Below, piece after piece: positions 1 through 64,000 of a stretch of DNA of 64,000 nt. Each line of letters begins with the position of its first letter. Position 1 is the first letter of the stretch. The position numbers and the translations under genes are program-made. The stretch spans positions 62,001 to 126,000 of the forward strand of contig NZ_FNQF01000003.1 of NCBI RefSeq assembly GCF_900107595.1. Direction: 5' to 3'. Below the pieces are notes generated by a model. It did not search any database. It had not been told where the DNA came from and was given only the letters and a program-made list of their open reading frames with translations. This DNA comes from Psychroflexus halocasei. GTDB lineage: Bacteria; Bacteroidota; Bacteroidia; Flavobacteriales; Flavobacteriaceae.

Positions 1-2
1 TA

Positions 3-74
3 CTTCAATTTTTCCAAAATAATATTGATCATGAAGAGTTTTTTATAAACCCAACTATTCTTCACAAAGAATAA
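3..74 (+). CDS. possible C-terminal end of a truncated gene
   Basis: A reading frame open from the window edge ends at a TAA at 72-74 and encodes about 23 residues ending NPTILHKE. It could be the tail of a gene that begins before the window. It is too short to identify and could be chance. No clear hairpin terminator follows it. Confidence 0.25.
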   Translation, partial: LQFFQNNIDHEEFFINPTILHKE

Positions 75-256
75 ATTTAAACATCCATCAATTTCATTTT
101 ATGAAGTTCTAGATTGCAAACATTTATCGGGTTCATCCTTTAAATTAAAAAAACTTTGAGTTTTACTACTTGATTAAGGGTAACATTTTTAAAACTATAT
201 TGATATCTAAGTGAGAAGTTTACACGAACAATCATAATCTATTAAAACCTAATAAA

Positions 257-835
257 ATGAAACTCAAAAAAATCTTATTTCTATTCGCCTTAAGTGCAAT
301 AACTTTATCATGTGATAATGATGATGATGCCACAAATAACTTTTGTGATGATACTTATGTTGATGCAATTATCAACACGACATTTACGCCAGCTAACAAC
401 TATCAATTTATTGAAACCATGGATTTACAAACCCATGAGTACAAAATGAGAATAAATGCAAACGGAGAAATTTGTACAATAGGTTACAAAAATCCAGCTG
501 TTTATACTGGAGATTACACCATGGAAGTGACTAATGAAACAACAAATGACTCTTATTCAGGCGTTCACTCTTTTTCACAAAAACAGATTGATTATCAAGC
601 TATTACTCCTATTACAGTTAATACTGGTGATGTTATTTTAGTAAGAAGAACCATCAATAGTAACGCAAGTTTACCTGAAACAATCGGACAAATTTTTCAA
701 AAAACAGATTTCTCTAATCCTTTTCCTGAAGTTCAAGGGAACATCGAATTTATTGAATCTAACTTTTACGGTTTAGGGGGGCCAGTTCCAAACTACGGAA
801 TGCCTTATATTGCCGTTGGATTCAAAGTGAATTAG
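257..835 (+). CDS. predicted surface lipoprotein, unknown function
   Basis: The product has 192 residues. It begins with a lysine-rich n-region and hydrophobic core (about residues 1-18) and a lipobox ending at Cys19 (ALSAITLSC), followed directly by DNDDD. An acidic run just after the lipidated cysteine resembles the lipoprotein export signal that sends lipoproteins to the cell surface in Bacteroidota, so surface exposure is an inference. The remaining 170 residues look like a small all-beta domain and I recognise no family. The gene stands alone, with a hairpin terminator right after its stop. The ATG start is well placed for the signal peptide. Confidence 0.75.
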   Translation: MKLKKILFLFALSAITLSCDNDDDATNNFCDDTYVDAIINTTFTPANNYQFIETMDLQTHEYKMRINANGEICTIGYKNPAVYTGDYTMEVTNETTNDSYSGVHSFSQKQIDYQAITPITVNTGDVILVRRTINSNASLPETIGQIFQKTDFSNPFPEVQGNIEFIESNFYGLGGPVPNYGMPYIAVGFKVN

Positions 836-859
836 TTTATATTTTTAGCGTATCCAAAT

Positions 860-901
860 ACCAACTTTGTAAATTATTTTATTAAAAGTTGGTGTTTTTT
901 T
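860..901 (+). terminator. rho-independent terminator of the lipoprotein gene
   Basis: A 9-bp inverted repeat (ACCAACTTT at 860-868 and AAAGTTGGT at 885-893) is followed by a run of T after a single G. It sits about 25 bases past the stop codon of the preceding lipoprotein gene. Confidence 0.7.
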
Positions 902-961
902 GATTTAAATTAAGTGATTAGTTATCTCAAAAAACCATAAATTGTAAGCTCAAGTATTTCT

Positions 962-2248
962 ATGAAATCCATTTACAATAAGTTTCTGAGTTTTATTATC
1001 ACAATTAAAGGTAAAATTGCTTTTTACCCAACTCTATTTGGTGTTGGAGGTTTTGCCTTTGCAATGCTGATGTTGTATTTAGAAAAAATCGGAGTTTCAG
1101 CTTACGTTTCTGCACGCGTCCCTCAATTAGTAATTGACAACGCTGATACAGCAAAAACACTGCTCAACATCTTGACTGCTGGTATTATATCTATCATGGT
1201 TTTCAGCTTTTCAATGGTCATGGTTTTACTTAATCAAGCTTCCAGTAATTACTCACCTCGTGTGTTACCTGATTTGATTTCAAATAAAAATCATCAATAT
1301 GTTTTAGGTGCATATCTGGCCACAATTTTATACAACGTTTTTACTTTAGTTGGTATAGACCCAAAAGACACTGAAAAATATCAATTACCAGGTTTTTCTG
1401 TACTTATAGGAATAATTTTTACAGTTATTTGCTTGGGTTCTTTTTTGTATTTTATACATTCTATATCTCAATCTATTCAGGCGAATAATATTTTAGAAAG
1501 CATTTACAGAAAAGCCAATCAACGTTTAGATGTTTTAATAAATGAAGAGACCGATAAAACGCCATCTTTTCCTGATACTTCAGATTGGAAAACCTATCAC
1601 AGTTCTAAAACTGGTTATTTTCAAAACATAGCAATCAATAATTTAGTAAATATCTGTCAAGAAAATGAGATACAAATTAAAATTCTCGTTGTACAAGGAG
1701 AATTTATACTGAAAGACATTCCGATCATAAAGGTTAGTCAACAAGTAGATGATGAGCTTGTCAAAAAAATTCTGTCAAATTTTAATTTTGCCAGAGGCGA
1801 ATTTGTTGAAGATAATTACGTTCTCGCATTTAAGCAAATTACTGAAATCGGCATTAAAGCGATGTCGCCTGGCATTAACGATCCTGGCACAGCCATAAGC
1901 ACAATTGATTATCTCACTGAATTATTAGCTAAAAGACTTCAGAAAAATGATCAAACTATAGTGACATCCGAAGATGATGAAGCTTTGATATTTGTAACAA
2001 CTGTTAATTTTAAAGAACTGATTTATCAAGTTATGGTTTCTTACAGAACTTATTGTAAACATGATATGACATGTGTTCAAAAACTCTTCATTATGCTGAA
2101 GTATTTACTATTACAAGAAAAATATGTGGAAGATTATCACAAGACATTAAAAACTGAAGCTGAACTTCTTTATCATGATGCACAAAAAGCTATCGAAAAT
2201 GAAAAAGATTTAGAACGCATTCATCAACTCTATGAATCATTGTCTTAA
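962..2248 (+). CDS. DUF2254 family membrane protein
   Basis: The product has 428 residues. Its N-terminal half has about four hydrophobic membrane segments: near residues 15-40, 65-90, 110-130 and 143-166. The C-terminal half is soluble and contains the conserved stretch around KAMSPGINDPGTA (about residues 299-311). This layout and motif fit the DUF2254 family of predicted inner-membrane proteins, whose function is not established. No neighbouring gene is clearly linked to it. It is intact, with an ATG start that places the first segment properly. Confidence 0.8.
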   Translation: MKSIYNKFLSFIITIKGKIAFYPTLFGVGGFAFAMLMLYLEKIGVSAYVSARVPQLVIDNADTAKTLLNILTAGIISIMVFSFSMVMVLLNQASSNYSPRVLPDLISNKNHQYVLGAYLATILYNVFTLVGIDPKDTEKYQLPGFSVLIGIIFTVICLGSFLYFIHSISQSIQANNILESIYRKANQRLDVLINEETDKTPSFPDTSDWKTYHSSKTGYFQNIAINNLVNICQENEIQIKILVVQGEFILKDIPIIKVSQQVDDELVKKILSNFNFARGEFVEDNYVLAFKQITEIGIKAMSPGINDPGTAISTIDYLTELLAKRLQKNDQTIVTSEDDEALIFVTTVNFKELIYQVMVSYRTYCKHDMTCVQKLFIMLKYLLLQEKYVEDYHKTLKTEAELLYHDAQKAIENEKDLERIHQLYESLS

Positions 2249-2299
2249 CTCGTAATTATGAAATTAAAAAATCAAAATTGAGAAAAACAATAGACAGTT

Positions 2300-2642
2300 A
2301 ATTATGGCTCGGCTGCTGCAGATTCGAAATTATTAATGGTTTTAGGTCACGAGAGTTGTAGAGCCGTAAAATCAGCAATACAACAAGTAGATGTTGGTAG
2401 TATCAATATGACTTCTTTATTAAACGAGATTGAGCCATCAATTGAAATGACTGAAGGTATTAGAGATGAAAAAACAAAGATTATTTTGTTGATGTTATCA
2501 AAAATTACGTTAAAAAACCATTGCTGACATAAAAGAAAAGAGCTCTATTATTAGTGGTTTAGAAAAAGATACTAAGATCAAAATAATAGGTGCGGTTTAC
2601 GATTTAGACAATGGCAAAATTAATATTGTCAAAAATGATTAA
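2300..2642 (+). pseudogene. relic of a beta-class carbonic anhydrase
   Basis: One frame reads LLMVLGHESCRAVKSAIQ and continues with NMTSLLNEIEPSIE. This matches the second zinc-binding block of beta-carbonic anhydrases, usually VLGHESCGAV. After shifts in reading frame near 2500-2522, the sequence resumes as ADIKEKSSIISGL and ends with KIIGAVYDLDNGKIN before a TAA at 2640-2642, the normal C-terminal pattern of the family. The first zinc-binding block (CxDSR) and the whole N-terminal half are missing. The conserved glycine after the zinc cysteine is arginine. At least one and probably two frameshifts are needed to join the pieces, so the gene cannot make a working enzyme. Confidence 0.8.
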
Positions 2643-2745
2643 AAAATCTCAATGCAATTAAAATCATATTTTTTAATAAAAAATTAGTTATTTCTCTTTT
2701 GATTCATTACTTTTCTACTTTAATTAATATTTTATAAACTTTATT

Positions 2746-2937
2746 ATGAGTAACGGAACAGTAAAATTCTTCAATAATTCTAAAGGATTTGGATTTATTA
2801 CCCCAGAAGATGGCAGCAAAGATGTATTTGTACATGCAAATGGTCTTATTGATGACATTGATGAAGGTGACAAAGTAAGCTACGATGTAGAAGAAGGAAG
2901 AAAAGGATTAAATGCAGTAAATGTCAAAGTTGTTTAA
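2746..2937 (+). CDS. cold-shock domain protein (CspA family)
   Basis: The 63-residue product is a single cold-shock domain, a five-stranded barrel that binds single-stranded RNA and DNA. Both RNA-binding motifs are intact: KGFGFI (about residues 13-18) and VFVHA (about 27-31). Family members act as RNA chaperones and are often cold-induced. The gene is monocistronic, has an AT-rich upstream region of about 100 bases and is followed by a strong terminator. There are few alternatives for this assignment. Confidence 0.95.
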
Positions 2938-2962
2938 TCACAATTGAAAACATATATTCAGG

Positions 2963-2995
2963 AAAAGCCTATTTTAATTAATAGGCTTTTTTTTT
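2963..2995 (+). terminator. rho-independent terminator of the cold-shock gene
   Basis: A perfect 11-bp stem (AAAAGCCTATT at 2963-2973 and AATAGGCTTTT at 2980-2990) with a six-base loop is followed by a further T run. It lies 25 bases after the csp stop codon. Confidence 0.85.
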
Positions 2996-3041
2996 AGACT
3001 AAATTTATTAATTACTTAAATTATACTTCCAAAATCTAATA

Positions 3042-3605
3042 ATGAAAAAAGCTAAAAACACTTTTAAAATTTATTTGACTTTTATAATCGTATCTGTCCT
3101 CGCCTACTCGTGTTGCGATGTATATAATTATCAAATAATGGAAAGCGGTCGTATCACTTCAAATGATTTTATGACAAATCGCATTTATTAAGAAGATGAA
3201 ATCGGACTCATAAAAGGTGCATTTAGCATAGATGTTATTTATGAACTTTTAGTCACCGACACAAATTTTCAAATTAATTTATTGCCAACTGCTGTTGCGG
3301 AATCATGTTTTGGAATGAGAGATACTTACCGAAATGAATTGATCAAAGACAGCTTTAAAGTCACATCAAATAAAGCCTTTACCTACAATGGTCAACGCAT
3401 TGAAAGTGGAACAAACCTAATTAATATTGATGATATATTCCACTTAGTTGCTGATGGTTATTCGTCAATTGTTTTTGGAGAAAAATTTATTGAAAATGCT
3501 AATTTCGCTCAAGATGTTTATCAATTCAATTTTGAAATCATGACGTTTGATGGAAAAAAATTAACAAACAACATCAAGCTTAAAATAGATATCGGATCTT
3601 ATTAA
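3042..3605 (+). pseudogene. lipoprotein gene interrupted by an in-frame stop
   Basis: From ATG 3042 the frame encodes a lipoprotein-like signal peptide (MKKAKNTFKIYLTFIIVSVL, then AYSCCD). It runs for 49 codons to a TAA at 3189-3191. The same frame stays open beyond it to TAA 3605, encoding about 138 more residues in a normal protein-like composition (for example ESCFGMRDTYRN and FNFEIMTFDGKKL). With the stop suppressed the gene would give 187 residues, the usual size for a small flavobacterial lipoprotein. No family is recognised. A single base change in an otherwise intact gene is the simplest reading. A start inside the second part (TTG 3282) would lack any export signal. Confidence 0.65.
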
Positions 3606-3614
3606 AATTTCTTT

Positions 3615-6600
3615 CTAAAAACGTAAACCAAGTGAGAAATAAGGGTACCAACCTTCATCTGCGTAACCCATTTGGAAATTTAATAATAATGAATATGCTG
3701 GCGCAAAATAAATTCCGCCGCCAACACCATCATGCCATTTGTGTGATTGCTCACCATCAACCCAAACTCTACCAATGTCATAAAAACCTGTTAGGCCGAG
3801 TTGACCTTTAAAAAACAAGTTCCCAAAATCGGCAATTGCAAGTCGCATTTCAAGGTTGTTATAAACTGAATGCTCACCCGCAAATCTGTTTTGTCTGTAC
3901 CCCAATAAATTTCCTTTACCTCCTAAATAAGCATGCTGATAAAAAGTAGGGTCACCAGCTGTTATTTCACCTCCAATTCGGTTTGACAGAACCAAAGTTT
4001 CACTCGCATTAAGATTTTTATGAAAAGAAAACTCGCCTTTAAACTTTAAATAATCTTTAGAATATGAATTAACTCCCTTCCAACCTGAAAGCTCCGAGTG
4101 TAAATAAATTCCTTTTGTTGGCAACAAATCGTCATTTCGCTTATCTATTTCATAATCAGCAACTAAGCCAATGTGATATTTATCTTGATCAATAATATCA
4201 CGATCATAAGTGTAATTGATGACGCCATCTTCAATAAAGCGATCATTATTTTTATTAGGATTGTAGTGATAATATTGAAAAGCAGGACCAAAACTAAAGC
4301 TTCCACCCAGGTGAGTCTCCCATTTTAAAGATGTTTTCAGCTTATATAAATTATAGTTTGCTTTAAAATAATGATGGTTTTTATCATAAGCAACGGTGTT
4401 TCCAATCCCAAAAAAGTTATCCGTATTTTCAGGAGCTCTCACATCGGTATCTATTAAAAAGTTGGCTTTTCCAAACAAATCTATCCATTCAGCATTATAT
4501 TGAATTCCATAAGCTTTAGTAGAAAATGCATAGCTCAGCATAAGCTTATGCATCGCTGTGTAAGGTTCTTTTCTGAAACCAGCTTGTTGAATAAACTTAA
4601 CGCCGAGTCCAAATATCAGTCCATTATCCCTATTATAACCAGCAGTTGCAGCTGGAATCCAATCGTGATATAAATTGACAGGTTTAAATGCTGTATGTGT
4701 TGAATCTTTTGAGGTTTTGATTTTAAGTCTATTGGTTAAACCTTCATAATTTTCGGTTTCGTAATCATAAATACGGACTTTCTTTTTACTGTTTTTGACA
4801 ACATAAGATTTATGGCGATCATCTTTTGATTCACCTCCAATAATTCTAAGTTTGATAGTCGAATTTTTGTTATCAATCACCACACTATCTCTGTCACCTT
4901 CTAAATAAAGTCTGATTTCTTTAGTTGTTGACTTTGGATAAGTTTTAGACATTAGCTGATGTCTAATCTTACCATGTTTGTTGATTTTTCGCATTTCAAC
5001 ATGAAGCGCATCTCTCTCGTCCAGACTTTTTATAGAAACAAATTCTTTGCTATTTGTTCCACGTATATCAACAATTCTGTTACTAAAATTATAATAAGTA
5101 TCCATTGCTTCGGAAAGTTGATCACGGCGTATTTTTAGATCTTGAAACGTTTTCTCTTGTAGTTCTGCGTCTAATTCTTTTGGCATCGCATTAACTGCAG
5201 CTGTCAATACTGAGTCAGTGACTGATTTTTGTACCTCTTCAACAATATTTTTATAATGCTCATAATTCATTTGATTAGAAGGATGAGCGTTTAAGAAATC
5301 TGATTTATATAAATACTGATTAATTTGTCCTTTCAGATTTCCTTTAAAACCATAAACATGAGGTTTTAGAAAGAAATATTTCCCAAAACTGACCAACAAA
5401 CCATGCGTGACATTCATTGCCATATCGCGATCTCTAGGGACAATCAAATAGTCTTTATGTTTTTATCTCCGCTTCTATCGTGAAAACGCCATTGATCATA
5501 ATGGCGATCCCAATCACCAATAATCAAATCAACTAAGCGTGCTTTCAGAAAATTATCAGCATCAAAAGTATTGTCATTATCATGCACAAGTTTATCAAGT
5601 CCTTTAGTATAATTGTCAGTTGGACGAAGCGGCTCCCACTGCTCAAATAAATTAACTTCACCCGCAAAAAGTTCTTGATAAATACCAAGTTCTTTGTCTG
5701 GTGCCACATAACCAATCACAGGATTTGTGTGCGGAACGCCAGCCGCTTCAGCGATTGGAGGCACTGCTAAAGCTGAATATGGATGTTGAGAACTATAAAA
5801 GTCTGAAACAATATCACGTGTGAAAGGACTGTAAAATCTCTCAGGAATAACGCGATCTGGTGTTTTTTCAACACTACGCAAAACATATTGAACGCCAGTA
5901 GAATCTTTTAATCTCAAAGATTTAGTTTGATGTCCACCACCTACTTTTCTGACTTTTAATCCGCTATTAAGTTCTGAAATTTGTAACACAGGTAATTTAA
6001 CTGGTTCAGCCCATGCATCACGATAATTTTCGCCAACTAAAGCGCGCCAAAGCTTGTCCTTTTTAATATATTTTGGTTGTATCGACGTAATGATGCTATC
6101 CTTTTTTAAAGGTTTATAAACAGGACTCTCCCACTCTTTAAAATCTTTATAAGATTTTTTAAAATGATAAACTTCACTAATTTCATCATTATTAAAAGCA
6201 TAAAATTTGAATTGCAAACTTTTGTCAGTCATCCAATCTGCAACCACATAACCTGGTGTTGAAGAACTAAATTTGCTATAAACTCCGTTTGTAACATAAG
6301 CGGGTTTTTGACCAATGCCAGTTACAATTTGATGTGAAATATAGTTTTCTGGATGATTGATATGTTGCAAACCATTTTCATGTGATGATACCTGAATCAC
6401 ATTAGGAAAACCTCTAAAAACTTTAGAAATCATGCGTTTCATTTCTTGATACCATGGATGATCTAAATCTTCACGATTAGGAAAAGCTTTTTTTGATAAA
6501 GGATATAAACTCCCAACTCCTGGAAGTGGTAAATAAAAATTTGGATGTAAAGCTGTTAAAGGGAAAACATGGTCCTTCCAAGAAAATTTCCCTCCAAAAT

Positions 6601-7246
6601 TTCCATAACTTTCAAAAGGATGATGCGTCACTACCAAAATGGTTTTATCCATATTGTCGACTAATTTTTCCCTTAAAGCATTTTCTATATCTTTCGTATT
6701 AAGATTATTGCAATTTCCATCTCCAGAGTTTTTAACAAATTGGTGTAACCACCATTGGCTATCTAAACTCAGCATCACTAGATCATCAGAAATATTCGTG
6801 ACACTTGGCCCTGGACAAGCATTTGCCGGCAACATTTTTAAAAGTGGATCATTTTGCGCTGCAATGATAGCCGATTGTTCTTTGAGTTTTTCAAAACCTT
6901 TGACACCAGCATTATCCCAATCGCGTTGACCAGGAAGGAAAAAACTTCAGCGTCATGATCTCGCATAGGTTGGTATTGAGACTCTAAAATTGCTTTATGT
7001 TTTTCTTTCCGATCACTTTCTTTCAGTGACATTCCATCAGGATAAATATTGTTTCCTAAATAAACTGTTATAGATTGATTTGGAATAATTTGTTGAGCTG
7101 CATCAGAAATAATCGCAGATTGAATTTTTGACTTCTCACCTGCATTTCCTATAAAAATGATTCTTTTTTTGACAGAAACTTTCTGCTCTTGTGCTGATAA
7201 AACACAAGTGAAACTTAAAGAATATAAATAGAATATTATTTTTCAT
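3615..7246 (-). pseudogene. broken metallophosphatase / kinase-like / outer-membrane barrel gene
   Basis: Starting at ATG 7246, the pieces join into about 1,210 codons. They comprise a signal peptide, a calcineurin-like metallophosphatase domain, a middle domain with LRSVEKTPDRVIPERF and IIGDWDRHYDQW, and a C-terminal Omp85/BamA-like beta-barrel ending in YFSLGLRF. This is the layout of a long flavobacterial phosphoesterase-surface antigen family. Three frame changes break it: in the signal peptide (near 7220-7243), near 6938-6952 and near 5450-5462. Several phosphatase metal ligands are also replaced: GDAG reads GNAG (7144-7146), GDN reads GNN (7051-7053), GNHD reads GQRD (6923-6928), and the HGG motif reads FGG (about 6597). 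The barrel part alone (stop 3615) has no export signal. The identification is from recalled motifs. Confidence 0.8.
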
Positions 7247-7543
7247 TCTTCATTAATTTTATCAACATCAAAAATTATATTTTAAAGCTTAGAAAGATGT
7301 TGATGATAAAGCTCTTTGAGAATAAAATTTAGCTTTTGTAAAAAAGATAAATCCAAACCAAAGAGTTTGCAAATATAGACAGATAAAAAGATAATACTGA
7401 GTTAGCCACTTCATAAACATAATGTAATTTCTCTAATCGATCATCTGTGAAAGTTTAGTAAAATAATCTTAAAAATTCATGTTTTTTAGACTAACTATAA
7501 TGAGATTTAAATAGTTTTAAACTTGAATTATCATTTACTGAAT
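7247..7543. other. intergenic region between a divergent pseudogene and an orphan gene
   Basis: These 297 AT-rich bases separate the broken phosphatase-barrel gene from the next plus-strand gene. I see no open frame, hairpin or repeat of note. Confidence 0.5.
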
Positions 7544-7966
7544 ATGCTACTCAACGTTTCTTACAACAGACCCAAAATAAAAGCAAAGATTGACGAAGAA
7601 GTCGGCCCTGCTTTTAGTTTTATGGAGCGTATTAAAATGAAAGGAATAGGTTCTGGCAAGTTATTTATCACCAGCACAAGTATTGAAATCCATAATTTAC
7701 TCATCCTAGATAGTTACCTCAACACTTGTGGTATCGAGATAAGACCAAAAGGAATTATTGTGATTTTTAGATCTATTTTAGAAACTTACGCTCTCGTTAT
7801 TCCTTATTATAAACTCAACTTATACAAAGGGAAAGCAGAGAAATACTCTATTTATCGTGATCATTACTTTATAAAAGTTAAAGCAAATATCCCGAGAATT
7901 CATAAGTTCATGAAAAAAGTTTCAAGCTATAAAGCTCAACATTTAGATTCTTTTAATCGTTCATGA
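7544..7966 (+). CDS. conserved-looking hypothetical protein
   Basis: The product has 140 residues from ATG 7544; a TTG at 7523 would add seven residues but is a less likely start. It has no signal peptide. There is one moderately hydrophobic stretch near residues 80-93 (GIIVIFRSILETYALVIPY region) flanked by basic segments, and a basic C-terminus. I recognise no domain. It is monocistronic, beside a decayed region upstream and a DUF2007 gene downstream. Protein-like composition and length support a real gene. Confidence 0.6.
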   Translation: MLLNVSYNRPKIKAKIDEEVGPAFSFMERIKMKGIGSGKLFITSTSIEIHNLLILDSYLNTCGIEIRPKGIIVIFRSILETYALVIPYYKLNLYKGKAEKYSIYRDHYFIKVKANIPRIHKFMKKVSSYKAQHLDSFNRS

Positions 7967-8055
7967 TTCAGAAAGAATAATCGCTGGAATTGTTTTATAA
8001 ATTATACATCGAATTTTCATTTTTAAATTCGTAAATTATAAACAAATCAAAACTC

Positions 8056-8262
8056 ATGTTAGAAAAAGTTTTTACAACGCAATCAAAGATCGAAGCTATG
8101 GGAATTAAGCACCTTCTCGAAGAGGAAGGTATTGAACTTCAGTATATTGATAAAACCGACAGATCTTACGCAGGTTTATTTGGTTATATCGAGATCCGAG
8201 TTGATGAATCAGATAAAGAAAAAGCTTCATCGCTGATAGATTCATACTTCGAGAAAGAGTAA
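8056..8262 (+). CDS. DUF2007 domain small protein
   Basis: The 68-residue product matches the DUF2007 family, sometimes called putative signal-transducing proteins: a small ferredoxin-like fold starting with a transporter-like KVFTTQSKIEAMGIKHLLEE helix, then a strand with YIEIRVDE and a closing helix. Its function is not established. It lies 39 bases before the CoA-transferase gene on the same strand and may be co-transcribed with it. Confidence 0.7.
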   Translation: MLEKVFTTQSKIEAMGIKHLLEEEGIELQYIDKTDRSYAGLFGYIEIRVDESDKEKASSLIDSYFEKE

Positions 8263-8301
8263 TTTAAAGAATGTATATTGAATCACATTTCCTTAAAAAA
8301 C

Positions 8302-9384
8302 ATGTATAAAAACTCATTATCAAATCTCAAAGTCATTGATTTATCAACTGTTTTGGCGGGTCCATCTGTAGGAACATTTTTTGCTGAACTTGGCGCAGAT
8401 GTGACTAAAATTGAACATCCAATTCATCAAGATGTGACAAGGTCTTGGAAACTGACCTCAGAAAAACAAGATTCATCAATCAGTGCTTATTTCTCAAGCA
8501 TTAATTATAAAAAGAAGTATTTATTTTTAGATTTTTCAAAAGAAAAAGACAGACAGGAATTATTTGAAATGGTAGAAGAAGCTGATGTTTTGTTGATGAA
8601 TTTTAAAACTTCAAGTCAAGAAAAACTAAAAATCACTGATGAGGCTTTATTAAAAATTAATCCTGCAATCATTATCGGTAAAATTTCAGGCTATGGAGAA
8701 AAATCTTCTCGCGTGGCTTATGATTTGATTTTACAAGCTGATACTGGTTTCATGTCGATGAATGGAACGCCAGAAAGTGGCCCGGTAAAAATGCCAGTGG
8801 CTTTGATTGATGTCATGGCGGCCCATCAATTAAAGGAAGGCATTTTGTTAGCTTTATTAAATCAATCACAGCAAGATCAAAAAACAGGACAAGTCATTAA
8901 TGTCTCGCTTTACGATGCTGCAATTTCGGCTTTAACCAATCAAGCTTCGAATTATTTAATGCAAGCTTTTATTCCAAAACCTCAAGGCTCATTACATCCT
9001 AATATTGCTCCTTATGGTGAAATATTTCAGACAAAAGACAATCAGAGAATTATTTTTGCAATTGGAAGTAACTTGCATTTTAAAAAACTAGTTCATTATA
9101 TAGGTTTATCTCACTTAGCTGAAGATGAAAGATTTTCTCATGTTCAGAATCGCATCAAAAACAGAACAGAATTAGAGCGCTTAATTCAATCTCAAGTTAT
9201 TGAGAAAAACTCTGATGACATTTTAAAAGATATGGAAAAACGATCCGTTCCTTGTGCAATGATTAAAAACTTAGAGCAAGTTTTTCATTCAGAATCAGCT
9301 CAAAAAATGATTCGTGAGGAAGCTATTGAAAATAAAATTACTAAACGCGTAAGCCAAATTGCTTTTAAAATCACGGAAAACTAA
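8302..9384 (+). CDS. class III CoA-transferase (CaiB/BaiF family)
   Basis: The product has 360 residues from ATG 8302 (TTG 8278 would add eight). The N-terminus, KVIDLSTVLAGPSVGTFFAE, is the nucleotide-binding Rossmann start typical of family III CoA-transferases. LGADVTKIEHP, the INYKKKYLFLD block and YDLILQADTGFMS, which holds the catalytic aspartate position of the family, follow. These enzymes move CoA between carboxylic acids through an enzyme-aspartyl intermediate. The substrate cannot be told from sequence and no catabolic genes adjoin. The length is somewhat short against the usual 380-410 residues, mainly at the C-terminus. Confidence 0.85.
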   Translation: MYKNSLSNLKVIDLSTVLAGPSVGTFFAELGADVTKIEHPIHQDVTRSWKLTSEKQDSSISAYFSSINYKKKYLFLDFSKEKDRQELFEMVEEADVLLMNFKTSSQEKLKITDEALLKINPAIIIGKISGYGEKSSRVAYDLILQADTGFMSMNGTPESGPVKMPVALIDVMAAHQLKEGILLALLNQSQQDQKTGQVINVSLYDAAISALTNQASNYLMQAFIPKPQGSLHPNIAPYGEIFQTKDNQRIIFAIGSNLHFKKLVHYIGLSHLAEDERFSHVQNRIKNRTELERLIQSQVIEKNSDDILKDMEKRSVPCAMIKNLEQVFHSESAQKMIREEAIENKITKRVSQIAFKITEN

Positions 9385-9515
9385 TATTTAAAACTCCAAC
9401 CTTAGAATTGTTTTAAATTACTATATCAATCAATGATTATTACCATCAACTCTACCACATATCTATAGGTTTATTTAATTTTAATTATATCAATTAATTT
9501 TAAATATACAAGAAT

Positions 9516-9950
9516 ATGAATATTTTTGAAGCAATAAGAAAAGACCATGATATACAACGTGAACTTTGTAAACAAGTCACTACAACATCAGGCGATACAA
9601 GTGAAAGAAAGCAATATTGGAAAAATTTAAAACACGAATTACAAATCCATGCTAATGCTGAGGAGCGCGCTTTTTATTCGCCCTTAATCGATAACGACAT
9701 GATGCAAGAACACGCCCGCCACGGCATTGCTGAGCATCATGAAATGGACGAACTCATCGAAAAAATTGATGATACAGATATGGATTCTCCGGCTTGGCTG
9801 ACTTATGCCAAACAATTATGCGATAAGGTTGAGCATCATTTAGAAGATGAAGAACATAGCTTTTTTCAATTAGCAGGTAAAGTTTTTACGGAATCTCAAA
9901 AAACTGAACTCGCTCAAGAATATCAAAAAGAGATGAAAAAAAATCGATAA
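9516..9950 (+). CDS. hemerythrin HHE domain protein
   Basis: The 144-residue helical protein carries the iron-ligand pattern of HHE hemerythrin domains: RKDHDIQ near the start (His10), HANAEERAFY (about residues 47-56), EHHEMDELI (about 73-81) and HHLEDEEHSFF (about 107-117). Such cytoplasmic di-iron proteins bind oxygen or NO or take part in iron and oxidative-stress responses; which applies here is unknown. It is monocistronic, with about 130 AT-rich bases on either side. Confidence 0.85.
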   Translation: MNIFEAIRKDHDIQRELCKQVTTTSGDTSERKQYWKNLKHELQIHANAEERAFYSPLIDNDMMQEHARHGIAEHHEMDELIEKIDDTDMDSPAWLTYAKQLCDKVEHHLEDEEHSFFQLAGKVFTESQKTELAQEYQKEMKKNR

Positions 9951-10101
9951 TCTTTTATATAAATAGTGTAAAATGATTTGACATTTTAACGAATACGGAA
10001 AACATAATTAATCATCTAAATTAGATTTCAGTATGGTATAACTCTTGAAGATCATATTAATCATTCAACCTTAATTACAATAAAACATTAATTTGATTAA
10101 T

Positions 10102-10953
10102 ATGAGAAAGCTTGAGTTTCTACTCTTCATTATTTTTCCATTTATGGAAATGAATGCCTGTGATTGTGATGTTCCCAAGCCAATACTTGAATTTCAAAAT
10201 TCAGAGTACGTTTTCGAAGGTGAAATTATCTCTAAAGTTTACACACAGGATTCATTGAGTTACACTATTACTTTTGATATCTCAAAACATTACAAAAATG
10301 GTGAAAAACCAAAAGAATTAAAATTTACTCTTAGATCTGAAGGGAAATACCTTGGTGTTTACACATCCTGCGATTGGTCTGTAAGTAAAAATCAAAAATG
10401 GTTGGTCTATGCTTACAAAGGGAAAAATCAATTAGGGTTCAGTAATATTTGCTCCAACTCTAAACCTATACATCACAGGTCGATACCAAAACGTGAACAA
10501 GAAATACTAAATCATGCAAACGATTTTGATATTAATAAATATACATTCACATTTTTAGATGGAGAATTTAGCTATGTTCAACCTCTAAAAAATATTGACT
10601 CTCTATTAAGGAAAATTAAAATAAAAGATTATGGAGAAGAATATCGAGAAAACAGAGTCGATGTAGTTGTTGATATTGACAAAAACGGAAATCTCATGTC
10701 AGCAAATTTTTTCTCTCAGAAACATGTAAAATCTGAGAATGAAGTAATCATTGATACAATTTTTAATTTGAATAAACCCCTAAATATTGAGTACAGAGAA
10801 GCTCAAACAGATTTTGAAAAAGATATTTTAAAAGTCGTTAAACTACTTAAAAAATGGGAAGTAACTTATCTCAAAAATACAGAAACACCTGTAAGAATGA
10901 GAAAGTTTATGCAGTTTCATAAAAAAACAGGAAACATTAAAGTTTATTATTAA
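10102..10953 (+). CDS. secreted protein with an N-terminal CxC NTR-like region
   Basis: The product has 283 residues from ATG 10102, with a signal peptide over about residues 1-18. The mature start is CDCDVPKPILEFQNSEYVFE, followed by a beta-rich stretch and later cysteines (TSCDW, SNICSNS). The CxC start followed by a 'vFeGeI' strand resembles the netrin/TIMP-like (NTR) fold seen in secreted bacterial proteins; this is a weak structural resemblance. The C-terminal third has a VDVVVDIDKNGNL strand pair. It heads a same-strand run of exported proteins. Confidence 0.6.
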   Translation: MRKLEFLLFIIFPFMEMNACDCDVPKPILEFQNSEYVFEGEIISKVYTQDSLSYTITFDISKHYKNGEKPKELKFTLRSEGKYLGVYTSCDWSVSKNQKWLVYAYKGKNQLGFSNICSNSKPIHHRSIPKREQEILNHANDFDINKYTFTFLDGEFSYVQPLKNIDSLLRKIKIKDYGEEYRENRVDVVVDIDKNGNLMSANFFSQKHVKSENEVIIDTIFNLNKPLNIEYREAQTDFEKDILKVVKLLKKWEVTYLKNTETPVRMRKFMQFHKKTGNIKVYY

Positions 10954-11032
10954 AAAGATATTCTGTATTAATTTTAGGTTTTTAAAATAAGATTTATGGT
11001 AAATTGTTATATATTTCATAAAAATATCATAA

Positions 11033-11671
11033 ATGAGATTTACTATTATTTTTATTCTTTTCACATGTATGTTGAATGCGCAAGAAAAAGCATTGGTTTA
11101 TTACAATGAAAATGGGAAAAACATCACTCAAGATGAATTCAGAAAAGCTAAAAATGACAAAGAAAATTTGGATGTATATTTTGAAAACGATACATCTCAA
11201 ATAGGTATTTTAGTCACAAGAAAAAGGTTTGGAAAACTCAACAAAAAAACTTTTAATCATTTAAAATCTTATCTCACAGAAATCAGTCAAAAAAAGATTG
11301 ACCCAACTGAGAACCTTGTCATCAATTATTTGACATTATATCCAAGCAAAGATGAAGTAAGTAACTTCAGTAACTCCAAATCAAATTGGAATATTTTAGA
11401 TAGAAATTACATCAAGAAACTTCATAAAATTGCAAATATCAATCAGTTTTTTATTCATACACCTGAAAACGATAATCTTGAATACTACAGAAATAAAAAG
11501 ATCAATTGGATTAAAGATAAAAACAATTTGTTCAATAAATTGTTTTTTCCATATGAAATTCAGTACGGAAACTTCATTTTAATAAAGCCAAATGGAGAAT
11601 ACTTTTACTTTTTGGGTGAACATGGCAAACAAACTGTATGGAGTGAATCTGAAAAGTTTTTTAAATCTTAA
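11033..11671 (+). CDS. secreted protein, distant member of a local three-gene family
   Basis: The product has 212 residues with a signal peptide ending NAQ (about residue 16). No known domain is recognised. Its C-terminal block FILIKPNGEYFYFLGEHG corresponds to FMIIKPNGKFYKRHGEH in the next gene and FFIIKPNGKFYRGYQEY in the one after. The middle region with a lysine-rich helix followed by a strand is also comparable. The three genes are consecutive on the same strand, with 12 and 42 bases between them, which suggests an expanded family that may act together in the envelope. Confidence 0.65.
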   Translation: MRFTIIFILFTCMLNAQEKALVYYNENGKNITQDEFRKAKNDKENLDVYFENDTSQIGILVTRKRFGKLNKKTFNHLKSYLTEISQKKIDPTENLVINYLTLYPSKDEVSNFSNSKSNWNILDRNYIKKLHKIANINQFFIHTPENDNLEYYRNKKINWIKDKNNLFNKLFFPYEIQYGNFILIKPNGEYFYFLGEHGKQTVWSESEKFFKS

Positions 11672-11683
11672 GTTATTCCCTTT

Positions 11684-12259
11684 ATGAAAAATATCATCAA
11701 TTCACTTTTTTACTCCGTTATATTTATCTTTTTAGCTTCATGCTCCTCAAAAAAAGTAGTGCATGGAGACATGGAGATTAATGCAGCTTTTAATTCTGAA
11801 TATGCAGAAAACATGATAGCTTATGAAGGTCAGCTTAGCAAAAATGAATTCCGAAGTCTAAAGAAAAAATTTGAAAAAGAATTAAATGTAGAAATTCCAA
11901 ATGGTAAAACTATACACATCCATTACAGTCAAAAGGCACCAAATTGTCATCTGATGCAAATGGATAAGGAAAATTTTGAAGATGTTATTGGCAATATTAT
12001 TAGAATCACTAATAATTTTACATCTCACAATGATGCGGTTAATCTTTTGATTTATCATAAAGACATGTTTTATAATGACATATTTGAGCGAAAAGCTGAG
12101 TATTATTTAGATACTGGTTTTTTCTATGACAATGTTTTTACAGACCATAAAGTCTGTCAAGCTTTTATGATCATTAAACCAAATGGAAAATTTTATAAAA
12201 GACACGGAGAACATCTTGAAGGCATAGCGATACGCATTATAGAAATGAAAGAAGATTAA
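11684..12259 (+). CDS. lipoprotein, tandem paralogue 1
   Basis: The product has 191 residues with a lipobox FIFLASC at Cys20, followed by SSKK. It is clearly related to the next gene product over its whole length: YEGQLSKNEF against YEGTLSKSEY, then CHLM/CHGL, NDAVNLLIY against NDALNFLVY, and IKPNGKFY shared. No characterised family is recognised. Conserved CH and H residues are present in both. It follows the secreted paralogue by 12 bases, so one transcript is likely. Confidence 0.7.
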   Translation: MKNIINSLFYSVIFIFLASCSSKKVVHGDMEINAAFNSEYAENMIAYEGQLSKNEFRSLKKKFEKELNVEIPNGKTIHIHYSQKAPNCHLMQMDKENFEDVIGNIIRITNNFTSHNDAVNLLIYHKDMFYNDIFERKAEYYLDTGFFYDNVFTDHKVCQAFMIIKPNGKFYKRHGEHLEGIAIRIIEMKED

Positions 12260-12301
12260 TAACTTCTAGTTTAATAAAATAATCAATTTTAATTAAAAAA
12301 T

Positions 12302-12880
12302 ATGAAAAAAATTACTTTAAGAATAATATATCTATTCACAATCATCATGATCGCTTCATGTTCTTCTACAAAAATAAAAGTTGACGGTAAAAAAGTTAAT
12401 CCACTTTTCAATCATGATCTTAGAAAAAACATAAAACTCTATGAAGGAACCCTAAGCAAAAGTGAGTATGTGGCATTAATAGAAAAATTGCAAATCGAGT
12501 TACAAACTGAAATTCCACTTCATAAATCTATTCTCATTAATTATAATCAAAAATCATCTCACTGTCATGGTCTACATTTCGGAAAAGAAAGTTTTGAAGA
12601 GTCTGTTGACTTGTTAATTAAAACCACAAATCAAATAACATCAGATAATGATGCGCTTAATTTTTTAGTTTATGCTCAAGAAACTTTTTATAAAGATATT
12701 TATGAACGCAAGCCTGAATATCAGTTGGATTCTGGTTTTTTTCATAATTATGTTTTTACAGAACATAAACTTTGTCAAGCTTTTTTCATTATTAAACCCA
12801 ACGGCAAATTTTATAGAGGCTACCAAGAATATTATGATCACCCCATAAAGTCTCTTCTAGAAAAAGATGAAAATTTATAA
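12302..12880 (+). CDS. lipoprotein, tandem paralogue 2
   Basis: The product has 192 residues with a lipobox IMIASC at Cys20 followed by SSTK. It is the duplicate of the preceding lipoprotein, sharing its length, signal type and blocks such as YEGTLSKSEY, FYKDIYERKPEYQLDSGFF and CQAFFIIKPNGKFY. The pair probably arose by tandem duplication and then diverged to clearly under full identity. Function is unknown. It ends a likely three-gene unit; the next gene has its own promoter-like sequence. Confidence 0.7.
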   Translation: MKKITLRIIYLFTIIMIASCSSTKIKVDGKKVNPLFNHDLRKNIKLYEGTLSKSEYVALIEKLQIELQTEIPLHKSILINYNQKSSHCHGLHFGKESFEESVDLLIKTTNQITSDNDALNFLVYAQETFYKDIYERKPEYQLDSGFFHNYVFTEHKLCQAFFIIKPNGKFYRGYQEYYDHPIKSLLEKDENL

Positions 12881-12944
12881 GATTACTCATCATTCTAAGT
12901 AGATTTTATCAAAATCAGATTCTTAATTATTTCTTAAAATAACA

Positions 12945-12952
12945 TATATTTG
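12945..12952 (+). promoter_or_regulatory. putative Bacteroidota -7 promoter element
   Basis: TATATTTG fits the TAnnTTTG consensus and lies 32 bases before the ATG of the outer-membrane barrel gene. No convincing TTG -33 box is obvious at the usual spacing, so this is a candidate only. Confidence 0.4.
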
Positions 12953-12984
12953 GTGAAAATTTAAATCATAATCAAAATTTTCAC

Positions 12985-13605
12985 ATGAAAAAAACTTTAC
13001 TAATTACCGCGCTTTCTTTAATCGGAATTTTCAGCTCTAACGCCCAAGACAAAGGTGACTTTGAATTAGGATTTGGCGTGGGATTAAACATCTCAAATGT
13101 TTCTACTATTGATAACCAAGACAACGCATCATCCTTAATTTCATTCAATGCAGGCGCATCTGGAGAATATTATTTTTCAGACAGATGGGGAGTCAAAGCA
13201 AAATTGATTTACGACAGAAAAGGTTGGTCTGACGGTTTCATCACTGATGAAAATATGATTAGTTTGACAACCGATTTTAAAGTAGATTATGTCACTCTTC
13301 CAATTATGGCAAACTGGCATTTTGGTAAAAACAGAAATTGGTACTTAAACTTTGGTCCTTATGTTGGTTTTTTAGTTAAAGCTGAAGATTCAGAATTAGG
13401 AATAGATTTTAAAGATGGGTTTAAAAGCAATGACTTTGGTTTAGCTTACGGTATTGGTTACAAGTTTGAAATTAATGAAAGTATCAAACTATATGTTGAA
13501 TATGATGGACAAGCAGGTTTGACTGATATTTTTGAAGAAAATGAAGGAAGTACAATTAGAAACGGAAGAAGTAGTTTTAACGTTGGGCTTCTTTATTCAT
13601 TATAA
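12985..13605 (+). CDS. outer-membrane beta-barrel protein (PorT/OmpX-like)
   Basis: The product has 206 residues with a signal peptide ending SNAQ (about residue 21). Alternating amphipathic strands follow (GFGVGLNISNVS, YFSDRWGVKAKLIYDRKG, WYLNFGPYVGFLVKAE, GLAYGIGYKFEI) up to an aromatic/leucine C-terminal strand, SSFNVGLLYSL. This is the pattern of the eight-stranded 'porin family / outer membrane beta-barrel' proteins common in Flavobacteria. A specific role is not known. It has a candidate promoter of its own. Confidence 0.8.
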   Translation: MKKTLLITALSLIGIFSSNAQDKGDFELGFGVGLNISNVSTIDNQDNASSLISFNAGASGEYYFSDRWGVKAKLIYDRKGWSDGFITDENMISLTTDFKVDYVTLPIMANWHFGKNRNWYLNFGPYVGFLVKAEDSELGIDFKDGFKSNDFGLAYGIGYKFEINESIKLYVEYDGQAGLTDIFEENEGSTIRNGRSSFNVGLLYSL

Positions 13606-13669
13606 TTAATTAAAACATTATTAAACTCTCTTTCATTTATTATGTAAGAGACTTTTTTAAATATCAGTT

Positions 13670-14269
13670 ATGCATACAAAAATTATATTTTTCTCAATCT
13701 TAACATTAGTTTTTATTGTTAATAGTCAAGCTCAAAATCATTTTTTTGGAATTAAAGCAGGCTATACCAAATCAATGCCTTCAAAGCCAGATAATCAAGT
13801 TAACTTTGATGGTGATCAAATTACCATAGAAGAAGGCGTTAAACGGTTTAAAGGTCTTGATGGATTTCAGATTGGTATTTATGCCTTCATCGATGTTGGT
13901 TCAGATTTTCTACATCTTGATTTCACACCTCATTATAGTCGATATGGCTTTCAAGACAAAAAAGATTTCATTTATGATTATGTTGATTTCGATTTAGGTG
14001 TTTCTAATTATAATTCCGCAGTCCCTTCAAAATTAGTTTATGGTTTTGGGTTTACACCGTCTTTAATATTGAAATCTGAACAGATAGAAAACATCAATGA
14101 TTTTGACTTAAAAGCTTATTTATCATTAGGTTACAGATTTTATAAAGATTTCGTTATATCAACCCAATTAAAATACGGTGTCCTTGAGATTGTACCCGAA
14201 TCAAAAATAACAAACTTACAATTCAGCTTAAATTTAAATATTCCAATTATTAAAATTGAAAAAACATGA
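13670..14269 (+). CDS. probable outer-membrane beta-barrel protein
   Basis: The product has 199 residues with a signal peptide ending SQAQ. It opens with HFFGIKAGYTKSM, typical of flavobacterial small barrels, and continues with alternating strands such as FQIGIYAFIDVG, LHLDFTPHYSRYGF and LKAYLSLGYRFYKDFVIS. The C-terminal strand is not a classical ending in Phe, so barrel membership is inferred. Its stop overlaps the start of the next gene by four bases (ATGA), so the two are translationally coupled. Confidence 0.65.
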   Translation: MHTKIIFFSILTLVFIVNSQAQNHFFGIKAGYTKSMPSKPDNQVNFDGDQITIEEGVKRFKGLDGFQIGIYAFIDVGSDFLHLDFTPHYSRYGFQDKKDFIYDYVDFDLGVSNYNSAVPSKLVYGFGFTPSLILKSEQIENINDFDLKAYLSLGYRFYKDFVISTQLKYGVLEIVPESKITNLQFSLNLNIPIIKIEKT

Positions 14270-14835
14270 AAACAAAAATCTTCCTAATTTTACTCTTAAC
14301 AGTATCATTATCATTCGGACAAAACGAAAGCATTACAGTAACTAAAAAGGATGGAACCATCTTGAAAGTTAAAAGATATTCGAGTAAAGCGAAATACTTA
14401 AAATTAGTTTTTGAAAATAAAGAAAATCTGAAATTACCTTATAATCAATTAGATAAGGTGGAATATGAGATTCAAAATAAAAAAGAAACACAAAAAATCA
14501 CAAAGCAATATGTAAAAATAAGTGAGCGCAACGGCTCAATGATGAAGTTAATCGCTTCTGGAAAATGCAACTTATATGAAAGTTTATCATCAACTCATTA
14601 TTATGGCTCTGTTGGCGGCTCTCCAGGCGCTGTAACATCTTACTATGCAATGAGAGAAAATGAACCAATAGCGACAAAACTAGGGAATAATAGTGTTATC
14701 AATTTTAAAGGGTTTAAATCCAAAGCCTTAGAGTATTTTCAAGATTGCCCCTTAACAGTGAAAAAAATCAAAAAGAAATTTAAACGAAAAAAAACAAAAG
14801 AGTTGGTTGAATTCTACAATGCTAATTGTTCCTAA
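14266..14835 (+). CDS. secreted protein of unknown function
   Basis: The product has 189 residues with a signal peptide ending SFGQ (about residue 19). The mature N-terminus (ITVTKKDGTILKVKRYSS) and the central part are beta-rich and lysine-rich. A glycine/serine-rich insert, YYGSVGGSPGAVTSYY, and two late cysteines (about residues 157 and 188) follow, and the C-terminal tail is strongly basic. No family is recognised. It overlaps the preceding barrel gene by four bases, which suggests a shared envelope function. Confidence 0.65.
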   Translation: MKTKIFLILLLTVSLSFGQNESITVTKKDGTILKVKRYSSKAKYLKLVFENKENLKLPYNQLDKVEYEIQNKKETQKITKQYVKISERNGSMMKLIASGKCNLYESLSSTHYYGSVGGSPGAVTSYYAMRENEPIATKLGNNSVINFKGFKSKALEYFQDCPLTVKKIKKKFKRKKTKELVEFYNANCS

Positions 14836-14919
14836 CTGTAAGAACAAAATATAAAAACAGTATTATTTTTTCAATCAATTATTGTTTATTTCAAAATGTT
14901 TAAAACTATTTTTCCATAA

Positions 14920-14963
14920 TAATCGCCTTCAGGTTTTATGATCATAAAACCTGAAGGCGATTA
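14920..14963. repeat. perfect 44-bp palindrome
   Basis: Two arms of 22 bases (14920-14941 and 14942-14963) are exact reverse complements with no unpaired centre; the middle reads ATGATCAT. The core arm contains ATCGCCTTCAGG. It lies 85 bases after the secreted-protein stop. There is no following T run longer than TTTCTT, so it is a weak terminator in form. A dyad binding site, a repetitive palindromic element or a mobile-element end are alternatives. Confidence 0.85.
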
Positions 14964-15031
14964 CTTTCTTAAAGTTGGGGGATATCAAAAATCTGAGATT
15001 CTCAAAACCTATAAAGAATTTTAATAAAAAG

Positions 15032-15079
15032 TTTATTCTCAATTGGAAAACTAAAAAAATCAAATTAATTGAGAATAAA
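15032..15079. repeat. 13-bp inverted repeat
   Basis: The arms 15032-15044 (TTTATTCTCAATT) and 15067-15079 are exact reverse complements, separated by 22 bases. Purely AT-rich context weakens it, but the shared TTCTCAA core is specific. It may act as a terminator hairpin or as an operator for the downstream orphan gene. Confidence 0.5.
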
Positions 15080-15199
15080 AAGTAAGAAATCGCCTGAATT
15101 AAATTTTAAAAATTAAATAGGTTAAGCTTTTGCCGTATCTATACTTTTGAGCTTCATAAACTTACGTTTTATTTTATTAGTTTTTTTGTTAACTTTATT

Positions 15200-15589
15200 A
15201 TGCAAATAATTCGTGAAGTCATATCCAAAACCCGTGCTTTCAAGAATGATGCAAATAAAACAATATTGCAGTGGAATAATGTTAAGCTTTTTGATAATGA
15301 TACAACTCAATTTAAAGTTGCAGCAAATGCTGTTGAAAACAGAGAAACAATTTATGCCTCAGTTATGGTGTTTGATATGAATAACAATGATTTACTATCT
15401 AAAAACTCCATATATAAAGCTAAACTGATAGATTATTTTTCGAAAATGATTAGAGCAAATAAACCAAATAAAACAAAGTTTTACAGAAGGTATTGGCAAA
15501 AAGTTGATCCTGAAAGATGGGAAGAAATTAGAAAATACAGAGAGAAAAGAATATACAGCAAAGATAGAAAACATCAAGTTTACAGATAA
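15200..15589 (+). CDS. orphan hypothetical protein with basic C-terminus
   Basis: The product has 129 residues from ATG 15200 and no signal peptide or membrane segment. A first half with beta-strand character (FKVAANAVENRETIYASVMV) is followed by a strongly basic, aromatic second half, for example TKFYRRYWQKVDPERWEEIR. No family is recognised. A basic tail could bind nucleic acid, but this is only a guess. It is isolated between two stretches of more than 350 bases without genes. Its upstream sequence AACTTTATTATG is the same as that before the cold-shock gene. Confidence 0.45.
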   Translation: MQIIREVISKTRAFKNDANKTILQWNNVKLFDNDTTQFKVAANAVENRETIYASVMVFDMNNNDLLSKNSIYKAKLIDYFSKMIRANKPNKTKFYRRYWQKVDPERWEEIRKYREKRIYSKDRKHQVYR

Positions 15590-16061
15590 CACACCAAAAA
15601 AAAATTAAAAGGAAATAATTAAAATAAATGCAGCTGATTGTCTGATAAGTAAGTAAAAAATTCGAAACTGCTATAATTTTGTCAGTTTTAAAGTTGTATT
15701 AGCTGTCATTTCCGCAATTCAGTTCTTGCGTAATTTCTTTAATCATATTCATCTTGGAATTATCCATTTCAAAGCAGATTCCTTTTGTTCGTTAGTATTT
15801 TCTGGTTTGGATTATATTCACTGAGATTGGGTCAGATAGATAACTGACATTAAAAGAGAAATAAATATAGGATTTTTTTCAGCTTGTGCACAACGTTTTA
15901 ATAATCTTAATCAATCATGTTTTAACTACAGTTTTAAGAATTTGAGACGCTCTTCAGCATTTAATTAAGTCTTTTAATATCCAAATTTATACTTAGCATT
16001 GAAAATTTACTACCTTAAGCTCAACTAAACTCTTATTCTTGATGAGTTTAAAACTAAAATT
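15590..16061. other. 472-base intergenic region with a possible minus-strand relic
   Basis: No intact gene is seen. On the minus strand, 15699-15790 gives a 29-codon stretch (FEMDNSKMNMIKEITQELN within it) that ends in a proper stop. It looks like the tail of a protein but has an in-frame stop just upstream. It may be a decayed gene end or chance. Confidence 0.35.
16026..16050. repeat. short inverted repeat upstream of the AhpD-like gene
   Basis: TAAACTC (16026-16032) and GAGTTTA (16044-16050) form a 7-bp dyad with an 11-base spacer, ending 11 bases before the ATG. It could be an operator or a leader hairpin that covers the translation start region. It is short enough to be chance. Confidence 0.35.
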
Positions 16062-16700
16062 ATGCAAACAACAAAAAAAGCTAGTCTGGCAGAATCAGTC
16101 ATAAAGAGAGATGAATTCAAAAGAAAATTCAGCCTAAGAGAATTATATCTTTCTCTTATTTTCATACCAAGAGCGATAATTGAATTAGTGAGAAATAAGA
16201 AAAATAACTTAGTTGATGAAAAATTTATAAAACGCCTGCAATTAGCTGTAACCGAAGTAAACGGATGTGCAGCTTGTTCATATCAGCATACACAAATGGC
16301 TTTAAAACAAGGTATGAGTAATGAAGAAATTAATACCTTTTTGAGTGGTGGTAATGAATTCACAAAACCCAATGAGGCAAAAGCAATCATGTTTGCCCAG
16401 CATTTTGCTGATGCAAGAGGAATTCCTAAAAGTTACGCTTATGATACTATTGTAAAGGAATACGGTCAAAAAAAAGCCAAAATTATTCTTTCTTCCGTCC
16501 AAATAATGTTAGCAGGAAACATTTACGGAATACCATTTAGTGCGTTTTTGTCTCGACTTCAAGGTCAACCCTACAAAAAAAGCTCTTTATTCTATGAATT
16601 AGGAATGCTGATAACTGGTATTATTTTTTTACCAATTGCAATTATTCATGGTTTATTGAGAGGGCTATGGGGTTTACCAAATAGAAAATTTAATAAGTAA
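16062..16700 (+). CDS. AhpD-like carboxymuconolactone decarboxylase family protein
   Basis: The product has 212 residues. The core motif EVNGCAACSYQHTQMAL (about residues 64-80) has the Glu-Cys-x-x-Cys-x-x-x-His arrangement of AhpD-type peroxidase proteins, which use the two cysteines as a redox pair. The segment FAQHFADARGIPKSYAYD fits the family's helical core. The last 40 residues form a hydrophobic stretch (ELGMLITGIIFLPIAIIHGL) followed by a basic tail, suggesting membrane attachment. The ATG start is natural. The physiological reductant and substrate are unknown. Confidence 0.8.
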   Translation: MQTTKKASLAESVIKRDEFKRKFSLRELYLSLIFIPRAIIELVRNKKNNLVDEKFIKRLQLAVTEVNGCAACSYQHTQMALKQGMSNEEINTFLSGGNEFTKPNEAKAIMFAQHFADARGIPKSYAYDTIVKEYGQKKAKIILSSVQIMLAGNIYGIPFSAFLSRLQGQPYKKSSLFYELGMLITGIIFLPIAIIHGLLRGLWGLPNRKFNK

Positions 16701-16780
16701 ACAAAATTCTAATTGACTACAAACAAGTACAGAATCAATAACAAAAATACATATCTAAACAATGAAAGAACTGTATTATA

Positions 16781-16858
16781 ATGAAGAAAATCACATTTAT
16801 TAAACTCATAGGATTACTATTTTTATTTTTCGGAATTATAAATTTCTTATTAAAATAA
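16781..16858 (+). CDS. possible 25-residue hydrophobic peptide
   Basis: An ATG at 16781 begins a short frame, MKKITFIKLIGLLFLFFGII plus NFLLK, ending in TAA at 16856-16858. The pattern of a lysine-rich start and one membrane-spanning stretch is that of small membrane peptides or a truncated signal sequence. There is no independent support, so a relic or chance is possible. Confidence 0.3.
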   Translation: MKKITFIKLIGLLFLFFGIINFLLK

Positions 16859-16938
16859 AGTTTAAATAAATTGTGTTAACCAAATATTTCTCATTTTTAT
16901 ACTCGTAGTTTTTCATTCTGAAATCCAAATATCATACA

Positions 16939-18186
16939 ATGAATAAAAAAGCTGACTTACTTATTACAAATGCAATGATCAATGACTATGAAAGTCCAGT
17001 CAATATTTGGGTTAACGATCATAAAATTGCAAAAATCACCAATGCTAATAAGTCAATATCAAATGATATTTTAATAAAGAAAAAATATGATGCGGCAGAA
17101 CAATTTGTATGTTCAGGATTTTACGAAAGTCATATTCACTTAGATAAAGCTTGTATTTTAGAACGATGCACAATTGAAGAAGGCACTTTAGATGAAGCTG
17201 TAACAGAAACTGGAAAAGCCAAAGAGAGTTTTTCTGAAAAAGATGTTTATCAGCGAGCTAGCCGTGTAATTGAAATGGCGATAAAAAAAGGAACGATGGG
17301 TTTAAGAACTTTCGTTGAGACAGACCCTAAAACCGAATTACGCTCTTTTAATGCCATAAAAAAAGTACGTGATGATTATAATTTCGCTATCGATATAGAA
17401 ATCTGCGCTTTTGCTCAAGAAGGTTTAACACAAGATGAAAAGACACTACATTTGCTAAAGCTTGCATTGCAAAACGGTGCCAACCTTATAGGCGGTTGTC
17501 CTTACAAGGACGAGAATCCTGATCAACATATAGAAATGATATTTGATATTGCAGAGGAATTTAACGTCAATGTTGACTTCCATCTTGATTTCGACTTAAA
17601 TCCTGACAATTCAAGCATTCCCAAAATTGTTGAAGAAACAAAAAAACGTAAATATCAAGGTCGTGTTTCTATAGGTCACGTCACCAAACTTTCTGCAATG
17701 TCTTTAACACAAAAAAGTCGTATGACAGATTATCTGAAAGAAGCTGATATTACATTAACAGTTTTACCAGCTACAGATTTATTTTTAAACGGTAGAGATT
17801 ATGGAAAACTTATACCTCGTGGAGTGGTTGATGCGAATACATTGGCTCAAAAAGGAATTAACACGACCATTTCAAGTAATAATATATTAAATGCATTTAC
17901 ACCTTATGGTGATGCTTCATTGGTGAGAATGGCAAATATGTACGCCAATATTGCGCAATATTCTAAGGACGAAAACATCATTGAAATTTACAAAATGATT
18001 ACCCATAATGCTGCAAAATTGCTATCTCATCAAATAGAAATAGATGAAGGTGCACACGCAAATTTTGTTGTTTTAGAAGCAAAAAATGCTACAGATGTAA
18101 TAAGAACAATCGCTCAACCACTGGCAGGATTTAAAAATGGAAAGCAAACTTTCGCAAATGATAAAGCATTTATTCTCAATCCTTAA
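16939..18186 (+). CDS. amidohydrolase, cytosine deaminase-like
   Basis: The 415-residue protein has the fold and order of the cytosine deaminase-like amidohydrolases: an N-terminal beta piece, then GFYESHIHLDKA (about residues 58-69) with the HxHLD metal motif. DFHLDFDLNP (about 212-221), SIGHVTKL (about 240-247) and TISSNNILNAFTPYGD (about 312-327) follow. The family normally has HxDE at the second His and an Asp at the SNN position; here those positions read HLDF and SNN. Related amidohydrolases with SNN exist, so it may be a branch with another substrate rather than an inactive enzyme. It is cytoplasmic and monocistronic, and its substrate is unknown. Confidence 0.75.
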   Translation: MNKKADLLITNAMINDYESPVNIWVNDHKIAKITNANKSISNDILIKKKYDAAEQFVCSGFYESHIHLDKACILERCTIEEGTLDEAVTETGKAKESFSEKDVYQRASRVIEMAIKKGTMGLRTFVETDPKTELRSFNAIKKVRDDYNFAIDIEICAFAQEGLTQDEKTLHLLKLALQNGANLIGGCPYKDENPDQHIEMIFDIAEEFNVNVDFHLDFDLNPDNSSIPKIVEETKKRKYQGRVSIGHVTKLSAMSLTQKSRMTDYLKEADITLTVLPATDLFLNGRDYGKLIPRGVVDANTLAQKGINTTISSNNILNAFTPYGDASLVRMANMYANIAQYSKDENIIEIYKMITHNAAKLLSHQIEIDEGAHANFVVLEAKNATDVIRTIAQPLAGFKNGKQTFANDKAFILNP

Positions 18187-18435
18187 CGTTATTATTTTAA
18201 AATAATTGAACAGTATCAAAACTGAAAAGTATTAGATTTTATCAACACTATTTTCAATTAGTTAACCATTATCGTAAAGCTTTAAACCTGAAATAAGGAT
18301 TGTATTCAACAATTCCTATCGCTTATAATTTATTATAAATCTAAGCCAAGAGCAATAATCAAATTGAATATATGCACTCAACTCTTCAGTAGTATCTAAT
18401 TTAAATGAATTAACTAACTTAAATAAATTTAATAT

Positions 18436-19851
18436 TTACAGCTTTCCTACAGCTTTTAAGTATTCTGTTCGAGATAATTGATATGTTGCCTTTGCTGCGA
18501 TAAGATCACTCATGGCCTTCTGCCATATTGTTTGTGTTTCCATATAATTGGCAAGCGTTTCCATACCCGCTTTGTATCTGTCTTTGCTAATTTTCATATT
18601 TTGTTCAGCTTGCTCTACCGATTTTGAAGACAGAGTAATTTCAAGTAAAGCTTCTTGTAAATTATTAAAAGCTTTTGTGACCTCTAAAGTCATTTCTTCT
18701 TGAGCGTATTTCAACTGCATTTGAGCAATTGAACGTTCCACTTCAGCTTCTTTTAGTTTGTTTCTCCCCTCACCCCAATTAAAAATAGGTATATTAACAG
18801 ATAATACTGCTGCAAAATTGGTATCATCTAGCATCGTTTCATCGTTCAGTTTTAATCCATTTGTATAGCCATACATAGCTTTAACACCTACATTAGGTAA
18901 GAAATCGCTTCGCGTTAATTTTTCTTGATGCTCTTTTAATTCGATTTGTTTTGAAAGTAAATGATGCTCAGGACGCAAACTCACATCAAACTCATTAAAA
19001 TTTTTTAAAATATCGGCTGAAATTGAGATATCAGTCTCATTTGTAAAAGAATCTGCTATTTCTGTTTCGTTATTTAATGGTAATCCAATAATGTGATTGA
19101 GATTCATGATAGCTAGTCTATAGCCGTTTTTAGCACGTGTTAAATTAAGTTCTGCTTCATTAAGCTTTACTTGTACTGAGAGTAAATCTTTACGATGTGT
19201 CATCCCAGCATCCACAGCATTTTTCACTGTCCTATGAAGTTCTTCTAATGTAGCTTTATATTGATTTGCGGATGTTATCATTGCTTTGACTTTTACAGTA
19301 TTCCAATAAGCTTTGTCTGATAAAACACTAAGTTCTACTGCAGATAGTTTTTCTTTAACTTGAGTCATTTCTTGACCTTTTTTTGCCATTTGATAAGCTG
19401 CAGTTACTTTACCACCCATATATATAGGTTGTTCTACTTGCAAAGCAGCATTATAAGTTCCACCGACTTTTAGTTCCAAAGGAATGTCAGGTAGATAAGC
19501 AAAACCATCATTAGGTATCATGTTCCCTTGTCCGTCAGGTATAAAGGTAGGTAAATATCCGCCTTCTATATTTTCATTTAAAGTTGCGTCACTGTATAAA
19601 TAGAGTCCTGTTGCAGATAACTTAGGCAAATAGTTGGTTTTATAAGCGGCTGTTTTATATTCGGCAGCTTTCACTTGCTCTTGAGCAATTTTTAATTTTA
19701 AATTGTTTTGCAATGCCATTTCTCTACACTCTAAAAGCGTCAATTTATCTTTTAAAGGCTTTACTTCTTGAGCACTGATAATTGTAAAACTGCTTGCAAA
19801 AATGGATAAAACAATTATCAAACTTATATATGTATGTCCTGACTTGTTCAT
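18436..19851 (-). CDS. TolC-family outer-membrane efflux channel
   Basis: The product has 471 residues with a signal peptide (to about residue 27, IISAQ). It shows the internal duplication of outer-membrane efflux proteins: two long coiled-coil helical halves, with LKLKIAQEQVKAAEYKTAAYKT early in the first and LEVTKAFNNLQEALLEITL late in the second, and a KTNYLPKLSATGLYLY strand. It is the third gene of an adaptor-pump-channel operon and starts one base after the pump's stop codon. It completes the tripartite exporter across both membranes. Confidence 0.92.
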   Translation of the reverse strand: MNKSGHTYISLIIVLSIFASSFTIISAQEVKPLKDKLTLLECREMALQNNLKLKIAQEQVKAAEYKTAAYKTNYLPKLSATGLYLYSDATLNENIEGGYLPTFIPDGQGNMIPNDGFAYLPDIPLELKVGGTYNAALQVEQPIYMGGKVTAAYQMAKKGQEMTQVKEKLSAVELSVLSDKAYWNTVKVKAMITSANQYKATLEELHRTVKNAVDAGMTHRKDLLSVQVKLNEAELNLTRAKNGYRLAIMNLNHIIGLPLNNETEIADSFTNETDISISADILKNFNEFDVSLRPEHHLLSKQIELKEHQEKLTRSDFLPNVGVKAMYGYTNGLKLNDETMLDDTNFAAVLSVNIPIFNWGEGRNKLKEAEVERSIAQMQLKYAQEEMTLEVTKAFNNLQEALLEITLSSKSVEQAEQNMKISKDRYKAGMETLANYMETQTIWQKAMSDLIAAKATYQLSRTEYLKAVGKL

Positions 19852-19852
19852 G

Positions 19853-22800
19853 TTATTTTAAGCGTTTATGAGATTTATTAATTTTTATCCCATAGAAAAT
19901 GGCATAAAGTGTAGGTATGAAAATGAGGATGATAATTGTCCCTATTAATAATCCACCCATGATGGTCACGGCTAATGAGCCAAATAGTGCATCACCCAAC
20001 AAAGGGATCATACCTAAAATGGTAGTTACAGAAGCCATCATGACAGGTCTTAATCTATTAGATGAACTATCTATCAAGGCTTGTATTGGAGATTTATCTG
20101 AATTTAATTGCTCTCCAATTTCTTCCATGAGAACAACGCCATTTTTTATCATCATCCCTATTAATCCTAAAATCCCGACAATTGCAACAAAACCAAATTC
20201 TTTACCAGATAGCAGCATACCAAAAACGACGCCTATTAAAATCAATGGAATACATAGCAATATGATTAATGGTTTTTTATAATTTTTAAATAATAAAATC
20301 AATACAGCTATCATGAGTATAATGGCAAGCGGAAAGTTTTTAAACAAATACTTTGTAGATTGTGAGCTTGCTTTATGTTCGCCTTGCCATTCTAAAGTGT
20401 AACCATCAGGAAGGTCTATGTTTTCTATGTCTTGCAAAATACTTTCTCTCGCAGATTGAGCGCTAACTCCTGGAGCAGGTTCACTTTGCGCACGCATTGC
20501 TCTCTGGCCATTACTTCTTATCACAAGCGGCTCGTGCCACTCTATTGTTATTCCTGTTGCGGCTTGACTTAAAGGGACTGTTCTTAATAATTCACTGATC
20601 ACATCTTCTTCTTTTACAGTGCCATTCATGAGCCCTAAAATTGTTTCTTTATTTAAAAGATTTTCAAAAGGTGGTATAGTCCCAAAAACTTGAGTATTGT
20701 TTAAATCTACGAGAGGTACACCTGGTTTTTTTACAGTTTTTAAATAAATATTAAAACGATCTCGACCGTCATAAAATACGCCAGTCGGAATTCCTTCAGT
20801 TGCCGCTAATAATGAAATTGCAATATCTTTTCTGGAAAGCCCTAATGAGCGTGCTGCAGGTTGACTATAATTTACAACAACGACAGGGGTTTTTGGCTCC
20901 CAATCAATACGCTCTAATACCGTATTTTCATTTTGGTTCATGATGTTCTGTGCCTGAAAAGTCAGATTTCTGAGTATCGCTGGATCAGGACCACTAAACT
21001 CTGCTTCAATAGGAAATTTTTCATACATCAAGTTATAGCGTTTTACCCTAGCATAAGCTTGAGGAAAATGCTCTACAAGATGTTTTTGAATATCATTAAT
21101 ACTTTTAACAGCTGCATCAGGCGACTTAAAATCGATAATAAGTTCACCATAAGACATGGAAGGCACTGCTATACTTCTTACCAAATTGTATCGCGTTGGT
21201 GTCCCTCCAATTGAAGTTGTTATGTGGGTAATATTTTCGTTTTGCTTTAAATGATTAGAGAGTTGAAACAAATCTTCTTTTATCGTTTCACTTGTTGTTC
21301 CTTCTGGTAATTTATATTCTACATAAAGTTGATTATACTCCATATCAGGAAAAAAACCTTGTGGTAAAAGTTGATAGCTAAAAACACTCGCAATAACCAA
21401 AATAAAGGCTATAATTATAGCAACTGTTCGGTGGCCAAGAACCCATGTTAATACATTTCTTAAAACACGATATGGAAGAGAATTATTTGTTTTATTTTCT
21501 TTTAAATTATCATTCTTCTTAACCTCATTATTCGTTTCTTTTTTGACATTAGTTGATTTTTTATGTCGATATAAAGAAAAGCCAGCATGTAATGGCACTA
21601 GTGTTAAAGCTAAAACCCAGCTTATCAAAAGTGAAACAGCTAAAACTATAAATAAGTCTCTTACATAAACACCTGCAGTATCCGGTGAAAGAAAAATAGG
21701 ATAGAATGCAAGAATGGCAATTAATGTCGCGCCTAATAAAGGTATGGCAGTTTTTTTTCCAACAGAAGTAAGCGCTTCAGTTCGATCTAAACCTTTTTGT
21801 TTATTGACCAGTATGCCATCAATAATTACAATGGCATTATCTACTAACATTCCCATGGCTAGTATAAATGCGCCCAAAGAAACCCTTTGCAAAGTCCCGT
21901 CAAAATTATTTAAAACCAAAAAAGTACCAAATACAATAATCACTAGGTTAACGCCAATGATAACACCACTTTTAAATCCCATAGCAAACATGAGAACAAC
22001 GACAACAATCACGACAGATAGCAATAAGTTGACCAAAAAATCACTCAAAGCATCCTCTACTCTTTCTGGTTGGTAGAATACTTTATGAAAATCAATACCA
22101 GCTGGTAAAAGAGTTTCTTTTATCAACTCCATTTCGGCCTCTGTTTCTTTTCCTAGTTTTGTAATATCATTACCACTAAGCGCAGAAACTGAAAAACCGT
22201 AAGCCTTTTTACCATCATAAAACATTTCGTTTCTTATAGTTTCCTCTACTCCTAAAGTGATAGATGCAATATCTCCAAGTCGCAATTGATCTTGTTCATG
22301 ACCTTGAAGCAAAAGCTCACTGATATCATTTACATTCTTATATCTATCGTTAACAGAAACTCTAATTCTGTGGTCGCCACTTAGGTAATACCCAGAGTAG
22401 GTTGTTTCGTTTTGACCATTAAGTGTAGAAATGACTTCTATTGGATGCACACCCAGATTGGCCATTTTCTCTTGAAGTAATTCGATATTTATGCATTCTT
22501 TTTGTAATCCATAGATATCAACAGCTGAAATACCTTCAATGTTTTGAACTTCTCTTTTTAGAAGCTCTAAATATTTATTCATTTCACGCTCTGTATAACC
22601 ATCATTTGTGATGGCATAAAACATACCGAAAACATCACCAAAGTCATCTTTAATAACTGGCGGATTTGCACCTGGCGGTAAAGCGTTTTTAGTATCACTT
22701 ACTTTTCTTCTCAACACATCCCAAGTTTGCTCAACCTCTTGATCGGGTACATTAGGTAATAGCTTGACTTCTATGATAGAAACATCATCCATAGATCTGC

Positions 22801-23047
22801 TTATCAATGTTTCCACACCTTTAATTGACTTTAGGCTAAGTTCTAAAGGCTCTGTCAATTCTAATTCAACTTCATGTGCAGAAGCGCCAGGATAAGTGGT
22901 TACGACCATGGCTTGTTTAACTTTTATTTCTGGGTCTTCTAGTTTACTCATACTAGAGTAAGAGAAAATACCACCAATAACTAAAGCTGTGACTATAAAG
23001 TAAACAAACTTGCTATTGTTCAATGCCCATTTTCCAAAGTCTATCAT
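19853..23047 (-). CDS. RND-family multidrug-type efflux pump (HAE1/AcrB family)
   Basis: The product has 1,064 residues, the usual size of the family. Twelve transmembrane segments with two large periplasmic loops are evident: TM1 near residue 15, TM2-6 at about 335-490, TM7 near 535-555 and TM8-12 at about 880-1050. GMLVDNAIVIIDGI in TM4 supplies the Asp of the proton relay in a drug-type pump. Proton-driven export of small amphiphilic molecules through the partner channel is expected; the substrate is unknown. It overlaps the adaptor gene by four bases. No regulator gene adjoins. Confidence 0.93.
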   Translation of the reverse strand: MIDFGKWALNNSKFVYFIVTALVIGGIFSYSSMSKLEDPEIKVKQAMVVTTYPGASAHEVELELTEPLELSLKSIKGVETLISRSMDDVSIIEVKLLPNVPDQEVEQTWDVLRRKVSDTKNALPPGANPPVIKDDFGDVFGMFYAITNDGYTEREMNKYLELLKREVQNIEGISAVDIYGLQKECINIELLQEKMANLGVHPIEVISTLNGQNETTYSGYYLSGDHRIRVSVNDRYKNVNDISELLLQGHEQDQLRLGDIASITLGVEETIRNEMFYDGKKAYGFSVSALSGNDITKLGKETEAEMELIKETLLPAGIDFHKVFYQPERVEDALSDFLVNLLLSVVIVVVVLMFAMGFKSGVIIGVNLVIIVFGTFLVLNNFDGTLQRVSLGAFILAMGMLVDNAIVIIDGILVNKQKGLDRTEALTSVGKKTAIPLLGATLIAILAFYPIFLSPDTAGVYVRDLFIVLAVSLLISWVLALTLVPLHAGFSLYRHKKSTNVKKETNNEVKKNDNLKENKTNNSLPYRVLRNVLTWVLGHRTVAIIIAFILVIASVFSYQLLPQGFFPDMEYNQLYVEYKLPEGTTSETIKEDLFQLSNHLKQNENITHITTSIGGTPTRYNLVRSIAVPSMSYGELIIDFKSPDAAVKSINDIQKHLVEHFPQAYARVKRYNLMYEKFPIEAEFSGPDPAILRNLTFQAQNIMNQNENTVLERIDWEPKTPVVVVNYSQPAARSLGLSRKDIAISLLAATEGIPTGVFYDGRDRFNIYLKTVKKPGVPLVDLNNTQVFGTIPPFENLLNKETILGLMNGTVKEEDVISELLRTVPLSQAATGITIEWHEPLVIRSNGQRAMRAQSEPAPGVSAQSARESILQDIENIDLPDGYTLEWQGEHKASSQSTKYLFKNFPLAIILMIAVLILLFKNYKKPLIILLCIPLILIGVVFGMLLSGKEFGFVAIVGILGLIGMMIKNGVVLMEEIGEQLNSDKSPIQALIDSSSNRLRPVMMASVTTILGMIPLLGDALFGSLAVTIMGGLLIGTIIILIFIPTLYAIFYGIKINKSHKRLK

Positions 23048-24111
23048 AATATATTACCTGTATTAGTTTTACTTTGTTTTTTTAAAGGCTGTACTTTTTG
23101 TCCTTCTTCTAATGAAGTTGCGCCAGCAGAAATAACAATTTCTCCTTTTTTTAATCCTGACAACACAATCGAGAATCCTTTATTATTTATACCATCAGTT
23201 TTGATGTCTCGTTTATGAATAGTACCACTTTGTTCATCATAAACCCAAACAGAATCTCCTGTTTTCCCACTAATTAATGCATTTATAGGTACTAAATAAT
23301 GATCTTGTGAATTGCTTTTAAATTTGGCTTCAACTTTGACATTCATTCCTGGTGTTAGTTGTGGGAAGCCTTCAGGAGTTTTTAGGTTAAGATATACAGT
23401 AAAGAGTTCGTTTAAATTGGCTTTTCTATTGATTCCTTTTACCTCTAAAGGATATTCTTTATTTGGATACATATCAGTTGTGCAAATGAATTTTTCAATT
23501 TCATCTTTTTTAGCATAAACATTAGATGGAATATTTATTTCTACTTCCATTGAGCTTGTGCTTATCATTGAGACGACAGGCATTCCTGCATTTACGGTTT
23601 CTTGAGTAGCGTAATAAGTTTTTTGTATATAACCATCAAAAGGAGCAATAAGTTTAGTGTCATTTAAAGCGTCTCTGTGAGCATTATATTTCGCTTTTAT
23701 CTGTTTCAATCCATATTTTGCTTTGTCATATTCATTATCTGTAATGCCATCTTTTTCATATAGAATTTCAATTCGTCCAACTTCATTTTTAATTTGATTA
23801 TATTTTGCTTCAGTAGCAGATAATTGCGTACGATAATCTCTTGGATCTATTTGTGCCAAGACCTGTCCTTTTTTTACAAAATTCCCTGAGGATACATTTA
23901 ATGAAGCTATTGGACCAGCTATCCTGAAAGAGAGATTGATATCATCACCTGCTTTAATTCGCCCAGGAAAAACCATGCTTTTCCCACTTTCATATGCAGT
24001 AATTGTATCTGTTTTGACATGAATTATATTTTCCTTTTTAACCTCATTTTCGCTACAAGAACTTATTATAAAAACTAACAAAAGCTGTATGATAATTAAT
24101 TTAGTCTTCAT
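23044..24111 (-). CDS. RND efflux periplasmic adaptor (membrane fusion lipoprotein)
   Basis: From ATG 24111 the product has 355 residues; a longer frame to 24177 would place 22 residues in front of the signal peptide. The lipobox is VFIISSC, Cys about residue 19. Then come a lipoyl-type half (SGKSMVFPGRIKAGDDINLS), a short helical hairpin, a second lipoyl half (APFDGYIQKTYYATQETVNA), a barrel domain with LTPGMNVKVEAKF, and a C-terminal membrane-proximal domain. It docks the pump to the TolC-type channel. It is first in the operon adaptor-pump-channel, with a four-base overlap to the pump. Confidence 0.9.
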   Translation of the reverse strand: MKTKLIIIQLLLVFIISSCSENEVKKENIIHVKTDTITAYESGKSMVFPGRIKAGDDINLSFRIAGPIASLNVSSGNFVKKGQVLAQIDPRDYRTQLSATEAKYNQIKNEVGRIEILYEKDGITDNEYDKAKYGLKQIKAKYNAHRDALNDTKLIAPFDGYIQKTYYATQETVNAGMPVVSMISTSSMEVEINIPSNVYAKKDEIEKFICTTDMYPNKEYPLEVKGINRKANLNELFTVYLNLKTPEGFPQLTPGMNVKVEAKFKSNSQDHYLVPINALISGKTGDSVWVYDEQSGTIHKRDIKTDGINNKGFSIVLSGLKKGEIVISAGATSLEEGQKVQPLKKQSKTNTGNIL

Positions 24112-24459
24112 GATAGATTGTTTTACAAATGTGTTTAGAATAGAATATAAATTTACTTTTAAAATTCTTGGAATCAAATGATTAAAATCAGTTGAACTGA
24201 ATTGTATTAAATGTACAAAGTTAAACTTTAATTAAAAACAAACAATTAGCTATAGCCAGAAAGTAACTTAAAAACAAGCTCTCATAAATGACTTATTCTT
24301 TAGAACAAAGACTTTTGTTAAAAACATATTCTGAATAAATTTTTAAATCTAATTAATCAGTAATTTATATTTACTGAGAACTCCTCATTCAAAAATAATA
24401 TTTAGTAAAAAGAAATAATTTTTAATATCATCTTGAGAACTTAAAATAGTTAATATGAA
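24112..24459. other. 348-base region upstream of the efflux operon
   Basis: This region is AT-rich with no supportable gene. It should hold the promoter of the minus-strand efflux operon, but I could not single out a convincing promoter or operator. Confidence 0.4.
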
Positions 24460-24788
24460 GATTCGCTGCGCGCATCCTGAAAGCTCAGCTTTGAAAATAG
24501 AAAGACCTTAAAAGAGATTTTAAGCAAGCTTGATTTCAAAAAAAATCAGTCCAATTCGAAAATTCACGAAGCAGGATTCGCTAATGCGCTTCCTGAAAGC
24601 TCCGCTTTGAAAATAAAAAGACCTTAAAAGAAATTTTAAGCAAGCTTGGTTTCAAAAAAATAGTCCGATTTAAAAGTTCACGAATCAGGATTCGCTAGCG
24701 CGCTTCCTGAAAGCTCCGCTTTGAAAATAGAAAGACCTTAAAAGAAATTTTAAGCAAGCTTAATCTCTTTTAAGGTCTTTCTATTTAT
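24460..24788. repeat. tandem array of about 115-bp repeats beside tRNA-Arg
   Basis: Three copies begin with GATTCGCT at 24460, 24575 and 24689, giving spacings of 115 and 114. Each carries TCCTGAAAGCTC, GCTTTGAAAATA, AAAGACCTTAAAAG and TTTTAAGCAAGCTT in the same order. Copies 2 and 3 are preceded by TTCACGAANCAG. The next GATTC, at 24804, lies in the T-arm of tRNA-Arg, exactly 115 bases on. The copies are about 90 percent alike by eye and contain no spacers, so this is not a CRISPR array. Confidence 0.85.
24725..24786 (-). terminator. long hairpin terminator after tRNA-Arg
   Basis: A perfect 21-bp stem (24725-24745 with 24766-24786, core AAAGACCTTAAAAG) encloses a second small hairpin, TTAAGC-AA-GCTTAA (24750-24763). 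It ends in an AAAA/TTTT flank. It starts six bases past the tRNA 3' end on the minus strand. Only the repeat copy next to the tRNA has both arms; the other two copies keep the left arm alone. Confidence 0.75.
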
Positions 24789-24791
24789 TCG

Positions 24792-24865
24792 TGACCCCGG
24801 CAGGATTCAAACCTGCAACCCTCAGAGCCGAAATCTGATGCGCTATTCAGTTGCGCCACGAGGCC
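24792..24865 (-). tRNA. tRNA-Arg, anticodon UCG
   Basis: The 74 bases fold into a full cloverleaf. The acceptor stem is GGCCTCG paired with CGGGGTC, with discriminator A. The D-stem is GCGC/GCGC, the anticodon stem TCAGA/TCTGA with loop TTTCGGC (anticodon at 24829-24831), and the T-stem GCAGG/CCTGC. CCA is not encoded. The T-loop reads TTTGAAT in place of the usual TTCGAAT, and the D-loop has GA where GG is usual, so the normal G19-C56 contact is replaced by A19-U56. It reads CGA and probably other CGN codons. Confidence 0.93.
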
Positions 24866-24919
24866 GATTTTAACTTATGCAAATATAATTTTTCAATTCA
24901 TCCGCGCAAAGTTTATATT

Positions 24920-25834
24920 TTAAATATGTGCTATTGAACTTTCCACAGCTTGCACATTGTTGGCATCATCAAAATAAAACTCAATTTGACCTAACTGCAA
25001 TCCTGCCCAACCGACTTGGTTAACCATCACATCTTTTCCTGCACTATTTTTAAAAACTTGTGGCTCCTCTAAAAATGTATGCGTGTGGCCACCAATAATT
25101 AAATCAATATCTTTTGTCGCTTTTGCAAGCTTGATATCATCAATTTTATCAGAATTATATTTATAACCAATATGAGACAAACAAATAACCAAATCACATT
25201 TCTGTTCTTCTTTTAAATACTTCACTTCATCTTTAGCAATCTCGATCGGATCAAGATATTTTGCTTCTTTGTATAAATCTTTTGAGACTAAACCTTCTAA
25301 CTCAATTCCGACACCAAAAACACCAACTTTGAATTGACCAACATCATAAATTTGATGCTTTTTCACCAAACCATCAAGACTTGTGTTTTTTAAGTCATAA
25401 TTTGAACTAATCAAATCAAAATCAGCGTGTTCAAGCTGTGCCGCAATATTATCAATACCATTATCAAACTCATGATTCCCAATGGTTGACGCATGATAAC
25501 CTAATTTACTCATCACTTTATACTCAAGTTCGCCTCCATAAAAATTAAAATATGGCGTGCCTTGAAAAGCATCACCAGCATCAAAAATTAATGTATTTGG
25601 ATTTTGTGCTTTAACTTTATTAATATAATTCATGCGTCGCGCTGCTCCACCTAAATTGGGATATTTCGAATGATCAGCCGGAAAGGGATCAATATGGCTG
25701 TGGACATCATTAGAATGCAAAATTGTTATACGCTTTTGCTGATCAGGTTTTGAAAAACTGCTTAATAAACTCAAACCACTTGTACTTAAAGCAGTTGCAG
25801 CAACGCCTGTTTTTATAAAATCACTTCTTTTCAT
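24920..25834 (-). CDS. 5'-nucleotidase family metallophosphatase domain protein
   Basis: From ATG 25834 the product has 304 residues; a longer frame exists upstream but the start at MKRSDFIKTG gives a proper export signal of Tat-like look (about residues 1-28). All metal motifs of the UshA-type N-terminal domain are present: HSNDVHSH, FDAGDAFQG, TIGNHEFD, CLSHIGY and GGHTHT. It hydrolyses phosphate esters, probably nucleotides, in the periplasm. It lacks the C-terminal substrate domain, which is supplied by the gene just upstream; the two coding regions overlap by 14 bases. Confidence 0.9.
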   Translation of the reverse strand: MKRSDFIKTGVAATALSTSGLSLLSSFSKPDQQKRITILHSNDVHSHIDPFPADHSKYPNLGGAARRMNYINKVKAQNPNTLIFDAGDAFQGTPYFNFYGGELEYKVMSKLGYHASTIGNHEFDNGIDNIAAQLEHADFDLISSNYDLKNTSLDGLVKKHQIYDVGQFKVGVFGVGIELEGLVSKDLYKEAKYLDPIEIAKDEVKYLKEEQKCDLVICLSHIGYKYNSDKIDDIKLAKATKDIDLIIGGHTHTFLEEPQVFKNSAGKDVMVNQVGWAGLQLGQIEFYFDDANNVQAVESSIAHI

Positions 25835-26585
25835 GTTTATTTTTTTGCGTAAAACGATCATCACTACTGATGTCAATCGTGTCCTTAGATTTAAAATAAT
25901 CAACAAGTAAACTTCTCAATTTATAATCGAGAACAGTCACATTTTTTGCTTTCTTAAAGAAATTCATATGATCTCCACCCGTTACCAAATAATCAGATGT
26001 CGCGACGTGATAGGTTTCATCATCATTAATTTTATCACCTTGAACTTCATAAGAAGCAAGTTTACCATCAGCATTCAGTTGAATTTTCAGTCCTGAGATC
26101 GGATGTTTCCCTTTGCTTTTTACTAGATAATCGGCAAGCTCTTTCATCTCTTTTGCAGAAAGTTCAGCCACGACAATTTCATTTTCAAAAGGCATAATGT
26201 TATATGCCGTTCGCATCGTAATGTCGCCTTTGTCAATGCCAGAGCGAATACCACCAAAGTTTAAAAGAACAGCATCAATTTGATTATTGGTTCGTTTTTC
26301 GTAAACAGGACTCCCGAGTTCAATCACAGCATCTGCCATCATATTTGCAATTGCAGAGTTGTAAGGTGAATCGTTTTTGTACATCGAGTTTGGCGTGTAG
26401 CTATAAACTGTGTTGAGTTCATCAGCTATTTTATCACGATATGGCTTAACGAAATCTTCAATTTCTTGATCAGATTCAATTTGTTTATTGATTTCAACTT
26501 GTTTACCAGTTGTTTTGACTTTTTTTAAATCGGGACTTTGACAAGAAAAAAGACTAATTCCTAATAGAAAAATTAAGATTCTCAT
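25821..26585 (-). CDS. 5'-nucleotidase C-terminal domain lipoprotein
   Basis: The product has 254 residues with lipobox GISLFSC at Cys15. It matches the substrate-binding C-terminal domain of UshA-type 5'-nucleotidases: NSAIANMMADAV (about residues 78-89), LNFGGIRSGIDKGDITMR (about 107-124), MPFENEIVVAELSAKEM (about 131-147) and YHVATSDYLVTGGDHM. It is the first gene of a two-gene unit with the separate catalytic domain, so the usual order of one polypeptide is reversed at gene level. It is anchored in a membrane by its lipid, whereas its partner is soluble or Tat-exported. Confidence 0.88.
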   Translation of the reverse strand: MRILIFLLGISLFSCQSPDLKKVKTTGKQVEINKQIESDQEIEDFVKPYRDKIADELNTVYSYTPNSMYKNDSPYNSAIANMMADAVIELGSPVYEKRTNNQIDAVLLNFGGIRSGIDKGDITMRTAYNIMPFENEIVVAELSAKEMKELADYLVKSKGKHPISGLKIQLNADGKLASYEVQGDKINDDETYHVATSDYLVTGGDHMNFFKKAKNVTVLDYKLRSLLVDYFKSKDTIDISSDDRFTQKNKHEKK

Positions 26586-26596
26586 TTGTTTTATTG

Positions 26597-26615
26597 TAAA
26601 TTTGATACAAAAATA
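26597..26615. promoter_or_regulatory. divergent candidate promoter elements
   Basis: TAAATTTG at 26597-26604 (plus strand, toward the lipoprotein gene at 26650) and TATTTTTG read on the minus strand at 26608-26615 (toward the 5'-nucleotidase unit) both match the TAnnTTTG -7 consensus. They lie side by side in a 64-base divergent gap. -33 boxes are not clear. Confidence 0.4.
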
Positions 26616-26649
26616 AATTATTAAAATTAGAAAGCAGCACCTTTAAACC

Positions 26650-27069
26650 ATGAAAACGATGAAACCACACTACATACTATTTATTTTTTCTGTCCTATTA
26701 TTCACATCTTGCAGCAACACGGTTGAATTTCCAGTATCAGACATTATTCCTGCTGCTGAAGCTAAAGCTGTCGTCAAGAAGGACAATAATGAAAACTATC
26801 AAATCAAATTAGAGATTGATAACCTCACTGAGCCTGACAGATTGAATCCTCCTAAAAAATATTATGTTTTTTGGGCTGAAACAGAACATGGGAGTCAAAA
26901 TTTGGGTCAAATTAAAGTAAAAGAAGCGATGTTAAGTTCAAAAAAATATGCTGAGCTTGAAACTTCAACACCACATAAACCTTTACGATTGGTGATTTCA
27001 GCAGAGGATGAAGTTGATAAAGCATCACCTGGAACTTTTACAGTTTTAGAAGCGAATGTGGAATATTAA
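26650..27069 (+). CDS. small lipoprotein of unknown function
   Basis: The product has 139 residues with a lipobox LLFTSC at Cys21. The mature part looks like one immunoglobulin-like beta-sandwich (YQIKLEIDNLTEPDRL, YYVFWAETEHG, LRLVISAEDEV, TFTVLEANVEY). I do not recognise a named family. It is monocistronic, divergent from the 5'-nucleotidase unit and followed by a clear terminator. The first ATG is taken; an ATG three codons later is equally possible. Confidence 0.65.
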   Translation: MKTMKPHYILFIFSVLLFTSCSNTVEFPVSDIIPAAEAKAVVKKDNNENYQIKLEIDNLTEPDRLNPPKKYYVFWAETEHGSQNLGQIKVKEAMLSSKKYAELETSTPHKPLRLVISAEDEVDKASPGTFTVLEANVEY

Positions 27070-27096
27070 ATCAATAAAGTTTCTTTAAAAAATTAA

Positions 27097-27132
27097 AAAA
27101 GCTCAAATTCTTTCACTTGAATTTGAGCTTTT
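27097..27132 (+). terminator. rho-independent terminator
   Basis: A 14-bp perfect stem (AAAAGCTCAAATTC at 27097-27110 and its complement at 27119-27132) with an eight-base loop has the A/T flanks of a bidirectional terminator. It follows the lipoprotein stop by 27 bases. Confidence 0.85.
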
Positions 27133-27166
27133 CAATTATGGCACTTATAAATTTAAAAAATAACCT

Positions 27167-27742
27167 ATGACAGAAAAACAAAAAATGCTAAACGGTGAAG
27201 ATTTTGATTCTAGAGATTCTGAATTGCTAAAAATGTATCATCAATCACGAAGGTTATTAAAAGAATACAATCAACTTGATTCTAAGTTACTTCAAGAAAG
27301 AAATGAAATACTCAATAAGCTTTTAGCACAAAACAGCAGTGGAGTTTGGATTGAAGCGCCTTTTTATTGTGAGTATGGTGAAAATATAAGTATAGGTGAA
27401 AATACATTTATTAACTCAAATTGTATTTTTTCAGATAATAATAAAATTAGTATTGGTAAAAACGTTCTGATTGCGCCTCATGTTCAAATTTACACAGCAC
27501 AACATCCGTTAAATGCAGAGAGAAGAATCATAAAAGATCATATGCAAACAAAATATATCACCTCTGCAAAACCAGTATCTATCGGTGATCATGTGTGGAT
27601 TGGTGGTGGCGCAATTATTTTACCAGGTGTCACTATTGGAAGCAATACAACAATTGGTGCTGGTAGCATCGTCACAAAAGATATACCCAATGATGTTTTA
27701 GCTTTTGGAAATCCATGTAGCATCCAAAAAAAACTAAAGTAA
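27167..27742 (+). CDS. maltose/galactoside O-acetyltransferase family (hexapeptide repeat)
   Basis: The product has 191 residues. The N-terminal maltose acetyltransferase helical cap (EKQKMLNGEDFDSRDSELL, about residues 3-21) is followed by a left-handed beta-helix with hexapeptide repeats (IGENTFINSNCIF, IGKNVLIAPHVQIYTAQHPL, IGDHVWIGGGAIILPGVTIG). The catalytic His lies in YTAQHPL. These enzymes acetylate sugar hydroxyls with acetyl-CoA as a homotrimer; the sugar here is unknown. It is monocistronic, with terminators on both sides. Confidence 0.9.
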   Translation: MTEKQKMLNGEDFDSRDSELLKMYHQSRRLLKEYNQLDSKLLQERNEILNKLLAQNSSGVWIEAPFYCEYGENISIGENTFINSNCIFSDNNKISIGKNVLIAPHVQIYTAQHPLNAERRIIKDHMQTKYITSAKPVSIGDHVWIGGGAIILPGVTIGSNTTIGAGSIVTKDIPNDVLAFGNPCSIQKKLK

Positions 27743-27774
27743 AAAGCTCAGTAAAAATATATTTCTGAGCTTTT
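27742..27774 (+). terminator. rho-independent terminator between convergent genes
   Basis: AAAAGCTCAG (27742-27751) pairs with CTGAGCTTTT (27765-27774). It begins at the acetyltransferase stop and lies between it and the convergent lyase gene, so it may serve both. Confidence 0.8.
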
Positions 27775-27801
27775 ATTTACAATTGTATTGAAGTTTAAAA
27801 T

Positions 27802-28998
27802 TTAAGACATCACCTCATCAATACAAGATTTCATCATTTGATAAGTACGCTTAATATCAAAATCTAAACCTACAGAAAATCTAACTAAACCTTCTGTAAG
27901 TCCCATTTCTGATTGTTCTTCTGGTGAAATCTCGGAAGATGTTGAGCTTCCTGACGCACTAAATAAGGTTCTATAAAAACCAAGACTAACAGCTAGACTT
28001 CCTAGATTTTTATCCTGCATTTTTTCCATGATCAAATTGGCATTTTCAATTGAGCCAAAGTCAACTGTGAGTAATCCGCTATAACCAAACTCTTTATTGA
28101 TTTGCGATGACATTAAATCATGAGAAGGATGAGATTCTAAACCTGGATAAACAACTTTTAAACCATCTTTTTCAAATTTTTCAGCTAAATAAAGTGCGTT
28201 TTCGCTGTGCTTTTCCATACGAATTGGCAAAGTGCGTAAATTCTTTAAAACTGAAGCCGAACGTAAACTGTCTAAAGTTTGACCGAGCAGCATTGCTGCG
28301 CCATTATTCACATCTTTTAAACTATTAACAAAATCTAAAGTTCCGCAAACAGCACCACCAACGGTATCTGACGAGCCATTGATGAATTTAGTTAAGCTAT
28401 AAACAACCACATCCGCACCAAAATCAGTTGGCGTAATCACAAGTGGTGTAAAAGTATTATCAACAACAAAAGTCAAGTTGTTTTCAGTTGCTATTTTCTT
28501 TAAGGCTTCTAAATCAGCAGTTTCCAAAAGTGGGTTACTCACTGCTTCACAATAAAGTAATTTAGTTTCTGGTTTGATCGCTGCCTTCACACTTTTCAAA
28601 TCCGTGATATCTACAAAATTTGTCTTGATATGAAAATCAGGTAGAAAATTTTTCATAAAAGCATAGCTTCCTCCGTAAATTGTACGGCTAGAAATGATAT
28701 GGTCATCTGCTTTACACAATTGTAAAATCACAGACGTGATAGCACCCATTCCTGAAGCAAAAACCTGAGCTGCTTCTGTGTTTTCCATCGCTGATAAGGC
28801 TTCACAAAGCTGATTTGTACTCGGCGAAGAATGACGAGAATACAAAAAGGCATCTAACTTTTCACCTGCAAAAGTATCGGCCATGTCTTGTGCTTTCTTA
28901 AAAGTATAAGTTGAGCTATCTGAAATTGCTGGATTGATTCCGCCGTGTGCATCAGTATAATGGACATCTTGAATGGCGTTCGCTGGATTATGTTTCAT
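27802..28998 (-). CDS. Cys/Met metabolism PLP-dependent lyase (methionine gamma-lyase-like)
   Basis: The product has 398 residues from ATG 28998; the frame runs eight codons further but that start is less natural. It has the features of the gamma family of PLP enzymes: YSRHSSPSTNQLCEALSAME, FASGMGAITSVI, the pyridoxal-contact SSRTIYGGSY region, VVDNTFTPL, and VYSLTKFINGSSD with the PLP-binding lysine. The C-terminal block is EGLVRFSVGLD. Methionine gamma-lyase, cystathionine lyase or a related activity fits; sequence alone does not decide. It diverges from an Lrp-type regulator gene, a common arrangement for amino acid lyases. Confidence 0.87.
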   Translation of the reverse strand: MKHNPANAIQDVHYTDAHGGINPAISDSSTYTFKKAQDMADTFAGEKLDAFLYSRHSSPSTNQLCEALSAMENTEAAQVFASGMGAITSVILQLCKADDHIISSRTIYGGSYAFMKNFLPDFHIKTNFVDITDLKSVKAAIKPETKLLYCEAVSNPLLETADLEALKKIATENNLTFVVDNTFTPLVITPTDFGADVVVYSLTKFINGSSDTVGGAVCGTLDFVNSLKDVNNGAAMLLGQTLDSLRSASVLKNLRTLPIRMEKHSENALYLAEKFEKDGLKVVYPGLESHPSHDLMSSQINKEFGYSGLLTVDFGSIENANLIMEKMQDKNLGSLAVSLGFYRTLFSASGSSTSSEISPEEQSEMGLTEGLVRFSVGLDFDIKRTYQMMKSCIDEVMS

Positions 28999-29062
28999 TT
29001 TATTATATTTTATTTCAATCAAATATCGATTTAATAAGATATTTTATCAATAGGTATTGTTA

Positions 29063-29085
29063 TATTTAGTTTTTTTATCTAAATA
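29063..29085. promoter_or_regulatory. candidate operator dyad between lyase and Lrp genes
   Basis: TATTTAG (29063-29069) and CTAAATA (29079-29085) form an inverted repeat with a nine-base spacer in the 156-base divergent gap. Lrp-type regulators bind AT-rich dyads, so it is a candidate site. The AT-rich surroundings make chance possible. Confidence 0.35.
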
Positions 29086-29154
29086 AATAAATTAACAAAG
29101 AAAATTAAACACTAATTTTTAATAAATACATATTTATAAAGAAAAATTTTCAGC

Positions 29155-29619
29155 ATGAAAGAACTCGATATTATTGATAAAAAATTACTTAACCTTTTAC
29201 AAGTAAATGCGCGATTGACAACAAAACAATTATCCCTAAAGCTTAACCTCTCTCCCACTGCGGTTTACGAGCGTATTAAAAAATTAGAACGCGATGATTA
29301 CATTTTGAATTACGTGGCGATGGTCAATCCTCAAAAAGTCAAAAAAGATTTTATTGCCTTTGCAATGCTCCAACTTGCTGAGCATTCAGCTAAAAATATC
29401 GCCGATTTTGAAAAAAATATTAAAGAATTACCCGAAGTTGTTGCTTGTTTTCACATCAGTGGTTCCTATGACTATCTTTTAAAAGTTAATTTAGAAGATA
29501 TGAAAGCTTTTAGGAAATTTATGGTCGAAAAATTGACAGAAATTCCACACATCAGCAATACACAAAGTGTGTTTAGCATCCATGAAGTCTTTAATTATAC
29601 GGCTTTGCCTATCAATTGA
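29155..29619 (+). CDS. Lrp/AsnC family transcriptional regulator
   Basis: The 154-residue product has an N-terminal winged helix-turn-helix (IIDKKLLNLLQVNARLTTKQ, then LSPTAVYERIKKLERDDYI, about residues 5-53). It is joined to the ligand-binding RAM/AsnC domain (about 62-140, with VACFHISGSYDYLLKVN). Such proteins sense amino acids and control neighbouring metabolism genes. It is divergent from the Cys/Met lyase, so control of that gene is the natural inference. Confidence 0.92.
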   Translation: MKELDIIDKKLLNLLQVNARLTTKQLSLKLNLSPTAVYERIKKLERDDYILNYVAMVNPQKVKKDFIAFAMLQLAEHSAKNIADFEKNIKELPEVVACFHISGSYDYLLKVNLEDMKAFRKFMVEKLTEIPHISNTQSVFSIHEVFNYTALPIN

Positions 29620-29689
29620 ATAAGTCAAAAAAAAAAGTGATAAGAAAAAATAAAAACTTAACTTCGCAGCCTTAAATTTATCACTTTTT

Positions 29690-31486
29690 ATGGATATTAG
29701 AAATATCGCAATTATAGCCCACGTTGACCACGGTAAAACAACTTTGGTTGACAAAATCATGTATCATTGTCAACTTTTTAGAGATAATGAAAATACTGGA
29801 GATTTAGTTCTTGATAATATTGATCAGGAACGCGAACGTGGGATCACGATTGTTTCAAAAAACGTGTCTGTTCAATACAAAGACACAAAAATAAACTTGA
29901 TTGACACACCTGGTCACGCCGATTTTGGCGGAGAGGTTGAGCGTGTTCTTAACATGGCTGATGGTGTTTTGCTTCTTGTTGATGCTTTTGAAGGCCCAAT
30001 GCCACAAACGCGTTTTGTATTACAAAAAGCAATTGACCTAGGTTTAAAACCTTGTGTCGTTATTAATAAAGTTGATAAACCTAACTGTACGCCAGACGAG
30101 GTACACGAGAAGGTTTTTGACCTCATGTTTGAATTAGGTGCTGAAGAATGGCAACTTGACTTCCCTTCTGTTTATGGTTCTGCCTTAAACAACTGGATGA
30201 GTGAAGACCCTGAGGTGAAAACTGAAAATCTTGAACCTTTGTTGGACATGGTTGTTGAACACGTTCCAGTGCCTAAAGTTCAAGAAGGAACAGTTCAAAT
30301 GCTGATTACTTCTCTTGATTTCTCTTCATATACGGGTCGTATCGCGATTGGTCGTTTGCAAAGAGGAACACTTAAAGAAGGTATGCAAGTTTCTTTGGTC
30401 AAAAGAGATGGCAGCATTACCAAAACTAAAATTAAAGAATTATATACTTTTGAAGGTCTTGGCCGATTAAGAGTTAAGGAGGTTAAAGCTGGAGATATCT
30501 GTGCATTGGTGGGCTTAGAAGGTTTTGAAATTGGTGATACAGTTGCCGATATTGAAAATCCTGAAGCTTTAAAATCAATCACAATTGATGAGCCTACGAT
30601 GAGTATGCTTTTTACAATTAACGATTCTCCATTTTTCGGAAAAGATGGAAAATTTGTGACTTCAAGACATATTAAGGATCGTTTGATGAAAGAGCTTGAG
30701 AAAAACTTAGCTCTACGTGTTGAAGAAACTGATTCTGCAGACAAATTTATCGTTTATGGACGTGGCGTCATGCACTTATCTGTCTTAATCGAAACGATGC
30801 GTCGTGAAGGTTACGAATTACAAATCGGGCAACCACAAGTTATCATCAAAGAAGTTGACGGTGTTAAAAGTGAACCTGTTGAAGAATTAAAAATTGATTT
30901 ACCTGAAGAAGTTTCTGGTAAAGCTGTAGAAATGGTGACCATGCGTAAGGGCGAAATGCTAAGCATGGAAACACGAGGTGAAAGAATGGTCATTGAGTTT
31001 ATTATTCCTTCTCGTGGTATCATTGGTTTAAGAAATCAGTTGTTAACCGCTACTGCCGGAGAGGCAATTATGGCACACCGTTTTAAAGAGTTCCAACCGC
31101 TTAAAGGAGATATTCCTCAAAGATTAAATGGTTCTTTAGTTTCTATGGAAAAAGGAAAAGCAATTCCTTATTCTATTGATAAATTACAAGATCGTGGTAA
31201 GTTTTTTGTTGATCCAGGTGAAGAAATTTATGAAGGACAAGTCATAGGTGAAAACTCTCGTCAAGATGATATCACAGTGAATATTACAAAAACTAAGAAG
31301 CTTTCTAACGTGAGATCTTCTGGTGCTGACGATAAAGCGAAAATAGTTCCTGCAAAGAAATTCTCTTTGGAAGAAGCGCTTGAATATATTCAGAAAGACG
31401 AATATGTAGAAGTGACACCTAACTTTTTACGTTTAAGAAAAATCTACTTAAAAGAAGTTGACCGTAAGCGTCACAAAATCATCTAA
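29690..31486 (+). CDS. typA: translational GTPase TypA/BipA
   Basis: The product has 598 residues, the standard length. The GTPase motifs are complete: AHVDHGKTT (G1, about residues 10-18), RERGITI (G2 region), [12 protein letters not shown] (G3), NKVDKP (G4) and GSALN (G5). Domain II, the EF-G-like domain III/V parts and the TypA-specific C-terminus ([10 protein letters not shown], then [18 protein letters not shown]) follow. TypA binds ribosomes and assists assembly and stress adaptation. The gene stands alone and ends in a strong terminator shared with the convergent permease. Confidence 0.97.
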
Positions 31487-31511
31487 TTCATAAGATGTTT
31501 TTATAAAATTC

Positions 31512-31548
31512 AAAAAGCACATTTCATCAATTGGAATGTGCTTTTTTT
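31512..31548. terminator. bidirectional terminator between typA and permease gene
   Basis: AAAAAGCACATTTC (31512-31525) pairs, with one G-T, to GGAATGTGCTTTTT (from 31533), followed by further T. The stop codon of the convergent permease gene touches its edge at 31547. Confidence 0.85.
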
Positions 31549-32767
31549 ATAGTGCTATTTTTAGTATCATCCCTCCCAAAAGCCAAACATAGCTTATAAT
31601 AGCTAAATATTTTAAAAGCTTTTCGCTTAAAGAACTTTTGGAAGACATGCTGTGATTATGTCCTTCATTTTTAGATTTAAAAAAACCTATATAAATTAAT
31701 AAACCTGAAATAAGGAAGAAAATAATATTCATATAAAAAGTGTAATCCAACTTAAAGTAAGTTTGATCAATAATACTTTTTTCAGGTTGAGATGGTAAAG
31801 CATCAAAAAAATTGAATCCATAATGCAATAAAATTGAACTCACTATTAAAGATACAAAAAGCAGAAATAAAATAAAAAATGACATTTTCCATCCGTAATA
31901 TTTTGCATTAATTCTCAACACAGGAAACACGACCAAGTCACTAAATATAAAAGCAAAGACTCCTGCAAAACTAACACCATTATCAAAAAGCAAAGCGGCC
32001 AATGGAATATTACCCATAGAACCTATAAATGTAATAAAGGCTGCGATAGGACCAATAATTGTATGTGCTAATAAAGTTAAAAAATCATAAGAGCTTTGCT
32101 CTGAACCTGAATTAATAAAAAGAGTTTCAAAAAAAGAAGTCGGCACAAATGCTGCAATAATCCCGGCTATAGTAAAACCTATTGTGACATCTTTCCATAC
32201 CATTTTCCACTCCATCCCATATTTTCTACCAACCTTTTTCCAACTTTCAGAAGATTTTATTTTCTTTTTAAAAGATGTTGTTTCTCCATCATGCGAGCTA
32301 TCTTTATCATCTAATTTTTTTCTAGCATTTTCAATGAGCTTTTTTGGCTTTAAAATTTTAATCAAAAACCAACTGACAAGAATTAATAAAATACCTCCGA
32401 TATATTCGCCAACCACAAATTGCCATCCTAAAAATATTGAAATCACAATTCCGAGTTCTATCACTAAGTTTGTTGACGACAGTAAAAATGCAATCGAAGA
32501 TGAAAAGCTAGCACCTTTCTTAAATAAAGATTTTGTGGTTGATAATGCTGAAAAGCTGCACGAACTACTGATAAAACCAAAAAAAGTACCAAGCAACATA
32601 CTTTTCCCTTTAGCATCACCCATTGTTTTTTGCATACGCTTTTCGGTAACGAAAATTTGAATCATCGCACTGATAGCATAACCCAAAATAAAAGCCCACA
32701 AAGCCATCCAGAAAAAACCTAAACTAATGTAGGCGGATTCAGCCCATTTTTCAAAAAATTCTGACAT
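31547..32767 (-). CDS. permease of the DUF318/YraQ (ArsP-like) family
   Basis: The product has 406 residues with about eight to ten transmembrane segments in two related halves separated by a charged cytoplasmic loop (about residues 138-185). The first half has FFGFISSSCSFSALS with a conserved Cys. The second has FITFIGSMGNIPLAALLF and VSFAGVFAFIFSDLVVFPVL. The family includes ArsP, an exporter of trivalent organoarsenicals, but most members are uncharacterised and no ars gene adjoins. The substrate is therefore open. Confidence 0.82.
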   Translation of the reverse strand: MSEFFEKWAESAYISLGFFWMALWAFILGYAISAMIQIFVTEKRMQKTMGDAKGKSMLLGTFFGFISSSCSFSALSTTKSLFKKGASFSSSIAFLLSSTNLVIELGIVISIFLGWQFVVGEYIGGILLILVSWFLIKILKPKKLIENARKKLDDKDSSHDGETTSFKKKIKSSESWKKVGRKYGMEWKMVWKDVTIGFTIAGIIAAFVPTSFFETLFINSGSEQSSYDFLTLLAHTIIGPIAAFITFIGSMGNIPLAALLFDNGVSFAGVFAFIFSDLVVFPVLRINAKYYGWKMSFFILFLLFVSLIVSSILLHYGFNFFDALPSQPEKSIIDQTYFKLDYTFYMNIIFFLISGLLIYIGFFKSKNEGHNHSMSSKSSLSEKLLKYLAIISYVWLLGGMILKIAL

Positions 32768-32803
32768 CTTAAATTTATTGATTCATAAATTTAAAAAAAA
32801 TCT

Positions 32804-34240
32804 CTAAATCACCCAAGATAACTTTTTAGATGTCAGCCGATTCAACATACCTTGAAAAATAAAGGCGTGAAATGGCAAAACAGAATACCAATACAAGCGT
32901 CCCATAACTCCAATAGGTCTGAAAGTTGCAGTTTGCACCAATTTATCTTTTTCTAATTTAAATTCAAGCCAAGCTTCTCCTGGTAATTTCATTTCAGCAT
33001 ATAATAATAAACGACCTTCCTGTCTATCTGCATAAAGTACACGCCAAAAATCTAAAGAATCTCCAACATCAATTCTATGAAGGTTTGTTCGACCACGACG
33101 CAAACCAACACCTCCTAAAAACTTATCCATTACACCTCTAATTTTCCATAGAAAAGTAGCGTAATACCAACCCGTTTCTCCACCGATACTCCATATTTTT
33201 TCCAAACATATTTCACGACTTGCAAATTCTTTAGATCTTTTATCTTTAAAACAACCATAGTCTGGAACTTTGATAAACTCTGAAGCATTCACTGGAAAGT
33301 TACTACTGACAGAAGCATCTTTCCAACTCGATAAAATTTCATTGCTCTCTATTTTCTGAAAAGCTTTCTTCAAGGCTTCAGAATAAGTAATGGGTTCAAT
33401 ATCTAAAATTTTGTTTATTTCATTATTTGAACAGACCACTTCAACCTTCATACTATCGACAAGTGATGAAGCCAATTTATAAGTTGTAGAAGTTACGAAA
33501 TATAACCAATATGATGATAATTTTGGCGTCATCACAGGAACGGTATATATTTTACGTCCCAGATTTCTTGCATCTGAAAAACCAAGAAGCATTTCTTTAT
33601 AAGTTAAAATGTCTGGACCTCCGATATCAAAATGTTGATTAAAGGTTTTTTCATTCATCAAAGTTTCAGTCAAAAAAATCATAACATCAGAAATCCCGAT
33701 GGGCTGGCATCTCGTATTAAGCCATTTTGGAGCAATCATCACTGGTAGTTTTTCAACTAAATCACGAATAATTTCAAAAGAAGCGCTCCCAGAACCAATA
33801 ATAATTCCAGCACGAAGACTTGTAAAATTATAATTTCCTTCTGAAAGTTTATTTTCAACATTTAAACGAGACTCTAAATGCTTTGATAGATTGTTTTCGT
33901 TAACAATCCCACTGAGGTAAATAACATGCTGTACATTGGTTTTTTCAACAGCATTTCTGAAATTAATCGCACAGTCTTCTTCCATTTTCTGGTAATCTGC
34001 AGAAGTTGACATGCTATGCACAAGATAATATGCGGCGTCAATATCTTGAGGAATTTTATCTAAAGAATCTTCATCTAATAAATCTACTTGAATAACAGAA
34101 ACATTGTCCTTAATCGATTGCGGCGGATTAAAACGATGCGGATCGCGAACGCAGCAAACCATTTGATGACCTTGTCCTGCCAAAATTGGTAAAATTCTTT
34201 TGCCAATATATCCAGTAGCGCCAGTAAGAAGTATTTTCAT
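32804..34240 (-). CDS. NAD(P)-binding SDR protein with C-terminal DUF2867
   Basis: The product has 478 residues. The Rossmann start is KILLTGATGYIGKRILPILA (about residues 2-21), followed by YYLVHSMST and VIYLSGIVN typical of atypical short-chain dehydrogenases of the complex I NDUFA9-like/YbjT type. From about residue 330 there is a DUF2867 (SRPBCC-like) domain with GGETGWYYATFLWKIRG and LRRGRTNLHRIDVGDSLDFW. The two-domain form is common in Bacteroidota; its substrate is unknown. It is cytoplasmic or membrane-associated through the hydrophobic tail PFHAFIFQGML. Confidence 0.85.
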   Translation of the reverse strand: MKILLTGATGYIGKRILPILAGQGHQMVCCVRDPHRFNPPQSIKDNVSVIQVDLLDEDSLDKIPQDIDAAYYLVHSMSTSADYQKMEEDCAINFRNAVEKTNVQHVIYLSGIVNENNLSKHLESRLNVENKLSEGNYNFTSLRAGIIIGSGSASFEIIRDLVEKLPVMIAPKWLNTRCQPIGISDVMIFLTETLMNEKTFNQHFDIGGPDILTYKEMLLGFSDARNLGRKIYTVPVMTPKLSSYWLYFVTSTTYKLASSLVDSMKVEVVCSNNEINKILDIEPITYSEALKKAFQKIESNEILSSWKDASVSSNFPVNASEFIKVPDYGCFKDKRSKEFASREICLEKIWSIGGETGWYYATFLWKIRGVMDKFLGGVGLRRGRTNLHRIDVGDSLDFWRVLYADRQEGRLLLYAEMKLPGEAWLEFKLEKDKLVQTATFRPIGVMGRLYWYSVLPFHAFIFQGMLNRLTSKKLSWVI

Positions 34241-34366
34241 AAATGAAGTAATGCTTAGCTTACAAGTTAATTAAACTAAGTAAATAGAAACATGAATCTC
34301 AATTTTTATTATAAAAATTTTATGAAGCTTTTAAACAAAACAAAAATCGCAAAAAATGAAATCTCT

Positions 34367-35593
34367 TTATCCCATTACATGTGCAAGAGCATCTTTTTCT
34401 CTAAACTTAAACCTGAGTAAGAAAAAACTACTTAGCACAAAGCTAACTAAAATAACAATAGACATTGGCATGAGGTTTTTATCAACAAATAAGCTGATAA
34501 TGTAAGAAGCTATTGCTCCAAATATCATTTTAAAACTTCCTATTAAAGCTGAGGCCCTTCCTGCCTTTTTTATAAATGGATAAAGCGATAATGCTGTGGT
34601 ATTCGGATTTTGAAAACCTAATAAAAACAATATCAAGTAAAGACTTCCAACAGTCACATCAAACCTTTGAGAGGTGTAAGCGTTGACGACTAAAATTGTA
34701 GATAAGAAAATTAAAATGTAACTGATTTTTAAAGTGAGTTCATAAGTTCGAATCCTTTTGAGTAAAAAACGATTTAACTGACTTCCCAGGATAAGTCCTG
34801 AAGCATTAATCCCAAACAAAATCGCAAATTCAGATTCTGTCATTTCATATTTATCCATAAACAAACCAGGTGCTTTTGAAATGTACGCAAACAAAGCTCC
34901 AACTGTTAAGCTTCCTGCCAGGGAAAATGTAAAAAATATTTTATCCTTAAAGATGTCTTTATATTTTATTAAAACATCTTTCACGTTTAATTGTACAGTT
35001 TTATCTGGTGTAAAATAATCAGGTAATAAAAAATAAGTACTGATAAACATTAAACTTGCAATAATGGCTAAGCTTAAAAATATAACTTGCCATGTAAAAT
35101 GAGCAATAATGAATCCGCCCAAAGTCGGTGCTATAATTGGCGCGGCACCCATGATCAACATCAAGAAAGAAATTGCTCTTGCCACTTCTTCAGGTGGAAA
35201 AACATCACGTACAACAGCTTTAGCGGCAACCATGCCAGCTGATGCGCCAATTGCTAAAAACAATCTTGAAATAATTAACCACCATAATGTTGGTGAGTAA
35301 AAACAACTTAAAGCAGAAATTATATAAATCACCAAACCGATGAGTAAAGGTTTTTTACGGCCAAATTTATCCATGATGGGACCGTATGCTAATTGTCCAA
35401 AAGCAATACCGATAAAGTAGCTGGTTAAAGAAAAACCAACCTGTGCTTTTGTTGTTTGAAAATAATCTGCAATGCGATCAAAACTCGGCAAATACATATC
35501 AATTGATAGCGGACCGATTGCAATTAATGTTCCTAAGACTAATAAAATAATTTTTTCTGTGCGCTTGTCTGTAACGCGTTCTGTATTTTGCAT
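34367..35593 (-). CDS. Bcr/CflA family drug-resistance transporter (MFS)
   Basis: From ATG 35593 the product has 408 residues with twelve transmembrane segments. SIDMYLPSFDRIADYF in the first segment and loop, and GPIMDKFGRKKPLLIGLVIY in the loop between segments 2 and 3, mark the major facilitator DHA1 group. FLAIGASAGMVAAKAVVRD marks segment 4 of the Bcr/CflA branch. It likely exports drugs or metabolites by proton antiport. It is divergent from the DUF368 genes. The start used removes twelve residues of a longer frame. Confidence 0.9.
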   Translation of the reverse strand: MQNTERVTDKRTEKIILLVLGTLIAIGPLSIDMYLPSFDRIADYFQTTKAQVGFSLTSYFIGIAFGQLAYGPIMDKFGRKKPLLIGLVIYIISALSCFYSPTLWWLIISRLFLAIGASAGMVAAKAVVRDVFPPEEVARAISFLMLIMGAAPIIAPTLGGFIIAHFTWQVIFLSLAIIASLMFISTYFLLPDYFTPDKTVQLNVKDVLIKYKDIFKDKIFFTFSLAGSLTVGALFAYISKAPGLFMDKYEMTESEFAILFGINASGLILGSQLNRFLLKRIRTYELTLKISYILIFLSTILVVNAYTSQRFDVTVGSLYLILFLLGFQNPNTTALSLYPFIKKAGRASALIGSFKMIFGAIASYIISLFVDKNLMPMSIVILVSFVLSSFFLLRFKFREKDALAHVMG

Positions 35594-35823
35594 TATGCAA
35601 ATTTCTATCAAAATGAAGACAAAAAACATCTTCTCAAGTCAATTAACAATTAATTAATAGCAAGCTTTTAAAAAATTAAATAATAAATATTTAAGAAAAA
35701 TGAATCCTCATTTGACACTTATAATTTTGATTATAAAAAAGTGCATTCCACAAATGATATTTGTAATTTGCGAAGCGTTTTAAGTTTATATCATATACAT
35801 CAAATTTCAATTGAAAATAACGC

Positions 35824-36744
35824 ATGAGTAGAAATTTTAAAGATTATATCGGCATTTCGCTTAAAGGTTTAGCGATGGGAGCTGCAGATGTTATCCCTGG
35901 TGTTTCGGGTGGTACAATAGCTTTTATTACAGGAATTTATGAAGAGCTGATCACAAGCATCGGGAATATAAATTTAGGGCTTTTTAAAACTTTAAAAAAA
36001 GAAGGAATTAAATCCTTCTGGAAAGAACTTAACGGAAATTTTCTGATTTCACTTGCCATAGGTATTGGTATTAGTCTTTTTACATTGATGCGTTTAGCAC
36101 ATTTTCTGATCGAAAATCACCCTATCAAAATTTGGGCTTTTTTCTTTGGTCTCGTTTTAGCTAGCGTTTGGTTTGTCGCCAAACAAGTCACAAAATGGCG
36201 ATTATCAACCTATATTATATTTGCACTCGGTGCCATTATTGCTTTTGGTGTCACGCAATTAACCCCAGCAGGCGGAACAAACAGTCTTTTTTATTTTTTC
36301 TTCTCTGGTGCAATTGCAATTTGCGCCATGATACTTCCTGGTATTTCAGGGGCATTTATCCTCCTGCTTTTAGGCGTTTACAAGGATGCGAGCGAAGCTG
36401 TAAGTCGTTTAGATTTTGAAATTATTTTAATTTTCGCTATCGGCGGTATCACAGGATTATTGGCCTTTTCAAAACTCTTAAAATGGTTGTTTAGCAATTA
36501 TAAAAACATGACTCTCGCTTTGTTAGGTGGTTTTATTCTTGGCTCACTTAATAAAATTTGGCCTTGGAAAGAAGTTTTAAAAACAGAAATTATTGGTGGC
36601 AAAACAAGAATCATTGCTGAACGCTCTGTTCTGCCTACAAATTTTGATGGTGAGAATCACATGATCTTTGCAATCTTCTTATCTATTGTAGGCTTTTTAA
36701 CAATCATTTTATTAGAGAAAATAGGCGATAAAAAAACGAACTAA
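35824..36744 (+). CDS. DUF368 membrane protein, copy 1
   Basis: The product has 306 residues and is polytopic with about eight membrane segments. The family motif GAADVIPGVSGGTIAFITGI (about residues 19-38) is repeated in a half-site further on as MILPGISGAFILLLLGVY. DUF368 proteins have been linked with undecaprenyl-phosphate lipid-carrier recycling (the PopT type). That role is family knowledge, not shown here. It overlaps the next copy by one base. Confidence 0.87.
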   Translation: MSRNFKDYIGISLKGLAMGAADVIPGVSGGTIAFITGIYEELITSIGNINLGLFKTLKKEGIKSFWKELNGNFLISLAIGIGISLFTLMRLAHFLIENHPIKIWAFFFGLVLASVWFVAKQVTKWRLSTYIIFALGAIIAFGVTQLTPAGGTNSLFYFFFSGAIAICAMILPGISGAFILLLLGVYKDASEAVSRLDFEIILIFAIGGITGLLAFSKLLKWLFSNYKNMTLALLGGFILGSLNKIWPWKEVLKTEIIGGKTRIIAERSVLPTNFDGENHMIFAIFLSIVGFLTIILLEKIGDKKTN

Positions 36745-37757
36745 TGGAAAAGAAACGGACTTTTACAGATAGACTTCTTCTTTTTCTAAAAGGTGTTGCC
36801 ATGGGCGCTGCCAACAAAGTTCCTGGCGTGTCTGGCGGTGTTGTAGCTTTTGTTGCTGGATTTTATGAAGAGTTTATTTACTCTCTTCAAAAGTTTAATT
36901 CTAAATCTCTTCTTTTACTGGTTAATGGTCGATTTAGAAGTTTATATAATTACTTAAATATTAGATTTTTAGGTCTACTGATTTTAGGAATGATTTTTAG
37001 CTATTTCAGCGTTTCTAAAATATTAGATTATTTCTTAGTTCATTATGAAATCAAAGTTTGGGCTTTATTTTTCGGGATGATTTTAGGCTCGATATATTAT
37101 ATCGCAATGGACTTTAAAGTCACCAATAAAAAGGAAATTGCCATGATTGTTGTTGGCGTTTTAGGCGGTGTAAGCATCAGTTTATTTGAACCAGCAACAC
37201 AAAATGACAATCTGTGGTTTGTATTTCTATGTGGTATCATCAGCGTTTCTGGCATGACACTTCCTGGTCTGTCAGGCTCCTTCATTCTCATCTTATTAGG
37301 AAATTACGTTCTGCTTCTTGTCGATTCTGTCAATGCCTTATACGATACTTTTGCCGAAATTATCAAGTGGGATTTCAGTTTTACCTCAAACCCAGAACGC
37401 ATCAATTTATTAAAAGTTTTAGCCGTTTTTACAGCGGGTTCCATGTTCGGACTAGTAACATTATCACATGCATTAGGTTATTTATTAAAACATTTCAAAA
37501 ACCTAACCTTTGCATTTATCATCGGATTTATCACAGGCAGTTTAGGCGTTGTTTGGCCATGGAAAACAAAAGTGATCAAAACAAATGAAGCTGGACAAAT
37601 GCTTAAAGACAGTAATGGCAATTTTATTATTGAAACTTATGATCGTTATTTTCCAAAACTTTCAATGATGGGAAGTTGGCTGGAAATTAGTTTTATAATC
37701 ATTGGGATTTTGATAGTTTTAATGTTAATTTGGTCATCCAAAAGAACAAAAGCTTGA
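36744..37757 (+). CDS. DUF368 membrane protein, copy 2
   Basis: The 337-residue paralogue of the preceding gene has GAANKVPGVSGGVVAFVAGF near the N-terminus and GMTLPGLSGSFILILLGNYV in the middle. In the first motif Asn-Lys replaces Asp-Val. The two copies are moderately similar and keep the same order of segments. Start and stop overlap those of the neighbours, and it is followed one base later by aroE, so the three genes form an operon. Having two tandem copies may mean a heteromeric or specialised pair. Confidence 0.87.
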   Translation: MEKKRTFTDRLLLFLKGVAMGAANKVPGVSGGVVAFVAGFYEEFIYSLQKFNSKSLLLLVNGRFRSLYNYLNIRFLGLLILGMIFSYFSVSKILDYFLVHYEIKVWALFFGMILGSIYYIAMDFKVTNKKEIAMIVVGVLGGVSISLFEPATQNDNLWFVFLCGIISVSGMTLPGLSGSFILILLGNYVLLLVDSVNALYDTFAEIIKWDFSFTSNPERINLLKVLAVFTAGSMFGLVTLSHALGYLLKHFKNLTFAFIIGFITGSLGVVWPWKTKVIKTNEAGQMLKDSNGNFIIETYDRYFPKLSMMGSWLEISFIIIGILIVLMLIWSSKRTKA

Positions 37758-37758
37758 C

Positions 37759-38487
37759 ATGAAGAATTTCGGACTTTTAGGAAGAAATATAGATTACTCC
37801 TTTTCCAAACCATATTTTGAAAAAAAATTCACTAACGAAGGAATAGAAGCGACTTACCAAAACTTTGATATTTCAGACTTATCTGAATTGAAAAATATTT
37901 TGAATAGCAATCCTGACTTGAATGGTTTGAATGTTACAATTCCATACAAAGAAGAAATAATCAAGCACTTAGATGAAATTGATGAATCTGCTAAAAGAAT
38001 TGGAGCAGTTAATGTCATCAAAATTGAAAAAGGAAAGACAAAAGGTTATAACACAGATATTTACGGTTTTACAAAATCATTTTTTCCTTTAATTGAGAAT
38101 CATCACCACAAAGCACTTATTTTAGGAAGTGGTGGCGCCTCAAAAGCTATAAAAAAAGCATTGATTTCAATGGGTTTTGAAACTCAGATAGTTTCTCGAA
38201 CAGCTGCAGAAGGCGTTTTAACTTACGATGATTTAAATGCCGAGATTATGAAAGATCATCAAGTTATTGTGAATTGTACGCCGCTTGGCACACACCCAAA
38301 TATTGAAAATCATCCACAAATTCCATACAAATATCTTTCTCATAAGCACTTGCTTTATGATTTGGTTTATAATCCGCCAATCACAACTTTTTTAGCACTC
38401 GGGAAAGAACATGATACAAAAGTTTATAACGGTCAAAAAATGTTAGAATTTCAAGCTGAAAAAGCATGGGAAATTTGGCATCAATAG
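37759..38487 (+). CDS. aroE: shikimate dehydrogenase
   Basis: The product has 242 residues, short for the family but complete. The shikimate-binding site has NIDYSFSKPYF near the start (SxS), NVTIPYKEEII with the catalytic lysine, and NTDIYGF with the aspartate. The NADP-binding loop is LGSGGASKAI (about residues 117-126), and the C-terminal part has DLVYNPPIT and NGQKMLEFQAEKAW. It reduces 3-dehydroshikimate in aromatic amino acid synthesis. It starts one base after the second DUF368 gene. Confidence 0.94.
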   Translation: MKNFGLLGRNIDYSFSKPYFEKKFTNEGIEATYQNFDISDLSELKNILNSNPDLNGLNVTIPYKEEIIKHLDEIDESAKRIGAVNVIKIEKGKTKGYNTDIYGFTKSFFPLIENHHHKALILGSGGASKAIKKALISMGFETQIVSRTAAEGVLTYDDLNAEIMKDHQVIVNCTPLGTHPNIENHPQIPYKYLSHKHLLYDLVYNPPITTFLALGKEHDTKVYNGQKMLEFQAEKAWEIWHQ

Positions 38488-38592
38488 CCTAAAATCAAAT
38501 GATTTTTAAGCATATATAAATGGCAATTATTTTGTGTATTTGCTGGCGAGTTCTTATATTTCCAACTTCTACGAACTTTAACATTGAAACAA

Positions 38593-40548
38593 ATGTCTGA
38601 CAACACAAAGCCTACTGAAAATCAAGAGAAAGACTCACAAGAAAATTCTCAAGAAACGACTCAAGATCAACAAGCTAATTCTCCTCAAGAAGATTCTACG
38701 GAAGAAAATACTGATGTGGAAAACGAAGCCGAAGCTTCATCAAGTGAAGAAAAAGAAGATGAGCATCACAAAGAAATTGAAGATGCAAATGCGGAGGAAA
38801 GTGAAGATGTTGATAATGCAAGTCGTCATCAGATCTTGATGAAAGATTATGAGGCGATGTCTATCGACGAACTCGTTTTGGAATTAAACAGTTTGCTTAA
38901 AAACGAAAAAGTTCAAAACATTCGTGATCACGTTAATCAGATTAAAACTGAATTTGACAAAAAATTCAATGAAATTATTGAAGAGAAAAAAGAAGAATTT
39001 GTAGAAGAAGGCGGAAACGTCATTGACTTTCACTACTCTTCACCTATCAAGAAAAAATTCTACCAAACATATTTTGACTACCGTGAGAAAAGAGATAAAT
39101 ATTACTCTCAACTCAAGAAAAATCTCAACGAAAATCTTAAAGTTCGTTTAGGTATTATTGAGGAACTCAAAAACATGATTGGTTCTGGAGAAAGCATGTC
39201 TGCAAGCTTTCAAGAATTTAAAAAAATACAAGAACGTTGGCAAAATGCGGGTTCTGTTCCTAAAGCAGATTACTCTACACTATGGAATAATTATCATCAT
39301 CACGTTGAGCGTTTTTACGACTTTTTACACTTAGATAGAGAGTTTAGAGATCTTGACTTTAAGCATAATTTAGATCAAAAATTAAAGCTGATCACAAGAG
39401 CTGAAGAGCTTGCTGATGAAAAGGATATCAATCGCGCGTTTAGAGAATTACAACTTCTACACAAAATGTGGAAAGAAGAACTTGGCCCGGTTGCTAGAGA
39501 ATATCGTGAAGATATTTGGCAAAAATTTAGTGAAGCTACCAAGAAAATTCATGATAAACGCAATCAACATTTCGAAGAGCTAGATAAAGATCGTGAAAAG
39601 AATCTTGATGTTAAAAATGACATTATTGCTCAAATTCAAAAAATAGCACATAAAGATGTTAGCTCTCATAATGACGCGCAACAGAAAATTAAAAACGTTG
39701 AAAAACTAAGAGAATTGTTTTTCAAATCAGGAAAAGTGCCGCGTAAAGATAATGAAGCAACTTGGGATGCTTTCAAAACGGCGACTCGCGAATTTAATAG
39801 AAAGAAAAATCGTTTTTATAAAGACTTAAAGAAAGAGCAATACGAAAATCTTAAAAAGAAAGAAGAATTAATCAAGGTTGCCCAAGAACATAAAGACAGT
39901 GAAGATTTCAAGAAGACAACGCCGATAATGAAGAAAATCCAAGAAGATTGGAAGAAAATCGGGCACGTGCCTCGAAAAGATTCTGATAAAATCTGGAAAG
40001 AATTTAAGGCGGCTTGCAATCATTATTTCGATAAATATCACAGTCAGAAAAAAGAGGAAAACAAAGAAGAGTTTGAAGCTTTTAACCAGAAAAAGGATTT
40101 GGTCAATGAACTTAAAGCATTAAAACTTGAGGGCTCAGATGAAGAGAAACTAGAAGTTATTAAGCAATTCATTGAAAAATGGAATCAGCTTGGTTTTGTA
40201 CCTCAGCACAAAAGATATATTGAAGGAAAATTTAATCGTGCGCTTGACCAAATTTTCAAAACCGTTGATATCAGCAGAAAAGATGCTGAGTTGATGAAGT
40301 ATCAAAATAAGCTTCAAGATCTTGATGAAGCGACTGATACGAAGAAAATTAAGCGTGAAGAGTCTTTCTTAAGAAAGAAAATTGACGAGACAAAATCGGA
40401 GATTAACCAATTAGAAAATAACCTCCAATTCTTCTCAACGGCAAATAAAGAAAATCCTTTGGTTAAAGATGTTTATACCAAAATTGAAAAAAGAAAAGAA
40501 GATCTTGACATGTGGAAAACTAAATTAGATCAAATCAGGAAACTTTAA
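38593..40548 (+). CDS. DUF349 repeat protein
   Basis: From ATG 38593 (a TTG three codons earlier is less likely) the product has 651 residues. The first 85 are low-complexity and very acidic, rich in Gln, Glu and Ser. The rest is charged helical sequence with five DUF349 repeats marked by W..xG.VP: NAGSVPKADYSTLW, EELGPVAREYREDIW, KSGKVPRKDNEATW, KIGHVPRKDSDKIW and QLGFVPQHKRYIEG. A C-terminal coiled coil follows. Function is unknown in this phylum. It is cytoplasmic and intact. Confidence 0.87.
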   Translation: MSDNTKPTENQEKDSQENSQETTQDQQANSPQEDSTEENTDVENEAEASSSEEKEDEHHKEIEDANAEESEDVDNASRHQILMKDYEAMSIDELVLELNSLLKNEKVQNIRDHVNQIKTEFDKKFNEIIEEKKEEFVEEGGNVIDFHYSSPIKKKFYQTYFDYREKRDKYYSQLKKNLNENLKVRLGIIEELKNMIGSGESMSASFQEFKKIQERWQNAGSVPKADYSTLWNNYHHHVERFYDFLHLDREFRDLDFKHNLDQKLKLITRAEELADEKDINRAFRELQLLHKMWKEELGPVAREYREDIWQKFSEATKKIHDKRNQHFEELDKDREKNLDVKNDIIAQIQKIAHKDVSSHNDAQQKIKNVEKLRELFFKSGKVPRKDNEATWDAFKTATREFNRKKNRFYKDLKKEQYENLKKKEELIKVAQEHKDSEDFKKTTPIMKKIQEDWKKIGHVPRKDSDKIWKEFKAACNHYFDKYHSQKKEENKEEFEAFNQKKDLVNELKALKLEGSDEEKLEVIKQFIEKWNQLGFVPQHKRYIEGKFNRALDQIFKTVDISRKDAELMKYQNKLQDLDEATDTKKIKREESFLRKKIDETKSEINQLENNLQFFSTANKENPLVKDVYTKIEKRKEDLDMWKTKLDQIRKL

Positions 40549-40557
40549 GAACAACAC

Positions 40558-41232
40558 ATGTCTGTTTCAGATGATATTTTAAGCTTGACTCTTGCCTGTC
40601 CTTTGTGCAATAGTCAAGCTTCTTTTTTTACAACATCTAAACACATGCAAATCTATTTTAGATGTGAACATTGTGCGTCAGTTTTTATGCGTCCAGATGA
40701 TTATGTCAACTCAAATGATGAGCAAAAGCGCTATGAAACACATAATAACGATGTAACAGATCTGCGATATCAAAGATTTGTTTCTCCGATCACAAAAGCC
40801 ATTGAAAAGGAATTTTCAGAGCATCATCAAGGTTTAGATTATGGCTGCGGAACTGGCCCAGTGGCGACTTACGTATTAAAACAGAAAGGTTATACAGATA
40901 TCAAGCTTTATGATCCTTTCTTTCATAACAAGCCAGAAGTCTTAGAAAATCAATATGATTTTATTATCTGTTGTGAAGTGATGGAGCATTTCTACAACCC
41001 AAAAGCTGAGTTTGAAAAATTAAGACAAATGCTAAAACCCAAAGGTCAACTTTTATGTAAAACAAGTTTGTTTCTTGAAAAAAATAATCAAAAAGATTTC
41101 GAGAACTGGCATTATAAAGATGATGAAACTCACGTCTTTTTTTACAGTGAAAAAAGTCTTGAGTACATCAAAAATGAAAAGAATTTCAAATTAGTTGAGT
41201 ACGATCAGAAATTAATTCGTTTTATTCTTTAA
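40558..41232 (+). CDS. class I SAM-dependent methyltransferase with N-terminal zinc ribbon
   Basis: The product has 224 residues. A CPLC...CEHC pair (about residues 14-17 and 39-42) suggests a zinc ribbon. The methyltransferase fold starts at LDYGCGTGPVATYV (motif I, about residues 95-108), with IICCEVMEHFYNPKAEFEKL as motif II to post-II. This is the type of small methyltransferases acting on RNA bases or small molecules; the target is not evident. It begins nine bases after the DUF349 gene and its end overlaps the convergent TPR gene by 11 bases. Confidence 0.83.
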   Translation: MSVSDDILSLTLACPLCNSQASFFTTSKHMQIYFRCEHCASVFMRPDDYVNSNDEQKRYETHNNDVTDLRYQRFVSPITKAIEKEFSEHHQGLDYGCGTGPVATYVLKQKGYTDIKLYDPFFHNKPEVLENQYDFIICCEVMEHFYNPKAEFEKLRQMLKPKGQLLCKTSLFLEKNNQKDFENWHYKDDETHVFFYSEKSLEYIKNEKNFKLVEYDQKLIRFIL

Positions 41233-42622
41233 AATATTTTTTGAGCAATTCCATCGCTCGATCTTCTTCAAATAAACGCGGAAATAAACCTTGACTTAAA
41301 AGCACATAACTTGTATGCAGCTGCAAAGCTTTCTCTAAAAGTTTGAAAGAATCTTCTTGTTTTCCTTTATAATAATATAAACCAGCTTTTCTATAAATAA
41401 GTTTAAAGTCATCTGGAAAAAAGTCCAAAGCTTCACTTATTGTTAATAAAGCTGCATCTAATTGATTCATTTCAGCGAGCAAATCTATTCGAGTAATCCA
41501 TGTTTCGTATTCATAGTTGCCCAACTCAAGGCAGCGACCTAAAGCATGCATGCTTTCTTCTTTTCTGCCAAGCTCATTAGAGATAAAAGCTAATTGCTTC
41601 CAGTACAAAACATTTTCTTCATCAATATTAATCGCTTTTGTGATGTGATAGTAAGCTTTTTCATAAGCGTTTTCTTTAGCATAGAAATCTGATAAAACCA
41701 ACCAAACTTTATCCATCAAAGGATCTTCATGAATGGCTTGCTTATAATTCTTAAGCGCTTTCTTTCTATCATTTAAAGCCTCGTAACATTTACCAATTCT
41801 TAAATAAACAAATGCAGTAGGATCATCAAGTTGCAATGTTAATTGATAAATAGAAATGGCTTGTTTGTATTTTTTGAGTCGCTCAAGTACTTTAGCTTTT
41901 TCAATATAAGCACCAACAAAATATTCGTCAGAAATAATCGCAAAATCAAAAGCTTCAATGGCTTTATGATAGTTTTGATTTTCAAAATGCAGTTTCCCCA
42001 TTTGGTGCCAAGCAATTTCCGAGTAAGGATTTTCGTTAATAAACTCCTTCAAAAACTGAATAGCTTCTGCTTTTTGGTCTAAAAAATCAAAGCAATAAAT
42101 CACGTTATACAAAGCTGTGTAATCGGATTTATCAAGTTTAACACATTCGATATAAGATTCTTTGGCAGAAGTGAAATTTTCCAAAAACAAATACTCCATC
42201 CCTAACATTGAATGAATTTCTACTGGTTCAGAGGCGTATTTTAAAGCTTCATTTAAAACTGAAATTGCTTCATGGTGTTGATCCAATTTAGACAACACAT
42301 TTGCAATCATGATATAGATTTCCTCATTATGAGGTTCAATTGATTTCAACTCAAACAACAAGTTATTAGCTTCCTCTAAACGATTCTCGAGAATAAGAAG
42401 TTCAGCTTTTAAAGAAAGTAAATTGACAGCAACTGGATGCTGATCAAGACCTAACTTTAAAGCCTTTTTTGCTAAAGTCATCTTACCAGTATCCATATAA
42501 TGACCAACGATGTTTTCGAACTCAGAGAGGTCGAAAAACAAGATCTCATTAGTCTTGAGCATCGTCTCAAATTTATCAATCGGAAAATTAAAATCCTCGT
42601 GTTGAAATGGATCTAACTTCAT
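41222..42622 (-). CDS. tetratricopeptide repeat protein
   Basis: From ATG 42622 the product has 466 residues with no signal peptide. About eleven to twelve TPR helix pairs run through the protein, for example SEIAWHQMGKLHFENQNYHK, TAFVYLRIGKCYEALNDRKK and VLYWKQLAFISNELGRKEES. It is a protein-interaction scaffold whose partner is unknown. It is third in a minus-strand set after the OstA-like gene and the aminotransferase; the 72-base gap to the aminotransferase leaves co-transcription plausible. Confidence 0.87.
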   Translation of the reverse strand: MKLDPFQHEDFNFPIDKFETMLKTNEILFFDLSEFENIVGHYMDTGKMTLAKKALKLGLDQHPVAVNLLSLKAELLILENRLEEANNLLFELKSIEPHNEEIYIMIANVLSKLDQHHEAISVLNEALKYASEPVEIHSMLGMEYLFLENFTSAKESYIECVKLDKSDYTALYNVIYCFDFLDQKAEAIQFLKEFINENPYSEIAWHQMGKLHFENQNYHKAIEAFDFAIISDEYFVGAYIEKAKVLERLKKYKQAISIYQLTLQLDDPTAFVYLRIGKCYEALNDRKKALKNYKQAIHEDPLMDKVWLVLSDFYAKENAYEKAYYHITKAINIDEENVLYWKQLAFISNELGRKEESMHALGRCLELGNYEYETWITRIDLLAEMNQLDAALLTISEALDFFPDDFKLIYRKAGLYYYKGKQEDSFKLLEKALQLHTSYVLLSQGLFPRLFEEDRAMELLKKYFKE

Positions 42623-42694
42623 TCTAAAATTTTTTTTCAAGATAAGTCTCTTTAAAGAAATCACATCTGCTTTCTTTAAAATCTTATCAACAAT

Positions 42695-43885
42695 CTATTG
42701 ATGGTTAATTTTTATTTTATCTAATATATCGATAATAATACGACATCCTTTCTCTATCTCTTCATTTGATATCGTTAAAGGAGGTGAAATTCTGACTGCT
42801 TTTTTCTCATAAAGCAACCAAAACAAAATAAGATTATTCTTTTTAGCCTCAAGAACAAGTTGGTTAGCGATATCTTCATTTTTACAAATAACGCCAATCA
42901 TCAAGCCTTTGCTTCTAACCTCTTCTATTAAATCGTGTTTTAAAAGCTTTCTAAACAGTTTTTCTTTTTCTAAAGTTTCTGCAATAAGATTACTATTTAA
43001 TAACTCTTGTAAAGTTGCTAAAGCAGCTGATGCGATCACAGGATTCCCTCCAAAAGTTGTGATATGACTCATTTTAGGATGATCGCTCAATTGATCCATC
43101 AGCTGAGCTGAAGCCACAAATCCGCCAATTGGCAAACCTGAAGCCATCGCTTTACCAATCACTAAAACATCTGGAACGATGCCGTAATATTCAAAGCTAA
43201 AAAGCTTTCCTGTTCGCCCAAAGCCAGGTTGAATTTCATCTAAAATCAATAAAGCGCCTACCTCTTCACAGCGTTTTTTTACTTTTTGTAAATAATTATT
43301 TTGAGGTTCAACAAAACCTGCGCCACCTTGAATTGTTTCTAAAATAACAGCTGCGGTTTCTTCAGTAATTTGATTTAATTCTTCAACAGCATTAAAATTA
43401 ATGTGACGAATTTCAGGAATTAAAGGTCTAAATGGTGCAATGCGTTCTTCATAATCCATCAAACTTAAAGCACCGAAAGAATTACCGTGATAGCAATTTT
43501 TGGCTGCGATAATTTCTTGACATCCAGTTGCGCGTCTCGCTAACTTCATAGAAGCATCAATGGCCTCAGTTCCGCTATTTACCAAGTATGTTTTTGATAA
43601 AGGTTCTGGTAAATTCTCGGCGAGTAGCTTTGCAAACTCAACAGCTGGTTTTTGAACATACTCCCCGTAAACCATCACGTGCATATAGCGATCAAGTTGG
43701 TTTTTAATCGCAGAGATAATTTTAGGATTGGAATGTCCCAAACCACAAGCAGAAACGCCAGCAACAAAATCTAAATGCGCTTCGCCATCTGTCGTGTATA
43801 TATAACTTCCTTTTGCATAGTCAACCTCTAAACCTAATGGATGAGGTGTTGTTTGCGCCTGAAATTTTTTAAAATCTGTTTGCAT
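42695..43885 (-). CDS. class III PLP-dependent aminotransferase
   Basis: The product has 396 residues. Family marks are YLVNSGTEAIDASMKLARR, YHGNSFGALSLM, ILDEIQPGFGRTGKLFSFEY and VLVIGKAMASGLPIGGFV, which carries the PLP lysine. It belongs to the acetylornithine/ornithine/4-aminobutyrate group; the exact substrate cannot be decided and no arg genes are nearby. Its ATG overlaps the last base of the preceding stop codon (TAATG), so translation is coupled to the OstA-like gene. Confidence 0.9.
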   Translation of the reverse strand: MQTDFKKFQAQTTPHPLGLEVDYAKGSYIYTTDGEAHLDFVAGVSACGLGHSNPKIISAIKNQLDRYMHVMVYGEYVQKPAVEFAKLLAENLPEPLSKTYLVNSGTEAIDASMKLARRATGCQEIIAAKNCYHGNSFGALSLMDYEERIAPFRPLIPEIRHINFNAVEELNQITEETAAVILETIQGGAGFVEPQNNYLQKVKKRCEEVGALLILDEIQPGFGRTGKLFSFEYYGIVPDVLVIGKAMASGLPIGGFVASAQLMDQLSDHPKMSHITTFGGNPVIASAALATLQELLNSNLIAETLEKEKLFRKLLKHDLIEEVRSKGLMIGVICKNEDIANQLVLEAKKNNLILFWLLYEKKAVRISPPLTISNEEIEKGCRIIIDILDKIKINHQ

Positions 43886-45531
43886 TATTCCGACTTTAAT
43901 TTGTCTTTTTTATCTTTTGCTTCTCGCAATGAAGATTTTTCATTAATCTTAAATTCAGATGGTTTTTCTTCTTCCTCTTCAGGATCTTCTATCCCTTGAA
44001 TTTCAGTTTTCTTGTAAGCTTTACGATTGGAAAACAAATCTGATTTTTGATGAAGTCGTTCGTCTCCTCGCCATAAAAAACCTTTAAGCTTCCTTGCGTT
44101 TGGCGGAAAATCATCCTCTGGATATGTTTTATCTTCAGGTTGATTGTAATAATAAATATCTGTCACTTCACGGTTTTCTAATAGCATCTTGATTTTTGCA
44201 GCAAGAGATTTATTTATTCCAAAAAGCTCACCATCATCTTCACGAACGTAATAAATTGTTTCCGTGTTTTTAATCACATTTACTTCGTAGAGTTCGTTGT
44301 CTTCAAATAAACCATATAAATATTGACCTTTTACCTGATTATAACCATCAATACTGTCTTTTTGAATCATAAAACTATTATCAAAAACTTTCAAAGAATC
44401 TAACTTTTCAGTTTCTGTGTTTGATATCAATTCAATTGTATCGCCTGTGATTTGATTATCAAAAGACCACAAAACAGGATTACCAATCATTTTTGTCAAC
44501 CCAGTTTTTTCATTGGTATGAAGTGAATCAGACTTTCCATTGAGATCAGATTTATAAATCCTGACATCATAAAAAGCGCTGATATCTCTATCTGTTTCTT
44601 TTCCTTTCAAAATTAAAGTATCACTTGCTATAAAAAGAGAATCTTGTTTCGCATCGCCTTCTTGTAAGGTCGCAACGTGAGGTAAACCTGTCACAATTAA
44701 TGAATCTTTATCTCTAAAAACTTCAGCAAATTGACCATACAAAGTTGATGCATTCGCTGTGTCGATCACTTTAACATCGTTTGTGGCTGCCGCATAATTT
44801 TTATTTCGGTTGAAATAAATACTGTCACCATAAAGATCTCGATTTTCATATTCAACATGTGAATTTCTCACAAAATAACCTTCATCTGCTCGTGTATCAT
44901 AAAAACCTCTCTCACAGTAAACCGTGCTGGTTTCTCCCTCAATAGTTGAAGGCCCGTATAAATATGCATGTGCAGATTTTGTGTAAAAATCAATATGCTC
45001 AGAGTGAATAATATATTCAGGATGCGTCACAACAACATCTTGACGGAAACTATACTTTTCCTTTTCCATGTAATAAGTTCCGCGTTGGCTTGTAATTGTG
45101 CTCAACGAGTCTCTAACTTTTCCGCCACTTCTGTAAAAAGCTTCCTGTTTTTGACGATCAAAAAACAATGAATCAGTCGTGAGTTGATTATCTGGTGTTC
45201 TTAAACTGACATTATTACTGGCAAAAGCAAACTTTAGATTCCCATCATATTCAGCGTATTTACTGTTCATTTTAATAGTATCTCCTTGATTCATTTTCAC
45301 ATTTCCATAAGCTTTAAAAAAATTATCTTTTTGATAAAACAAAGCCTGATCACACCACACCTCTATTCCTTCATGCTTGAAATAAACTTGATTATTGACT
45401 TTATTAAAAATAACAGCATCGGGGTACTTTTCTTCATCTAAATTTGTTCGATCACTTTCGTAATAAATGTCTTTCGTTTGCGAAAAAAGAAACGCAGGAA
45501 AAATGAATAAAAGGTATATGAATCTTTTCAA
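43885..45531 (-). CDS. OstA-like (LptA-type) lipopolysaccharide transport protein
   Basis: The product has 548 residues with a signal peptide ending LFSQ (residue 18). A long run of short beta-jellyroll strands (VYFKHEGIEVWCDQALFYQK, FKAYGNVKMNQGDTIKMNSK, FYRSGGKVRDSLSTITSQRG) matches the OstA/LptA fold that carries LPS across the periplasm. It is much longer than proteobacterial LptA, as usual in Bacteroidota. It ends in an acidic and then lysine-rich tail (about residues 495-548). It heads the minus-strand set with the aminotransferase. Confidence 0.87.
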   Translation of the reverse strand: MKRFIYLLFIFPAFLFSQTKDIYYESDRTNLDEEKYPDAVIFNKVNNQVYFKHEGIEVWCDQALFYQKDNFFKAYGNVKMNQGDTIKMNSKYAEYDGNLKFAFASNNVSLRTPDNQLTTDSLFFDRQKQEAFYRSGGKVRDSLSTITSQRGTYYMEKEKYSFRQDVVVTHPEYIIHSEHIDFYTKSAHAYLYGPSTIEGETSTVYCERGFYDTRADEGYFVRNSHVEYENRDLYGDSIYFNRNKNYAAATNDVKVIDTANASTLYGQFAEVFRDKDSLIVTGLPHVATLQEGDAKQDSLFIASDTLILKGKETDRDISAFYDVRIYKSDLNGKSDSLHTNEKTGLTKMIGNPVLWSFDNQITGDTIELISNTETEKLDSLKVFDNSFMIQKDSIDGYNQVKGQYLYGLFEDNELYEVNVIKNTETIYYVREDDGELFGINKSLAAKIKMLLENREVTDIYYYNQPEDKTYPEDDFPPNARKLKGFLWRGDERLHQKSDLFSNRKAYKKTEIQGIEDPEEEEEKPSEFKINEKSSLREAKDKKDKLKSE

Positions 45532-45547
45532 GAAATATAATTTTCGA

Positions 45548-45555
45548 CAAAATTA
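45548..45555 (-). promoter_or_regulatory. putative -7 element of the OstA-like gene
   Basis: Read on the minus strand this is TAATTTTG, a fit to TAnnTTTG, ending 16 bases before the ATG. No clear -33 box was found. Confidence 0.4.
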
Positions 45556-45664
45556 AACATAATTTATTTCATCTGCTTTTATTCAATAATTATTGTGAAC
45601 TCCATTAATAAATTCTTTAACATATCATATCAGGTTAAATTGATTATTTTGATAAAAATTATTG

Positions 45665-45672
45665 TAATTTTG
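45665..45672 (+). promoter_or_regulatory. putative promoter of the metal-efflux operon
   Basis: TAATTTTG (45665-45672) fits the -7 consensus and a TTG at 45640-45642 stands 22 bases upstream. The box ends only five bases before the ATG at 45678, so transcripts from it would be nearly leaderless. Confidence 0.4.
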
Positions 45673-45677
45673 CTGAA

Positions 45678-46070
45678 ATGAAAATTTTATTTATCTACAT
45701 ATTGAGTTTTCTATCTTTGTCGCAATCACTTATGTTGACAAGCACAAACTTATATAACATAAATGAACTTTTTAAACATTATCAATTACATAAAGCAGAG
45801 TTTAATGATGATGTTTATGATTTTTTGGATCAACATTTTGGTATAGATAGAGAATCCCACGCAGATAATCACGGTCATTCTGACAATGAAAATTTACCTT
45901 TTAAGGAGTGTCAATTTCATACACACAATCATAATCTAGCATTACCAAATTTAAATTTCGATTTTAAGTTAATTTTTAAACATTACAAACCAGAACTCAA
46001 TGTCGCTTACATTAAGCACTTTGATTCTGCTGAACTTTCCAAAATACTACAACCTCCGCGCATGATTTAA
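45678..46070 (+). CDS. His-rich small exported protein of the metal-efflux operon
   Basis: The product has 130 residues with a hydrophobic N-terminus of signal-peptide type (FIYILSFLSLSQS). The centre is rich in His, Asp and Cys, with RESHADNHGHSDNE and KECQFHTHNHNLA (about residues 54-67 and 75-87), and looks able to bind metal. No named family is recognised with certainty. It lies 45 bases before the CzcA-type pump on the same strand, so it is probably a metal chaperone or sensor of that system; this is inferred from composition and place. Confidence 0.7.
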   Translation: MKILFIYILSFLSLSQSLMLTSTNLYNINELFKHYQLHKAEFNDDVYDFLDQHFGIDRESHADNHGHSDNENLPFKECQFHTHNHNLALPNLNFDFKLIFKHYKPELNVAYIKHFDSAELSKILQPPRMI

Positions 46071-46115
46071 TTAAATATTGTTTTCAACAAGATTTTTAAT
46101 TAAATACTTATACAC

Positions 46116-49100
46116 ATGTTATCTAAAATTATTGATTTTAGTTTGAAGTCTAAATACTTCATTCTATTATTAACAGCTTTTATAGTGGGTTTTGGACTAT
46201 TTTCCCTCACAAAAATTTCCATTGGTGCTGTTCCAGATATTACCAACAACCAAATTCAGGTTATTACAACCTCAAGGCATTTATCAACCGCTGATGTTGA
46301 GCAATTCATCACCTACCCTATTGAATTAGAGATGTCCAACTTACCTGGCGTGACTGAAATTCGTTCTGTCAGTAAATTCGGACTTTCTGTTGTGACTATT
46401 GTCTTCGATGATGATATGGGAACCTACTTACCTCGACAATTAATTGCAGAAAAAATTAATGCGGCAAAGGAAAAAATTCCTGAAGAATTTGGTTCACCAG
46501 AAATGGGACCAATTACAACTGGCCTTGGAGAAATTTATCAATATACTTTAGAAGTTGAAGAAGAACACCAAGGCAAATACTCAGTAATGGAGTTAAGAAG
46601 TATTCAGGATTGGATTGTGAAACGTCAACTTTCAGGAATTCCTGGTGTTGTTGAGATTAATACCTGGGGAGGCTATCTTAAAGAATATGAAGTTGCCATT
46701 AATACTGAAAAACTCGATGCTTTTGATATTAGCATTGATAAGGTGTTTACAGCTTTAGAAAAAAACAACTCTGTTGCAGGCGGTAGCTATATCGAGCGTA
46801 ACAATCAGGCGTATTTTATACGTGGTGAAGGCTTGGTTAAAAGTCTTGATGATATCAGAAACATCAGTGTCGAAAATAGAAATGGCAATCCTATTTACAT
46901 CAGTGATATTGCTAAGGTTGGGTACGGGCACGCCAGAAGATTTGGCGCTATTACAGGAAACGGAGAAGGTGAAAAAATTCTCGGTCAAGTGATGATGCTT
47001 AAAGATGCTGATGCCAATACAGTTATTAATGATGTCAAAGAACGTCTCAATTCAATTGAAAAATCTTTACCTGAAGGTGTTCACATCAACGGGTTTTTAG
47101 ATAGAAGTGAATTAATTAGCAGAACAACTTCTACAATTTCAGAAAATTTATTGATCGGATTATTTGTTGTCGCATTTATCGTGATTTTATTAATCGGTGA
47201 TTTACGCTCTGGACTTATAATCTCCTCTGTTATTCCATTAAGTTTCCTCATAGCGATTAGCTTGATGTATATCTTTAATATCGATGCAAACCTCATGAGT
47301 ATGGGTGCGCTCGACTTCGGGATTATCATTGATGGTGCCGTCATTATTGTGGAGTTTGTCGCTTTTAAAATGATGATGAAACATAAAGATTTTAATAAAT
47401 TAAACTCTGAAGAATTCAAAAATCTTAAAGACAAACTAACTCGTTCTGGCGCTTCTAGAATGATGAATTCAGCCATATTCGGACAATTGATTATTCTGAT
47501 TGTTTTTATACCTATTCTAACACTTTCAGGCGTTGAAGGAAAAATGTTTAGACCTATGGCGTTAACTTTTAGTTTCGCCCTACTTGGTGCTATGTTTTTA
47601 TGTTTTACATGGATTCCTGTTGCATGTAGTCTATTTCTAAAACCTAAAAAAGAAAATAAATCAACTTTCTCTTATAAAATTATCAATAGCACAAAGCGTG
47701 GATATTTGCCCGTTCTTAAATGGTCTTTGGATCATCCACGTATAATTATTGGTTCAGCTGTTCTTTTAATTGGTATTGGTGCCTTTACTTTTTCCAAAAT
47801 GGGAAGCGAATTTGTTCCCACTTTAGACGAAGGTGATTTTGTGATTCAGCCCGTCTTAAAAACAGGTAAATCTCTCGAAAGCACCATCGAAAGAACGACA
47901 AAAATAGAACAAATCTTGCTCAATAAATTCCCAGAAGTTACGCAAGTTGTCAGCAGAATTGGTGCTGCCGAAGTCCCAACTGATCCGATGTCAATGCAAG
48001 ACTCTGATATTATCATTAGACTAAAACCTCAAAAAGAATGGGAATCAGCATCAACAAAAGATGAGTTAGCTGATAAAATGAAAGAAGAACTTAGCGTTAT
48101 ACCAGGTATGGAAATCCAGTTTACGCAACCTATCGAAATGCGTTTTAATGAATTGGTTAGCGGTGTTCAAACTGATATTGCAGTTAAAATTTTCGGTGAA
48201 GATCTTAATGTTTTAGCTCAAAAAGGAAACGAAGCAAGGGCGCTCATTTCATCTATTGAAGGTGCCGCTGACATCAGCGTCGAAAAGATAGTTGGTTTAC
48301 CTGAAATGACTGTTAATTTTAAACGTGAAAAAATTTCTCGTTACGGTCTCAACATCGAAGATATTAACATGATGCTTGCCGCAGGTTTTGCAGGTAAACA
48401 AGTCGGTGTTGTTTTTGAAGGAGAGAAACGTTTTGACCTTGTTGTCAGGTTAGATGAAAGCAAAAGACAAGATATTGATGATGTCAGAAATTTAATGATT
48501 GACACGCCTAGTTCTGGAAAAATACCATTAAGTGAAGTCGCTGATATTCAGCTTCAAAAAGGTCCAGCACAAATTTCAAGGGACGAAACAAAAAGACGAG
48601 TTGTTGTAGGTGTTAACGTGAGAAACCGTGACCTTAAATCGGTGGTGACAGATATCCAAAATACACTTAATGCAGATTTAAATCTTCCTGTTGGTTATAG
48701 TTTGACCTATGGCGGTGAATTTAAAAATTTAGAAAGTGCTACAAGACATCTCCTTATTGTCGTGCCTATTGTTCTTGTACTCATCTATCTTATGCTTTTA
48801 TTCGCATTAAAAAAGCACCGTGACGCCTTATTGATATTTACAGCAATACCTTTTGCTTCTATCGGCGGTATTTTCCTTTTATGGTTACGTGATATGCCTT
48901 TTAGTATTTCTGCAGGTGTTGGTTTTATTGCTCTTTTTGGAATTGCAGTTCTTAACGGAATTATTCTCGCAGAATATTTTAAAGATCTTAAAGAGAGCAA
49001 ACATCGTTTAACTAAAAATGACATTACAAAAGCGACTTTAGATCGTATACGTGCTGTTCTATTAACAGCCAGTTCAACAGCTTTAGGTTTTTTACCAATG

Positions 49101-50438
49101 GCTTTATCAACAGGGGCTGGTGCTGAAGTACAAAGACCTTTATCTACTGTTGTTATTGGCGGTCTTATCACTTCAACAATTCTAACTTTAATTGTTTTAC
49201 CTGTTTTATATATGATTGTAGAAAATAAAATAAAAAAACCGAAAATTTCTAAATCAGCTTTAAGCATTGTTATTTTTATTATTTGCAGCTTTTCAGCTTA
49301 TTCGCAAGAGTCTGAAATCGAAAGATTAAAAAATCAGATGCTTCTGAATAATCAAGGTTTAAAAGCTCAAACACTTTTAGCTGAGTCAGAAAAGATGAAT
49401 GAAGGCAATGCATTTAAGTTTGACAAAACAAATTTGAGTTTCGGATATGATAACTTGGAAGTTGATCCAGTGAAAGGTGAACCTATGATGAAGTACGGAA
49501 TCTCTCAAGATTTTAAATTCCCTACTTTATACGGAACCCAAAAACGTTTGTTAAAAACGAAAACATTATATGCTGAAACACAAACTCAACTTTCAGAGAT
49601 TGTTCAAACGAAAGCACTTTATATCGCTTATCAAGATTATTTGGCAGCAACTGAAAAACTGAATATCTATAGACAATTAGATAGTGTTTACAGAGACTTT
49701 GCCTATATGGCAAAACGCAAATTTGAAGAAGGCGAATCGACATATTTAGAGAAAATCACCGCAAAATCTAAGCAACAACAAATTGAAGTCCAACGCAATA
49801 ACATGATGCAAGAACTCGATAATGCAATTTTAAGTTTAAAGCAAATTGTTCAAGCCGAAAAACTCAATCTCAAAGGAGAAAAACTTTCTAGATTGACCTT
49901 AGATTTGAATCAAATAGAAAATAATCCTGGTTTAGAGCTACAAAAAATTAATACTAAAATCAGTGAACGAGAAGCTGCTTTAGCCAAAAATGAGCTTCTT
50001 CCTGACATTAGTTTAGGCTACTCAATAAAAACGAATTCAAACATTTCAAGAAATTATGATATTTATGAAATTGGCTTAAAAGTACCATTATTATTTTTCG
50101 GAAATCGATCAGACATCAAAGCAAAAAAACATAAACAAATTGCGGCACAAGCCAATGAAGCTCAAGCCAAATTAGATTTTGAGAGTCAAAAAGAAAAGCT
50201 TTTAAACATTTATAAAACACAAAAAAAGAGTTTAGATAACTTTGAGGAAAACCAATTACTTGTCGCTGATCAAATAATTGAAAGTTCTCAATCAAGCTTC
50301 AAAAACGGGGAGATTGATTTCTTTAGATATGTGCAAAGTATTGAAAATGCACAAGACATCAAATTAGCATATATTGAATTGATCAGAGCTTATAATACAA
50401 GCGTTATCCAACTTAATTACTTCACCTTAAACTATTAA
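46116..50438 (+). CDS. CzcA/CusA heavy-metal RND pump fused to a TolC-like channel
   Basis: The product has 1,440 residues. Residues 1 to about 1,045 are a heavy-metal RND pump with twelve membrane segments and ALDFGIIIDGAVIIVEF in segment 4, the D-D-E pattern of CzcA-type divalent-metal pumps. A further hydrophobic segment with signal-peptide character (SALSIVIFIICSFSAYSQ, about 1,049-1,066) then leads into about 370 residues of outer-membrane efflux (TolC/CzcC) sequence, such as FGYDNLEVDPVKGEPMMKYG and LLPDISLGYSIKT. Pump and channel are thus one reading frame with no stop between them. The operon continues with the adaptor two bases on. Zn, Co, Cd, Cu or Ni are possible substrates. Confidence 0.93.
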   Translation: MLSKIIDFSLKSKYFILLLTAFIVGFGLFSLTKISIGAVPDITNNQIQVITTSRHLSTADVEQFITYPIELEMSNLPGVTEIRSVSKFGLSVVTIVFDDDMGTYLPRQLIAEKINAAKEKIPEEFGSPEMGPITTGLGEIYQYTLEVEEEHQGKYSVMELRSIQDWIVKRQLSGIPGVVEINTWGGYLKEYEVAINTEKLDAFDISIDKVFTALEKNNSVAGGSYIERNNQAYFIRGEGLVKSLDDIRNISVENRNGNPIYISDIAKVGYGHARRFGAITGNGEGEKILGQVMMLKDADANTVINDVKERLNSIEKSLPEGVHINGFLDRSELISRTTSTISENLLIGLFVVAFIVILLIGDLRSGLIISSVIPLSFLIAISLMYIFNIDANLMSMGALDFGIIIDGAVIIVEFVAFKMMMKHKDFNKLNSEEFKNLKDKLTRSGASRMMNSAIFGQLIILIVFIPILTLSGVEGKMFRPMALTFSFALLGAMFLCFTWIPVACSLFLKPKKENKSTFSYKIINSTKRGYLPVLKWSLDHPRIIIGSAVLLIGIGAFTFSKMGSEFVPTLDEGDFVIQPVLKTGKSLESTIERTTKIEQILLNKFPEVTQVVSRIGAAEVPTDPMSMQDSDIIIRLKPQKEWESASTKDELADKMKEELSVIPGMEIQFTQPIEMRFNELVSGVQTDIAVKIFGEDLNVLAQKGNEARALISSIEGAADISVEKIVGLPEMTVNFKREKISRYGLNIEDINMMLAAGFAGKQVGVVFEGEKRFDLVVRLDESKRQDIDDVRNLMIDTPSSGKIPLSEVADIQLQKGPAQISRDETKRRVVVGVNVRNRDLKSVVTDIQNTLNADLNLPVGYSLTYGGEFKNLESATRHLLIVVPIVLVLIYLMLLFALKKHRDALLIFTAIPFASIGGIFLLWLRDMPFSISAGVGFIALFGIAVLNGIILAEYFKDLKESKHRLTKNDITKATLDRIRAVLLTASSTALGFLPMALSTGAGAEVQRPLSTVVIGGLITSTILTLIVLPVLYMIVENKIKKPKISKSALSIVIFIICSFSAYSQESEIERLKNQMLLNNQGLKAQTLLAESEKMNEGNAFKFDKTNLSFGYDNLEVDPVKGEPMMKYGISQDFKFPTLYGTQKRLLKTKTLYAETQTQLSEIVQTKALYIAYQDYLAATEKLNIYRQLDSVYRDFAYMAKRKFEEGESTYLEKITAKSKQQQIEVQRNNMMQELDNAILSLKQIVQAEKLNLKGEKLSRLTLDLNQIENNPGLELQKINTKISEREAALAKNELLPDISLGYSIKTNSNISRNYDIYEIGLKVPLLFFGNRSDIKAKKHKQIAAQANEAQAKLDFESQKEKLLNIYKTQKKSLDNFEENQLLVADQIIESSQSSFKNGEIDFFRYVQSIENAQDIKLAYIELIRAYNTSVIQLNYFTLNY

Positions 50439-50440
50439 TC

Positions 50441-51595
50441 ATGAAAAATTTAAAATTTATATATATACTATTTATCATCATTACAGGATGTACTTCCTCT
50501 GAATCAAATCAAAATTTGGATGAGAAAAATGAAAATAATCTTTCGCATGATGATGAACATATTGAGGTTTCTCAAACGCAATTTGAAACAACAAATTTTG
50601 AGCTTGGCAAAGCTGATTCTTTAGACTTTTCAAATAAAGTTAGTGTTAGAGGTTCAATTGATGTCCCACCAAAAAACAAAGCGTCTGTGTCAACCTTTTT
50701 TGAAGGTTATGTTTCAGAAACATCTCTTTTAATCGGTGACATGGTCGATAAAGGCGATGTTTTAGCCGAGCTTTCTAATCCGGATTATATTACAATTCAA
50801 CAAGACTATGTTGAAAACAATGCCAGATTAGAGTTTTTAGAATCTGAATTTCAGCGCAAGAAAAATCTTTATGATGATCAAGTTATTTCACAAAAAGTTT
50901 TTCAAGAGACACGGAGTCTTTATAAAGCTGCTCAGGCAAAAGACAATGCTTTGAAGAAAAAAATTCAGCTGATGAACTTAAGTTCAAAAAGAATTTTAGA
51001 AGGACATTTCTCTGAAAAGATAAAAATCTACTCGCCTATTTCTGGAAAAATCTCTAAAATGTTTATCTCTCAAGGAACTTATGTAGCTAAATCTGAACCG
51101 ATGATGGAAATTATCGATACTGATCACGTGCATTTAGAATTGAAAGTTTTTGAGAAAGATCTCAATTTTATCAAACCAGATCAAGCTGTAGAATTTCAAA
51201 TTCCTGAAATTTCAGATAGTATTTATGAAGGCTACGTGAGGTTAATCGGTGCTGAAATCGAGAGTGACAGAAGCATCAAGGTTCATGCACATCCTAAAGA
51301 AGAATCTGAACGATTTAAGGTTGGGATGTTTGTAAAAGCTTCATTTAATAAAAATACCAAAAAACAACTTGCCTTACCCGAATCAGCCTTTGCTGATTTA
51401 GATGGACATACTTATGTTTTAAAGTTAAAGCAACAAGACGGTGATCATTATGTTTTTGAAAAAATAGAAGTTGAGAAAACTGAACAACAAAATTCATTTA
51501 AACCTTTAATCACATCCGCTGAAATTGATATGAATACTGTCTTTTTAACAAAAGGAACCTTTGATTTATTGACTGGTGATTCAGCTGGACATTAA
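50441..51595 (+). CDS. heavy-metal RND efflux adaptor lipoprotein (CzcB/CusB type)
   Basis: The product has 384 residues with lipobox FIIITGC at Cys17. Order of parts: a linker with SHDDEHIEVSQ, a first barrel strand pair, lipoyl half one (ASVSTFFEGYVSETSLLIGD), a helical hairpin (about residues 120-180), lipoyl half two (IYSPISGKISKMFISQGTYV), a beta-barrel domain, and a membrane-proximal domain with FKVGMFVKASFN and LALPESAFADLDGHTYVLKL. It joins pump and channel. It starts two bases after the pump-channel fusion stop. Confidence 0.92.
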   Translation: MKNLKFIYILFIIITGCTSSESNQNLDEKNENNLSHDDEHIEVSQTQFETTNFELGKADSLDFSNKVSVRGSIDVPPKNKASVSTFFEGYVSETSLLIGDMVDKGDVLAELSNPDYITIQQDYVENNARLEFLESEFQRKKNLYDDQVISQKVFQETRSLYKAAQAKDNALKKKIQLMNLSSKRILEGHFSEKIKIYSPISGKISKMFISQGTYVAKSEPMMEIIDTDHVHLELKVFEKDLNFIKPDQAVEFQIPEISDSIYEGYVRLIGAEIESDRSIKVHAHPKEESERFKVGMFVKASFNKNTKKQLALPESAFADLDGHTYVLKLKQQDGDHYVFEKIEVEKTEQQNSFKPLITSAEIDMNTVFLTKGTFDLLTGDSAGH

Positions 51596-51604
51596 CATTA
51601 ATAT

Positions 51605-52285
51605 ATGAACAATTCAGACTTTACAATACTAATAGCAGAAGACGAAGTTGATATTGCAAAATTTATAAAATTAGGCCTTAGTGAAGAAGGCTATCGTTGT
51701 CTGGTTGTAAAAAATGGCGAAGATGTTTTTAAAGTATTAGAACAAAATACAGTTCATATTATATTGTTGGACTGGATGATGCCAAAAATGAAAGGTATTG
51801 ATGTATGTAAGCAATTAAGACATAAAAAAAACACCACTCCTGTTATTTTCTTAACTGCCAAAGACACAGTAGAAGATACAATTGAAGGCTTAAGGAGTGG
51901 TGCTAATGATTATATTAAGAAACCTTTTAACTTTGAAGAATTACTTGCCAGAGTAGAAACACATTTAAGGCTACATTATAAAATTGATGAAATTATAGTG
52001 CTTGGTGATATCCAAATTAATATAAGTAAACATTCCGTTAAGAAAGGTGACAAAAAAATATTATTAACCGATAAAGAATTCAATTTTCTAACGCATTTAA
52101 TTCGTCATAAGGGTGAGGTCTGTACTAGACAATCCATTATTGAAAATGTTTGGGATATCCACTTTGAATATGATACAGGTATTTTAGACGTTTATATGAA
52201 TGCGATTAGAAAGAAATTAAAACTTGAAAAAAATAAATTGATCAAAACCGTAAGAGGTGTTGGTTTTATAGCAAATGATGAATAA
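51605..52285 (+). CDS. OmpR-family response regulator
   Basis: The product has 226 residues. The receiver domain has acidic residues IAEDEVD (12-14), phospho-acceptor Asp56 in IILLDWMMPKMKG, FLTAKD and the conserved Lys in DYIKKPF. The C-terminal winged-helix DNA-binding domain follows (about 130-224, ILLTDKEFNFLTHLIRHKGE and IKTVRGVGF). It is in the metal-efflux operon nine bases after the adaptor and overlaps the kinase by 11 bases, so it most likely controls this operon in response to metal. Confidence 0.93.
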   Translation: MNNSDFTILIAEDEVDIAKFIKLGLSEEGYRCLVVKNGEDVFKVLEQNTVHIILLDWMMPKMKGIDVCKQLRHKKNTTPVIFLTAKDTVEDTIEGLRSGANDYIKKPFNFEELLARVETHLRLHYKIDEIIVLGDIQINISKHSVKKGDKKILLTDKEFNFLTHLIRHKGEVCTRQSIIENVWDIHFEYDTGILDVYMNAIRKKLKLEKNKLIKTVRGVGFIANDE

Positions 52286-53663
52286 ATTATCAATTAAAAA
52301 TAGAATTGCTACATACTCTGTTTTGGGTATAGCGAGTCTATCTTTAATAGTTTTTATAGCTATTTATTTCACTGTTAAAAATACTATTTTCAATAAATTT
52401 GATAAACATTTAAATTTTGAGGCTCAAAAACATTTAAACGAACTTACATATGTAAATGACAGCGTCTATTTTGTGTATAAAGACGAGTGGTTAGAGCGAG
52501 AACATATAGAAGTTCAAACCTTTCCTTTATATGTTGAAATTGTTGATTTAAATGGTAACATAATTGATAAGTCTCCTAATCTATATAATGTCTCACTTAA
52601 GTTTGACCTCAACAGGAATACTAAATTTATAGTCAATCAGCGTTTAGAAAACAAAAAGATTAGACAAATTCAATTACCTTTAATTAATCAAGGGAAAAAA
52701 TATGGATACCTGGCTATATCAATGTCCATAGATGATTCTGAATTACTTTTAAAGTCTCTTTCTGACACACTATTAATAATCTATCCAATTTTATTAATAG
52801 TCACTTTTTTCACTTCTAGAATTATTTCAAGAGTTACTATTAAGCCAATTACATTAATTGCCAAAACAGTAGATGAAATCAATTCGAGCAATCTTAACAA
52901 GCGTGTTCCAGAACCACGTAGTGGAGATGAATTGGAAACTTTATCGAAAGCAATCAATGATTTCTTAAACCGTATTGATGCAGCTATCAAACGTGAAAAA
53001 CAATTTACTGCTGATGCTTCACATCAATTACGAACACCACTTTCTGTCATTAAAGGTAACTTAGAAGTTTTGATTCGTAAAGAGCGTCAAACTGAAGAAT
53101 ATGTTGAAGAAATACAACAGAATGTCTATAAAATAGACAGCATGGCCAATACATTGGAAAAATTACTTGTATTGGCAAGACTTGACAACAAAGAAAAAAA
53201 TATTGAAGTTGAAAAACTAGATATTTATCACTTAACAGAAGCTATCCTAACAAATTACAAACAGCAAATACTACAAAAAAATATTAGCTTAAACGTGAAA
53301 AAAGTTTCTAAAACTAAGTTTTATGTTAACAAAACCTATTTGAGTTTAATTTTAGACAATTTAATTTCTAATGCTGTAAAATATGCAAATCCAAATACAA
53401 CAATTGACATTAAGTTTTTCTTAAGCAAGTTAAATTTAAAAATTTCAATCAGCAATATCGGCCCTAAAATTTCTGATAAAGAAAAAAAACTAATCTTCAA
53501 CCCATTTTATCGAAATATAGAACACACAAACACAATTAAAGGTGATGGATTAGGCTTAGCAATTATCACTAAGGCAGCACATTTATTAGATATCAAACTT
53601 GATTTATCTTCAGCTAAAACTACTACTTTCAGTATCGAAATACCTTTAAGGTCGCAAACTTAA
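52275..53663 (+). CDS. sensor histidine kinase
   Basis: The product has 462 residues. Two membrane segments (about residues 14-36 and 162-184) enclose a periplasmic sensor of about 125 residues. Then come a HAMP domain (about 182-235), a dimerisation box with His250 (DASHQLRTPLSVIKGN), an N box (LILDNLISNAVKYAN) and a G box (GDGLGLAII). It overlaps the response regulator gene, its evident partner. The signal is probably periplasmic metal, from operon context. Confidence 0.93.
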   Translation: MMNKLSIKNRIATYSVLGIASLSLIVFIAIYFTVKNTIFNKFDKHLNFEAQKHLNELTYVNDSVYFVYKDEWLEREHIEVQTFPLYVEIVDLNGNIIDKSPNLYNVSLKFDLNRNTKFIVNQRLENKKIRQIQLPLINQGKKYGYLAISMSIDDSELLLKSLSDTLLIIYPILLIVTFFTSRIISRVTIKPITLIAKTVDEINSSNLNKRVPEPRSGDELETLSKAINDFLNRIDAAIKREKQFTADASHQLRTPLSVIKGNLEVLIRKERQTEEYVEEIQQNVYKIDSMANTLEKLLVLARLDNKEKNIEVEKLDIYHLTEAILTNYKQQILQKNISLNVKKVSKTKFYVNKTYLSLILDNLISNAVKYANPNTTIDIKFFLSKLNLKISISNIGPKISDKEKKLIFNPFYRNIEHTNTIKGDGLGLAIITKAAHLLDIKLDLSSAKTTTFSIEIPLRSQT

Positions 53664-53738
53664 GATTTGCTTAAGAAATGTCTATTTTTATACATTAAAA
53701 TTACTTATACCGTTATTTTGTAATAAACCTATAACGTT

Positions 53739-54099
53739 ATGAAAAACATTTTTGTTATTTTAATATTCACTCTGAATATTTCAATGTATGGCCAAGATTG
53801 GTATAAATTATACTTTGTATCCAATGTATAGATATTACACACAAAGCAAAGCTGATTATTTTGGCAAGTATAATAACATTTTATCAACACAAGAATTTTA
53901 TACTTCAGATTATGATTTGGATGATTATGATGCACATCAATACGGATTAGGTTTTAAGTTTTATGATCCACTCAACAAGCTTAATATTGGTGGTTTTGGA
54001 TTAAAAAGTATAGACATAGAATATAACTATTATGAACGAACTACTCAGAATTTCTCTGCTCATATCACCTCAGTTGGTTTTAGTTTTATAGCGCATTAA
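53739..54099 (+). pseudogene. remnant of a DUF3570-like outer-membrane protein gene
   Basis: ATG 53739 starts a signal peptide (MKNIFVILIFTLNISMYGQ) and runs into a TAG near 53828. In another frame (from 53788) comes LYPMYRYYTQSKADYFGKYN and a C-terminal beta-strand ending (THITSVGFSF type, stop 54099). This has the look of the last strands of DUF3570 barrel proteins. The start and end of a barrel gene seem joined by a large internal deletion with a frame change. The DUF3570 link is from recalled motifs and is moderately sure. Confidence 0.55.
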
Positions 54100-54141
54100 A
54101 TAGTTTTTTTTAGAATCGAATACAAAAAACAAACAATTTAA

Positions 54142-55098
54142 ATGAAAGTACTCATCACCGGTATTGCAGGATTTATAGGAAGCCATATGGCTGAATACCT
54201 TCACCAGAAAAATTTTGTGGTTGAAGGTGTTGATAGTTTTAATGATTATTATGATACAAAATTAAAGCGCTTTAATGCAGAGGTTTTAAATGCTCAAGAC
54301 ATAAAAATCATTGAAGGAAATCTCTGTGATGAAAACACCTACAAAATGCTTGATCAAGATTATCATTTTATCATTCATTTTGCTGCGCAACCCGGCATAT
54401 CAGAGACAAGTTCTTTTGAAAGTTACTTGAACAATAACCTTATTGCGACCCAAAAATTAGTTGAGTTCGCCAAACTCCAAAAACAATTGGTACAGTTTAT
54501 CAATATCAGCACCTCATCAGTTTACGGCAAGTTTGCTACTAAAAATGAAGAAGCAAAAGTGGAGCCGACGTCTTATTACGGCGTCACAAAGTTAGCTGCC
54601 GAACAATTGGTTTTAGCCGAAGCTAGAAAACATCATTTTAAGGCTTGTTCCTTGCGATTATACTCAGTTTATGGACCTAGAGAACGACCAGATAAACTTT
54701 ATACAAAACTTATTTCTGCTGGCATTAATAATCAAAAATTCCCACTTTTTGAAGGCAGTAAATCACATAAACGTAGCTTTACATATGTAGATGATATTGT
54801 CAATGGAATTTATTTAGTCATAAAAAATTATAAAAAAACAAATTTAGAAATCATTAATATTGGTAATTTCCAACAAGAGACAACCGAAAACGGTATTCTA
54901 TTTGTTGAAAAAAACTTAAAAAAACACATCTCTATAGAGACTAAATCTCCGAGAAAATCTGACCAACAAGAAACAGTCGCTGATATTAGTAAAGCAAGAC
55001 AGTTGTTAGGCTATATACCAAAAACACATTTAAATGAGGGTATAAAAAAACAAATAAAATGGTATAATAATATGATTTTAAAACATGGAAAAATATAA
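54142..55098 (+). CDS. NAD-dependent sugar nucleotide epimerase/dehydratase (extended SDR)
   Basis: The product has 318 residues. The NAD-binding start is VLITGIAGFIGSHMAEYLH (about residues 3-21). The catalytic region is STSSVYGK followed by YYGVTKLAAE with the YxxxK pair, and RLYSVYGPRERPD and FTYVDDIVNGI are typical of UDP-glucuronate or UDP-glucose 4-epimerase-like proteins. It makes or modifies a nucleotide sugar in the cytoplasm. It is first in a five-gene operon with overlapping ends and overlaps the glycosyltransferase gene by 14 bases. Confidence 0.88.
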   Translation: MKVLITGIAGFIGSHMAEYLHQKNFVVEGVDSFNDYYDTKLKRFNAEVLNAQDIKIIEGNLCDENTYKMLDQDYHFIIHFAAQPGISETSSFESYLNNNLIATQKLVEFAKLQKQLVQFINISTSSVYGKFATKNEEAKVEPTSYYGVTKLAAEQLVLAEARKHHFKACSLRLYSVYGPRERPDKLYTKLISAGINNQKFPLFEGSKSHKRSFTYVDDIVNGIYLVIKNYKKTNLEIINIGNFQQETTENGILFVEKNLKKHISIETKSPRKSDQQETVADISKARQLLGYIPKTHLNEGIKKQIKWYNNMILKHGKI

Positions 55099-55798
55099 AT
55101 TAACGATTATCATCCCAGTTTTTAATGAGTCAGAAAACTTAAAGAGAGTAGAAAGGGAATTTTTAGATTATTTTAAAAGTTCTAAACTTCAAAGTAAAGC
55201 TTTGTTTATTAACGATGGCTCGACTGACGATAGCTTAAAAATTATCAAATCAATTTGTAAAGAAAATGAGCGTTTTCAATATATAAATTTTGATAGAAAC
55301 TATGGATTAAGTACTGCTATTAAAGCAGGTTTTGACCATGTTAAAACAGAATTGACGGGTTATATAGACGCTGACCTTCAAACACACCCTAAAGATTTTG
55401 ATTTACTCATAGAGCATATAGGTGAATATGATTTGGTAACAGGTAATCGGTCAAATAACAGAAAAGACAGTTTCGTTAAAAATATGAGTTCAAAAATTGC
55501 TAATACTATTAGACGCTGGTTTACAAATGATGGAATGGATGACACAAGCTGTCCTCTCAAAATAATTAAAACAAGTTACGCTCAAAGAATACCAATGTTT
55601 AAAGGTTTACATCGTTTTTTACCGGCAATGATTTTATTACAAAACGGATTGATTAAACAAATTGAAGTTAGACACTTTCCTAGAGTTGCTGGTAAGGCCA
55701 AATTTGGATTATTTAATAGACTTTTTGGTCCATTAATCGATTGTTTTGCCTATATGTGGATGAAAAAAAAATACATCAATTACAAAACAAAATCATAG
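55085..55798 (+). CDS. family 2 glycosyltransferase (dolichol-phosphate mannosyltransferase-like)
   Basis: The product has 237 residues. It has LTIIIPVFNESENLKRVERE, FINDGSTDDSL, YGLSTAIKAGFDHV and GYIDADLQTHPKDFDLLIEH, the DxD-type site of GT2 enzymes that charge polyprenyl phosphate with a sugar. RFLPAMILLQNG is followed by AGKAKFGLFNRLFG. It has no C-terminal membrane domain of ArnC length. It lies between an epimerase and a LAB_N protein, suggesting a lipid-linked sugar donor for envelope modification. Confidence 0.87.
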   Translation: MEKYKLTIIIPVFNESENLKRVEREFLDYFKSSKLQSKALFINDGSTDDSLKIIKSICKENERFQYINFDRNYGLSTAIKAGFDHVKTELTGYIDADLQTHPKDFDLLIEHIGEYDLVTGNRSNNRKDSFVKNMSSKIANTIRRWFTNDGMDDTSCPLKIIKTSYAQRIPMFKGLHRFLPAMILLQNGLIKQIEVRHFPRVAGKAKFGLFNRLFGPLIDCFAYMWMKKKYINYKTKS

Positions 55799-55799
55799 C

Positions 55800-56426
55800 A
55801 TGATAACTGAAACTTTAAGTTATGTGATAGGTTTTACAGCACAGATTTTGTTTTCAAGTCGAACTCTATACCAATGGCTTTCATCTGAAAAACAAAAGAA
55901 AGTTGTGGCGCCACGCTTCTTTTGGCAACTCAGTTTGTTGGCTTCATTTCTATTGTTTATTTATGGTTATCTCAGGAACGACTTTGCAATTATGCTTGGT
56001 CAGAGTTTAACTTATTTCATCTATATCCGCAATATTCAACTGGCGCAACAATGGAAAAAATTTCCTGTATTCCTCCGATGGTTTTTAGTCATATTTCCCT
56101 TTTTGATCGTGCTCTATTACTATAATAATAACACACTTGATCTCAATAAATTAATATTTAATAATGACATGTCAGATATTTTATTTGCATTAGGCATTAT
56201 TAGTCAAGTTTTATTCACATCCCGTTTTATTTATCAGTGGTTGTATTCTGAAAAGAAAAGAACATCTAGTTTACCTCTTGTTTTTTGGATTATCAGCTTG
56301 TCTGGATCAATCTTAATCTTAATTTATGGTTTGCTAAGAATTGATCCTGTTCTGATTTTAGGCCATATTTTTGGAATTTTTATTTATTCAAGAAACATAT
56401 ATTTATTATCCTTAAAACCATGTTAA
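55800..56426 (+). CDS. membrane protein with two LAB_N domains
   Basis: The product has 208 residues and about six membrane segments. Two related units occur: residues about 5-75 (IGFTAQILFSSRTLYQWLSS and FWQLSLLASFLLFIYGYLRN) and about 125-200 (LGIISQVLFTSRFIYQWLYS and FWIISLSGSILILIYGLLRI). Each matches the short 'lipid A biosynthesis, N-terminal' domain that usually occurs singly. It starts one base after the glycosyltransferase stop and overlaps the ArnT-like gene by seven bases. A role in lipid-linked sugar transfer or flipping is inferred from context. Confidence 0.82.
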   Translation: MITETLSYVIGFTAQILFSSRTLYQWLSSEKQKKVVAPRFFWQLSLLASFLLFIYGYLRNDFAIMLGQSLTYFIYIRNIQLAQQWKKFPVFLRWFLVIFPFLIVLYYYNNNTLDLNKLIFNNDMSDILFALGIISQVLFTSRFIYQWLYSEKKRTSSLPLVFWIISLSGSILILIYGLLRIDPVLILGHIFGIFIYSRNIYLLSLKPC

Positions 56427-58015
56427 CATTTATTGAAAAACATCCTACTCTAACATTAATCATATTCTGTATTTTAGCATATAGCTTTCATTTAAGTTCA
56501 TTGCAAGTTTCAATTATGGAAGCTAGAAATTTTATTGTTGCCAGAGAAATGCTGACTGAAGGCAATTGGTTGTTAACGACCATGAATGATGTTCCTCGTT
56601 ATGAAAAGCCTCCTTTTCCTTCCTGGTTTAGCACTCCACTTATTCAATTTGATATTAACTCCATCGTTTTAAATAGACTACCAACAAGCATAACGGCAAC
56701 GCTTGGTGTTTTACTAAGTTATTATCTGTTTAAAGCATTGAGTAACAGCAAAAAACTAGCTTTAATAGCGGGGTTAGTCCTAGGCTCTTCATTTTATTAT
56801 ATAGCCATAAGGTTTGAAGCCCCATCAGACACCTATACACATGTAGCTATGATTGGAGGATTATTATTTATGGTGAAAACTTTACAGTCTGCAAAACTTA
56901 AATTTTTGTATGCATTTCTCGTGATTTTAGGTTTTGCTATTTCAGTTTTATCAAAAGGGCCTGTAAGCTTATACGCTCTTTTTCTTCCTTTTATTATAGC
57001 TTATTTGATAACGTATAAATCTACAACAAGACATATAATAATCATATTAGTCTTATTAATCTTAGGCACAGCACTAGGAGCAAGCTGGTATCTATATGTT
57101 AGATTAGAAAACACTAAAGTTTTTTTAGAAATAGCTAATAAGGAAGCCAATAACTGGTCTAGTTATAATGTAAAACCTTTTTATTACTACTGGAGTTTTT
57201 TTATACAATCTGGCATTTGGACCATTCCTGCATTTCTTAGTTTAATTTACCCTTATTTCAAGACTAAAGTAAAAAACAAAAAATTATATCTTTTCAGCTG
57301 GCTTTGGACTATTATAGGCGTGGTGCTTTTATCAATTATCCCAGAAAAAAAATCGCGTTACTTAGTGCCTGTTTTATTTCCTTTAGCATTGAATATAGCT
57401 CAAATTCTAGTTTATCAATTTAAAACTAAAAAACTTGACAAGCTTAGCAAATACATGATGAAACTTCATTATTTGATCTTGTTTTTGATTAGCATTTCTA
57501 TAGTTGCTCTACCTTATTTTATTGAGTTAAAAACAACTGAATTTTGGATTTGGTATTATATACTAGTTATTTTTATGTTTGGAGTTTCAGGCTTAATTTT
57601 TTTCAACTTCAGACCTTTACAATCAAAGAGCTTATTCTTATCGAATATCTTTTTAATTGTAATTATAAGCTTTATTGGTACTTATGGTATAAAATTCATG
57701 AAAGGAAACGAAGATTTCAAAACCTTAGCTTCTTTCCAGATAAAAAACCCTTTATACTACTACGCTGAAATCCGACCTGAAGTCATTTGGGAATCTGGTA
57801 CAATATCCAAACCTTTTAAGATTTCAAAAATCCCAAATGGCAAAGAACAAATTCTAGTAATCGTCAATAAGAATGCTGCTCAGGAATTTGAAGATAAAAT
57901 TGAGAAAAAATATACTGTGCTATCAACAGAAAGTTTCGATAGAAATTATTTTAAAGAGCGAGAGAGAGATCAGTATGTTGTTTATACAATTCAAGGTAAG
58001 TCTGCCACAAAATAA
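56420..58015 (+). CDS. ArnT-like membrane glycosyltransferase (GT83 type)
   Basis: The product has 531 residues with about eleven membrane segments. The first periplasmic loop has MEARNFIVAREMLTEGNWLL and PRYEKPPFPSWFSTPLIQF, matching the acidic/aromatic 'EARN/EKPP' site of ArnT-type polyprenyl-phosphate sugar transferases. The tail (about residues 440-531) is a periplasmic domain. It likely moves a sugar from a lipid carrier to lipid A or another surface lipid. It overlaps the LAB_N gene by seven bases. Confidence 0.88.
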   Translation: MLTFIEKHPTLTLIIFCILAYSFHLSSLQVSIMEARNFIVAREMLTEGNWLLTTMNDVPRYEKPPFPSWFSTPLIQFDINSIVLNRLPTSITATLGVLLSYYLFKALSNSKKLALIAGLVLGSSFYYIAIRFEAPSDTYTHVAMIGGLLFMVKTLQSAKLKFLYAFLVILGFAISVLSKGPVSLYALFLPFIIAYLITYKSTTRHIIIILVLLILGTALGASWYLYVRLENTKVFLEIANKEANNWSSYNVKPFYYYWSFFIQSGIWTIPAFLSLIYPYFKTKVKNKKLYLFSWLWTIIGVVLLSIIPEKKSRYLVPVLFPLALNIAQILVYQFKTKKLDKLSKYMMKLHYLILFLISISIVALPYFIELKTTEFWIWYYILVIFMFGVSGLIFFNFRPLQSKSLFLSNIFLIVIISFIGTYGIKFMKGNEDFKTLASFQIKNPLYYYAEIRPEVIWESGTISKPFKISKIPNGKEQILVIVNKNAAQEFEDKIEKKYTVLSTESFDRNYFKERERDQYVVYTIQGKSATK

Positions 58016-58032
58016 TTTTAAACTAAAGCATC

Positions 58033-58614
58033 ATGAAAAGAACATATTCGAAAATTTATCGCATCATCCACTGGGTAATTGCCATATCATTTTCTTTTTT
58101 ATTAATCACCATTTTCCTAAGGTTAACATGGATGGAAAAAGAACACGTGGCTGGAATTATAGGAAATTTTCTTAACGAAAACGGACAATCCTTACCTCAA
58201 GAGCAGTTAATTGTTTTAGCAAAGCAAATAAGAAAACCCATGTGGGATTGGCACATTTACACTGGATATGTATTAGTTGGTCTATTTGGTTTAAGATTCT
58301 TACTCCCATTATTTGATGAAATGGGCTTACAAAATCCATTAAATAAAGAATTGAACATCAAAGAAAAATTCCAAAAATGGACTTATATCTTTTTTTATAT
58401 AGGTGTTGTCATTTCTTTAATTACAGGTTTATTAATTGAGTTTGGGCCGAAAGCATGGGAAAAAATAACCGAAGAAATACATAAACTTTCTATTTATTAC
58501 TTAGTTGCTTATATTATCATTCATATATCGGGTGTTCTTTTAGCAGAATTCACTAATCAAAAAGGAATTATTTCAAGAATTGTAAGTGGGAAATTTATTT
58601 TTAATAAAAAGTAG
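58033..58614 (+). CDS. cytochrome b-type membrane protein (cytochrome b561-like)
   Basis: The product has 193 residues with four membrane segments. Likely haem ligands are His in KIYRIIHWVIAISF (segment 1), WHIYTGYVLVG (segment 2), TEEIHKLSIYYLVAYIIIHI (segment 4) and others, giving the pattern of the di-haem cytochrome b/b6 (Ni-hydrogenase or b561) superfamily. It would pass electrons across the inner membrane; partners are not evident. It lies 17 bases after the ArnT-like gene and may be co-transcribed, although the roles look unrelated. Confidence 0.8.
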   Translation: MKRTYSKIYRIIHWVIAISFSFLLITIFLRLTWMEKEHVAGIIGNFLNENGQSLPQEQLIVLAKQIRKPMWDWHIYTGYVLVGLFGLRFLLPLFDEMGLQNPLNKELNIKEKFQKWTYIFFYIGVVISLITGLLIEFGPKAWEKITEEIHKLSIYYLVAYIIIHISGVLLAEFTNQKGIISRIVSGKFIFNKK

Positions 58615-58653
58615 CATTTTGAAAGTTTCAAATTTAGAGACTTATTAATATCC

Positions 58654-58698
58654 ATAATGAACAAAGTCTTCAAGTTTTGAGAAGGCTTTGTTCATTAT
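58654..58698. terminator. bidirectional terminator between convergent genes
   Basis: A stem of about 18 bp with a single G-T (core ATAATGAACAAAG at 58654-58666 and CTTTGTTCATTAT ending at 58698) lies between the cytochrome gene and purA, which converge here. AT flanks suit termination in both directions. Confidence 0.8.
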
Positions 58699-58714
58699 AA
58701 TAAAATTATTATCT

Positions 58715-59986
58715 TTATATAAGAATAGTCTCTTTTCTGTCTGGACCTACGGAAACAAGCTTGATAGGTGTTTTCAATTCTTTCTCGATAAATTCTACAT
58801 AAGTTTTTAAGTTTTTAGGTAAAGCATCATAATCTTTGACTTTCGTGATGTCTTCACTCCAACCTTCAAATTCTTTATAAATAGGTTTAACGTTTTCTGA
58901 TTCAATATTAAAAGGAAGATGTGCTATCTTTTCTCCTTTATATTCATAACCCACACAGACTTTTAAAGTGTCAAAACCGCTTAAAACATCAGCTTTCATC
59001 ATCATTAACTCTGTAACTCCGTTAATTTGTGTTGTGTATTTTAAAGCGACTAAATCTAGCCATCCACAACGTCTTGAGCGACCTGTAGTTGCTCCAAACT
59101 CATGTCCTACTTTTGCCATTCTTTCACCATCAGCATCAAAAAGTTCTGTTGGAAAAGGACCACTGCCTACTCTTGTCGTATAAGCTTTAAAGATCCCGAA
59201 AACATCTTTAATTTTTGTAGGAGCAATTCCTAAACCTGTGCATGCGCCTGCTGCTGTTGTGTTAGAAGATGTTACAAAAGGATAAGTTCCAAAATCAATA
59301 TCTAATAATGAACCTTGTGCACCTTCAGCCAATATTGTTTTTCCTTCGGCTTGAAATCTATGTATATACTCTTCAGAATCAATAAATGTCAATTCTTTGA
59401 TTTTTTCAATTGCCTTAAAAAACTCATGCTCAAGCTCTTTTAAATCATATTGAACATCGACATTATAAAACTCAATCATTTTTTGGTGCTTATTGGCTAA
59501 TTGTCGGTATTTTTCCTTCCAATCATCCATCTCAAGATCACCAATTCGCAAACCATTACGACCCGTTTTATCCATATAAGTTGGTCCAATGCCTTTGAGT
59601 GTAGAACCTATTTTTGCTTTTCCTTTAGCAGTTTCTGAAGCTGCATCGAGCAAACGATGTGTTGGTAATATCAGGTGTGCTTTACGAGAAATTAATAATG
59701 ATTTTTTGTAATCAATTTTAAATTTCTCAAGACCATCAAGTTCTTTTTGAAAAATAACAGGGTCGATAACAACTCCGTTACCTACAATATTGATAGCATC
59801 TTTATGAAAAATGCCTGAAGGTATTGTGTGTAAAACGTGTTTGATGCCATCAAATTCAAGTGTGTGTCCTGCATTTGGCCCGCCTTGAAATCTTGCAATA
59901 CTGTCGTAGTTTTTTGTGAGGTAATCTACAACTTTACCTTTTCCTTCGTCTCCCCATTGAAGACCTAGAAGTAAATCTACTGCCAT
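58715..59986 (-). CDS. purA: adenylosuccinate synthetase
   Basis: The product has 423 residues, the standard length. Motifs are LLGLQWGDEGKGKVVDYL (P-loop and catalytic Asp, about residues 5-22), GGPNAGHTLEFDG with the catalytic His, GIGPTYMDK, EGAQGSLLDIDFGTYPFVTS and TTGRSRRCGWLDL. It joins IMP and aspartate with GTP in AMP synthesis. Two bases separate it from the Fur-family gene upstream. Confidence 0.97.
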   Translation of the reverse strand: MAVDLLLGLQWGDEGKGKVVDYLTKNYDSIARFQGGPNAGHTLEFDGIKHVLHTIPSGIFHKDAINIVGNGVVIDPVIFQKELDGLEKFKIDYKKSLLISRKAHLILPTHRLLDAASETAKGKAKIGSTLKGIGPTYMDKTGRNGLRIGDLEMDDWKEKYRQLANKHQKMIEFYNVDVQYDLKELEHEFFKAIEKIKELTFIDSEEYIHRFQAEGKTILAEGAQGSLLDIDFGTYPFVTSSNTTAAGACTGLGIAPTKIKDVFGIFKAYTTRVGSGPFPTELFDADGERMAKVGHEFGATTGRSRRCGWLDLVALKYTTQINGVTELMMMKADVLSGFDTLKVCVGYEYKGEKIAHLPFNIESENVKPIYKEFEGWSEDITKVKDYDALPKNLKTYVEFIEKELKTPIKLVSVGPDRKETILI

Positions 59987-59988
59987 AT

Positions 59989-60450
59989 TTAGTCAGTCTT
60001 ATCGTTATTTTTAGTGCCGTAAAAGTATAATGAGTGTTTGTCAATTGTAATGTCAAACACTTCTTCTATTGTTTTTTTGATCGATTCAATACGCGGATCA
60101 CAAAACTCAATCACCTCTCCTGTGTCTGTCATAATCACATGATCGTGTTGTTTATCAAAATAAGATTTCTCGTATTGAGCTTGTGTTTTACCGAACTGGT
60201 GCTTTCTCACCAATCCGCAATCCAAGAGTAAATCTATCGTGTTGTAAAGCGTTGCTCGACTAACACGGTAGTTTTTATTTTTCATTGTGATATATAAGGA
60301 TTCTATATCAAAATGCTCTTGATTGTCATAAATTTCCTGAAGTATAGCATAACGTTCAGGTGTTTTACGATGACCATTATCTTCTAAAAACTTCGTAAAA
60401 ACATTTTTGACGACAGCTTGATCGTTATTAATATTTTTTTTTGTAGCCAT
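59989..60450 (-). CDS. Fur-family transcriptional regulator
   Basis: The 153-residue product has an N-terminal winged helix ([20 protein letters not shown] and [20 protein letters not shown]) with the Tyr-Asn-Thr recognition helix. A metal-binding half has [20 protein letters not shown] and [23 protein letters not shown]. No CxxC structural zinc pair is present in the C-terminus. It may be the iron (Fur) or peroxide (PerR) type; sequence does not decide. It sits between spoT and purA on the minus strand. Confidence 0.92.
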
Positions 60451-60454
60451 GTTG

Positions 60455-60462
60455 CAAATTTA
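60455..60462 (-). promoter_or_regulatory. putative -7 element of the Fur-family gene
   Basis: On the minus strand 60462-60455 reads TAAATTTG, fitting TAnnTTTG, four bases before the ATG at 60450. Transcription from it would be nearly leaderless. Alternatively fur is read through from spoT, whose stop is 18 bases away. Confidence 0.3.
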
Positions 60463-60468
60463 AGTTTT

Positions 60469-62688
60469 TTATTCTCTAAAAGCCTTATCAATTCCTTCTA
60501 TTTTTTTAAGGCGATTTAAGATCTTATTAACTTCAGCATTATTTTTCACCTTAACAACTATTTTACCTTCAAAAACACCATCATTACTTTTAAAACTGAT
60601 GCTTTGCATATTAATCGTCATGTTTTTAGAGATTTCTGCTGTAATCTCACTCAATAAGCCCAAGCCATCAATACCAGTTAATTTAATATTGGCTGTAAAT
60701 TCTTCTTGCGAAGAATCTATCCATCTTGCTTTTAGTATTCTGTAAGCATAGTTACTTTGAAGCTGTATTGCATTAGGACAATTTTTTTTGTGAATTTTTA
60801 TTTCTCCTGAAGCAGTTGTAAACGCGAAAACACTATCACCAGGAATGGGATGACAGCAATTAGCTAAAGTATAATCTAGTTTTTGTTCATCATCTCCAAT
60901 AACCAACTGATCATACTTCTCAGTGATTTCATCCGAAGTATCTTTCACTTGAGTTTTACTTGGACGTCGCATTTTATTTTTAAAGAATGAAACAAAAGCA
61001 TTGCTTTTCGATGACGCATAATCTTTAATAGCAACATTATCAATCGTTCCAATTCCTACGCGATAAAAGAGATCTTGACTGGTTTTTAATTTAAAAAAGT
61101 TAACCATCTCATTGACATTCTTTTCATTAAGGTCAATCTTTTGAGATTTTAATTTTCTTTTTAAAATTTCTTTTCCATCTTCAGCAACTTGTTTTTTAGT
61201 TGCATTTAAAGCTGATTTAATTTTAGACCTCGCTTTGGCAGTATTTGTAAAGTCAAGCCAGTTTTTGTTGGGCTTAGCATTTGAAGATGTGATTATTTCA
61301 ACTTGGTTCCCAGATTTTAACACCTTACTTAACGGAACAATTTTACCATTGACCTTAGCTCCACGCGTTTGCATACCAACATCTGTGTGAATTGTAAAGG
61401 CAAAATCTAACGCAGTCGCTCCTTTCGGTAAAGATTTTAAATCACCTTGAGGTGTAAAAACAAATATTTCTTTTGCATAAAGATTCAGCTTAAATTGCTC
61501 AACAAAATCAACCGCATTCAGTTCGTTGTTTTCTAAGGCATCTTGTAATCTATTAAGCCAAATATCAAGACCTTGCTCTTCAACATCTTGATCGCCATGT
61601 TTATATTTATAATGTGCTGCGTAACCTTTCTCGGCAATTTCATTCATGCGAGCACTTCTAATTTGTACTTCAATCCAGCGGCCTTCTGGGCCCATAACAG
61701 TAATATGTAAAGCTTCGTAACCTGTGGACTTTGGAGCTGAAATCCAATCACGTAAACGCGTCGGATTAGGTCGGTAAAAATCAGTGACAATTGAATAAAT
61801 TTTCCAAGCTAAAAACTTCTCATCCTCTGGCGTAGACTCATAAATAATACGAATTGCAAACTTGTCATAAACTTCATCAAAGCTGATGTTTTGAGCTTTA
61901 ATTTTTTTACGTATAGAAAATATTGATTTATGCCTCCCTTTAATTTCACACGCAATATTTTCTTGATCTAAAGCTTGCTTGATTTGGCCTGAAAAGCTTT
62001 GGATGTATGATTCTATATCTTCTTTGCTATCTTTTATCTTACTTAAAATATCATGATAAACCTCTGGTTCAGTGTATTTTAAACTAAGATCTTCAAGCTC
62101 TGTTTTAATATTATAAAGACCAATACGATGTGCAAGAGGTGCATAAATGTAAAGCGTTTCTGAAGCTATTTTGACCTGTTTATCAGGACGCATCGCATCC
62201 ATGGTTTGCATATTATGCAGACGATCGGCTATTTTGATAATAATCACACGGATATCATCATTCAAAGTCAGCAGCATCTTTCTGAAGTTTTCTGCTTGAA
62301 GTGAAATATCACCATCGCTTTTTAATGTTGAAATTTTAGTTAAACCATCAACAATGCGCGCGACCGTTTCGCCAAACATTTGTTCGATATCGGAAAGTGT
62401 GTATTCGGTATCTTCAACAACATCATGCAATAAAGCTGCGGTAATTGAAGTGGCATCTAAGCCTATTTCCGAAGCTACAATTTTGGCAACAGCAATAGGA
62501 TGAAAAATATAAGCCTCACCAGATTTTCGTCTTTGCTCTTTATGTGCTTCAACGGCAGTTTCAAAAGCTTTTCTGATCATCACTTTATCTTCATCCGTTA
62601 GGCTTCTGTAGCTAATTCGCAGCAGTTCTTTATATTCTTGTGCGATTGCTTTTTTTTCCTGTTCTAAATACTCCTCGGTTAATTCCAT
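60469..62688 (-). CDS. spoT: bifunctional RelA/SpoT (p)ppGpp synthetase/hydrolase
   Basis: The product has 739 residues. The HD hydrolase domain is complete (FHPIAVAKIVA, LLHDVVEDTEYTLSDIEQMF and IIKIADRLHNMQTM). The synthetase domain has GRHKSIFSIRKKIKAQNISF, DKFAIRIIYE and TGYEALHITVMGPEGRWIEV. Then come TGS (EIFVFTPQGDLKSLPKGATA, about residues 405-465), a conserved Cys region (LANCCHPIPGD) and a C-terminal ACT domain (about 665-739). Intact motifs of both activities suggest it makes and breaks the alarmone. It lies upstream of fur and purA on the same strand. Confidence 0.94.
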   Translation of the reverse strand: MELTEEYLEQEKKAIAQEYKELLRISYRSLTDEDKVMIRKAFETAVEAHKEQRRKSGEAYIFHPIAVAKIVASEIGLDATSITAALLHDVVEDTEYTLSDIEQMFGETVARIVDGLTKISTLKSDGDISLQAENFRKMLLTLNDDIRVIIIKIADRLHNMQTMDAMRPDKQVKIASETLYIYAPLAHRIGLYNIKTELEDLSLKYTEPEVYHDILSKIKDSKEDIESYIQSFSGQIKQALDQENIACEIKGRHKSIFSIRKKIKAQNISFDEVYDKFAIRIIYESTPEDEKFLAWKIYSIVTDFYRPNPTRLRDWISAPKSTGYEALHITVMGPEGRWIEVQIRSARMNEIAEKGYAAHYKYKHGDQDVEEQGLDIWLNRLQDALENNELNAVDFVEQFKLNLYAKEIFVFTPQGDLKSLPKGATALDFAFTIHTDVGMQTRGAKVNGKIVPLSKVLKSGNQVEIITSSNAKPNKNWLDFTNTAKARSKIKSALNATKKQVAEDGKEILKRKLKSQKIDLNEKNVNEMVNFFKLKTSQDLFYRVGIGTIDNVAIKDYASSKSNAFVSFFKNKMRRPSKTQVKDTSDEITEKYDQLVIGDDEQKLDYTLANCCHPIPGDSVFAFTTASGEIKIHKKNCPNAIQLQSNYAYRILKARWIDSSQEEFTANIKLTGIDGLGLLSEITAEISKNMTINMQSISFKSNDGVFEGKIVVKVKNNAEVNKILNRLKKIEGIDKAFRE

Positions 62689-62716
62689 ATATCAATATCT
62701 CTAGCTGCCGTTAAAT

Positions 62717-63961
62717 TTAAACATTCTGTCGTAAATTCCTAAACCTTTGAAGTAAACTTGGATGCGAATAATTTAAAAACACATTTAAAGAATGGGGTGT
62801 CAAATTAGATAAGCTATCGCGTGATAATTTTTTTAAAGCATTCATTAAATGAGTTCCTGAAAAAGTTTCTTTAGCAAAATTATCAGCTTGATATTCAAAT
62901 TTACGAGAAATAATATTTCTCAAAATTCCTAAAATAGTATTGACAGGTGCGTAAATAAAGCTAAAAGCGATCAAACCTATGTGAAAATTAGGTTCTTCAA
63001 CACCTAATGCTTGACTGATTATAGGTGAAATGATAAAAAAAGACAGAATATAGAAAGTCAAGCCTGTTGTAATCAATGCCATCATTAAATTAAAAATGAT
63101 GTGCTTTTTCTTGTAATGGCCGACTTCATGAGCTAACACGGCGACAACCTCGTCAGGTGTCAATTTTTCAATTAACGTATCGTAAAGCGTCACTTGTTTT
63201 TGAGAACCAAAACCTGAAAAATAAGCATTGGCCTTTGAGCTTCTTTTAGAACCATCAATGACATTAATTTTGTCGAGATTAAAATCTTCTTTTTCAGCAT
63301 ATACTTCAATTTTATGCCTTAAATCACCTTCTTCTAATGGCTTTAATTTATTGAAAATAGGAACGATCAATTTTGAATAAAACAAATTCATAAATACAAT
63401 GATAACTGCAGTAAAAAGCCAAGCCAGCCACCAGAAGTTATCAGCTAATAAGAGATAAAACCAATTGATGAGCGCCAAAACCAAACCTCCTACAATAATT
63501 GTTAAAGCAATACTTTTAAGCTGGTCAAGCCAAAAAACCTTTTTTGTGCTTCGGTTAAAACCAAATTTTTCCTCAATAACAAATGTTTGATAATAACTAA
63601 AAGGTAAATTAATGATGAAAGACGCACCGAAAAGAACACCAAAAAAAACTAAACTGATTAAAATCGGGTGATTAAACTGTGATGACGAAAAATGATGAAG
63701 CCACTCAAAACCGTTTAAAAAAATAAAACTCAAAATTAGCAACAGACTAAAACCTGAATTGATTAAGCCAAAATAAAGCTGTTGACGTTTGTAAGCTTGT
63801 GATTTTTCATATTCTTTATCATCATAAACATCAGACAAAATCTCTGGTACAGGATCATTAAAATGTTTTGCATTAAGCAAGGAAACATATAAATCAAAGA
63901 GAAAGTCGGCTAAAATAAGACCAACAATTAGATAAAAAATAAAATCTGAAGTCATCATCAT
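62717..63961 (-). CDS. M48 family membrane metallopeptidase (Ste24/CAAX-type)
   Basis: From the first of three consecutive ATG codons at 63961 the product has 414 residues; 63958 and 63955 are equally good starts, while the TTG at 63976 is less likely. There are about seven membrane segments. The zinc site is VVAVLAHEVGHYKKKHIIF (HExxH, about residue 280) with the later Glu in ISRKFEYQADNFAKE (about 360). VIDGSKRSSKANAYFSGFG is typical of Ste24 relatives. It probably degrades misfolded membrane proteins. It lies 28 bases upstream of spoT. Confidence 0.93.
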   Translation of the reverse strand: MMMTSDFIFYLIVGLILADFLFDLYVSLLNAKHFNDPVPEILSDVYDDKEYEKSQAYKRQQLYFGLINSGFSLLLILSFIFLNGFEWLHHFSSSQFNHPILISLVFFGVLFGASFIINLPFSYYQTFVIEEKFGFNRSTKKVFWLDQLKSIALTIIVGGLVLALINWFYLLLADNFWWLAWLFTAVIIVFMNLFYSKLIVPIFNKLKPLEEGDLRHKIEVYAEKEDFNLDKINVIDGSKRSSKANAYFSGFGSQKQVTLYDTLIEKLTPDEVVAVLAHEVGHYKKKHIIFNLMMALITTGLTFYILSFFIISPIISQALGVEEPNFHIGLIAFSFIYAPVNTILGILRNIISRKFEYQADNFAKETFSGTHLMNALKKLSRDSLSNLTPHSLNVFLNYSHPSLLQRFRNLRQNV

Positions 63962-64000
63962 CTTTAGTTTCAGCAAAAGTAAAATTAAATACTGAAGTGA

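Follow-up and report, generated by a model that had tools for sequence, protein, structure and literature searches.

The window, as we call the whole 64,000-nucleotide stretch of Psychroflexus halocasei DNA analyzed here, harbors on its minus strand, at positions 24792-24865, a tRNA-Arg gene with anticodon UCG (24829-24831), an A73 discriminator and no encoded CCA end. The gene is called both by ARAGORN and by the Rfam model RF00005 (24791/24792-24865), the latter with 58.2 bits against a gathering score of 29, and the minimum free energy structure of its RNA is a complete cloverleaf (z -1.2). The acceptor stem (GGCCTCG/CGGGGTC) is followed by the D-arm (GCGC-AACTGAATA-GCGC), the anticodon arm (TCAGA-TTTCGGC-TCTGA), a variable loop reading GGGTT and the T-arm (GCAGG-TTTGAAT-CCTGC). 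The UCG anticodon reported by ARAGORN is of the NCG type expected of a CGN-reading tRNA-Arg, and the arginine determinants described for bacteria, A20, C35 and A/G73 (PMC9976931), are all present as A20, C35 and A73. The G18-U55, U54-A58 and U8-A14 contacts are likewise standard, as is A20, and the Levitt pair is A15-U48. The elbow of the molecule departs from the canonical G19-C56 pair: the D-loop AACTGAATA carries A19 (24847, minus strand) and the T-loop TTTGAAT carries U56 (24809, minus strand), which are complementary in the Watson-Crick sense and correspond to G and C, respectively, in the orthologue of the sister species. A shift in the D-loop alignment that would regain G19 was considered and ruled out, since the loop has a single G and position 56 of the T-loop is also U. 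These two bases had been pointed out in an earlier sequence-only reading of the locus, with which the sequence, ARAGORN and Rfam agree. That reading also described the rest of the cloverleaf as perfectly paired; the helices are indeed complete, but two acceptor pairs (G2-U71 and U5-G68) are of the G-U rather than the Watson-Crick type.

Flanks of the gene and tRNA complement of the genome

A promoter-like site of the form TTTG-N19-TATATTTG, which we take to be the Bacteroidota-type promoter consensus, lies 14 nt upstream of the tRNA (24880..24910, minus strand). The arrangement occurs three times in the window against 1.07 expected and is thus weak on its own; it also precedes the ACG gene described below and, with CTTG for TTTG, the orthologue of the sister species. 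The tRNA is immediately followed by an inverted repeat whose 25-nt arms enclose a loop of 12 nt (24725..24786, minus strand) and which may mark the end of transcription; it was given no terminator score in the terminator consensus scan of the flanks, where both the sigma-70 and the terminator scans were uninformative. The region immediately downstream of the gene (24424-24761) contains three direct repeats of approximately 108 nt, spaced by 114-116 nt, each holding one arm of the 25-nt inverted repeat (AAATAGAAAGACCTTAAAAGARATT), and these direct repeats were not found in the stretch of sister-species flank examined. On the other side of the gene (24920-26585), a 5'-nucleotidase-like function appears, by sequence reading only, to be split over two adjacent and slightly overlapping minus-strand reading frames (26585-25821 and 25906-24920).

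Recovered region by region, the tRNA inventory of the genome comprises 32 tRNAs, among which Ala and Ile tRNAs do not figure, and 33 Rfam matches, one of them weak and not called by ARAGORN. The elbow is normal (C56 with GG in the D-loop) in 30 of the 32. Only Arg(UCG) and Arg(ACG) depart from this, the latter located at G000:C21:118940-119013, with the same D-loop and T-loop as Arg(UCG) and therefore the same A19-U56 pair. Arg(ACG) is also the only other CGN-reading tRNA-Arg recovered, and the Arg(UCU) of the genome presents a normal G19-C56 pair. Neither an Arg(CCG) nor a second UCG tRNA is found among the 32, so that Arg(UCG) would be the sole tRNA expected to read CGG, a rare codon in the long reading frames of the window (4 occurrences, with 64 for the common CGA). 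Formation of inosine in an ACG anticodon requires TadA, and the genome encodes a TadA-like protein in which HAE and PCxxC motifs are present and which scores below the cut-off of the model. The sequence-only reading had held that a second, normal tRNA-Arg(UCG) would make this copy a possible pseudogene; the inventory recovered contains none, which favors a working tRNA. Its remark that such an elbow is rare in bacterial elongator tRNAs fits the other tRNAs of the genome (30 of 30 normal), but not the CGN-reading tRNA-Arg of the clade.

Distribution and covariation of bases 19 and 56

Within Psychroflexus, every Arg(ACG) gene found carries A19-U56, and the UCG tRNA carries it in 22 genomes, the two with G19-C56 being G008 and G022. 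Because the pair is shared by the paralogous ACG gene and, in most other Psychroflexus species, by the UCG gene, A19-U56 in Arg(UCG) is a real double change, due neither to chance nor to sequencing error. Beyond the genus, the matches listed for ACG in the Flavobacteriaceae have A19-U56 throughout, save for rare G19-C56 copies, and those listed for UCG are divided, with A19-U56 in many genera of the family and G19-C56 in many others, as well as in f4, f10 and several other families. Among the matches listed, ACG genes have G19-C56 in families of the order such as f10, f13 and f15, and, in other families of the class, A19-U56 in f17, f19 and f21 and G19-C56 in f16, f18, f22 and f23. In all true tRNAs among the matches listed, bases 19 and 56 match. 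The sole A19-C56 copy listed (G084:C13:41205-41247) belongs to a degenerate tRNA-Arg-like extra gene with anticodon GCG, which ARAGORN does not recognize. The change singled out by the sequence-only reading is hence compensated, as proposed, but it is not private to this gene, being the rule in Flavobacteriaceae ACG tRNAs, common in UCG tRNAs and found in other families too.

Covariation between the two positions is strict. Full-length UCG tRNAs (n=78) comprise 43 A-U, 35 G-C and no mixed pairs, and full ACG tRNAs (n=36) comprise 33 A-U, 3 G-C and, again, no mixed pairs. A scan of named genomes, with a pattern open to both purines at 19 and both pyrimidines at 56 and thus to all four combinations, yielded at least 119 UCG tRNAs with 67 A-U, 52 G-C and no mixed pairs among the matches listed; this set and that of 78 overlap in some species. 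Over 46 distinct sequences, the normalized mutual information between 19 and 56 is 1.0, level with the best stem pairs and with the established 15-48 and 9-12-23 contacts, and it does not exceed 0.46 between 19 and its own D-stem or 0.12 between 56 and its own T-stem. Bases 37 nt apart are therefore linked more tightly than neighbors, and A20 is unchanged in all 114 UCG and ACG tRNAs. On a species tree built from rpoB (57 genomes, quick LG+G4), the elbow state of the UCG tRNA has switched at least 12 times, a count that is unrooted and pools gains and losses. In the independent contrasts available on well-supported branches of this tree, 19 and 56 change together in eight of eight cases (sign test, p=0.008). 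The check suggested by the sequence-only reading, namely whether A19-U56 occurs and co-varies in relatives, is in this way borne out, and its contention that both bases changed together in a working tRNA rather than in a decaying one agrees with a compensated, functional-looking gene, with the covariation in relatives and with the lack of a second UCG tRNA in the set recovered.

Two side observations concern this comparison. The covariation of the 15-48 pair is also perfect, and the UCG tRNAs of G185, G302 and G318 combine a G-C Levitt pair with an A-U pair at 19-56; the two tertiary pairs therefore switch independently. TypA was tried as a species-tree marker and dropped in favor of rpoB, as the genomes contain a mixture of two divergent TypA types, about 67% identical to each other. 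Within the genus, the TypA/BipA found in G004 and G025 is of a type only 67% identical to that of the window, and G025 additionally retains a disrupted copy of the native type that contains stop codons; identities as low recur in several other genera.

Proposed origin and maintenance of the A19-U56 pair

On the rpoB tree, the window genome is sister to G022, a Psychroflexus MAG whose UCG gene occupies the orthologous position (78.6% identity over 1558 bp) and has G19-C56. The two UCG tRNAs differ at 13 sites, and at 12 of these the window has the base of its own genome's ACG gene. The ACG-like sites fall in two putative conversion tracts, a 5' segment spanning tRNA positions 5-25 (24840..24861, minus strand), identical to the ACG gene at 8 of 8 sites differing from the sister, and a 3' segment spanning positions 50-64 (24801..24815, minus strand), identical at 4 of 4. 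Between them, the anticodon arm and variable loop (positions 27-48; 24817..24838, minus strand) keep the UCG form, and all six unchanged sites that still separate the UCG from the ACG forms are located at positions 27-44, anticodon included. The sole difference that does not follow the ACG gene is G68 (24797, minus strand), which re-establishes pairing, as G-U, with the ACG-derived U5. In a second sister pair, G014 and G008, the ACG base is present at every differing site (11 of 11), with the ACG gene of G008 as reference. In both sister pairs, then, the differences between orthologues are clustered in tracts and equal to the paralogue, as expected of gene conversion. From these 12 of 13 and 11 of 11 ACG-equal sites around a preserved anticodon arm we infer conversion of the UCG gene by the ACG gene, and it is most likely by this route, rather than through two local substitutions, that the Arg(UCG) of the window acquired A19-U56. 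The compensated pair put forward in the sequence-only reading thus stands, and its origin in two local substitutions appears less likely than conversion.

Other lineages present partial versions of the same pattern. Relative to G052, G228 shows ACG-like changes in the T-arm and an ancestral D-arm apart from G19A; relative to G298, on the other hand, G300 has the ACG D-arm and a T-arm of ancestral type apart from C56T. That single-arm cases occur in both directions, and that no mixed states were found, points to selection on the 19-56 pairing. In further lineages, of which G003, G010 and G216 are examples, essentially 19 and 56 alone have changed and both stems are of ancestral type, a situation equally compatible with a pair of point mutations and with conversions of very short length.

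The explanation that we regard as very probable, taken as a whole, is that of a working Arg(UCG) whose A19-U56 pair reflects repeated conversion by the ACG gene together with selection for pairing. A19-U56 would have reached fixation early on in the ACG isoacceptor of this lineage, the ancestral UCG gene would have had G19-C56, and the D-arm of the UCG gene, its T-arm or both would repeatedly have been overwritten by the ACG gene, through conversion between dispersed paralogues. The UCG anticodon arm would have been kept because it is needed to read CGG and CGA. A conversion bringing in A19 or U56 alone would create a mismatch, which selection to keep the elbow paired would remove through a second change on the opposite side, and this may account for the missing intermediates; in the species of the window, both flanks of the anticodon arm would have been converted. 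One genome counts against this explanation. The only ACG tRNA listed for G130 (G130:C6:637869-637911) has G19-C56 and is of a different type, with a CTACGAA anticodon loop, and the UCG tRNA of the same genome has A19-U56, so that donor and recipient do not always agree. It is possible that the ACG gene of G130 was replaced by another type.

Several other explanations were weighed. That each lineage underwent independent compensatory double point mutations, its likeness to the ACG gene being convergence under the same constraints, seems improbable to us: several lineages in which 19 and 56 are essentially the only departures from the ancestral UCG form speak for it, but the 12 ACG-equal sites of 13 between the window and its sister include bases of the D-stem and T-stem for which no match would be required, and G014 and G008 repeat the pattern at every differing site. 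We attach a similarly low probability to A19-U56 having been selected as a mark of CGN-reading tRNA-Arg, whether it serves ArgRS, RNase P or a modification enzyme or shields against a tRNA nuclease, with a parallel switch in both isoacceptors as the result. The restriction of the pair to CGN-reading tRNA-Arg in the window genome, its recurrence in two paralogues and its near fixation in ACG (33 of 36 full sequences) agree with such a mark; nevertheless, Arg(UCU), which is served by the same ArgRS, retains G19-C56, the UCG tRNA has G19-C56 in about half of the relatives with no visible harm, the known determinant A20 is invariant, and conversion with selection for pairing accounts for the pattern with no need of such a mark. 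Doubtful, too, is a combined version in which, across much of the Bacteroidota, active selection maintains A19-U56 as a signature of CGN-reading tRNA-Arg, which a trans-acting factor recognizes or requires or which evades one, and which conversion under positive selection has spread to the second isoacceptor; if true, the "universal" G19-C56 would have given way to A19-U56 as the usual state of one isoacceptor family.

The unusual elbow is all that suggests a pseudogene in decay or a spare copy gained by horizontal transfer, which we consider very improbable: the gene is orthologous in position with that of the sister species, its cloverleaf is complete, a promoter-like site lies upstream and no other tRNA of the set recovered should read CGG, while a truly decayed copy elsewhere, that of G084, has a broken 19-56 pair. 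The probability of an assembly or sequencing error is negligible, for the same bases recur in the second CGN gene of the genome and in most of the genus, and the relatives refute it.

Taken at the level of sequence, the A19-U56 tRNAs are a real, functional-looking variant of an ordinary tRNA that extends over the clade, probably spread by conversion between two isoacceptor genes and held by selection for pairing. A large clade of bacteria with one tRNA family on A19-U56, and with close relatives and sister genes on G19-C56, constitutes a natural experiment, which suggests that selection holds pairing and shape rather than base identity. Matched natural pairs of A19-U56 and G19-C56 tRNAs could be used for testing elbow recognition, and partial gene conversion between single-copy bacterial isoacceptors is indicated as a route across a fitness valley.

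Comparison with known systems

On its exposed face, the 19-56 pair meets the A-site finger and L1 stalk of the ribosome, as well as ribosomal protein L5, RNase P and further partners (PMC4810234, PMC5309774, PMC10495418), and G19-C56 is called universally conserved in one of these works. No description of a natural bacterial A19-U56 or of a Bacteroidetes exception was found in the open-access papers searched, which is not proof of absence. Compared with a canonical bacterial elongator tRNA-Arg, such as the UCU tRNA of the same genome, Arg(UCG) shares the cloverleaf, G18-U55, U54-A58, U8-A14, A20, C35 and A73, and differs in having A19-U56 for G19-C56 at the elbow and A15-U48 for G15-C48 at the Levitt pair. 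A19:U56 and C19:G56 have been engineered in mammalian mitochondrial tRNA-Ser(UGA), and in the human mitochondrial tRNA-Ser the engineered A19:U56 restores the charging that is lost by a mismatch (PMC10412605). A19:U56 can there stand in for G19:C56 in aminoacylation, and for this reason the A19-U56 tRNAs of the Flavobacteriaceae are expected, by analogy, to work normally, with an elbow pair of similar shape. The tRNA-Ser(UGA) variant is, however, a laboratory mutant of a mitochondrial tRNA, whereas here a bacterial isoacceptor family carries A19-U56 naturally. Finally, the sequence exchange between tRNA genes of one family proposed here is akin to the tRNA remolding and concerted evolution described in animals (PMC4981973), from which it would differ in that the anticodon identity is kept and only the surrounding arms are overwritten, and in that it involves single-copy bacterial isoacceptors.
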